From Pseudolabrys sp. (lineage in GTDB: Bacteria > Pseudomonadota > Alphaproteobacteria > Rhizobiales > Xanthobacteraceae), in NCBI GenBank assembly GCA_022843325.1, contig JALHNV010000039.1:1-34166 (forward strand): DNA of 34,166 nucleotides, in the 5' to 3' direction. The stretch's first letter is position 1, and every line of letters begins with the position of its first letter. Position numbers and translations under genes: made by a program. A model generated the notes under the pieces. That model did not search any database. It was given only the letters and a program-made list of their open reading frames with translations, and was not told where the DNA came from. Positions 1-34,166 of the stretch are shown one piece after another.

Positions 1-340
1 TCACGTCGATCGGCTGGCTGCGGTCGAGCGTGACCGGCAGTCCCGCTTTCTTCCAGGCATCAATGCCGCCGTCGAGACTGTAGGTTTCGCAGTTAGGCGA
101 CGCCGCGGCGAGACGCGGCGCGTTGCCTTGGGTGCGGGCGCCCGAGCGGCAGTGAAAGATCAGCACGTCGTCGCCAGACCCGACCGGGGTGCCGGCGCCG
201 ATCTGGCTGAGCGCGTGGTGCCGCGCGCCGGGGATGTGCTCGCGCGCATGTTCGTCGGCTTCGCGGATATCGATCAGCACGGCACCGTCCCGCATCATCA
301 CGGCGGCGCGTGCGGGGGAAACGGTCTGCAACTGGCTCAT
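1..340 (-). CDS. YgaP-like rhodanese-domain protein (3' end beyond window)
   Basis: The minus-strand reading frame starts at ATG 338-340, behind a GGAG ribosome site, and runs off the left edge, so only the first 113 residues are seen. These form a complete rhodanese (sulfurtransferase) domain. The active-site loop reads CRSGAR with the persulfide-carrying cysteine at residue 64. The stretch GGIDAWKKAGLPV and the following SQP resemble E. coli YgaP, which carries two C-terminal membrane helices (DUF2892). That part would lie outside the window, so its presence is inferred. The gene starts 37 bases after the stop of the ArsR regulator on the same strand, an arrangement like the E. coli ygaVP pair. 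The expected role is handling sulfane sulfur (persulfide/thiosulfate) at the membrane under control of that regulator. A stand-alone rhodanese is the alternative. Confidence 0.85.
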   Translation of the reverse strand, partial: MSQLQTVSPARAAVMMRDGAVLIDIREADEHAREHIPGARHHALSQIGAGTPVGSGDDVLIFHCRSGARTQGNAPRLAAASPNCETYSLDGGIDAWKKAGLPVTLDRSQPIDV

Positions 341-377
341 GATAGTCTCCACGTCCGGTTGTCGGCCCGCAACAGGG

Positions 378-713
378 TCACGGGCAGTAAATCTCTTTGA
401 GAACGCCCAGAAGACGGGACGCATTCGGATCGGCAATGCGGTAGAAGACCGTCTGGGCGTCGCGCCGCGTGCCGAGCAGGCCTTCGTCGCGCATTTTGGC
501 AAGGTGCTGCGACAGCGCCGACTGGCTCAAGCCGACCGCGCTGGCGAGTTCGTTGACCGACATTTCGCCGGCGATGGCGAGCCGGCACAGGATCAGCAGA
601 CGGCTTTCATTGGCCAGCAGCTTGAGCATGCCGGCTGCTTCGGCCGCCTTGCGTTCGAAGGCGACGATGCCATTTTGATCGGAAGGCTGACGCCGGGTGG
701 CTTGCACTGCCAT
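378..713 (-). CDS. ArsR-family sulfide/persulfide-responsive repressor (BigR/SqrR/YgaV type)
   Basis: This is a 111-residue winged-helix protein. The recognition helix region reads LSQSALSQHLAKMRDEGL, typical of ArsR proteins. It has exactly two cysteines, at 43 (in LLILCRLA) and 110 (in KEIYCP, one residue from the end). This spacing matches the redox cysteine pair of the BigR/SqrR/YgaV subfamily, which forms a tetrasulfide-type link on contact with reactive sulfur and then leaves DNA. No ArsR-type metal box (CVC) is present. The gene is upstream of the rhodanese gene on the same strand and divergent from a persulfide dioxygenase-like gene, which is the expected regulon. Autoregulation through the inverted repeat just ahead of its start codon is likely. 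The subfamily call is strong. The exact inducer is inferred. Confidence 0.88.
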   Translation of the reverse strand: MAVQATRRQPSDQNGIVAFERKAAEAAGMLKLLANESRLLILCRLAIAGEMSVNELASAVGLSQSALSQHLAKMRDEGLLGTRRDAQTVFYRIADPNASRLLGVLKEIYCP

Positions 714-804
714 CGGAACGGTTCCGTGAATTAGATGTTTCTAATATTATGTGATGCTAATATACGGGTCAAGTCCTGTGCCCGATGAAACGAAGGAGTG
801 GCCG
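714..804. promoter_or_regulatory. Divergent promoter/operator of the sulfur-stress module
   Basis: This 91-base AT-rich gap separates the arsR start (713) from the dioxygenase start (805). It contains the inverted repeat ATTAG-N6-CTAAT at 730-745 and a second CTAATAT copy at 757-763, sixteen bases after the first one at 741-747. Such short AT-rich palindromes are typical ArsR-family operators. The position is right for repression of both divergent genes. I did not assign -35/-10 boxes. Confidence 0.6.
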
Positions 805-1680
805 ATGTCCGCAGCCGCCAAGCTCGAAATCCAGGCGTTTTTCGACGAGCCCACCAACACCGTGAGCTATCTGGTCTGGGATGCTGCCACTATGGAGGGG
901 GCGGTGATCGACCCGGTGCTCGACTTCGACCATCGCAGCGGCGATGCGTCGGTGGAGTCCGCCGACGCCATGCTGGCGGAGGCGGCGCGGCGCGGCATCA
1001 AGATCGGGCAGGTGCTGGAGACCCATGTGCACGCCGATCACCTGTCGGGCGCGCCCTACATCAAGCTCAAGACCGGCGCCAAGGTTTGCATCGGCGAACA
1101 CGTTCGCGATGTGCAGAAGATTTTCCGCCCGGTCTTCAACGCCACCGACGTGTCCGGCGACGGGTCCGAGTTCGATCACCTGTTCAAGGACGGCGAGCAA
1201 TTCAGGATCGGCACCGTCGATGCCGATGTGATCTCTACGCCGGGGCATACACCGGCCTGCGTGTCCTACAAGATAGGCGACGCGGTATTCATCGGCGATA
1301 CCATGTTCATGCCCGATTACGGCACCGCGCGCGCCGATTTCCCCGGCGGAGACGCCCGCACGCTGTACCGGTCGATCCAGCGCATCCTCGCGCTGCCGCC
1401 GGAGACGCGCCTGTTTATGTGCCATGATTACAAGGCGCCGGGCCGCGACGACTATGCTTGGGAAACAACCGTCGGCGAGGCGAAGGCGCGCAACGTCCAT
1501 GTGCACCAGGGCATCACCGAGGACGAGTTCGTCGCCATGCGCGAGGCGCGCGATGCCAAATTGTCGGCACCGCTGCTGTTGCTGCCGTCGATCCAGGTCA
1601 ACATGCGCGCCGGCCATCTGCCGCCGGCCGAGGTCAACGGCGTGCATTATCTGAAGGTGCCGATCAAACTGGCGTCGTAG
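805..1680 (+). CDS. MBL-fold persulfide dioxygenase-like hydrolase (Blh/ETHE1-like)
   Basis: This 291-residue metallo-beta-lactamase-fold protein has the metal-binding motif HVHADH at residues 74-79. Further downstream are the ligand-type motifs STPGHTPA and GDTMF. Proteins of this group in bigR-type operons oxidise glutathione persulfide to sulfite and detoxify hydrogen sulfide. An in-frame ATG lies further upstream at 751, but ATG 805 is preferred because a GAAGGAG ribosome site sits just ahead of it (792-798). The gene is divergent from the two-cysteine ArsR regulator, which supports a reactive-sulfur role over a glyoxalase II role. Its stop lies 18 bases from the convergent stop of the PHA synthase gene. 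The exact substrate is inferred from family and context. Confidence 0.88.
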   Translation: MSAAAKLEIQAFFDEPTNTVSYLVWDAATMEGAVIDPVLDFDHRSGDASVESADAMLAEAARRGIKIGQVLETHVHADHLSGAPYIKLKTGAKVCIGEHVRDVQKIFRPVFNATDVSGDGSEFDHLFKDGEQFRIGTVDADVISTPGHTPACVSYKIGDAVFIGDTMFMPDYGTARADFPGGDARTLYRSIQRILALPPETRLFMCHDYKAPGRDDYAWETTVGEAKARNVHVHQGITEDEFVAMREARDAKLSAPLLLLPSIQVNMRAGHLPPAEVNGVHYLKVPIKLAS

Positions 1681-1698
1681 GCACGCGAGGCGAGGGCG

Positions 1699-3522
1699 TC
1701 AGTCCCGGACCTTCACATAGGAACCGGGCGCATCCTCGATCGGCTCCAGCTTGCCGCCGCCGACCTCACGCGCCGGCACGGTCTTGCCGTCGATTGCCGT
1801 CAGCCAGGACAGCCAGTCCGGCCACCACGACCCCGGATGTTCCGTCGCCGTTTCCAGCCATTTGTCGACACTGTCGCCGCTCGGCTTGCCGCCGGTCCAG
1901 TACTGGTATTTGGCCTTGGCCGGCGGATTGACCACGCCGGCGATGTGTCCCGATCCCGCCAGCACGAATTTCACCGGGCCGCCGAGATACTGCGACCCGT
2001 ACAGAACCGATTTTGCCGGTGCAATGTGGTCCTCGCGGGTGGCGAGATTATAGACCGGCACCTTCACCTTCTTCAGGTCGATGGTCACGCCGGCGATTTC
2101 CATCGTGCCTTTGGCCAGCGTGTTGTTGAGATAGCAATTGCGCAGATAGAACGAATGATTGGCCGCCGGCATCCTGGTGGCGTCGGAATTCCAGTACAAA
2201 ATGTCGAACGGGAAGGGCTTCTTGCCCTTGAGGTAGTTGTTGACGACGTAAGGCCAGATCAGGTCGTTGGAGCGCAGCATGTTGAAGGTGTTCGCCATGC
2301 TGGACGATTCCAGGTAACCCTGTTCGGTCATGTGCGCTTCGAGTTGCTGGATGCGCTCCTCGTCGACGAACACCTTGAGGTCGCCGGCATAGGTAAAGTC
2401 GAGCTGCGCGGTGAACATGGTCGCCGACAGCGCGCGTTGCTTTTTCTTGGCCGCGAGGTAGGCGAGGGTGATGGCGAGCAGCGTGCCGCCGACGCAATAG
2501 CCGACGGTATGCACCTTCTTCTCGCCGGTCGCAGCCTCGACGGCATCGAGCGCGGCGATGACGCCCTCGTTCATGTACTGCTCGAAACTTTTGGCCGCGA
2601 GATGCGCGTCGGGATTGACCCAGGAGATCACGAAGACCGTGATGCCCTGATCGACGCACCACTTGATGAAGGATTTTTCCGGCGTCAGGTCGAGGATGTA
2701 GAACTTGTTGATCCACGGCGGCACGATCAGCAGCGGTGCCTTCAGCACCTTGTCGGTGGCGGCCTGGTACTGGATCAGCTGCATCAGGTCGTTCTGGAAC
2801 ACGACCTTGCCGGGGGTGAGCCCCAGGTTGCGCCCGACTTCGAAGCCGGCCGGATCGGACTGTCTGATCTTGAGATTGCCCTGGCCGGCCTTGATGTCCT
2901 CGGTCAGCATATGCATGCCGCGCACAAGGTTCTCGGCGTTTGACGAGAAGGTTTCGCGCAACAGCTCCGGATTGGTCAGGACGAAATTCGACGGGGAGAT
3001 CGCGTTGGTGATCTGCCTGACGTAGAATTCGGCCTTGGCCTTCGTATGCTCATCGATGCCGTTGGCGTCCTTGACCAGATGCTCAGCCCACTGCGCCGTC
3101 AGCAGGTAGGCCTGCTTGAGAAAGTCGAAGAACTGGTTCTGCGACCATTCCGGATCGGCGAAGCGCTTGTCCCTGGTGTCGGGGGAGGCGACCGCCGCCG
3201 CCTGTTCGCCGGCCATGCGCTTGACCGCGTTTTCCCACAGACCGAGATAGGCCCGGCCGAGGCTGGTCTGCAGTTCCAGCGCACGCTGCGGGTCGGTCAG
3301 CCAGTATTCGGCGACCTTGCCGACGGTTTTGACGACGTCGGCGACGCCTTCGGCCGTATCTGCTTTGATCTTGCCTTCCTCGCGCGGCTTCATGTAGGCG
3401 GCCAGCGCCTTGCCGCCTTCCTCGATCATCCGCGCGGCATTGCGCGCCAGCGCCTCGACATCGACGCTGCTGATCGGTGCCGGCGCCACCGCCGGTTCTG
3501 TCGTCGCCTTGTCCATAGCCAT
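1699..3522 (-). CDS. phaC: Class I poly(3-hydroxyalkanoate) synthase PhaC
   Basis: The enzyme polymerises 3-hydroxyacyl-CoA (mainly 3-hydroxybutyryl-CoA) into PHA granules. From the ATG at 3522 it has 607 residues, the normal size for class I synthases. The lipase-like box GYCVGG carries the nucleophile Cys343. The other members of the triad are Asp498 (in TREDHIAP) and His526 (in GSGHIAGV). The conserved N-terminal synthase region lies around residues 100-280. The frame stays open upstream to a GTG at 3624, which would add 34 residues of low-complexity sequence. The 3522 start, or the ATG two codons later, fits the family's N-terminus better. No phasin, phaA/B or depolymerase gene is adjacent. 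The gene is convergent with the dioxygenase gene. Confidence 0.95.
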
Positions 3523-3719
3523 CGCGCCGGTCCCCGCCGTACAGGTGGCGCGGACCGTCCCCTCCCGCAAGGCGGTTCGACCGCCGGTTTCGGTCGCGGC
3601 GGCCTTGTCCGGCCGTCCGCTCACCTTGCTCCAGCCATATTAACCGGTTAGCCGGTTTATGGTACAATTCATTGAGTCTGCGTCGATATTTGGACCAATC
3701 AACAGGTCATTGCCGAACC
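3523..3719. promoter_or_regulatory. Divergent upstream region of phaC and the lipoprotein gene
   Basis: This 197-base region lies between the two divergent start codons. It contains the perfect 10-base palindrome TAACCGGTTA at 3641-3650. A second CCGGTT copy follows at 3652-3657, eight bases after the first. This is a candidate operator for either gene. The binding protein is unknown. If the alternative GTG start at 3624 of phaC is used, the non-coding part shrinks to about 95 bases. Confidence 0.4.
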
Positions 3720-4043
3720 ATGGCGGAAACACTGCGATCGTTAGCCGCGGCCCTCGGGCTGCTCGGACTGCTGACCGGCTGTTCGGGCGGAGTCATCGGC
3801 GATGCGCTGCCGTCCGGGATGGGGGGGCTGCCGCAGGCCGCGCCGGCAAGACCGTCTGCACCGGCAAAGTTTCCGGCCGTCCATGACATGCCGCCGCCGC
3901 GGAGCTCCGCTCCCATGACCGAGGCGGAGCACTTCAAGCTCGAAAAGGAGCTGGAGGCGGCCCGGGATCGTCAGGCCGGGGCCGCCGAGCCCGCCCCAGC
4001 GGCCCCGCCGGCAACGAAAAAGAAGCCGGCGCCGGCCCGATAA
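3720..4043 (+). CDS. Small predicted lipoprotein, unknown function
   Basis: From ATG 3720 the product has 107 residues. It begins with a short signal sequence ending in the lipobox LLTGC, so lipidation at Cys20 and membrane anchoring are expected. The rest is rich in Pro and Ala. It has a short charged, probably helical stretch (roughly residues 65-83, EAEHFKLEKELEAARD) and ends in a Lys/Pro/Ala tail. I recognise no enzymatic domain. An upstream TTG at 3672 would add 16 residues ahead of the signal sequence and is unlikely. It precedes alaC on the same strand with a 117-base gap holding a hairpin. Small lipoproteins are common in this position in related bacteria, but a function cannot be stated. 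Confidence 0.7.
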   Translation: MAETLRSLAAALGLLGLLTGCSGGVIGDALPSGMGGLPQAAPARPSAPAKFPAVHDMPPPRSSAPMTEAEHFKLEKELEAARDRQAGAAEPAPAAPPATKKKPAPAR

Positions 4044-4080
4044 TGCCGAGAACTCTGGCGCCTAGCGTAACCCGTGATAA

Positions 4081-4109
4081 AAGCCAGCCGGGGTCACGAC
4101 GGCTGGCTT
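4081..4109. terminator. Hairpin between the lipoprotein gene and alaC
   Basis: There is a perfect 10-base stem, AAGCCAGCCG (4081-4090) and CGGCTGGCTT (4100-4109), with a 9-base loop. An A-run precedes it, so the T-tract typical of an intrinsic terminator is present only when read on the minus strand. On the plus strand it could slow or end transcription of the lipoprotein gene, or act as a leader structure for alaC. Confidence 0.5.
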
Positions 4110-4160
4110 GAGAGGGTCGTCAGCGCGCGCACGTTGAAAGCGATTTGAAGGTCCGAGCCG

Positions 4161-5378
4161 ATGGAAGAATTCTACAGAATCCGCCGCCTGCCGCCTTACG
4201 TCTTTGAAGAAGTGAACAAGGCCAAGGCCAAGGCGCGTGCGGCAGGGGCAGACATCGTCGACCTCGGCATGGGCAATCCCGATTTGCCGGCGCCCCAGCA
4301 CGTCATCGACAAGCTCAAGGAGACCTTGGGCAAGCCGCGCACCGACCGCTACTCCGCCTCGCGCGGCATTCCGGGGCTGCGCCGCGCTCAGGCCGCCTAT
4401 TATGAGCGGCGCTTCGGCGTGAAGCTCAACCCCGACACGCAGGTGATCGCGACGCTGGGCTCGAAAGAGGGCTTCGCCAACATGGCGCAGGCCATCACGG
4501 CGCCCGGCGACGTGGTGATCGTGCCCGACCCGAGCTATCCGATTCACGCCTTCGGCTTCCTGATGGCGGGCGGCGTGATCCGCTCGGTGTCGTCGGAGCC
4601 GACGCCGGACTTCTTCGTGCAGGTCGAGCGCGCCATCCGCCACTCGATCCCGAAGCCGATCGCCATCGTCGTCTGCTATCCGTCGAACCCGACCGCCTTC
4701 GTCGCCGGTCTTGATTTCTACAAGGACCTCGTCGCCTTCGCCAAGAAGCACGAAATCTTCATCCTCTCGGACCTCGCTTACGCCGAGGTGTATTTCGACG
4801 GCGAACGGCCGCCGTCGGTGTTGCAGGTGCCGGGCGCCAATGACGTGACCGTCGAGTTCACCTCGATGTCGAAGACGTTCTCGATGGCCGGCTGGCGCAT
4901 GGGTTTTGCCGTCGGCAACGAGCGGCTGATCGCGGCGCTCGGCCGCGTGAAGTCCTATCTGGATTACGGCGCCTTCACGCCGGTGCAGGTCGCCGCCGCC
5001 GCGGCGCTCAACGGGCCGGACGATTGCGTGAAGGAGATGCGGGCGACCTACACCAAGCGACGCGACGTGATGATCGACAGCTTCTCCCGCGCCGGCTGGG
5101 ATGTGCCGTCGCCGTCGGCCTCGATGTTTGCATGGTCGCCGATTCCGGAGCCATTCCGCGAAATGGGCTCGGTCGAGTTCTCCAAATTGCTGGTCGAGAA
5201 GGCCGAGGTGGCGGTGTCGCCCGGGACCGGCTTCGGCGAGCGGGGCGAGGGCTTTGTCCGGATCGCGCTGGTCGAGAACGAGCAGCGCATCCGCCAGGCG
5301 GCGCGCAACATCAAGCGGTTCCTGGAAACGGCGCCGCGGCAGTTGCACAACGTCGTTCCGCTCGCGACCCGGCGCTGA
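4161..5378 (+). CDS. alaC: Alanine aminotransferase, AlaC type (class I/II PLP aminotransferase)
   Basis: This 405-residue fold-type I PLP enzyme probably catalyses transfer of the amino group between glutamate/2-oxoglutarate and pyruvate/alanine. The PLP-binding lysine is Lys238 in SMSKTFSMAGWRMG. The substrate-binding segments DLGMGNPDLPAP near the N-terminus and CYPSNPTAF in the middle are also visible. The sequence resembles AlaC and LL-diaminopimelate aminotransferases. The AlaC reading is preferred because of its place directly before hom. The stop lies two bases ahead of the hom start, so the two are almost certainly cotranscribed and translationally coupled. Other amino-donor specificity cannot be ruled out from sequence. 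Confidence 0.9.
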   Translation: MEEFYRIRRLPPYVFEEVNKAKAKARAAGADIVDLGMGNPDLPAPQHVIDKLKETLGKPRTDRYSASRGIPGLRRAQAAYYERRFGVKLNPDTQVIATLGSKEGFANMAQAITAPGDVVIVPDPSYPIHAFGFLMAGGVIRSVSSEPTPDFFVQVERAIRHSIPKPIAIVVCYPSNPTAFVAGLDFYKDLVAFAKKHEIFILSDLAYAEVYFDGERPPSVLQVPGANDVTVEFTSMSKTFSMAGWRMGFAVGNERLIAALGRVKSYLDYGAFTPVQVAAAAALNGPDDCVKEMRATYTKRRDVMIDSFSRAGWDVPSPSASMFAWSPIPEPFREMGSVEFSKLLVEKAEVAVSPGTGFGERGEGFVRIALVENEQRIRQAARNIKRFLETAPRQLHNVVPLATRR

Positions 5379-5380
5379 TC

Positions 5381-6694
5381 ATGGCTGAAGCACTCAGAGT
5401 TGGTGTCGCCGGATTGGGCACGGTTGGCGCTGCGCTGATCGCCCAGATCGCGCGGCAGCATGATGCGCTTGCCACGAGATGCGGACGGGCGATCGACGTG
5501 GTCGCGGTCAGCGCCCGGTCCAAGGGCAAGGACCGCGGCGTCGATCTCAAGAAGATGAAATGGTTTGCCGATCCGGTGGAGCTTGCCGGATTCGAGGGCA
5601 TCGACGTGTACGTCGAACTGATGGGCGGCTCGGGCGATCCGGCCAAGACAGCCGTCGAATATGCATTGGCCTCCGGCAAGTCGGTGGTCACCGCCAACAA
5701 GGCGATGCTGGCGAAGCACGGCTTCAAGCTGGCGCAGCTTGCCGAGAAATCCGGTGTTTCGCTCAATTACGAAGCCGCGGTCGGCGCCGCCATTCCGGTG
5801 ATCAAGACTTTGCGGGAAGGGCTCACCGGCAACGCCATCAACCGCATCTACGGCATCCTCAACGGCACCTGCAATTACATCCTCACCCGGATGGAGCAGG
5901 AGGGCCTGTCCTATAACGATTGTCTCAAGGACGCCCAGCGGCTCGGCTATGCGGAAGCCGATCCGACATTCGACGTCGAAGGCTTTGACACGGCACAAAA
6001 GCTGGCTTTGCTGGCGAGTCTTGCATTCGGTACCAGAGTCGATGAGAACGCGATTTATGTCGAGGGCATTTCGTCGATCGCGCCAGCCGATCTCGCCGCC
6101 GCCGACGAGCTTGGCTATCGCATCAAGCTGCTCGGCGTCGCCGTGCGCACGGGCAAGGGCATCGAGCAGCGCGTGCACCCGACCATGGTGCGCAAGGATT
6201 CCGCCATCGCCCAGGTGATGGGCGTGACCAATGCCGTCACCATCGACGCCGAAGGCATCAACCCGATCACGCTGGTCGGCCCCGGCGCCGGCGGCGCCGC
6301 GACCGCCTCGGCCGTGCTGTCGGACATCTGCGACATTGCGCGCGGCCTGCGCACCGCGCCGTTCGGCCGGCCGACCGCGCGCCTGACCGGCGTGCGCAAG
6401 GCGCCGATGCAGCGCCATGAAGGCGGCTATTACATCCGGCTGATGGCGCGCGACCGGCCCGGAACCGCGGCGACCATCGCTACCCGGCTGGCCGAACAGG
6501 AGATTTCGCTGGAGTCGATCGTTCAGCGGCATGCCAAAGACGACGCCGGCACGGTCAAAAAGGGCGGGGCGGTGCCGGTGATCCTGGTGACCTATGCGAC
6601 CAGCGAGGATGCCGTTAGAAAAGCCCTCGCTGCGGTGGGGCGCGACAAGGTGATCTCGGGCCGGCCGCAAGTGATCCGGATTGAAAAGAACTAG
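5381..6694 (+). CDS. hom: Homoserine dehydrogenase
   Basis: This 437-residue enzyme reduces aspartate semialdehyde to homoserine with NAD(P)H, at the branch to threonine, methionine and isoleucine. The N-terminus has the Rossmann motif GVAGLGTVG. The catalytic-domain segment VVTANKAMLAKHG follows, then NGTCNYILTRM and GYAEADPTFDVEGFD, all typical of the family. The C-terminal 80 or so residues form an ACT domain (from YYIRLMARDRPG), which suggests feedback control by threonine or a related amino acid. The ATG at 5381 lies two bases after the alaC stop. A longer open frame upstream lies inside alaC and is not used. No aspartokinase domain is fused. Confidence 0.96.
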   Translation: MAEALRVGVAGLGTVGAALIAQIARQHDALATRCGRAIDVVAVSARSKGKDRGVDLKKMKWFADPVELAGFEGIDVYVELMGGSGDPAKTAVEYALASGKSVVTANKAMLAKHGFKLAQLAEKSGVSLNYEAAVGAAIPVIKTLREGLTGNAINRIYGILNGTCNYILTRMEQEGLSYNDCLKDAQRLGYAEADPTFDVEGFDTAQKLALLASLAFGTRVDENAIYVEGISSIAPADLAAADELGYRIKLLGVAVRTGKGIEQRVHPTMVRKDSAIAQVMGVTNAVTIDAEGINPITLVGPGAGGAATASAVLSDICDIARGLRTAPFGRPTARLTGVRKAPMQRHEGGYYIRLMARDRPGTAATIATRLAEQEISLESIVQRHAKDDAGTVKKGGAVPVILVTYATSEDAVRKALAAVGRDKVISGRPQVIRIEKN

Positions 6695-6749
6695 CAGCCA
6701 CCGGCTGCCAGTCAGATTTCGTAAATTCAAGTTGAGAGTGGAGCAGACC

Positions 6750-7742
6750 ATGGCAACCATTACCGTCCAGCCCGAGATGCTGCTGGAGCGCATCCTCACC
6801 CTCGAAATCGTGCGGGTGACCGAGCGGGCGGCGGTGTCGGCGGCGCGGCTGCGCGGGCGCGGCCTCGACAAGGCGTCCGATCAGGCGGCGGTCGATGCGA
6901 TGCGGCGCGAACTCAACAAGCTGCCGATCGACGGCACTGTGGTGATCGGCGAGGGCGAAATCGACGAAGCGCCGATGCTGTTCATCGGCGAGAAGGTCGG
7001 CAACAAGAACGGTCCCAAGGTCGATATCGCCGTCGATCCGCTGGAAGGTACCGTGCTGTGCGCCAAGAACATGCCGGGCTCGATCGCGACGATCGCCATG
7101 GCCAACGGCGGCACGCTGCTGCACGCGCCGGATTGTTACATGGACAAGATCGCCATCGGCCCCGGCTATCCGAAGGGCACCGTGGATCTCGACGCCTCCG
7201 TCACCGACAACATCATCAGTCTCGCCAAGGCGAAGGGCGTGAAGCCGTCCGAGATCACCGCCATTCTGCTCGACCGGCCGCGGCATGCCGACATGATCGC
7301 CGCCATCCGCAAGCTCGGCGCTGCGGTCAGCCTGATCAGCGATGGCGATGTCGCCGGCGTCATCCATTGCGCCGAGGCCAAGACGGGCATCGATATCTAT
7401 CTCGGCCTGGGCGGCGCGCCGGAAGGTGTTCTCTCGGCGGCGGCGCTGCGCTGCATCGGCGGGCAGATGCAGACCCGCCTCGTCATCGACACCGAGGCGT
7501 TGCAGGAGCGCATCCAGAAGATGGGCATCAAGGATGCCAAGAAAAAGTACGAGATCGAAGACATGGTCAAAGGCGACTGTCTGTTTGCCGCGACCGGCGT
7601 CACTACGGGCGCCATGCTCAAGGGCGTCGTGTTCGGCAAGGACGTGATCGAGACCGAGACGGTGGTGATGCGTTCTGCGACCGGCACCGTGCGCCGGGTC
7701 ATCGGCGAACACCGGCAGTTCGAGAAATTCCACCTCGACTAG
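6750..7742 (+). CDS. glpX: Fructose-1,6-bisphosphatase class II (GlpX)
   Basis: The enzyme removes the 1-phosphate of fructose 1,6-bisphosphate in gluconeogenesis. In autotrophs and some relatives it also cleaves sedoheptulose bisphosphate. The 330 residues match the family length. Key metal/phosphate motifs are GEGEIDEAPML (68-78) and VDPLEGT (95-101). The ATG at 6750 has a GGAG site six bases upstream. An in-frame start further up would overlap the hom stop and lacks such a site. The gap to hom is 55 bases, so transcription with alaC-hom is plausible. This gene order (hom, glpX, recJ) is familiar from Rhizobiales chromosomes. Confidence 0.96.
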   Translation: MATITVQPEMLLERILTLEIVRVTERAAVSAARLRGRGLDKASDQAAVDAMRRELNKLPIDGTVVIGEGEIDEAPMLFIGEKVGNKNGPKVDIAVDPLEGTVLCAKNMPGSIATIAMANGGTLLHAPDCYMDKIAIGPGYPKGTVDLDASVTDNIISLAKAKGVKPSEITAILLDRPRHADMIAAIRKLGAAVSLISDGDVAGVIHCAEAKTGIDIYLGLGGAPEGVLSAAALRCIGGQMQTRLVIDTEALQERIQKMGIKDAKKKYEIEDMVKGDCLFAATGVTTGAMLKGVVFGKDVIETETVVMRSATGTVRRVIGEHRQFEKFHLD

Positions 7743-7799
7743 CCGGCATCTGTCCACAGGGCCACTGCGGCGACGGCCAGAAGCGCCTATATTGCGGCA

Positions 7800-9614
7800 A
7801 TGGCCTTACCGGCAGCTGCCTTCAGCGACAAAGAGCGTTACTTCCTCGGCGTGGAGAAATCCGCCAGCGGGCGCGCCTGGCGTGACCGGCTGGACGAGCG
7901 CGGCAATGCGCGGGCCATGACCATTGCGCAGCGGCTGGGCCTGCCCGATTTGCTGGCGCGGGTGCTGGCCGGGCGCGGCGTCGAAGCCGATACTGCTGAG
8001 GCCTACCTTGATCCCACCATCAAGCGGCTGCTGCCCGATCCGGCCGTGCTGACCGGCATGGACGCCGCCGCGGCGCGGCTCGCCGATGCCATGGTCAAAG
8101 GCGAGCGCGTGGCCATCTTCGGCGACTACGATGTCGACGGCGCCACCTCGGCGGCGCTGTTGTGCCGCTATCTGCGGCAGGGCGGGCTCGACCCGATCGT
8201 GCATATCCCCGACCGCATTTTCGAGGGTTACGGGCCGAACGTCGATGCGATCCGTTCGTTTGCCCAGCGTGGCGCGACGCTGCTGGTCACCGTCGATTGC
8301 GGCACGACGAGCCATGAACCGCTCGCGGAGGCCCGCACGCTCGGGCTGGAAACGGTGGTGATCGATCATCACCAGGCCGATGTGCAGCTTCCCGATGCGG
8401 CTGCCATCGTCAACCCGAACCGCGCCGACGATCTGTCCGGGCTTGGCCATCTCGCGGCCGTTGGACTGGTGTTTCTGACGCTGGTGGCGCTGACGCGCGA
8501 ACTGCGCCAGCGCGGTTTCTGGAGCGCCACGCGCCCGCCGCCGGACTTGCTATCGATGCTGCATCTGGTGGCGCTCGGCACCGTCGCCGACGTGGTGCCG
8601 CTGAAGGGGCTGAACCGCGCCTTCGTCGCCAAGGGGCTGATCGCGCTGCGGCGGCGCGAACAGATCGGGCTGACCGCGCTAATGGACGCCGCCCGATTAA
8701 GCGGGCCGCCGGAATCCTGGCACCTCGGCTTTCTGCTCGGCCCGCGCATCAATGCCGGCGGCCGCATCGGCCGCGCCGACCTCGGCGTCAGCCTGCTGCT
8801 GGAGGAGGATCCGTCGGAAGCCGCCCGCATCGCCGGCGAACTGGACCGACTGAATACCGAACGCCGCCAGATTGAGGTCGCCACCGTAGCGCAGGCGGAA
8901 GCCGAGGCCATGGCCGCGCTCGGTCTGGAAGAGAAGGGCGCGGTGGTGGTCACCGCCGCGCAGGGTTGGCACCCCGGCGTGGTCGGGCTGGTGGCGGCGC
9001 GTCTGAAGGAAACCTACGGCCGTCCCGCCTTTGCCATCGCCATCGAGCCGGGCGGTACAGGCACCGGTTCGGGGCGTTCGATTGCCGGGGTCGATCTCGG
9101 CCGCGCGGTGCGGCAGGCGGTGCATGACGGATTGCTGCTGAAGGGCGGCGGCCACGCCATGGCGGCCGGCGTCACGCTGCGCAAGGAGGCTATCGGCGCC
9201 TTCCGGGCTTTTCTGGAGGAGACGCTGGCGCCTTCCGTTGAGGTGGCGCGGCGTGACAATGCCCTCAAGATCGACGGCGCCGTGAGTGGCGGCGCGGTCA
9301 ATGTCGCATTGTGCGAGATGCTGTCGCGGGCCGGTCCCTTCGGCGCCGGCAATCCGGAGCCGTTGCTGGCGCTACCGGGGCATACGCTGGCTTATGTGGA
9401 TCCGGTAGGCGAAAACCACATCCGGGCGCGCTTCCGCTCCGGCGACGGCAAATTCGTCAATGCCATCGCCTTCCGCGCCGCAGGGCAGCCGCTCGGCAAG
9501 GCGCTGGTTGAGAACCGCGGCCGCGCGGTGCACGCGGCCGGGTATCTTGCGGTCGATCGCTGGCAAGGCCAGGAGCGGGTGCAGATGCGGCTGAGCGATA
9601 TCGCAGTCAGCTAG
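7800..9614 (+). CDS. recJ: Single-stranded-DNA-specific exonuclease RecJ
   Basis: RecJ degrades single-stranded DNA 5' to 3' in recombination and mismatch repair. The 604-residue protein has all the DHH-family motifs. These are GDYDVDG with the metal-binding aspartates at 109-113, the VTVDCG motif, the DHH motif at 189-191, and the DHHA1 motif GGGHAMAAG from residue 449. The C-terminal 130 residues form the OB-fold RecJ domain. The gene follows glpX after 57 bases on the same strand. It ends 18 bases from the convergent stop of a secreted-protein gene. No sign of truncation. Confidence 0.97.
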   Translation: MALPAAAFSDKERYFLGVEKSASGRAWRDRLDERGNARAMTIAQRLGLPDLLARVLAGRGVEADTAEAYLDPTIKRLLPDPAVLTGMDAAAARLADAMVKGERVAIFGDYDVDGATSAALLCRYLRQGGLDPIVHIPDRIFEGYGPNVDAIRSFAQRGATLLVTVDCGTTSHEPLAEARTLGLETVVIDHHQADVQLPDAAAIVNPNRADDLSGLGHLAAVGLVFLTLVALTRELRQRGFWSATRPPPDLLSMLHLVALGTVADVVPLKGLNRAFVAKGLIALRRREQIGLTALMDAARLSGPPESWHLGFLLGPRINAGGRIGRADLGVSLLLEEDPSEAARIAGELDRLNTERRQIEVATVAQAEAEAMAALGLEEKGAVVVTAAQGWHPGVVGLVAARLKETYGRPAFAIAIEPGGTGTGSGRSIAGVDLGRAVRQAVHDGLLLKGGGHAMAAGVTLRKEAIGAFRAFLEETLAPSVEVARRDNALKIDGAVSGGAVNVALCEMLSRAGPFGAGNPEPLLALPGHTLAYVDPVGENHIRARFRSGDGKFVNAIAFRAAGQPLGKALVENRGRAVHAAGYLAVDRWQGQERVQMRLSDIAVS

Positions 9615-9632
9615 CTCCCACCCGGCGCTCGC

Positions 9633-10133
9633 CTACATCCGATTGGTCGGCGCCGGCGTGTCAGGTGCCGTCTCGAGCGGCCCGCCCGAGCCGGAGGTGC
9701 CTGGCGCCGGCTGCGCTCCCTCGGCGCGCTTGCCCATCCGGTCGAACAACTCGCCTGCGGCCTGTACGCAGCTCTGGATTTCGACGTGCGCCGGGCACCG
9801 GATGTCGATCCGGGCATCCCCGTTGGCGATGCGGAAGCGCGCGCCTGCGCCCCGAGCACCGTGCATCCGGCCCATGTAATGGGGGCCCATGCCGTGATGC
9901 GGTCCGCGGTGATAGCCGCGGCGGCCTTCGTCGCGGTCTCCACCACGGCGTTCTTCGGCGCGGTCACGATCGCGACGCCGTTCGCCGTCGTCGTCTCTTT
10001 CACTTCGATCCGACCGATACTCCGAGCGGCGGTCGTCTCGATCGCTGCGGTCGGACGATTGCGCGAAACTGGCCGGCGCGAAGCCGAGCGTAGCGGCCAT
10101 GGCCGTTGCGAGCGCGAGGGGAGCAATTTTCAT
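9633..10133 (-). CDS. Secreted Arg/Asp-rich protein, unknown function
   Basis: From ATG 10133 the product has 166 residues. A clear Sec signal peptide (residues 1-25, ending PASFAQ) is followed by about 50 residues made almost only of Arg, Asp, Glu and Ser in short repeats such as RSDRSERDDD. A His/Gly/Met segment (HRGPHHGMGPHYMGRMHG) comes next. A more ordered part contains two cysteines in IRCPAHVEIQSC, and the tail is rich in Pro and Gly. The open frame extends upstream by 25 codons, but the 10133 start is chosen because it begins directly at the signal peptide. The cysteine-containing segment may bind a ligand or form a disulfide in the periplasm. I do not recognise a named family. It is divergent from the TctC-type gene. 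Confidence 0.7.
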   Translation of the reverse strand: MKIAPLALATAMAATLGFAPASFAQSSDRSDRDDRRSEYRSDRSERDDDGERRRDRDRAEERRGGDRDEGRRGYHRGPHHGMGPHYMGRMHGARGAGARFRIANGDARIDIRCPAHVEIQSCVQAAGELFDRMGKRAEGAQPAPGTSGSGGPLETAPDTPAPTNRM

Positions 10134-10298
10134 GGGTGGCTCTCTGTTTGGGGACGCGTTGGATGCCAACGTCGCCGACCGCCAACTCGTTCCGGGCGGT
10201 GTCGCCAACCCTTGTCAGCGCCGTCAAGGGGTGGAACAATTCCGCCGTCGCGCGACGTCATGCAGAACGAACAATCAGACGCGACGGGGGAAATCGCC
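10134..10298. promoter_or_regulatory. Divergent promoter region (secreted protein / binding protein)
   Basis: This 165-base gap lies between two divergent start codons and must hold both promoters. I see no strong palindrome. The ribosome site for the plus-strand gene is the GGGGGA at 10286-10291. Confidence 0.4.
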
Positions 10299-11270
10299 AT
10301 GCTGCGCTTGCGTTTCATCGCTGCAACACTTGCTATCCTGCCCTTCGCAACGGGTGCGACCTCCGTTCAGGCCCAGACCTATCCGGCGCGCGACATCACC
10401 TTCATCGTCGCCTTCGCCGCCGGCGGCGTCGCCGATACGGTGGCGCGCATGGTCGGGCAGGGCGTCGCCGCCAAACTGGGGCGCAATGTGGTGATCGAAA
10501 ACCGCGGCGGCGCCGGCGGCAACATCGCCGCGACGGCGGTCGCGCGCGCCGAGCCCGATGGCTACACGCTGCTGGTAACGACGACGGCGCTGGCGATCAA
10601 CGAGACGTTGCGCAAGAACAGCGGCTTCACCGCCGGCGATTTCACGTCGGTGGCGATCGTGGCGTCGAGCCCGGAATCACTGATCACGAGCACGGCGAAC
10701 CCGTCCGGCAATCTGGCCGACTTCATGAAGGCGGCTCAAGGCAAGAGCGTCAATTTCGGCAGCGCCGGCGTCGGCAGCGGTTCGCATATTGCCGCCGAAT
10801 ACTTCTTCAAGGTGCACGGCAAGATCGCCGCGGTGCATGTGCCGTTCCAGGGCGGCGCGCCGGCGATGAACGCCACCATCGGCGGCCAGATCGATCTGCT
10901 GGCGACCACGCTGGGCGGCGGCGGCGCGGCGCAGATTGCCGGCGGCAAGGTCAAGGGTCTGGGTGTGGCCAGCGAGAAGCGGGTTGCGGCGGTGCCGAAT
11001 GTGCCGACCTTCGCCGAAGCCGGATACCCCGGATTCGAGGCGTCGTCATGGGTCGGCATCTTCGCGCCGGCCAAGACCAGTCCGGAGATCGTCACGGCCC
11101 TGAACGCTGCGATCGATGAGGTGATAAAGGACAAGGACCTGCGGCAGAAGCTGACAGCGATCGGCTTCGAGCCGATCAACGGCACGCAAAAGCAGGCGGA
11201 GGATTACTTCCGCGCCGAGGTGGCGAAGTGGGGCAAGATGGTCACCGCATTGGGGCTGTCGATCAACTGA
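10299..11270 (+). CDS. Bug/TctC-type tripartite tricarboxylate transporter binding protein
   Basis: This 323-residue periplasmic solute-binding protein has a Sec signal peptide ending at VQAQ (about residue 25). The mature part begins with YPARDITFIVAFAAGG, the family hallmark, followed by the NRGGAGGNIAA and DGYTLL motifs and the PNVPTFAEAGYPGFE segment. These proteins bind carboxylates and hand them to TctA/TctB membrane partners. No tctA or tctB gene is nearby, so this is an orphan of the kind that is very abundant in some proteobacteria. It could feed a distant transporter or act in sensing. It lies upstream of soxY on the same strand with a 122-base gap and no evident link. The ligand cannot be predicted. 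Confidence 0.9.
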   Translation: MLRLRFIAATLAILPFATGATSVQAQTYPARDITFIVAFAAGGVADTVARMVGQGVAAKLGRNVVIENRGGAGGNIAATAVARAEPDGYTLLVTTTALAINETLRKNSGFTAGDFTSVAIVASSPESLITSTANPSGNLADFMKAAQGKSVNFGSAGVGSGSHIAAEYFFKVHGKIAAVHVPFQGGAPAMNATIGGQIDLLATTLGGGGAAQIAGGKVKGLGVASEKRVAAVPNVPTFAEAGYPGFEASSWVGIFAPAKTSPEIVTALNAAIDEVIKDKDLRQKLTAIGFEPINGTQKQAEDYFRAEVAKWGKMVTALGLSIN

Positions 11271-11392
11271 ATGCCGCTCCGACCGCGTCGCAAACCCATT
11301 CCCGTGGGGTTGGCGGAGCGTTATAAGCCCCCATATGTCCCTGATCGTGGCGCGTCTGAACGCGCGCGTCCACCCGTTGCGGAGAACTGACC

Positions 11393-11851
11393 ATGCGAGC
11401 GCTTTCCCGTCGTGATGCCCTGACGGCTCTGGGCGCCACCGGTGCCGCCTTGGCGATGACCGGGTGGAGCGACGGTGCGCTCGCGACGGTGCAGGAGGCG
11501 GCGGATGAGATCGCCAAGTTCACCGGCGGCAAGGCGCCTGTGAAGGGCAAAATCACCATCGAGCTGCCGGAAATCGCCGAAAACGGCAACACCGTGCCGC
11601 TGCGGGTTTCGGTCGAGTCGCCGATGACGGCGGAGGACTACATCACCGACGTGCTGGTCGTTGCCGACGGCAATCCGCGTCCCGGCGTCGCCACGTTCCG
11701 CTTCACGCCGATGTCGGGAAAGGCGGATATCTCGACCCGCATGCGGCTCGCCGCCACCCAGAACATCGTCGTCATTGCCAGGACCAACAAAGGTGACCTC
11801 TTCACCGGACAGCGGCAGGTGACGGTCACGGTCGGCGGTTGCGTCGGCTGA
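11393..11851 (+). CDS. soxY: Thiosulfate-oxidation carrier protein SoxY
   Basis: SoxY carries sulfur intermediates covalently on a C-terminal cysteine during periplasmic thiosulfate/sulfide oxidation. The 152-residue precursor has a twin-arginine signal (SRRDALTALGATGAALA), as expected for SoxY. The carrier cysteine is Cys150 near the end, in the ending GGCVG. The common family ending is GGCGG, so this copy has Val in place of the first of the last two glycines. A GGAG ribosome site precedes ATG 11393. soxZ follows 25 bases after the stop. No soxXA, soxB or soxCD gene is in the window. Confidence 0.93.
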   Translation: MRALSRRDALTALGATGAALAMTGWSDGALATVQEAADEIAKFTGGKAPVKGKITIELPEIAENGNTVPLRVSVESPMTAEDYITDVLVVADGNPRPGVATFRFTPMSGKADISTRMRLAATQNIVVIARTNKGDLFTGQRQVTVTVGGCVG

Positions 11852-11876
11852 GATCCAACAAATCGAGGATATGACG

Positions 11877-12200
11877 ATGGCAGACCGGCCGCGGATCAGA
11901 CTTCCCAAGCAAGCCAAGAAGGGCGAGTTGATCGAAATCAGGACGTTGCTCCCGCACCTGATGGAGTCGGGGCAGCGCAAGGGCGCTGACGGCAAGGTAT
12001 TTCCGCGCAAGATCGTCAACGCCTTCACCTGTGAATTCAACGGCAAGCTCGTCTTCTCCGCCACGCTGGAGCCGGCGATTGCCGCCAATCCCTACCTGCA
12101 GTTCTCCGCCAGGGTCGAGGAAAGCGGCACATTCCGCTTCGCCTGGACGGATGACGACGGCACGGTCATCACCGCGGATGAGATGATCACCGTGATCTGA
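11877..12200 (+). CDS. soxZ: Thiosulfate-oxidation protein SoxZ
   Basis: SoxZ is the partner of SoxY in the SoxYZ carrier complex, exported with SoxY's signal since it lacks one itself. The 107 residues match the family. The sequence contains the typical segments IEIRTLLPHLMESG and FTCEFNGKLVF and ends in an immunoglobulin-like strand pattern. Of two close ATGs, 11877 is chosen because the GAGGA site lies about seven bases upstream of it. At 11871 the spacing would be too short. It is in an operon with soxY. Confidence 0.94.
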   Translation: MADRPRIRLPKQAKKGELIEIRTLLPHLMESGQRKGADGKVFPRKIVNAFTCEFNGKLVFSATLEPAIAANPYLQFSARVEESGTFRFAWTDDDGTVITADEMITVI

Positions 12201-12403
12201 TGCCCCGCGCGCGTGGCCGGAGCCGCCGCGAGGGCGAGAAGGTTCTTTGTGCCTGATTGCGCAGTCGGAGACGGAACGTGCTGCCGTCCTCGGCCGGCAT
12301 AGAATAACAATCGCTGCGACAATTTGTCAGCATTGGCATAAAACAGAAAAGATGGACGGCGGCCTCACCTGAGGTGCAACGCTCCCGCCGGGAGTGGAAT
12401 ACC
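12201..12403. promoter_or_regulatory. Gap between soxZ and the cytochrome gene
   Basis: This 203-base non-coding stretch has an AT-richer patch at roughly 12300-12355 and an odd palindrome CACCT-G-AGGTG at 12366-12376, shortly before the cytochrome ribosome site. It could hold a separate promoter for the flavocytochrome pair. No terminator is obvious after soxZ. Confidence 0.35.
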
Positions 12404-12778
12404 ATGCATGACGCGGCGCTTTGTTGGCTGTTGGCGACACGATCAACCGGTGCAGGGCGAAGCGGCATGATCGCCTTGCTGGTGCTGCTGATGACACCGT
12501 TTGCCGGGGTGCAAGCCGGTGCGGCGGCCGATCTCGAGCTCGGCCGCCATCTGTCGTCCGAATGCATGACCTGCCACGGCGCCGCTCAAGCCAGCGCCAT
12601 TCCGAAAATTTTCGGTCATGAGCCGGCGACTTTCGCCGAAGTGATGAAGGCCTACCGCGACAAGAGCCTGCCGAACGAGGCAATGCAAACGGTGGCTGCC
12701 AGACTCAACGACGAGGACATCGCTTCGCTTGCGCTCTATTTCGCCACCGCCAAAAGCCCGACCAAAAAACCAGATTAA
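12404..12778 (+). CDS. Monohaem c-type cytochrome, flavocytochrome c sulfide dehydrogenase subunit (FccA/SoxE-like)
   Basis: From ATG 12404 the product has 124 residues with one haem-binding motif, CMTCH, and a later methionine as the likely sixth ligand. The N-terminus is hydrophobic (MIALLVLLMTPFAGVQAGAAA) and acts as an export signal. It is preceded by about 20 less typical residues, so the true start may be the ATG at 12467. The gene lies 28 bases ahead of the FccB-like flavoprotein gene, and together they match the cytochrome/flavoprotein pair of sulfide dehydrogenase. SoxE of Paracoccus is dihaem. This one has a single haem site and is closer to monohaem FccA-type subunits. It would accept electrons from the flavoprotein in the periplasm. 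Confidence 0.85.
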   Translation: MHDAALCWLLATRSTGAGRSGMIALLVLLMTPFAGVQAGAAADLELGRHLSSECMTCHGAAQASAIPKIFGHEPATFAEVMKAYRDKSLPNEAMQTVAARLNDEDIASLALYFATAKSPTKKPD

Positions 12779-12806
12779 CACCATCTCGCATTCAAGGGAG
12801 TTTCGC

Positions 12807-14078
12807 ATGACCGTTCTGACACGCCGTAATTTTACTGCCGTCGCCGGCGCCTCGCTGGCCACGTCGCTGTTTGCACCGGCCGCCTTCGGCCAGGCCAAGC
12901 CGCGCCTCGTCGTGATCGGCGGCGGGCCGGGCGGCGCGACCGTCGCCCGTTACGTCGCCAAGGATTCCAACGGCGCTGTCGATGTCACGCTGATCGAGCC
13001 GCAGAAGACCTTCACCACCTGCTTCTTCTCCAACATCTATGTTGGCGGCTTCCGCGATCTGAAGTCGCTGACGCATACTTACGACAACGTCGCCAAGGCC
13101 GGCGTCAAGGTGGTGCATGCGGCCGCGACCGCCATCGACCGCGACAAGAAGACCGTTACCCTCAGCGACGGCGGCACCGTGCCCTACGACCGGCTGGTGA
13201 TCGCACCGGGCATCGACCTGAAATACGACTCCGTGCCCGGCTATTCGGAAGCCGCCGCGGAAATCATGCCGCACGCCTGGAAGGCCGGGCCGCAGACCGA
13301 ACTGCTGGTCAAGAAGCTCAACGCGCTCAACGACGGCGACCTCATCGTGATGGTGGCGCCGCCGAACCCGTACCGCTGCCCGCCGGGCCCCTACGAGCGC
13401 GCCTCGATGTTTGCCCATGTGCTCAAGACCAAGGGCCACAAGAAGTCGAAGATCATCATCGTCGATCCGAAGCCGGCGTTCTCCAAGCAGGCGGTGTTCA
13501 TGGAAGGCTGGGAGAAGCACTACCCCGGCGTGATCGAGTGGCAGGACCCCAAGGTGCATGGCGGCATCAAGGGTGTCGATCCGAAGACCGGAGAAGTGAA
13601 AACCGATCTGGCGGACTACAAGGCGGCGCTGGCGAACGTGATCCCGGCGCAGTCGGCCGGCAAGATTGCCATCGACGCCGGCCTGACCGACAAGTCCGGA
13701 TTCTGCCCGATCCATCCGGAGTCGATGAAATCGACGGTCGATGCCAACATCTTCGTGGTGGGCGATGCGTCGATTGCCGGCGACATGCCGAAGTCGGCGT
13801 TCTCGGCCAACAGCCAGGCCAAGGTCGCGGCGATGACGGTGCGCGCCGAGCTGACGCAGTCGCGGGCCTTCCCGGCGCGCTATTCGAACACCTGCTGGAG
13901 CCTGATCGCGCCGGACGACGACATCAAGGTCGGCGCCAGCTACGAGCCGGGCGACGGCAAGATCAAGGCCGGCGCCGGCTTCGTCAGCCAGAAGGGTGAG
14001 CCGGCCGATCTGCGCAAGGCGAACTACAAGGAGTCGGTAGACTGGTACAACGGCATCATCGCCGACACCTTCGGCTGA
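12807..14078 (+). CDS. Flavocytochrome c sulfide dehydrogenase flavoprotein subunit (FccB/SoxF)
   Basis: This 423-residue periplasmic FAD protein oxidises sulfide (or sulfane sulfur) and passes electrons to its cytochrome partner. A twin-arginine signal (TRRNFTAVAG, residues 5-14) is followed by the FAD-binding motif VVIGGGPGGATVA. The redox cysteine pair typical of FccB is visible as Cys191 (in NPYRCPPGPYER) and Cys363 (in NTCWSL). The second FAD-contact segment FVVGDASIAGDMPKSA is also visible. A strong AAGGGAG site lies six bases before ATG 12807. It is in an operon with the upstream cytochrome gene and is followed by an intrinsic terminator. Confidence 0.93.
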   Translation: MTVLTRRNFTAVAGASLATSLFAPAAFGQAKPRLVVIGGGPGGATVARYVAKDSNGAVDVTLIEPQKTFTTCFFSNIYVGGFRDLKSLTHTYDNVAKAGVKVVHAAATAIDRDKKTVTLSDGGTVPYDRLVIAPGIDLKYDSVPGYSEAAAEIMPHAWKAGPQTELLVKKLNALNDGDLIVMVAPPNPYRCPPGPYERASMFAHVLKTKGHKKSKIIIVDPKPAFSKQAVFMEGWEKHYPGVIEWQDPKVHGGIKGVDPKTGEVKTDLADYKAALANVIPAQSAGKIAIDAGLTDKSGFCPIHPESMKSTVDANIFVVGDASIAGDMPKSAFSANSQAKVAAMTVRAELTQSRAFPARYSNTCWSLIAPDDDIKVGASYEPGDGKIKAGAGFVSQKGEPADLRKANYKESVDWYNGIIADTFG

Positions 14079-14104
14079 TCGCCCCACACATCGCAGTGTC
14101 ACGG

Positions 14105-14136
14105 AACGGCGGTCCGCAGGGGCCGCCGTTTTGCTT
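14105..14136 (+). terminator. Intrinsic terminator after the flavocytochrome genes
   Basis: An 11-base stem (14105-14115 with 14120-14130, one G-T pair) and a 4-base loop are followed by a T-rich tail within GTTTTGCTT. The position 26 bases after the fccB-like stop fits termination of the sulfur operon. Confidence 0.75.
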
Positions 14137-14198
14137 ATGGCGCGGCTTTGGCCTATGATTTTTGGCGCCAACCCCTTGTTCCGTCCGGGAAATTCGAC

Positions 14199-15185
14199 AT
14201 GACCAAACTCAACCTGTCCGTCGCCGTCGGGCCCTACGACCGCACCCGGGCGCTGATCGACGGCGCGGTTCAAATTGACGGTGTCTCGGCCGCCTGCATG
14301 ACGCTGTCGCCGGAGGAGATCTTCTTCCGCGCCTTCCGCCATGCCGAGTTCGACATCTGCGAACTGTCGCTGTCGAGCTTCACGGTCAAGACCGCGCAGG
14401 GCGGCGGGCCCTATGTCGGTGTGCCGGCCTTCGTGTCGCGGGCGTTCCGCCACACCTCGATCTATGTGCGCACCGACCACATCAAGAAGCCCGAAGACCT
14501 CAAGGGCAAGCGCGTCGGCGTGCCGGAATATCAACTCACGGCCAATGTCTGGGCGCGCGCCATCCTGGAAGACGATTACGGCGTCAAGCCATCCGATATC
14601 CAGTGGGTGCGCGGCGGCATCGAGCACGCCGGGCGGCCCGAGAAGATCACCATCAAGCTGCCGGACGATGTGAAGCTTGAGAACGCACCGGAGGGCAAGA
14701 CCATCTCGGCCATGCTGGCGGAGGGCAGCATTGACGGCTTCATCGCGCCGCGGCCGCCGTCGCTGCCCAAGAACACGCCGAACGTCGGCTGGCTGTTTGC
14801 CGATCCGGTCGCGGCCGCCAGGGATTACTTCACGCGCACCGGCATTTTTCCGATCATGCACATTGTCGGCGTGCGGCGCGAGCTGGCCGACAAGCATCCG
14901 TGGCTGCCCGGCGCGGTGTACAAGGCCTTCGAGCAGTCGAAGGCCGCGGCGCTGGACCTGTTGAGCGACACGTCCGCGACCAAGGTGACGCTGCCCTTCG
15001 TCGAGGAACGGCTGGCAGAAGCGCGCGACCTGATGGGCGAGGACTTCTGGTCCTACGGCCTGGAAGCCAACCGCAAGACGCTGGAGACCTTCCTGCGCCA
15101 TCACCACGCGCAGGGCCTGTCGTCGCGGCGGGTGACGCCGGAGGAACTGTTCCACCCCGGCACGCACGAGGCGTTCAAGCTTTAA
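14199..15185 (+). CDS. 4,5-dihydroxyphthalate decarboxylase-like protein (periplasmic-binding-protein fold)
   Basis: This 328-residue protein resembles proteins annotated as 4,5-dihydroxyphthalate decarboxylase, a family built on the two-lobed binding-protein fold shared with NitT/TauT-type solute-binding proteins. Visible signs are LNLSVAVGPYDRTRAL at the start, FFRAFRHAEFDICELSLSSF, LKGKRVGVPEYQLTANVWARA, and RTGIFPIMH later. There is no signal peptide, which points to a cytoplasmic enzyme and not a transporter component. The name is widely copied to relatives whose substrate is unknown, so the specific reaction should be read with caution. Decarboxylation of some aromatic dicarboxylate is plausible given the neighbouring ABC/ThDP operon. 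It is convergent with that operon. Confidence 0.75.
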   Translation: MTKLNLSVAVGPYDRTRALIDGAVQIDGVSAACMTLSPEEIFFRAFRHAEFDICELSLSSFTVKTAQGGGPYVGVPAFVSRAFRHTSIYVRTDHIKKPEDLKGKRVGVPEYQLTANVWARAILEDDYGVKPSDIQWVRGGIEHAGRPEKITIKLPDDVKLENAPEGKTISAMLAEGSIDGFIAPRPPSLPKNTPNVGWLFADPVAAARDYFTRTGIFPIMHIVGVRRELADKHPWLPGAVYKAFEQSKAAALDLLSDTSATKVTLPFVEERLAEARDLMGEDFWSYGLEANRKTLETFLRHHHAQGLSSRRVTPEELFHPGTHEAFKL

Positions 15186-15216
15186 GGCTTCGCGCGCCTC
15201 GGCCGAACCCGAGCAT

Positions 15217-15241
15217 GGGCGGATGCCACCGGCGTCCGCCC
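15217..15241. terminator. Bidirectional hairpin between convergent genes
   Basis: An 11-base stem (15217-15227 with 15231-15241, one G-T mismatch pair) has a 3-base loop. It lies in the 70-base gap between two convergent stops. There is no clear T-tract on either side, so strength is uncertain. Confidence 0.5.
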
Positions 15242-15255
15242 AGCGTTCTCGTCGC

Positions 15256-16215
15256 TTATTTGGTGATCGAGGTCTGCACCAGTTCGGCGACCTGTTCCTT
15301 GGTCAGTTCCTTGGGCGCGTATTTCAGCGCGACCGCGTCCGTCAGCAGCGCGTCGAGGCCCTTGATCTCGCTCATCTGCAGGATCGACCGCGGGAAGAAT
15401 TCGTCGCGCACGCGCTTGGCCAGCGCCGGCGTGATCTTGGCGAATTCAGCGTAATCGGCCAGCGCCTGCGGGTTGTCCGAGTACATGTAGTCGATGGTCT
15501 CGGCATAGGCCTGCATGAAGCGCTTGATCACCGCCTGGCGGTTCTTCAGCGCATCGGCATTGGCGATGATGGTGCGGATGGTCTGGCCGCCGATGGTCTT
15601 GGTGTCGCCACCCTTGCCGACAAGCTGGATCTTGCCTTCGTCGATCTCGCGCAGACCGAACGGCGGCGAAGCCCAGCCGATATCGATCTGGCCGCTCATG
15701 ACGCTGGTGAGCGTCGCCGGCGGGCCGCCGGTCGCGGTCGGCTTCACGTCGATGCCGTATTCCTTGATGAAGGCCAGTACCATCGAATGGGTCGAGGAGC
15801 CGTTGGTGGAATAGGCGATGGTCTTGCCCTTGGCATCCTTCAGCGATTTGATGCCGGAATCGGTCTTGGCATACCAGTAGTCGGCGGCACCCGTCGCCTG
15901 CGCGGCGACAATGCGGATCGGCGCGCCTTTGGCGAAATAGCCGATGGCGCCCAGCGTGCCGACGGCGAGGCCGAGATCGACATTGCCGGAGATGACCGGC
16001 TGCACCGTTTCACCGCTGCCCGAGGTGTAAACCATCTCGAGTTGCAGGCCGTGCTTCTTGAAGATGCCGGCCTTGTCGCCGAGGTGCGGTACGGCGGTGT
16101 CCCAGTTGCCGCGCTGGCCGATGGTCATTTTTACCGTGTCCTGAGCGAAGACGGGCGTCGCCAGCAGCGACGCGGCGACGATCGTGGCGCCGGCATAGTG
16201 TCGAACGTGTTTCAT
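15256..16215 (-). CDS. ABC transporter substrate-binding protein (NitT/TauT/SsuA type)
   Basis: This 319-residue periplasmic binding protein has a Sec signal peptide (residues 1-24, ending PVFA before Gln25). It contains typical elements of the nitrate/sulfonate/taurine class: HLGDKAGIFKKHGLQLE, SGNVDLGLAVGTLGAIGYFAKG, LKDAKGKTIAYSTNGSSTH and MSGQIDIGWASPP. It is the last gene of the minus-strand operon and follows the second permease gene by 27 bases. It would deliver the ligand to the two permeases. The ligand is not determined by sequence. An organic acid that feeds the ThDP enzyme encoded at the head of the operon is a reasonable guess. Confidence 0.92.
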   Translation of the reverse strand: MKHVRHYAGATIVAASLLATPVFAQDTVKMTIGQRGNWDTAVPHLGDKAGIFKKHGLQLEMVYTSGSGETVQPVISGNVDLGLAVGTLGAIGYFAKGAPIRIVAAQATGAADYWYAKTDSGIKSLKDAKGKTIAYSTNGSSTHSMVLAFIKEYGIDVKPTATGGPPATLTSVMSGQIDIGWASPPFGLREIDEGKIQLVGKGGDTKTIGGQTIRTIIANADALKNRQAVIKRFMQAYAETIDYMYSDNPQALADYAEFAKITPALAKRVRDEFFPRSILQMSEIKGLDALLTDAVALKYAPKELTKEQVAELVQTSITK

Positions 16216-16242
16216 GAAGTCCTCTCGTGCGTGGTTTCGTTG

Positions 16243-17037
16243 TTAGACGCGTTTGATGCCATCAAGACCGCCAAGACGTCCGACCAGAGCATTGGCCCCG
16301 ATCGACAGCACGAACAGCACGATGAGCATGGCGTACATGCGCGGCATGTCGAAGGTCGAGTAGGCGTTGATGATCAGAAAGCCGATGCCTTTGTTGGACA
16401 GTTTGGTTTCCGCCAGCAGCGTACCGATCAGCGCGACGCCAAGGCCGAGCCGCACGCCGTTGATGATCGGGTGGCGCATCGCGGGCAGGTAGACCTTGGT
16501 CACCATCTGCCAGGTGCTGGCGCGGAAGCTCTTGCCGACGCGGATCAGCACCTTGTCGATGCCGCGCATGCCGGCGGCCGCCGAGAGAGCCACCGGGAAG
16601 AAGCAGGACAGCGTGCCGAGCGCGATCTTGGAGCCGGGTCCGACGCCGAACCACATGATCATGATCGGGAAGAAGATGATCTTCGGCGTGGGTCCGAGAT
16701 AATAGAGGTAGGGCTCGAACGCCTTCGCCAGATAGCGGTTGGCGCCGAGCAGGATGCCCACCGCCAGCCCCGCCAGCCCGCCGATGAGCAATGCGGTGCC
16801 GATCTCGCCGGCGGTGACGGCGAGGTGGAAATAGTACTCGCCATGCGACAGCAGGTCGAAGATGGCGCGGCTGATGGCGAACAGCGACGGCACCACGTCG
16901 CGGTACAGCCAGCCGGAGCGCGCCAGCAGTTCCCACGACGCCAGCAGCGTCAGGATAATGACGACCCGCAGCACGGTCACCTGGCTCACGGCCGGCGCCG
17001 ATACGGCGGCCGGCTTCAGTCGAAGGGTCTCAGCCAT
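16243..17037 (-). CDS. ABC transporter permease (second subunit, SsuC/TauC type)
   Basis: This 264-residue inner-membrane protein has about six hydrophobic helices. The binding-protein-dependent transport loop (EAA-like loop) lies near FFPVALSAAAGMRGIDKVLIRVGKSF, where the permease contacts the ATPase. Its start codon lies inside the end of the upstream permease gene (22-base overlap), so translation is coupled. It pairs with that permease to form a heterodimeric pore. The family imports nitrate, sulfonates, taurine, pyrimidine precursors or aromatic acids. Confidence 0.92.
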   Translation of the reverse strand: MAETLRLKPAAVSAPAVSQVTVLRVVIILTLLASWELLARSGWLYRDVVPSLFAISRAIFDLLSHGEYYFHLAVTAGEIGTALLIGGLAGLAVGILLGANRYLAKAFEPYLYYLGPTPKIIFFPIMIMWFGVGPGSKIALGTLSCFFPVALSAAAGMRGIDKVLIRVGKSFRASTWQMVTKVYLPAMRHPIINGVRLGLGVALIGTLLAETKLSNKGIGFLIINAYSTFDMPRMYAMLIVLFVLSIGANALVGRLGGLDGIKRV

Positions 17038-17798
17038 CGCTCGATCTTTTCCAGGGTCATGAAGAACAGGATGCTTACCAGGATGACGAAACAGATCGCC
17101 GCGTAGGTGCCGGGCAGATCATAGCGTTCGGCCAGTTCATTGATGAGCTGGCCGAGGCCGCCAAAATTGATGAGGAATTCGACGCCGACAATATTGATGA
17201 GGGCAAAGATCAGCCCGAGTCGGATGCCGACGAAGATGGTCGGCAGCGCGGCCGGAAAAAGGATTTTCCAGAACTGCTGCGACGGCGTCAGGTTGAAGCT
17301 GCGGCCGACATTGACGAGCACCTTGCGGGTGCTCGACAGGCCCTCGAGCGTCTTGAGGATGACGGGCGGCAGGGCGGCGACAAAGCCCATCATGATCATG
17401 GTCCACATGCTGCGGCCGAAGATCACCAGAAACAGCGGATACATCAGCACGATCGGCGCCGACGCCATCGCCGCCACCCATGTCTCGCAGGCTTGCTGAA
17501 GCAGCTTGAAGCGGTGCATCAGCACACCGCCGCCGACGCCGACGACGGTCAGCAGCACGCCGGCGATCAGGCACTCCGACAGCGTCAGCAGGAAGCGGCC
17601 GAACACATTCTCTTCGACAATCACCCGACCGAAGCTGCCGATGATGTCGGAGGGCGGCGGCACGATGAACCGGTTGATGACGCCGGTCTGGATCAGCAGT
17701 TCCATGCTCAGGAAGAATGCGACCAGCGAGCTCAAGCCGACGACTTGCGGCGGGATGGTGCGCCGCATTGCCGGCCGCGGTGCGGCGGCGTCGGTCAT
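17016..17798 (-). CDS. ABC transporter permease (first subunit, SsuC/TauC type)
   Basis: From ATG 17798 the product has 260 residues. This start overlaps the ATPase stop in an ATGA arrangement (17795-17798). That strongly favours it over the longer open frame reaching 17882, which would lie inside the ATPase gene. The protein has about six membrane segments and the permease loop near ALPPVILKTLEGLSSTRKVL. It ends within the next permease gene. The two permeases are clearly different in sequence, so they form a heterodimer and not a recent duplication. Confidence 0.92.
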   Translation of the reverse strand: MTDAAAPRPAMRRTIPPQVVGLSSLVAFFLSMELLIQTGVINRFIVPPPSDIIGSFGRVIVEENVFGRFLLTLSECLIAGVLLTVVGVGGGVLMHRFKLLQQACETWVAAMASAPIVLMYPLFLVIFGRSMWTMIMMGFVAALPPVILKTLEGLSSTRKVLVNVGRSFNLTPSQQFWKILFPAALPTIFVGIRLGLIFALINIVGVEFLINFGGLGQLINELAERYDLPGTYAAICFVILVSILFFMTLEKIERWLRPFD

Positions 17799-18655
17799 GA
17801 CGCGCCACCTTTGGGATGCGACAGCGTATGCTTTTCCTCGTCGCGCATGCCGCGGCTGGCTTCCTCGCGCAGATCGGCCCATATCTGCGCGACATAGCGG
17901 CCGAAGGCTTCGCTGCCGACGATCTCCGACGTGCGGGGGCGCGGCAGGTCGATCTCGACGATGCGCTTCACTTTGCCGGGGCGATAAGTCATCACCACGA
18001 TGCGGTCCGACATCTGCACCGCCTCAGTAATGTTGTGGGTGATCAGCAGCGTCGTTTGCTTCAACTGCTGCTGGATCTGCAGCACCTTGTCGCCGAGCAG
18101 CAGGCGGGTCTGCTCATCGAGCGCGGCGAACGGCTCGTCCATCAGCAGGATCTTCGGCTCGGAGGCGAGCGTGCGGGCCAGTGATACGCGCTGACGCATG
18201 CCGCCGGACAATTCACCGGGATAGCGGTTTTCGAAGCCGTCGAGGCCGACCAGCGCAATGAAATGCCGCGCGCGTTCAATGCGCTGCGCCTTCGCCATGC
18301 CGGTGAGCTCGAGCGGGAAGGCGACGTTGTCGGTGACGGTACGCCAGGGGAAGGTGGATTCCTCCTGGAACACCATGCCGATCGACTGATGCGGGCCGGC
18401 GATGGTTTCGCCGGCAACACTGACCTTGCCGTTATAGTGGCCGAGCAGGCCGCCGACGACGTTGAACAGAGTCGACTTGCCGCAGCCGGACGGTCCGATC
18501 ACCGACAGGAATTCGCCGGGCTTCACCTTCAGCGATACGTCATCGACGGCAACGATAGGCCCTTCCGGTGTCTCGAAGCGCACCACGATATTGTCGACCA
18601 CCAGGATGGCGTCATCGGTTGCGTCTTGGCTCGTCGGCTTGGTCGGCGTCAGCAT
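17795..18655 (-). CDS. ABC transporter ATP-binding protein (NitT/TauT/SsuB type)
   Basis: This 286-residue ATPase drives the importer formed with the two downstream permeases. It has Walker A GPSGCGKST at 54-62, a Q-loop in MVFQEES, the signature LSGGM at 149-153, Walker B ILLMDEP at 169-175, and the switch histidine in LLITHNITEA. The C-terminal extension of about 40 residues is charged. Its start lies six bases after the ThDP-enzyme stop and its stop overlaps the first permease start, so all five genes form one transcription unit. Confidence 0.94.
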   Translation of the reverse strand: MLTPTKPTSQDATDDAILVVDNIVVRFETPEGPIVAVDDVSLKVKPGEFLSVIGPSGCGKSTLFNVVGGLLGHYNGKVSVAGETIAGPHQSIGMVFQEESTFPWRTVTDNVAFPLELTGMAKAQRIERARHFIALVGLDGFENRYPGELSGGMRQRVSLARTLASEPKILLMDEPFAALDEQTRLLLGDKVLQIQQQLKQTTLLITHNITEAVQMSDRIVVMTYRPGKVKRIVEIDLPRPRTSEIVGSEAFGRYVAQIWADLREEASRGMRDEEKHTLSHPKGGAS

Positions 18656-18661
18656 GCGCTC

Positions 18662-20482
18662 TTACTCGCTCTTGAGGGTCATGACCGCGGTCATGGCAGC
18701 GGTGTAGCCGGGCTCAACGCGGACATCGACGACAACGACGTTTCCGGCCTCGACGGCGGCAATGGCTTCCTTGAACACAGGGCCCAACTGGGCAATCTCG
18801 GTCACCGGGCCGAAGGCCTGCGCGCCTTGCGCGCGCGCCACTCCGGCGATGTCGATATCGGGCTCGGAAATGCGCTGGCCGATCCAGCGGTTCTCGACCG
18901 GGCGGTTGCGCATGCGGGCGACGCGTTCCTGGTGCAGTTCGTCGTTGAAGAACGAGCGATTGTTGGCCACCACGAACAACAGCGGAATGTGGTAATGCGC
19001 CGCTGTCCAGACCGCGGTAACGCCCATCATGAAATCGCCGTCGCCGCACACCGCGACCGGCAGCCGGCCGCTGCCCTTCAGCGCCAGCGCCGCGCCGACC
19101 GAAATGCCGGGGCCACCGCCGACGCCGCCGCCGCCGTCGGAGCCGAGGAAGTCGAGCGGATGACGGAACGGCCAGCTCGCGCCATTCCACGACAGCGACA
19201 CGTGGGTGAGCGAGGCCGGCCGTTCGCCGACCGCAAGGCGCAGCGCATCGGCCAGGTGATCGACCGTGAGCTTGTCGGTGCCGAGCGCGGGAAATTCTTT
19301 CGGCGCCGTCACCGGCACCGGGCGCGGCCCGGCGCTGCCGAGCGCTTCCAGCAAGGCGGGCACAGCGGCGTCAGGCGTGCAAGCCATCATGACATCGACC
19401 GGCGGCAGGCCTTGGTAGTCCATGCTCCAGCCATTGTGCAGGTGATGGTCGATCGACACCTGCACCACTTTCGCGGTGACATTGCCGACATGTTTGAAGG
19501 TGCCGGCGACGTCGACCCAGTCGAGGCTGAGGATGACGTCGGCGGCGCGGATCGCTTCGGCGGCTTCCGGGATCGGCGCGATGGTGCCGGGGCTGCCGGC
19601 ATGCAGCGGATGGTCGGTCGGGAAGGCGGCGCCGACTTTCAGGTCGGTGACGACGCGGGCGCCGAGCCGTTCCGTCAGCGCGATGCGCTGGTTCCAGGCG
19701 TCGAGATCGCGCGACATGCGGCCGGCGAGGATGACCGGCTTCTTGGCGTTGCGCAGCAGATCGGCGGCGGCCTTGATGGCGTCGGGCGCCGCGGCGCTGG
19801 CGGTGTGCGGCATGAAGCGCGCGGTGTCGATCGGCGCCACCGGTTCGGCCAGCTTGGCTTCCTGCATCTCGGCGTCGAGATTGACGTAAGTCGGACCGCA
19901 CGGCGCGGTGTTGGCGATCCAGCCGGCGCGCAGCACGGCCTCGCGGGCGGCGAGGGCGGACGACGGCTGGTCGTCCCATTTGGTGTAGCCGCGCACCAGC
20001 GCGCCCTGATCGCGCGAGGTGTGGATCCAGTCGATCCAGGGCCGGCGTTTGGCTGCATCGACCGGGCCGGTGGCACCGAGCACCACCATCGGCATGCGGT
20101 CGCACCAGGCGTTGAAGATCGCCATCGTGCCGTGCATGAGCCCAACATTGGAATGCACCACCGCGGCCATCGCCTTGCCGGTGACCTTGGCATAGCCGTG
20201 CGCAATAGCGACGGCAGCTTCCTCGTGCAGGCAGAGCAGCATCTGCGGCTGCTCATTGCCGAGATAGTTGACCAGACTGTCGTGCAGGCCGCGGTAGCTG
20301 GCGCCGGGGTTGAGCGCGATATAGGGAATGTCGAGCGCGCGCAGCGCATCGGCCACGACGTCGCTGCCAAAACCGGCGGCGTTGACGCCGGCCGGCACCG
20401 GACGATCGACGGCCGCAATATCGGTGTCGGAGGCTGGCGCCCGCGCGGAGGCGGCGGGCTTTCCCGGATTGGTCGGTGACAT
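18662..20482 (-). CDS. Thiamine-diphosphate-dependent enzyme (acetolactate synthase/benzoylformate decarboxylase family)
   Basis: From ATG 20482 the product has 606 residues, of the size of ThDP 2-oxoacid decarboxylases and lyases. The N-terminal domain has the activating glutamate in CLHEEAAVAIAHGYAKVTGK (Glu87). The C-terminal domain has the ThDP/Mg motif GDG at 480-482, with the paired asparagines NN at 507-508. A glycine run near DGGGGVGGGPGIS marks the usual loop. The substrate is unknown. Benzoylformate-, sulfopyruvate- or acetolactate-type chemistry are all possible. The gene heads the ABC-importer operon, six bases before the ATPase gene, which suggests it acts on the imported compound. 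The open frame continues 153 codons upstream without family sequence, so the downstream ATG is chosen despite a weak ribosome site. Confidence 0.88.
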   Translation of the reverse strand: MSPTNPGKPAASARAPASDTDIAAVDRPVPAGVNAAGFGSDVVADALRALDIPYIALNPGASYRGLHDSLVNYLGNEQPQMLLCLHEEAAVAIAHGYAKVTGKAMAAVVHSNVGLMHGTMAIFNAWCDRMPMVVLGATGPVDAAKRRPWIDWIHTSRDQGALVRGYTKWDDQPSSALAAREAVLRAGWIANTAPCGPTYVNLDAEMQEAKLAEPVAPIDTARFMPHTASAAAPDAIKAAADLLRNAKKPVILAGRMSRDLDAWNQRIALTERLGARVVTDLKVGAAFPTDHPLHAGSPGTIAPIPEAAEAIRAADVILSLDWVDVAGTFKHVGNVTAKVVQVSIDHHLHNGWSMDYQGLPPVDVMMACTPDAAVPALLEALGSAGPRPVPVTAPKEFPALGTDKLTVDHLADALRLAVGERPASLTHVSLSWNGASWPFRHPLDFLGSDGGGGVGGGPGISVGAALALKGSGRLPVAVCGDGDFMMGVTAVWTAAHYHIPLLFVVANNRSFFNDELHQERVARMRNRPVENRWIGQRISEPDIDIAGVARAQGAQAFGPVTEIAQLGPVFKEAIAAVEAGNVVVVDVRVEPGYTAAMTAVMTLKSE

Positions 20483-20753
20483 GCGGTTGCATCGGAGCCG
20501 TCGCGCCGAGAACCGCTGTGCGGTCCACGGCCTGCTTCCGGCCGACGTTTCTCCCTGAACCGGCGGCGGGTTGGCCCCGCGCCTCATTGGTGACTGCCCG
20601 CGATCGACAGCAGGGCCGTCGGTCGCGGACGTTGAGTTGTGGCACACTCTATCCTTTGACATTAGCGCATAGAAGTCGATAAATTCGCAAACCATTGTTG
20701 CCGAATACACAACAATAACGCACACCGGTGATCCCAGGGCGGATACAGGATCG
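20483..20753. promoter_or_regulatory. Divergent control region of the ThDP/ABC operon and lysR
   Basis: This 271-base region lies between the divergent operon and regulator. The inverted repeat ATTGTTG-N9-CAACAAT at 20694-20716 contains T-N11-A spacing, the usual LysR-type binding pattern. It lies about 40 bases upstream of the lysR start. It is the best candidate operator here. Confidence 0.6.
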
Positions 20754-21713
20754 ATGGACCGTTTCCGCACCATGGAAAGCTTCGTGCGGGTGGTGCGGGC
20801 CGGTTCCTTCACCATTGCCGCCGGGCAACTCGGGCTGTCCCGTGCGCTTGTGTCGCGCCATGTCAGCGGACTGGAACGACGCCTCGGCGTCCGCCTGCTG
20901 AACCGTTCGACCCGCTCCGTCAGCCTGACCGAGGAAGGCACCGTCTATCTCGAGTTCTGCGAGAAAGTGTTCCTCGACATCGAGAACAGCGAGCGCGCGA
21001 TCCTCCGTACGCGGCTGGAGCCGGCGGGCACCTTGAAGCTGCTGGCGCCCAAATCGTTCGGCGCGATGCATCTGTCCGACGCGGTCATCGCCTTCGCCAA
21101 AGCGCAGCCGCGGTTGAAGGTCTCGCTGATGCTGGAGAACACGCCGTATCGCGGTTCGTATGATTTCGCCGAGCGCGATCTCGATCTGGTGCTGGGGTTT
21201 TCGACCGTGCGGGGCTCATCGGTGCAGGAGCAGGTGGTCGGCAAGGTTGAATGGGTCGTGTGTGCTTCGCCGGATTATCTCGCGCACGCCGGGCGGCCGC
21301 AGACCCCTGCCGAACTCGGCGGTCATGCCTGTCTGGTGCATGTCGACGTCGCGCCCAATGACAGCATCTGGCGCTTCGAGGGGCCGAGAGGACCGGTGAC
21401 CGTCAAGGTTCGGGGCGCTTTCTTTTCCAACGCGGCGCTGACCTTGCGGAAGGCCGCGGTCGCGGGCCTCGGCATTACAATGGTGCCTTACTATGCCGTG
21501 GCGGGTGAACTCGCATCGGGCGCGCTGGTCGCGGTGCTGCCGCGCTATCGCGCCGGATCGCGGCCGTTGCTGGCGGTCTATCCGCAGGCGCCGGTAACGC
21601 CGCCCAAGGTGCAGGCCTTTATCGATTTCCTGAAGGACTGGATGGCGGCACAGGATTTTCGCGCAAAGCCGCGCATGGCCGCGGCCCAGCAGGTGCCGGC
21701 TGACGTTGGTTAG
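20754..21713 (+). CDS. LysR-family transcriptional regulator
   Basis: This 319-residue regulator has an N-terminal winged helix-turn-helix (residues 1-65: FTIAAGQLGLSRALVSRHVSGLE, then RLLNRSTRSVSLTEEG). A LysR substrate-binding domain starts near residue 90. An AGGA site precedes ATG 20754. It is divergent from the ThDP/ABC operon, the classic position for a LysR protein that activates the divergent operon when it binds a pathway compound. The stop overlaps the convergent lytic transglycosylase stop by four bases. Its inducer is unknown. Confidence 0.93.
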   Translation: MDRFRTMESFVRVVRAGSFTIAAGQLGLSRALVSRHVSGLERRLGVRLLNRSTRSVSLTEEGTVYLEFCEKVFLDIENSERAILRTRLEPAGTLKLLAPKSFGAMHLSDAVIAFAKAQPRLKVSLMLENTPYRGSYDFAERDLDLVLGFSTVRGSSVQEQVVGKVEWVVCASPDYLAHAGRPQTPAELGGHACLVHVDVAPNDSIWRFEGPRGPVTVKVRGAFFSNAALTLRKAAVAGLGITMVPYYAVAGELASGALVAVLPRYRAGSRPLLAVYPQAPVTPPKVQAFIDFLKDWMAAQDFRAKPRMAAAQQVPADVG

Positions 21714-22966
21714 GCGCCCTGACGCAGCCTGGCCAGCACTTTGAGCCCGGCATAGCCATCGGCCGGCTCCATGCCGACCGACTTCTGGAAGGCGGCGATC
21801 GCCTTGATCGTGCCGATGCCGGAGCGACCGTCGATGCCATCGGTGGGAAAACCGCGCTCGGTCAGGCGGCGCTGTATTTCCTTGATCTCGTCGACGGTGG
21901 GGATGCGCTCGCCGCCGGGGAATTGCTGGTGGAACGAACCGTTGCCGCGGATCAGGTCGCCGAGATGCAGCAGCGACAGCGCGTAGCTGGTCGACGGATT
22001 GTAAGAGTAGATGGCACGGAAATTCTGCCCGAGCAGGAAAGCCGGGCCGCCCGCGACCGGCACCCACAGCCGCACCTGATCGCCCGGCCGCGGGAAGGCG
22101 GCGCCATCAGCGCGCCGAACGCCAAGTTCCTGCCACTGCGCGTAGGATCGCATGGTCTTGTTGTCGGCCAGCCGTGCCCGGCCGGCGGGGACCCTGACTT
22201 CGGTGCCCCAAGCCTCGCCGGGCCGGTAGCGCCCGCGCTTGAGCAAATACTGCGCGCTGCCGGCCAGCGCATCGTCGGGCTTGCCGAACGGATTGGCGCG
22301 GCCGTCGCGGTCATAGTCAAAGCCGATGTTGAGCCACACCTCCGGCATCCACTGGGTATGCCCCATGGCGCCAGCCCAGGAGCCAATCATGCCGTCGGGC
22401 TGCGCCCAGCCGCGCTCGACGATGGTCAGCGCATTGAGCAGTTCGGTTTCCCAGTATTTGCGCCGGCGTGGTTCGCCATAAGCCAATGCGGCCAGTGCGG
22501 GAATGACGGGCCGCATGTATTTCGGATTGTCCATGACGTCGCCGAACGACGACTCCATGCCCCACAGGCCGAGCAGCACATAGCGGTCGACGCCGAAATC
22601 CCTCTCCAGCCGCGCCAAGAGCGGCGCATGCTCGCGGGCGCGCTGCTTGCCGGTGGTGACACGCCAGTCGGAGCAGCGGCGGTTGATGTATTGCCAAAGC
22701 TGTTCGGTAAACTCCGGCTGCGCCCGCTGCAGCGCATAAACGCTGGTGTCCGGCTTCAGCCCGTTCATGACGCGGTCATAGGTGGCGCCGGAGATGCCGC
22801 GCGCCAAAGCCCGGGTCCGGAAGGTCGCGACCCAGCGCTCGAACGCGGCCGATTGCGCGATAGCCGGTGAGCCGAAGGCCGTTGCGGCGCCGCCGAGGAG
22901 GGCGGACATGAACACGCGCCGGCTCAGAAGAGTCAGCGGCGACGGGCGGGGGGAGATTCGCGTCAT
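21710..22966 (-). CDS. MltB-like lytic murein transglycosylase with C-terminal peptidoglycan-binding domain
   Basis: The enzyme cleaves the glycan strand of peptidoglycan, leaving 1,6-anhydro ends. From ATG 22966 it has 418 residues. It begins with a twin-arginine-like signal (SRRVFMSALLGGAATAFG). The SLT_2 domain follows with the catalytic Glu138 in LLGLWGMESSFG and the GSWAGAMGHTQWMP segment. The last 65 or so residues (from EIKEIQRRLTERGF) form a peptidoglycan-binding domain 1. An open frame of 17 codons upstream is not needed. It is convergent with lysR and shares the TTAG stop overlap. Confidence 0.93.
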   Translation of the reverse strand: MTRISPRPSPLTLLSRRVFMSALLGGAATAFGSPAIAQSAAFERWVATFRTRALARGISGATYDRVMNGLKPDTSVYALQRAQPEFTEQLWQYINRRCSDWRVTTGKQRAREHAPLLARLERDFGVDRYVLLGLWGMESSFGDVMDNPKYMRPVIPALAALAYGEPRRRKYWETELLNALTIVERGWAQPDGMIGSWAGAMGHTQWMPEVWLNIGFDYDRDGRANPFGKPDDALAGSAQYLLKRGRYRPGEAWGTEVRVPAGRARLADNKTMRSYAQWQELGVRRADGAAFPRPGDQVRLWVPVAGGPAFLLGQNFRAIYSYNPSTSYALSLLHLGDLIRGNGSFHQQFPGGERIPTVDEIKEIQRRLTERGFPTDGIDGRSGIGTIKAIAAFQKSVGMEPADGYAGLKVLARLRQGA

Positions 22967-23082
22967 GACGCATTGTAGGCGGCAATTGCGGCGAGACAAA
23001 CGCGCCGCACGGATCACTTGCGGTAATGATGAACATCACCCGCCGCAGCGCAGGACCGCGGCGGGCGTATGTCCAGGTATCG

Positions 23083-23385
23083 TTAGCGCGTGTTGACCTG
23101 ACCGCCGACGCCGGCGGCGCCGCTGCCGGTGGTCTTGCTGCCATTCTTCTTGACGGCGCCGGACGTATTGGCGTTCACGCCAGCCCCGGCTTTGGTATCG
23201 CCAGCGCGGACATTAGCGCCCGTGCCGGTGTTCAGATTGGTCGAACCGCTGGTTCCGGCGGAACCGGTTCCGACGGCTGCGCCGCCGGATGTCGTACTAC
23301 CGGCACCGACGCCGACCTGAGCCATGGCCACGCTGCTGGCGACAGCGAAGGCACCGGCGAGCAGGACCGTTTTAACATTCTTCAT
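23083..23385 (-). CDS. Small secreted Gly/Ser/Thr-rich protein, unknown function
   Basis: The product has 100 residues. A Sec signal peptide (residues 1-22, ending SSVAMA) is followed by a low-complexity part of Gly, Ser, Thr, Ala and Asn with loose repeats (for example TSGSTNLNTGTGANV and GAGVNANTSG), and it ends in VNTR. A GGAGGA ribosome site lies just upstream, which supports translation. No cysteine is present. No family is recognised. Such proteins may be periplasmic or surface-exposed disordered proteins. It lies between two cell-wall enzyme genes on the same strand. Confidence 0.7.
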   Translation of the reverse strand: MKNVKTVLLAGAFAVASSVAMAQVGVGAGSTTSGGAAVGTGSAGTSGSTNLNTGTGANVRAGDTKAGAGVNANTSGAVKKNGSKTTGSGAAGVGGQVNTR

Positions 23386-23480
23386 GGGAGTTCCTCCGGC
23401 AAGTTGGGAAACCGCGAAACGTGCGGTCGCAGGACACGGGGACCGCGGCGCTGCACCTCTCCAACGACGCGGACCGCCGT

Positions 23481-25331
23481 TCAGTTCCTGTCGAATTCAG
23501 GCAAAGCCTGTTCCACCGCCGCAGGCGACCGGCGCCGTTGCTTCTTGCGCACCGGGCGCTTCCGCGGCGGCGTTGCGCGGACCGCAGGCTTGTCCTTGAC
23601 CCGCGGCGGCGGGACCGCCACGGGGGCTGGCTTTGCCGGCTCGGCGGCGCTCTGTTCGGCATCTACCGGCCCGGCTTCCTTTGGCTCGGCTTCGTTCGGC
23701 TCGGCTTCCTTGGGTTCGGCCACCGCGGGTGCGGGCGCCGGATTGAGAATAACCGGCGGCACCGGCGCCAGCGGCGGTACCGTGTCGCCCGGTTTTATTT
23801 CGTTGCCGCGCTCGCCGACCAACTGTTCGTAGGCCGCGATCAGACTCGCATAGGGATTGACGAAAACGAAGCCGATCCTGGTCGGCACCTGCATGTCGAA
23901 GTGCAGATGATAACTGGTGCCGCGCTCCGTCTTGTTGAACGTAGCGGCCTTGCCAATCACATCGCCGGCCTTCACGGATTTTCCGCTGAGAATTCCGTCG
24001 GCATCAAGCCGGTTCGGGTTCATGTGAATGTAGCGCACGCGCAGATGCGCGCTGGCCGTATTGGCGAACAGAAAAATTGCCTGCTGCTTCGGCGCCCGCA
24101 GGATCGTGCCGTCGAGTGCCGCCACGATGTCGTGGTGGTAGGGCTGACAGCGGTCCGCACCTTCGTTGAGAAGATTGCACTCGCCGGGCCGGATATCCTG
24201 GCCCTGATGGCCTTCGCCACCGGGGCACTGACCGACAAAAAAGTTGCGGTGTTCGCAGAAATTATCGCGCCACGGATAGGAAAAATTGGCGCCGGCGGAC
24301 TCATCGAATACCAGGGGCAGTCCGTTGACGCTGCAGGAATAGGGCGTGCCTTTCTTGCGCAGCGTGCGCACGGAGCGTCCGGTGAAATTGCAATTGCCCC
24401 AATTGTTGAAAGACTGCGAATTGACGAAGGCCGGTGCATCTTTCAGCGGGAAACGCAGATTTGCATACACCGTGTAATCGGCGACGCCGCCCAATTCCTT
24501 GCTGCGGCCGGTGCCCGGAATGATGAAGCCGGGGCTGAAATAGCTGAAGTTCGGCGAGACCGCTTCAGGGCGCGGCAGCATGGTGGCATCGATCGTTTGC
24601 CCAACCGGTGCCGGCATGCCGCCGGCAAGCTTGAGGCTGCTCAGGAAGCGCTCGGCGATCCGGTCAGCCTGCCGGCAGGTCAGGATTCGCGAAGCGGGCC
24701 GGCGGTCAAGGCAGAAAATCGCTGCCACATAGGTGACGCCGAAGCGCTCGAAGCTGTAGCGAACATAGGATTCGTGCAGATAGCGGCGGATGCCGGGGAA
24801 ATCTGCTTCCAGCGCCTTCACCTCGACGCCCTCCGGCAACGGTTTGCCGTCGAGTGTGTAGGTCATGCGAAAACCGGAAAACATCACATACACCGGCTCG
24901 GCGTAACGGATGTCGGAGAACTCCTTGACGTCGGCAAGACGCAGCGCAAACACGGCATCATAGCCGGCCGGCCCGGCCATGAAGAAATCGGAGACGCGAA
25001 AATCGCCCTGCATGGCGCGGCTGGCCAGAGCGCCGATCTCGTTCGCCGAGGGCTCTTTCGTCGCCGCCAGTTCCTTGGCGAATGCCGCCGCATCGAATGG
25101 CAACAGCACCGGCACCGCGCTGGTGGCGATGCCGCTGAAGCGGTTGCCGGAGGCGGCGTTCAGTGGCCCGAACGGGTCGTCCGGCGGTCCGCCGAGCGGG
25201 CCGTCGAGGATCGCCGCGGCTGCATTCCAGTCGATGTTGGCAATCGCCAGTTGCGGCGCTTTGAAGTCCTGGGCGGCGGCGGGGCTGGCGGCAATGAGCG
25301 CCAAGCCCAACACAACGGCACGTATCAACAC
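23481..25331 (-). CDS. M23-family metallopeptidase (LytM domain) with long charged tail
   Basis: This 616-residue exported protein has a signal peptide (ending SPAAAQ, about residue 21) and a long N-terminal region of unknown fold. The M23 peptidase domain has zinc ligands in HQGQD (His375, Asp379) and HLH (His475, His477). The domain would cut peptide cross-links in peptidoglycan. The C-terminal 110 residues are rich in Pro and Ala with a repeated EPKEAEPNEAEPKEA pattern and then a strongly basic stretch (RKRPVRKKQRRR). The start is GTG 25331 with a GAGGGA site upstream. A signal peptide directly at this start supports it. The unusual spacing of the two zinc motifs leaves the details of activity open. 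Confidence 0.87.
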   Translation of the reverse strand: MLIRAVVLGLALIAASPAAAQDFKAPQLAIANIDWNAAAAILDGPLGGPPDDPFGPLNAASGNRFSGIATSAVPVLLPFDAAAFAKELAATKEPSANEIGALASRAMQGDFRVSDFFMAGPAGYDAVFALRLADVKEFSDIRYAEPVYVMFSGFRMTYTLDGKPLPEGVEVKALEADFPGIRRYLHESYVRYSFERFGVTYVAAIFCLDRRPASRILTCRQADRIAERFLSSLKLAGGMPAPVGQTIDATMLPRPEAVSPNFSYFSPGFIIPGTGRSKELGGVADYTVYANLRFPLKDAPAFVNSQSFNNWGNCNFTGRSVRTLRKKGTPYSCSVNGLPLVFDESAGANFSYPWRDNFCEHRNFFVGQCPGGEGHQGQDIRPGECNLLNEGADRCQPYHHDIVAALDGTILRAPKQQAIFLFANTASAHLRVRYIHMNPNRLDADGILSGKSVKAGDVIGKAATFNKTERGTSYHLHFDMQVPTRIGFVFVNPYASLIAAYEQLVGERGNEIKPGDTVPPLAPVPPVILNPAPAPAVAEPKEAEPNEAEPKEAGPVDAEQSAAEPAKPAPVAVPPPRVKDKPAVRATPPRKRPVRKKQRRRSPAAVEQALPEFDRN

Positions 25332-25454
25332 ACTCTTCCCTCGCTGCGGCCCGGTCGCGCGGGAGTTAAGGCCATTGCATGGCGCCGTACAAGGCCGCTG
25401 CGACCCTGCAACAGGCCTTGGCCGGGCGCCGGCAATCCTGGCTCGATCCGCGAA

Positions 25455-26021
25455 TCAATCCTTGGCGCGCTCGACATAAGCGCCGTCCGCGGTCATCACC
25501 ACCACGCGGGTGCCGACAGTGATGTGGGTCGGCACCATGGTGCGGACGCCGTTCGACAAAATCGCCGGCTTGAACGAGCCGGATGCGGTCTGGCCTTTCA
25601 TCGCCGGTTCGGTCTCGGTGATTTCCAGCGTGACCTTCTGCGGAATTTCGATCGATATCGCGTTGCCTTCGTGCATCGAAAGCTGAACCTTCATGCCTTC
25701 CTGCAGGTAGGCGGCCATGTCGCCGACAATGTCAGTCTGCAGCGCCACCTGGTCGTAGGTCTGGTCGTTCATGAAGTGGAAGCCGTCGGCGTCCTGGTAG
25801 AGGTAGGAATATTCAACCTCTTCGACATGGGCGCGCTCGACCTGATCGGTGGTCTTGTAACGCATCTGGGTCTTCACGCCGTCGGAAATCCGGCGCATAT
25901 CGATCTGGGTCGTCGGGGTGCCCTTGCCGGGATGAAAGCTTTCCGCGTTCAGCACCACGTAGAGCTTGCCTTCGAGATCGACGATATTGCCCTTGCGGAG
26001 CTGGCTGGCGATGACCTTCAC
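25455..26021 (-). CDS. efp: Elongation factor P
   Basis: EF-P rescues ribosomes stalled at consecutive prolines. The 188 residues and three-domain pattern match the family. The domain I loop HPGKGTP carries the modifiable lysine at residue 33 (Lys34 in E. coli numbering). The lysine and its Gly flanks are of the type that is beta-lysylated by EpmA and EpmB. Both modification genes lie divergently next door. The start is ATG 26021. Confidence 0.98.
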
Positions 26022-26140
26022 GACGGGTATCCTTAGCTTGATGGCGGGTTTCGGGCCGCACCATACCGATCTTCTCGGCCGATACCAGTCTTTCTCCCCA
26101 AGGCTCCGTTAAGTAATTCAAGCCGTAATTTGAGGTCTTT
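26022..26140. promoter_or_regulatory. Divergent promoter region of efp and epmA
   Basis: This 119-base gap separates the efp start and the epmA GTG start and must hold both promoters, linking the factor to its modification enzymes. The epmA ribosome site is the GAGG at 26132-26135. Confidence 0.5.
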
Positions 26141-27190
26141 GTGCGCGAAACCACGCCCTTTTGGCTGCCCGGACTGCATGCCGCCCGGCGGCCTTATCTG
26201 CTGGCGCGGAACCGCATCGCCGCGGCGGTGCGGGGCTGGTTCGCGGGGCAGGATTTTGTCGAGGTCGAGACCGCTACCGTGCAGGTGTCGCCTGGCAACG
26301 AGACCCATCTGCACGCCTTCGCCACCGACCTGATCGGGCCGGGCGGCGAGCGGCGAACGCTCTACTTGCGCACCTCGCCGGAATTCGCCTGCAAGAAACT
26401 GCTGACGGCCGGCGAGACGCGCATTTTCGATTTCGCCCGCGTGTTCCGCAACCGCGAACGCGGCGCGCTGCATCATCCCGAGTTCACGATGCTGGAATGG
26501 TACCGAACCGGCGCGCCCTATGAGATGCTGATGGACGATTGTGCGACGCTGCTGCGTGTCGCGGCGCAGGCGGCAAACACGACGCAATTCACCTTCCGCG
26601 GCAAGAGCATCGATCCTTTTGCCGCGCCGGCACGCGTCACCGTCGCGGAAGCGTTCGCGCGCTACGCCGGCGTCGATCTGCTGGCGACGGTGAGGGACGG
26701 CGAGGGTGATCGCGACGCACTGGCGGCAGCGGCGACTGCTGCCGGTGTTGTCATTGCCGTTGACGACACCTGGGGCGACATCTTCAGCCGCATTCTGGCC
26801 GAACGCGTCGACCCGCATCTCGGCATCGGCCGCGCCACCATCCTCTCCGAATATCCGCTGCCGCTGGCGGCGCTGGCGCGGGCCAAGCCCGGCAGTGATC
26901 AGGTCGCCGAGCGGTTCGAGCTTTATGCCTGCGGCGTGGAGCTCGGCAACGCCTTCGGCGAACTGACCGACGTCAACGAGCAACGCGCCCGCTTTGCGGC
27001 GGCGATGGACGAGAAAGAGCGCATTCACGGCGAGCGCTATCCGGTCGATGAGGATTTCCTCGCTGCGCTCGCAGAAATGCCGCAGGCCTGCGGTATCGCG
27101 CTCGGCTTCGACCGGCTGGTGATGCTGGCAACGGGTGCACAACGCATCGACCAGGTGATATGGACGCCGATGGTGGACATTGATGACTGA
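26141..27190 (+). CDS. epmA: EF-P--(R)-beta-lysine ligase EpmA
   Basis: The enzyme is a lysyl-tRNA synthetase paralogue (also called PoxA/GenX/YjeA) that attaches beta-lysine to EF-P. It has 349 residues, without the tRNA anticodon-binding domain. Class II motifs are visible: FRNRERGALHHPEFTMLEWY (motif 2) and GIALGFDRLVML (motif 3, arginine in GFDR). The start is GTG 26141, five bases after GAGG. It overlaps nothing upstream and is followed by epmB after 13 bases. The context with efp and epmB makes the EpmA reading firm over a true lysyl-tRNA synthetase. Confidence 0.95.
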   Translation: MRETTPFWLPGLHAARRPYLLARNRIAAAVRGWFAGQDFVEVETATVQVSPGNETHLHAFATDLIGPGGERRTLYLRTSPEFACKKLLTAGETRIFDFARVFRNRERGALHHPEFTMLEWYRTGAPYEMLMDDCATLLRVAAQAANTTQFTFRGKSIDPFAAPARVTVAEAFARYAGVDLLATVRDGEGDRDALAAAATAAGVVIAVDDTWGDIFSRILAERVDPHLGIGRATILSEYPLPLAALARAKPGSDQVAERFELYACGVELGNAFGELTDVNEQRARFAAAMDEKERIHGERYPVDEDFLAALAEMPQACGIALGFDRLVMLATGAQRIDQVIWTPMVDIDD

Positions 27191-27203
27191 CAGGGAGTGC
27201 GTC

Positions 27204-28253
27204 ATGCCGACACTGCGAACAGCAGCCCAGATCGTCGAGCGCGGCCTGGCGCCAGCCGAGAGCCGCGTCGGTCTCGATGCCGTTGCCGCGCGTTATGCGG
27301 TCGCCGTGCCGGCGCATCTGGCGGCGTTGATCGACCATGCCGATCCGGCGGATCCGATCGCCCGGCAGGTGGTGCCCGACGTCGCCGAACTCGACGCGCG
27401 CGCTGACGAATTGGCCGACCCGATCGGCGATGACGCGCACAGTCCGGTCGAGGGCATCGTGCATCGCTATCCGGACCGCGTGCTGCTCAAGGTGACGCAT
27501 GTCTGCGCGGTCTATTGCCGCTTCTGCTTCCGCCGCGAGATGGTGGGGCCCGATAAGCCGAACGCGCTGTCGGCCAAGGCGCTGGCGACGGCGCTCGATT
27601 ACATCCGCGGCGACAAGAATATCTGGGAGGTGATCCTGACCGGCGGCGATCCGCTGGTGCTGTCGCCGCGCCGGTTGCGCGCCGTGATGCAGGCGCTAGG
27701 CGCGATCGACCACGTCAAGGTGGTGCGCATTCATACGCGCATTCCGGTTGCCGATCCGGCGCGCGTTACGCCGGAACTGGTGCGGGCGATGAAGATCAAG
27801 GGCAAGCCGACATACGTTGCCGTCCACGTCAACCACGCGCGTGAACTCAGCGCCATGGCGCGCAACGCCGTCGCGCGGATGGCCGATGCGGGGATGCCGC
27901 TGCTGGCGCAGTCGGTTCTGCTGAAGGGCGTCAACGATACGCCTGAAGCCATGGCCGATCTGATGCGGGCTTTGGTGGAGTGCCGCATCAAGCCTTATTA
28001 TCTGCATCACGGCGATCTGGCGCCGGGCACAAGCCATTTGCGCACCGATCTTGAGACCGGGCAGGTGCTGATGCGCGGGCTGCGCGGCCGGGTGTCGGGC
28101 TTATGCCAGCCGAGCTATGTGCTCGACATCCCCGGCGGCCACGGCAAGTCGCCGATCGGACCGAGCTATGTTCAAGATGCGCCAGGCGGGGGACAGGTGG
28201 TTGAGGATTTCAAAGGTGTCCGGCACGTCTATCCGCCGCCGGCCGGCGGCTAG
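27204..28253 (+). CDS. epmB: EF-P (R)-beta-lysylation protein EpmB (lysine 2,3-aminomutase family)
   Basis: This radical-SAM, PLP-dependent enzyme converts (S)-alpha-lysine to (R)-beta-lysine for EF-P modification. The 349-residue protein has the iron-sulfur cluster motif CAVYCRFC (CxxxCxxC) and the segment VILTGGDPLVLS, as expected. A C-terminal PLP lysine region lies near PGGHGKSP. ATG 27204 has a GGGAG site six bases upstream. Earlier in-frame starts overlap the epmA stop. It lies in an operon with epmA. Its stop overlaps the convergent small-protein stop in CTAG. Confidence 0.94.
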   Translation: MPTLRTAAQIVERGLAPAESRVGLDAVAARYAVAVPAHLAALIDHADPADPIARQVVPDVAELDARADELADPIGDDAHSPVEGIVHRYPDRVLLKVTHVCAVYCRFCFRREMVGPDKPNALSAKALATALDYIRGDKNIWEVILTGGDPLVLSPRRLRAVMQALGAIDHVKVVRIHTRIPVADPARVTPELVRAMKIKGKPTYVAVHVNHARELSAMARNAVARMADAGMPLLAQSVLLKGVNDTPEAMADLMRALVECRIKPYYLHHGDLAPGTSHLRTDLETGQVLMRGLRGRVSGLCQPSYVLDIPGGHGKSPIGPSYVQDAPGGGQVVEDFKGVRHVYPPPAGG

Positions 28254-28393
28254 TGCGCCATCGCCATCAGGTCGATCACGGTTGCGCTGACTGCGAGGCT
28301 GGCAAAGCAAACGAATACCACCGCGATCACGGCGTTGCCGACAAACACCACATCGCGCCGCAGCGCCGCTACCACATTCTTGTTTGTCATCAT
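28250..28393 (-). CDS. Small single-pass membrane protein, unknown function
   Basis: The predicted product has 47 residues (46 if the second of two adjacent ATGs is used). A short charged N-terminus (MTNKNVVAALRRD) is followed by a hydrophobic segment of about 28 residues (VVFVGNAVIAVVFVCFASLA and onward) ending MAMAH. A GGGAG sequence lies about eight bases upstream. The stop overlaps the epmB stop within CTAG. The frame could extend upstream to 28450. No family is recognised. It may be a small membrane protein of the many now known, or not be translated. Confidence 0.5.
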   Translation of the reverse strand: MMTNKNVVAALRRDVVFVGNAVIAVVFVCFASLAVSATVIDLMAMAH

Positions 28394-28618
28394 GCCTGGT
28401 GCTCCCGAGAAGAGCTTGGGCGGTACGGAACACGTGCCCTTGAGACTCACATTCGGCTGCCAACGTTGTAAGGCATTTTCAGACCGTTTTGCGACGCTTT
28501 GTTCGCATGGCTGCCATTACGGGGCCGCCCGCGGCACTATGGCACGTCGCCAGCCCGTCTGCGGCGGGAACTGTGATGTGGCGAAGCGTGTTGAGCCCGA
28601 CATTCACGGGAGATTGCA
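28394..28618. promoter_or_regulatory. Upstream region of the Arg-Ser-repeat peptide gene
   Basis: This 225-base region is divergent between the small membrane protein and the peptide cassette. It should hold both promoters. I see no strong palindrome. The peptide ribosome site is GGGAGA at 28608-28613. An open frame on the plus strand here (28335-28679) overlaps the peptide start and has no coding support. Confidence 0.4.
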
Positions 28619-28879
28619 ATGTCGGACGAAGAACGACCGTCGCTGTCGCGACGCAAGGCACTGGGGTTGCTCGGTCTAACGGCGTTGACGGGCTATGCTG
28701 CGCCGATGGCTCTGAATCTGTCGGAGGCAAAGGCTCGCAGTCGAACCCGCAGCCGCAGCCGCTCTCGCGGCCGCAAAAAGGACGCCAAGTCGAACCGCTC
28801 GCGCAACCGCTCGATGGCGCGTAGCCGGAACCGCAGCCGCAATCGGAGCAGAACCCGTAGCCGCAGCCGCGCCCGATAA
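28619..28879 (+). CDS. Arg-Ser-repeat small protein with twin-arginine/leader-like N-terminus (possible modified-peptide precursor)
   Basis: The 86-residue product has two parts. Residues 1-39 look like a twin-arginine signal or leader: SRRKALGLLG (Arg11-Arg12), a hydrophobic stretch, and AKA before residue 40 as a possible cleavage site. Residues 40-86 alternate Arg with Ser, Thr or Asn almost without break, as in RSRTRSRSRSR and RSRNRSRNRSRTRSRSR. This part contains 20 Arg, 12 Ser and 2 Thr in 47 residues, with only a small KK/DAK interruption. A GGGAGA ribosome site lies five bases before ATG. The kinase and PqqD-like genes follow. The tail resembles SR domains that are Ser-phosphorylated in eukaryotes. 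A nucleic-acid- or anion-binding role is the alternative. The gene is well supported. Function is inferred. Confidence 0.75.
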   Translation: MSDEERPSLSRRKALGLLGLTALTGYAAPMALNLSEAKARSRTRSRSRSRGRKKDAKSNRSRNRSMARSRNRSRNRSRTRSRSRAR

Positions 28880-28908
28880 GCCGGCTGTGCCGACTCTATC
28901 GCCTCTCA

Positions 28909-28942
28909 AGAAGACGGCGCCCCGAAAGCGGCGCCGTCTTCT
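28909..28942 (+). terminator. Strong hairpin between peptide gene and kinase gene (attenuator-like)
   Basis: A perfect 13-base stem, AGAAGACGGCGCC (28909-28921) with GGCGCCGTCTTCT (28930-28942), has an 8-base loop. It starts 29 bases after the peptide stop and lacks a long T-tract. It would partly end transcription or protect the peptide mRNA, lowering kinase expression relative to the peptide. It overlaps the N-terminal codons of the longest kinase frame. Confidence 0.65.
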
Positions 28943-28952
28943 GCGTCGTAAC

Positions 28953-29819
28953 GTGCTGACGTTCGGTGGCGAGGGCTGGACCATCGACCTTTCGGATGGC
29001 GGGATGGTGGTGGCCGGCCTGCAAACCATCCTGCACGGCTGGCAGCTATCGGTCAGCAGGCCCGCAGGTGTGGTGGCCGATGTGCGGATATGGAAGACGG
29101 CACGCGGCTATTCCTGGCGATCGACCGCGCTTCCCAAGCCGTTCCTGTGGCGGGAGCGCGCGCCGCGCACGGCCATGGAGGTGGTGGCCGACGTCCACGA
29201 CGTGCTGTTCGACTGGTATCTGCAATCCCGGTCTGACACGCCGTGTCTGCATGCCGGCGCCGTCCGGATCGGCGATGGCCTGGTGTGCCTGATCGGGCAG
29301 ACCCGCGCCGGCAAGAGCACGCTGTGCGGCGAATTGCTCGCCGCCGGTCATCAACTGTATTGCGACGACGTCTTGCCAATCGATCCGCAGACGTACGAGG
29401 GAATGGGATTGGGCATTGCCCCGGTGTTGCGTCTTCCAGCTCCCGCCACGCCGCGCGCGCGGATCGCAGCCTTTGCCGCATCGCGGCTCGGCCCGCGCAG
29501 CCGTAACCGAGCCTATCTGGCGGTGGAGGAAGGCCGCATCGCGCCGTTCGGCAGCCGCGCGCCGGTTCGTCACATTGTCCTGCTGGAGCGCAAGGAGGGC
29601 GAAAAGGCTCGGCTGGTGCCGGTGACCGTCTCGGACACGTTGCGCGAACTGATCCTACGGAATTTCGGCAGCCGCGCCGATACGCGCGTCGCTTTGGCCA
29701 AACTTCACACCGTCGTCGCAGCCGCGCATTGCCATCGGCTGTTTTACAGCGACCTGCGCGAGGCGGCGGACCTCATCGAGCGGCAGTGCGGAGAAGAGGG
29801 CAGTCATGGCCGGTGCTGA
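28953..29819 (+). CDS. HPr-kinase-like ATPase (HprK-related, peptide-modification type)
   Basis: The protein has the core of the HPr kinase C-terminal domain: LHAGAVRIGDGLVCLIG, then the P-loop GQTRAGKST and the paired aspartates in QLYCDDVLPID. Residue positions for the P-loop are 137-145 in the longest frame (GTG 28887, 310 residues). I place the start at GTG 28953 because the longer N-terminus (22 residues, very basic) is encoded by a perfect hairpin. ATG 29005 is another option. The HprK K/P signature loop needed for phosphorolysis is not seen, so only kinase activity is expected. Relatives in RiPP clusters phosphorylate serine in lasso-peptide precursors. The 3' end overlaps the PqqD-like start by 14 bases, so the pair is coupled. 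The substrate is inferred to be the adjacent peptide. Confidence 0.8.
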   Translation: MLTFGGEGWTIDLSDGGMVVAGLQTILHGWQLSVSRPAGVVADVRIWKTARGYSWRSTALPKPFLWRERAPRTAMEVVADVHDVLFDWYLQSRSDTPCLHAGAVRIGDGLVCLIGQTRAGKSTLCGELLAAGHQLYCDDVLPIDPQTYEGMGLGIAPVLRLPAPATPRARIAAFAASRLGPRSRNRAYLAVEEGRIAPFGSRAPVRHIVLLERKEGEKARLVPVTVSDTLRELILRNFGSRADTRVALAKLHTVVAAAHCHRLFYSDLREAADLIERQCGEEGSHGRC

Positions 29820-30093
29820 GCGACAAGGCGCGCGCTATCGCCGCTGCGGCGATGTCGAGGTGCGGGAGGCCGACGGCAATATTTTCCTCGCCGGCGGGTC
29901 GGCGAATGAGATCTACCTGCTCGATCCGCTGGCGACCGCGTTCTGGCGCTTGCTGGAGCAGCCGCAGACGCTCGACGAGGTCGGCGCGGTCTTCGCTGCG
30001 GCTTTCCCCGACGTGCCGCCGGCACAGCTTGCGAAAGACATCCGCAATCTTGCGGCCACGCTGGAGCGCGCCGGGATGGTGCAGACGGGCTAG
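29806..30093 (+). CDS. PqqD-family protein (RiPP recognition element)
   Basis: This is a 95-residue protein with the PqqD-like winged-helix pattern: an N-terminal beta part (YRRCGDVEVREADGNIFLAG), the segment EIYLLDPLATAFWRLLEQP, TLDEVGAVFAAAF, and a last helix DIRNLAATLERAGMV. PqqD proteins bind leader peptides and present them to modifying enzymes. In HprK-related systems they accompany the kinase. The gene overlaps the kinase gene end (29806-29819), so they are translated together. There are no pqqA, B, C or E genes nearby, so this is not PQQ synthesis. It would most simply be the chaperone for the Arg-Ser peptide. The stop lies four bases from a convergent stop. Confidence 0.82.
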   Translation: MAGAERQGARYRRCGDVEVREADGNIFLAGGSANEIYLLDPLATAFWRLLEQPQTLDEVGAVFAAAFPDVPPAQLAKDIRNLAATLERAGMVQTG

Positions 30094-30097
30094 GGGG

Positions 30098-30790
30098 TTA
30101 TCGCGGCGGCGGCGTCTCGGTGCCGCTTAGGCCACCGAGGCCCATGCCGGGACCGCCGCCCATTCCGCCACCACCACCACCACCACCACCACCACCACCA
30201 CGTCCGCCGCCTTCCGCGCCACCGCGGCCGCCGCGTCCACCCGCGGCCGAGGGCCGCGTCGGCCCCTGCAGCGGGATCGCGAGATCGGCCGGAATCGGCT
30301 CCAGATCGAGCGCCTTGCGGATGAAATCGCGCAGAGACACGACCAGTTCGTCGGTCGGGACGGGCTGACCGGCCAGCAGGCTGCGCGCGGCGCGCTCGGC
30401 GAGGCGGACGTGCTCTTCGGTGCCCAGCAGGATGATATCCGACAGCGCCGCCTCGACCGCGTCGCGGATGCGCCGGCGGCGATCCGAACCTTGGTCGCTG
30501 GCCTCGGCGGGCGCCGCCGGGGATTCGCGATCGGCATCGACCGCCACGTGAAAATCGCGCTTGTGTTTGGGATCGACGGTGAGGGTACCGGTGAAGGAAC
30601 CGCCCAGTACCTTGTAAGCGGCGATCAGCGTGCGCAGGCGTTCGTTGATCTGGCGGTTGAGGCGCTGCTGGCGCTGCTGGAGGGTCACCATCACGATCAG
30701 CCGGATGCCGACGCCGATCAGCGTGATCAGCGCCAGCCCGATCAGGGTCGCCAGGATACTGTCCCAGGAACTGAAATCGACGTTGCGCAT
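30098..30790 (-). CDS. Membrane-anchored protein with poly-glycine C-terminus, unknown function
   Basis: This 230-residue protein has one N-terminal membrane segment (about residues 12-36, ILATLIGLALITLIGVGIRL). A cytoplasmic or periplasmic charged helical part follows (QQRQQRLNRQINERLRTLIA). A central domain includes DAVEAALSDIILLGTEEHVRLAERA, and the tail is Gly/Met-rich with a run of twelve glycines. A GGAGG site lies just ahead of ATG 30790. The poly-glycine is coded by an unbroken GGT repeat. I recognise no named family. The helical part after the membrane segment suggests oligomerisation. It is convergent with the PqqD-like gene, with four bases between stops. Confidence 0.75.
   Translation of the reverse strand: MRNVDFSSWDSILATLIGLALITLIGVGIRLIVMVTLQQRQQRLNRQINERLRTLIAAYKVLGGSFTGTLTVDPKHKRDFHVAVDADRESPAAPAEASDQGSDRRRRIRDAVEAALSDIILLGTEEHVRLAERAARSLLAGQPVPTDELVVSLRDFIRKALDLEPIPADLAIPLQGPTRPSAAGGRGGRGGAEGGGRGGGGGGGGGGGGMGGGPGMGLGGLSGTETPPPR
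30168..30200. repeat. (CCA)11 trinucleotide repeat (codes poly-Gly on the minus strand)
   Basis: Eleven perfect CCA units (GGT on the coding strand) form a 33-base microsatellite inside the poly-glycine tail of the membrane protein gene. Length change by slippage would keep the frame. Confidence 0.9.
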
Positions 30791-31151
30791 GCCGCCTCCC
30801 AGCCGAGAGCCGGCGGGCCGGACGGCCCGCAGGCTATCGCCGGCTTATGTCACGCGGCGCGCGCCAGCGCCACGGCGTCGGCCCAGGCGGGAAAGCGCAC
30901 GTGTCCCGACGGGGTCAGTCGCCGCGGGCCACATCGTCTCGGCGACATCGCTTGCCGCCGTCATGAGGCCAAATTGGTGCGCCGCGCGATCCGTTTTCGG
31001 AGCAGACTGCGCCGGGCCGGGCCACGGCTGGCGGCTGACCGTTCAGGTTCAACGCCGGCCCATGCGTGAGTGGACAAATATATCGGTCGGCGCGGGCTGG
31101 CGTCGGCCGGGAGGACCTGCCAGCCTGTGACTTTGGTGAGGGAGATACCGC
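30791..31151. other. Intergenic region without recognised gene
   Basis: This 361-base gap lies between the divergent membrane protein and the GlxA-type regulator. It must hold both promoters. I see a 7-base hairpin (30813-30819 with 30824-30830) and GC-rich sequence. Open frames here run antisense into the regulator and have no coding support. No RNA gene is recognised. The regulator's ribosome site is GAGGGAGA at 31137-31144. Confidence 0.5.
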
Positions 31152-32138
31152 ATGCGCGTCGTCATCTTCGCACCCATCAACGTCCACGCGCTCGAAATCG
31201 CCGGCCTCACCGACGTGTTCGCCGAAGCCAATGCGCGCGCCGCGAAGCAAGTTTACGAGGTCACGATCGTCGCCGAAGACGACCGGCCGATCCTCAGCGG
31301 TTCGGGGCTCAAAATGCTGCCAGATCTGGCTTACCCCGCCATCGTCAACGGCCCGGATACACTTCTCGTCGCCGGCAGTGTCGGCGTTCCCCGGTCTCCG
31401 GGGCAAGGCGTGCTCGACTGGCTGAGCCGGATGGCGCCGCAGGCACGGCGCCACGGCTCGGTCTGCACGGGGGCCTTTCTGCTTGGCGAAGCCGGCCTTC
31501 TTCGCGGCCGCCGCGTGGCGACGCACTGGCAGTACGCGGCGCTGCTGGCCGAACGCTTTCCCGAAGCCAAGGTAGACGGCGATCGCGTGTTTGTCCGGGA
31601 CGGTGCCTTGGTCAGCTCGGCGGGATCGAGTGCGGCGATCGATCTCGGCCTGTCGCTGGTTGAAGAAGATCTCGGCCGCGACATAGCGCTCTACGTCGCC
31701 CGCCGCCTGGTCGTGTTCCTGAAACGGCCGGGCGACCAGTCGCAGTTCAGCGTCCATCTGGCGGCGCAGGCCGTCGACCGCAGCCGGCTGTACGACGTCC
31801 AGCAGTACATCCTGAATCATCCCGCCGAGGATTTGTCGGTCAGCACCCTGGCGAAGATCGCCGCGATGAGCGAACGCAACTTCGCGCGGGTCTTCAAGCA
31901 GGAAGTCGGACTTTCGCCATCCGACTATGTCGACCTGACGCGGATCGACGTCGCACGATACCTCCTTGAGGGCAGCCGGTTGTCGGTGGATGCGATCGCA
32001 GCGAAGAGCGGTTTCGGCTCCGCGCGGGCCATGCGCCGCGCCTTTCTGAAACATATCGGAGCGATGCCTTCCGACTATCGCGAGCGCTTCCGGACCGCCG
32101 GCGACGGTGCAAGGCTTAGTTTGTCCGGAATCGGCTGA
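31152..32138 (+). CDS. GlxA-family AraC-type transcriptional regulator (DJ-1/PfpI domain plus HTH)
   Basis: This 328-residue protein joins an N-terminal DJ-1/PfpI (class I glutamine amidotransferase-like) domain of about 180 residues to a C-terminal AraC-type double helix-turn-helix (about residues 220-318). The nucleophile-elbow-like cysteine is Cys105 in GSVCTGAFLLGEAG. The HTH contains LAKIAAMSERNFARVFKQEVG and SVDAIAAKSGFGSARAMRRAF. Members of this group regulate catabolism of compounds such as carnitine, betaine or arginine, sensed by the first domain. The ligand is unknown here. A good GAGGGAGA site precedes the ATG. The next gene is 65 bases downstream on the same strand. Confidence 0.93.
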   Translation: MRVVIFAPINVHALEIAGLTDVFAEANARAAKQVYEVTIVAEDDRPILSGSGLKMLPDLAYPAIVNGPDTLLVAGSVGVPRSPGQGVLDWLSRMAPQARRHGSVCTGAFLLGEAGLLRGRRVATHWQYAALLAERFPEAKVDGDRVFVRDGALVSSAGSSAAIDLGLSLVEEDLGRDIALYVARRLVVFLKRPGDQSQFSVHLAAQAVDRSRLYDVQQYILNHPAEDLSVSTLAKIAAMSERNFARVFKQEVGLSPSDYVDLTRIDVARYLLEGSRLSVDAIAAKSGFGSARAMRRAFLKHIGAMPSDYRERFRTAGDGARLSLSGIG

Positions 32139-32203
32139 CGGTTGTCTCCAAACGGCCGTACCCGTGGATTGTGGCGCTGCCCGGACTCGCCACTTCTCGG
32201 GTC

Positions 32204-33967
32204 ATGGACGACTTCAGCAGCCCCCCATCGCCGGATACCACCAGCCCCGAGGGGCCAGCCGGCAACGACGCGGATCCCGGTTCCGACGCCGTCCTTCGGT
32301 TGGTTGTGCCGAAACTTGTCGAGGAGTTGACCGACGGCATCGCCATTGCCCGCGTTTCGGCCGAGGACGCACCTCTGCTGTATGTCAACAAAGCCTTCGA
32401 ACGGCTCACCGGGTACGGGCGGCACGAGGCGCTTGGACAAGATTGCCGCTACCTGCAAGGCGATGAACGCGATCAGCCGGAGGTCGCCCGCATCCGCGCG
32501 GCCTTCAAGGCCGGTGAACCGCTGGATGTCACGCTGCGAAACTATCGCAAGGACGGGTCGCCTTTCTGGAACAGTCTCAGCCTCAGACCCATCGCGATCG
32601 ACGGGGAGCCGTTCTACCTCGGTATTCTTCGCGACGTGTCGGCCGTGCGGCAGACTGAAATCGCACTGGACCGCACGGCGCATTTCGACACCGCGACGGG
32701 ATGTCTCAATCGCCAGTCATTCATCGTCAATTTTGAGCGGCGCCTGATTGCGCATACAGGGCCCGCACTGATCGTGAAGCTCGACATCATCGGCTTCCAC
32801 GATATCAACGCCGGCTACGGTTTCGACATCGGCGACGCCTTGCTGCGCGAGACCGGCCGCCGCTTGCAGGCAACGGGAGCAGCGCTGGTCGCCCGGATGG
32901 GCGCGAACGAGTTCGCCTTGGCCTTCGAGCTTGCGGATGAAGCCGGCGCGCAATTCATGGTCAATCTCGTGTCGGCCGCGCTGACCGACGACTTCGTGAT
33001 CCCGGGCGCGAACGTCGCCCTGCGTTTTGCTATCGGCTATGCGATTGGCGAACCTGGCGGCAGTACGATCTCCCTGGTCCGCAACGCCGGTACCGCGCTG
33101 CAGGCCGCCAAAACGGACCCGCTGAGCGGTCCGCGAAAGTTTCGGCGCGCGGATCAGGAAGAGGCGCGTCACCGCGTCCGCATGACGGGCGAGTTGAAGA
33201 CCGCTATCGCGAACGACGAGTTCCTCTATCACTTCCAACCGCAAATCGATCTCACGACTGGCGACTGGGTCGGGGCGGAGGCCTTGATCCGGTGGAACCA
33301 TCCGCTGTTCGGGTGCCAGCCGCCGGGCCGTTTCATCGAGGCGGCCGAGCGCACCGGTCTGCTGCTCGAGCTCGGCGAACGCGGTCTGACCGCCGTCGCG
33401 GCGTTCGCCCGTCGCATCAACGCGCAGCGCGAGCGACCGTTGCGCTTCTCGGTCAATGTATCCGCGACCGAATTCCTGCACCGGGACATGGCGGAGTTGC
33501 TCGATCGGGTGCTGCGGGAGACCGGCGCCGACCCCGCCTGGCTGACGCTGGAGATCACCGAAAGCCTGTTCCTCAACGACACGCCGGGCGTGCTGGGGGC
33601 CTTCCGCCGGCTGCGCGATCTCGGTGTCGGCCTCGCCATTGACGATTTCGGCACAGGCTACTCCAGCCTCCGCCTGCTTGAGACGTTTCCGGTGACCGAG
33701 ATCAAGATCGACCGCAGCTTTATCGGCGAACTGGCGGCAAGCCCGTCGAAGATGGTCATCGTCCGGGCGATTATCGAACTCGGACGTGCTCTCGGGCTGG
33801 CCGTCGTGGCGGAGGGGGTGGAGACCGAGGGCCAGCGCACGCTGCTGGCCGGCATGGGCTGTTCGATCGCCCAGGGCTATCTTTTCAGCCGTCCGGTCGA
33901 TGCGGAGAGCTTTGTGTCGGCCTTGGGCCGGGCCTCGCAGCCGCCGGCCGACGACAGCGCTCCGTAA
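32204..33967 (+). CDS. LOV-GGDEF-EAL protein: likely light-linked c-di-GMP phosphodiesterase
   Basis: From ATG 32204 the protein has 587 residues in three domains. A PAS/LOV domain (about 30-150) has the photoactive-type cysteine Cys81 in GQDCRYLQG, followed by DQPEVARIRAAFKAGEPLDV and NYRKDGSPFWNSL. A GGDEF-fold domain (about 165-315) has the signature changed to GANEF (233-237), so cyclase activity is unlikely. An EAL domain (about 335-580) keeps EALIRW (359-361), NVSATEF, EITESLF, DDFGTGYS (480-487), IKIDRSF and VAEGVE, so c-di-GMP hydrolysis is expected. In LOV, the usual GRNC asparagine is Asp, and the late FIGVQ glutamine appears as Leu in FYLGILRDVS. A GTG at 32171 is an alternative start. 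There is no membrane segment. Confidence 0.92.
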   Translation: MDDFSSPPSPDTTSPEGPAGNDADPGSDAVLRLVVPKLVEELTDGIAIARVSAEDAPLLYVNKAFERLTGYGRHEALGQDCRYLQGDERDQPEVARIRAAFKAGEPLDVTLRNYRKDGSPFWNSLSLRPIAIDGEPFYLGILRDVSAVRQTEIALDRTAHFDTATGCLNRQSFIVNFERRLIAHTGPALIVKLDIIGFHDINAGYGFDIGDALLRETGRRLQATGAALVARMGANEFALAFELADEAGAQFMVNLVSAALTDDFVIPGANVALRFAIGYAIGEPGGSTISLVRNAGTALQAAKTDPLSGPRKFRRADQEEARHRVRMTGELKTAIANDEFLYHFQPQIDLTTGDWVGAEALIRWNHPLFGCQPPGRFIEAAERTGLLLELGERGLTAVAAFARRINAQRERPLRFSVNVSATEFLHRDMAELLDRVLRETGADPAWLTLEITESLFLNDTPGVLGAFRRLRDLGVGLAIDDFGTGYSSLRLLETFPVTEIKIDRSFIGELAASPSKMVIVRAIIELGRALGLAVVAEGVETEGQRTLLAGMGCSIAQGYLFSRPVDAESFVSALGRASQPPADDSAP

Positions 33968-34104
33968 ACCGCTGATGGCCGCGTTTAGGCCTTGGCGGCG
34001 CGACAGCGCGTCGCGGTCAAGCGGGCGGTTCAGTCTGGCGTGAATACTGAAAAATGGCGCCCCAGCGTGGATGAAACTGATAACTACGTTTCCGCTGGAG
34101 CGCT
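33968..34104. other. Intergenic region after the LOV gene
   Basis: This short stretch has no recognised gene or clear terminator. Its second half (from about 34040) is AT-richer than the rest of the window, which fits a promoter region. Confidence 0.35.
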
Positions 34105-34166
34105 ATGAAATTGCAGCCTACTGCTCCACGAAACAACCGGAATTGCGAGATTCCCCGCGTTTCCAC
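34105..34166 (+). CDS. Possible start of a further gene (cut by window end)
   Basis: ATG 34105 follows GGAG at 34097-34100 and opens a frame of 20 codons without a stop up to the window edge (MKLQPTAPRNNRNCEIP at the start). Too little is visible to name it, and chance is a real alternative. Confidence 0.2.
   Translation, partial: MKLQPTAPRNNRNCEIPRVS

Follow-up and report, generated by a model that had tools for sequence, protein, structure and literature searches.

A Tat-like leader peptide recurs with an HprK-like kinase and a PqqD-like protein across Alphaproteobacteria

The window analyzed here, the whole 34,166-nucleotide contig JALHNV010000039.1 (C39) of Pseudolabrys sp. (assembly GCA_022843325.1), carries a compact cassette at positions 28619–30093. 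We confirmed that it consists of a peptide gene, an HprK-like kinase gene, and a PqqD-like gene, all on the forward strand. Its features are:

28619..28879, + strand: precursor peptide gene, 86 aa, ATG start; the leader resembles 51 further peptides
28619..28735, + strand: leader, residues 1–39, with R11-R12 at 28649–28654, Y26-A-A-P29 at 28694–28705, and A37-K-A39 at 28727–28735
28736..28876, + strand: variable tail with Arg-Ser repeats, residues 40–86; Ser first appears at residue 41, two residues past AxA
28909..28942, + strand: strong RNA hairpin (z −4.2, no T-run) between the peptide and kinase genes
28887..29819, + strand: HprK-like kinase gene, 310 aa; possible alternative start at GTG 28953
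29806..30093, + strand: PqqD-like RiPP recognition element (RRE), 95 aa; overlaps the kinase gene by 14 bp

The peptide ORF has the sequence GGGAG 6 bases 5' of its ATG, and the kinase ORF starts 7 bases past the peptide stop. The hairpin falls within the first 22 codons of the kinase ORF, and because so strong a structure sits between 28887 and 28953, GTG 28953 is a reasonable alternative kinase start. Peptide–kinase stretches folded at seven loci reached z-scores of −3 or lower in four (the window, L032, L003, and L035; the L032 hairpin ends in a T-run) and showed no such folding in three (L037, L086, and L084). The promoter scan found none at the window cassette, and the hairpin, having no T-run, was absent from the output of the terminator scan. 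It is a possible attenuator or mRNA end, and could yield peptide in excess over the enzymes.

Upstream of the cassette lie genes for EF-P, EpmA, and a KamA-family radical-SAM protein (27180–28253, 528 bits to AblA_like_2), and downstream follow an unknown ORF, an AraC-family regulator, and a PAS-GGDEF-EAL protein. An earlier reading made from the sequence alone (hereafter the sequence-only reading) had placed no radical-SAM gene next to the cassette. The KamA-family gene does adjoin it, though it groups with EpmA and EF-P. This gene is kept in 10 of the 11 genus genomes drawn (the window's own included), while a kinase match was absent at E 0.001 from 10 same-genus genomes and neither a kinase nor a PqqD frame was seen in the 1.5 kb downstream in two genus relatives. 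Since the KamA surroundings stay where kinase and PqqD are missing, the cassette is accessory here.

The PqqD-like protein passes Pfam PF05402 (44.5 bits, cut-off 23.4). A profile of this protein and nine relatives matched TbiB1 (E 8e-11) and TfuB1 (E 4e-5), and the lasso B1–leader complexes of the same two proteins were the top Foldseek matches of its structure model (pLDDT 85). The PF05402 score and the fold place it in the PqqD/RRE family, as the sequence-only reading had assigned it. The kinase scored below the family cut-offs, with 17.6 bits against Pfam HprK (cut-off 33.3), 15 vs 240 bits against TIGR00679 (HPr kinase/phosphorylase), and a weak 40.8 vs 200 bits against NCBIfam HprK_rel_A. 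The HPr-rel-A system (TIGR04352/TIGR04353) also couples an HprK-related kinase with a PqqD-like chaperone, but both window proteins lie under its curated cut-offs (kinase as above; PqqD 16.7 vs 35 bits). Membership in HPr-rel-A or among true HprK proteins was rejected on these NCBIfam cut-offs. The catalytic residues are nevertheless kept: H122 (29250–29252), G142-K143-S144 (K143-S144 at 29313–29318), and D160-D161 (29364–29369). Matched by motif rather than by superposition, H122, K143, S144, D160, and D161 correspond to H148, K169, S170, D186, and D187 of BsfK, which are reported as important residues of that kinase (PMC10368454). A search of the genome contigs with the window kinase alone as query returned no relative, and a profile of the kinase and 12 relatives matched the solved HPr kinases 1ko7 (E 4e-6) and 1jb1 (E 8e-6). 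The earlier description as an HPr-kinase-like ATPase held on the strength of these residues and profile matches. The kinase structure model reached a pLDDT of 58, with HprK 1kkl as its top Foldseek match (E 1.3e-3), and was too poor to rely on.

The window peptide opens with MSDEERPSLSRRKALGLLGLTALTGYAAPMALNLSEAKA, and its remaining 47 residues are mostly Arg and Ser (26% Ser; 67% Arg+Ser counted from residue 41), in a pattern broken by GRKKDAK and by MA. The division into a leader-like start and a 47-residue tail, first made by eye, was borne out, with a conserved leader and a pattern interrupted twice. The constant part of related peptides is the leader, which follows the order RRxxL – 15 residues – YxxP – AxA. 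The window leader matched the leader profile A4, among whose rows it stands, at E 1.3e-16.

Among 197 further genomes drawn from the window's family, a single one (L003) has a close kinase relative (44–45% identity). It shares the gene order and a window-like leader, carries another tail (RSRRRRRSHPDWWY repeats), and has kinase and PqqD fused. At E 1e-8, a two-row kinase profile matched 20 genomes in a draw of 397 from the order and 47 in a draw of 385 from the class. The leader peptide lies beside kinase and PqqD in L032, L033, L034, L035, L036, L037, L038, and L052, six of which have the fusion; the tail is Ser-Arg/Ser-Lys in L032 and Arg-Ser in L037, and the L033 peptide lies downstream. 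Two other loci were kept out of the peptide set described below: judged by eye, L039 appears degenerate, and in L040 the ATP-site lysine is missing and no peptide was seen.

The class draw (385 genomes, Alphaproteobacteria) was searched with a profile built from ten leaders. At E 5e-7, a cut-off chosen after the list had been inspected, the profile yielded 46 hits in 35 genomes, in open frames of 69–324 residues; weaker hits lay mostly in long frames. Values near the cut-off were E 3.9e-8 (G774), 4.8e-7 (G700), 2.3e-6 (G709), and 7.9e-6 (G943), and a cut-off of E 1e-5 would add G709 and G943 as leader-only genomes. With the kinase called at E 1e-12, both parts were present in 33 genomes, kinase only in three (G682, G764, and G924), leader only in two (G692 and G951), and neither in 347 (Fisher p 7e-42 for 35 leader-positive vs 36 kinase-positive genomes of 385, kinship uncorrected). 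Loosening the kinase cut-off to E 1e-8 changed these counts to 33, 14, 2, and 336. The 33 genomes with both parts span 17 families, and two of them (G000 and G805) had supplied rows to the leader profile. The PqqD profile matched 40 of the 46 chosen genomes on which it was run. Among the 36 kinase-positive class genomes, PqqD was fused to the kinase or no more than 300 bp from it in 28, lay elsewhere in four (one family, f148), and was unmatched in four, namely the three kinase-only genomes and G876, which has both kinase and leader.

The leader was at most 2.5 kb from the kinase in 19 of the 35 leader-positive genomes (11 families); in the remaining 16, 25–120 kb separated the two, they lay on other contigs, or there was no kinase. 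These 16 genomes speak for chance neighbors, with an ordinary low-complexity exported peptide standing beside an unrelated kinase/PqqD pair. The co-occurrence (33/3/2/347) holds also where the genes are apart, which leaves that explanation barely credible unless common descent by itself accounts for 17 families, and we rejected chance adjacency. Because PqqD, kinase, and leader co-occur there too, the parts keep company also in genomes with a remote peptide gene. The cassette is a real, conserved, and co-inherited system. The earlier proposal that precursor, PqqD recognition element, and HprK-type kinase belong together gains from this co-inheritance (33 of 385 genomes; PqqD 28 of 36).

As a second, not fully independent sample we drew 16 genomes found through the leader alone, at least four of which are also in the class draw (G951/L118, G957/L128, G793/L129, and G638/L130, matched by coordinates or sequence), three of them having given the query. 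The kinase was present in 10 of the 16 and PqqD in nine, where it always adjoins the kinase or forms one protein with it; G966 carries an additional, weaker PqqD at another place. The other six had neither kinase nor PqqD, and all had Cys-type tails. Counting both samples, the kinase is absent from seven distinct leader-bearing genomes (2 of 35 and 6 of 16, with G951, which is also G960, in both); all seven have Cys-type tails and six are by title metagenome-assembled genomes (MAGs). These genomes are the main evidence against strict dependence.

Leader anatomy was read from 52 peptides, comprising 42 of the 46 class-draw hits, eight family and order loci, and two peptides from G973 and G974; several sequences were trimmed at the N-terminus. 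Left out were the G595 copy on C10, the G853 copy on C103, the third G787 copy, G700, and the leaders of L118–L133 unless they belonged to class-draw genomes as well. RRxxL occurred in 52 of 52 peptides and YxxP in 51, the exception being L034 with LxxP, a variation mentioned in PMC12710340; this peptide does not enter the offset counts. Of 51 peptides, 49 have an RR-to-Tyr distance of 15, and 49 have AxA at Y+11/12. As the hits came from a leader-profile search, selection contributes to how often YxxP and RR are seen; outside the set, RR is missing from both frames of L127 and from one leader of L132, and L123 has RRxxP.

The tails are far more diverse. All 51 tails examined contain Ser or Thr, and the 31 kinase-linked tails average 18% Ser. 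In 19 of these 31 peptides the first Ser/Thr falls at Y+14 to Y+16, about core position 1–3; the first tail serine lies 21 residues past the Tyr in L003 and 31 in L032. All 20 unlinked tails contain Cys, with Ser/Thr one or two places before it in 19. Arg and Ser together make up at least 50% of the tail in five of the 31 kinase-linked peptides (the window, L032, L037, G638, and G935). By composition, the Arg-Ser tail is one of several tail types, and Arg-Ser as the defining feature was rejected, 26 of the 31 tails lying below 50%. The expectation that Arg-Ser tails would accompany kinase and PqqD across genomes failed for the tail itself, which most relatives lack, and stood for a peptide that bears this leader and contains Ser/Thr. 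The sequence-only reading had further proposed that the many tail serines are phosphorylated as in SR proteins, giving a peptide of switchable charge; in this view most serines along the tail would be modified, and a basic peptide would turn near-neutral or acidic. The Ser-rich window tail and the recurrence of such Arg-Ser tails in five families fit this multi-site switch, but the majority of kinase-linked tails do not have the composition, and two characterized relatives modify a single leader-near serine (PMC10368454, PMC13381572). We regard it as unlikely.

The most striking feature of the system is its leader, whose sequence unites an RRE motif with a Tat-like signal. Twin arginine, hydrophobic stretch, and AxA can all be read in the window leader, RR and AxA look like those of a Tat signal, and the RRE-type motif sits inside the Tat-like hydrophobic stretch. 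TatC is encoded in the window's genome. No Tat-signal model in NCBIfam matched the window peptide at E 1, and Pfam gave sub-threshold matches only (PRP38_assoc, 18.3 vs 25 bits; PetC anchor, 13.5 vs 37.1 bits). The same leader also stands on larger proteins. In Roseovarius azorensis (L134) it precedes a subtilase (95.7 bits), and this gene and a second leader peptide precede a fused kinase-PqqD gene. In L132 it precedes two dihaem cytochromes c (98 and 89 bits), one without RR but with YxxP, and in L033 it accompanies a sub-threshold PepSY domain (23.3 vs 24 bits). Because the twin arginine is near-constant, AxA is present, and the same leader precedes exported-type domains, export is suggested, which strengthens the twin-arginine option raised by the sequence-only reading.

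Such a leader could also be read as a quality-control device, in which the PqqD–kinase pair acts as an ATP-using chaperone that holds or releases the precursor, or in which the leader itself is phosphorylated, the mature peptide bearing no lasting mark. The placement of the RRE-type motif within the hydrophobic stretch would suit this, as would a leader shared by a subtilase and dihaem cytochromes that have no core in common. Conservation of the residues needed in a peptide-phosphorylating relative and the ubiquity of Ser/Thr in the tails speak against it, and we consider it rather improbable. Alternatively, one leader might serve both the RRE–kinase and the Tat translocon as a general tag whose bearers are phosphorylated at the mature N-terminus in the cytoplasm before export, a tentative reading that we think doubtful.

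The nearest published system that we found is that of the linear polyphosphorylated peptides (LPPs; Popov et al. 2026), described as restricted to Bacillota, in which LppK adds several phosphates to Ser3 of a linear peptide (PMC13381572). According to that account, LPP clusters share with the window an HprK-like kinase, a discrete PqqD-type RRE, the lack of a cyclase, and a precursor with a conserved N-terminus containing YxxPx[hydrophobic] (YAAPMA in the window) and a very variable C-terminus. They differ in the leader, with the consensus YxxPxVLxHQxIxFETxxS where the window has the Tat-like YAAPMALNLSEAKARS (RR, AxA), and in the host, which here is alphaproteobacterial, with kinase and RRE fused in several relatives. 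LPP clusters as described also have a SpI-type peptidase, an NTP-transferase, and an MsbA transporter; none stands beside the window cassette, and the neighbors at 25–34 kb include no SpI peptidase, NTP-transferase, or MsbA-like transporter.

Phosphorylated lasso peptides (paeninodin, ThcoK/SyanK, and Bsf; PMC8498205, PMC10368454) likewise combine an HprK-like kinase, a PqqD-like B1 protein, and YxxP, and the reported key residues of the Bsf kinase are the same as in the window kinase (PMC10368454). PqqD-like proteins of lasso clusters are described as binding the leader motif [Y/W]xxPx[L/V/I/A/F/Y] (PMC13381572). BsfK phosphorylates core Ser3, greatly sped by the PqqD-like BsfB1, and the Y, P, and L of YxxPxL in BsfA are reported to be dispensable, the mutants still being phosphorylated (PMC10368454). 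Unlike lasso systems, the window contig lacks the B2 peptidase and the cyclase: PF13471 and PF00733 matches of the window's genome lie on C9, C28, and C113 and none on C39. Identity as a lasso peptide was rejected on this ground, in agreement with the earlier statement that neither gene is adjacent. A separate lasso-like cluster on C9 comprises a kinase, a sulfotransferase-like gene (by eye), PF13471, PqqD, and an Asn-synthase-like gene, so that the two kinds can share one cell, as reported for LPP and lasso clusters in Bacilli (PMC13381572). Its B2-like peptidase and Asn-synthase-like cyclase could in principle finish the window peptide in trans, but the C9 cluster has a kinase and PqqD of its own. 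The Arg-Ser tail, ending in Arg, is also unlike a lasso core, and completion by C9 is very improbable.

Other systems are more distant. TIGR02811 (formate dehydrogenase region TAT target) describes a short Tat-type peptide and gave weak sub-cut-off matches in three of five related peptides scanned; a single short Tat-type peptide by a formate-dehydrogenase-like gene (by eye) on C127 of the window's genome has RR and no YxxP. DUF2063 RREs are likewise paired with precursors (DUF2282) that carry a secretion signal, but the signal is described as Sec-type and the precursor as having no specific RRE motif (PMC12710340). Phospeptin, another phosphorylated RiPP, appears to be a separate case (PMC9259500). 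The word 'kinase' is absent from the main text of RRE-Finder (PMC7470986) and of PMC12710340, and the literature within scope, which took in few subscription papers and little of bioRxiv, contained no paper recognizable as treating the present system.

Our best reading places the cassette with phosphorylated lasso peptides and Bacillota LPPs, as their relative in Alphaproteobacteria with a Tat-like precursor leader; as far as these searches go, it is an undescribed variant of kinase–RRE peptide modification. The three genes probably make a phosphorylated, exported peptide. Three-part co-occurrence, the leader motif, conserved catalytic residues, kinase-PqqD fusions, and TatC support this. Judging by motif, profile, and fold, the PqqD-like protein would bind the precursor through the leader YxxP, as lasso B1 proteins do, and present it to the HprK-like kinase, the two being fused in several relatives. 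By analogy with BsfK and LppK, the kinase would phosphorylate, once or several times, a Ser/Thr in the mature part, with the first Ser past AxA (Ser41 here) as the likeliest site and perhaps more tail serines besides. The same leader, through its twin arginine and AxA, would then bring the peptide to the Tat translocon, and ordinary signal peptidase would cleave it. No dedicated peptidase or transporter would be needed, since Tat and ordinary signal peptidase would perform export and cleavage. We speculate that a very basic Arg-Ser peptide, once phosphate has reduced its charge, could attach to polymers of the envelope or to nucleic acid.

The gene set is small (three genes, or two if fused) and could be rebuilt in a laboratory strain. 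If the proposed reading is true, HprK-type cytoplasmic serine phosphorylation would extend from lasso peptides and LPPs to precursors with Tat-like leaders in at least 17 families, RiPP recognition elements would be linked to protein export, and low-complexity (Arg-Ser, Gly-Ser, and Pro-Ser) proteins would gain a role. With the subtilase or a cytochrome one could then test directly if entire exported proteins can be acted on by RREs. Should the leader prove to be a general tag, its bearers would be low-complexity peptides, subtilases, and dihaem cytochromes, and the cassette would belong to an alphaproteobacterial protein-modification and sorting system rather than to a natural-product pathway.

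Two further features lie in the window beside the cassette:

25455-28253, elongation factor P (EF-P) modification locus with EF-P, EpmA and a KamA-family gene
30101-30790, minus strand, protein with a long Gly-rich C-terminus

EpmA and the KamA-family gene overlap head to tail, with EF-P in the opposite orientation, and the KamA-family aminomutase scored higher against AblA_like_2 (528 bits) than against EpmB (259 bits; EpmB cut-off 369). The Gly-rich protein matched neither Pfam nor NCBIfam models at the thresholds applied. Another contig of the same genome (C9 of G000) carries a lasso-like cluster, delineated from profile matches and by eye:

G000:C9:4897-9595 (locus L144), HprK-like kinase, sulfotransferase-like gene, PF13471 B2-like peptidase, PqqD and Asn-synthase-like cyclase

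The cyclase is on the opposite strand, and the sulfotransferase-like gene, recognized by eye, adjoins the HprK-like kinase.

Beyond this genome, the cassette-type leader also occurs on larger proteins:

L134:97-4505 (Roseovarius azorensis), subtilase, leader peptide and fused kinase-PqqD
L132:3783-4325, minus strand, dihaem cytochrome c with leader
L132:5902-6420, plus strand, dihaem cytochrome c with leader

Sigma/anti-sigma-like genes (assigned by eye) open the L134 locus, and the subtilase, which bears the leader and a Gly-Ser linker, comes next. After it stand another leader peptide, the kinase-PqqD fusion gene and, last, an enolase-like gene. One of the two cytochrome leaders lacks RR and retains YxxP.

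Peptides whose tails are of the P-[S/T]-x-C type adjoin an MmcB-like gene (by eye) at four loci (L087, L115, L117 and L124) and occur in tandem in L091 and L097. In genomes G876, G664 and G607, leader peptides are located away from the kinase, which is preceded by regB/regA-like redox regulators (L070, L114 and L116; by eye); HlyD-like and ABC-transporter-like genes come next in line in G607 and G664.
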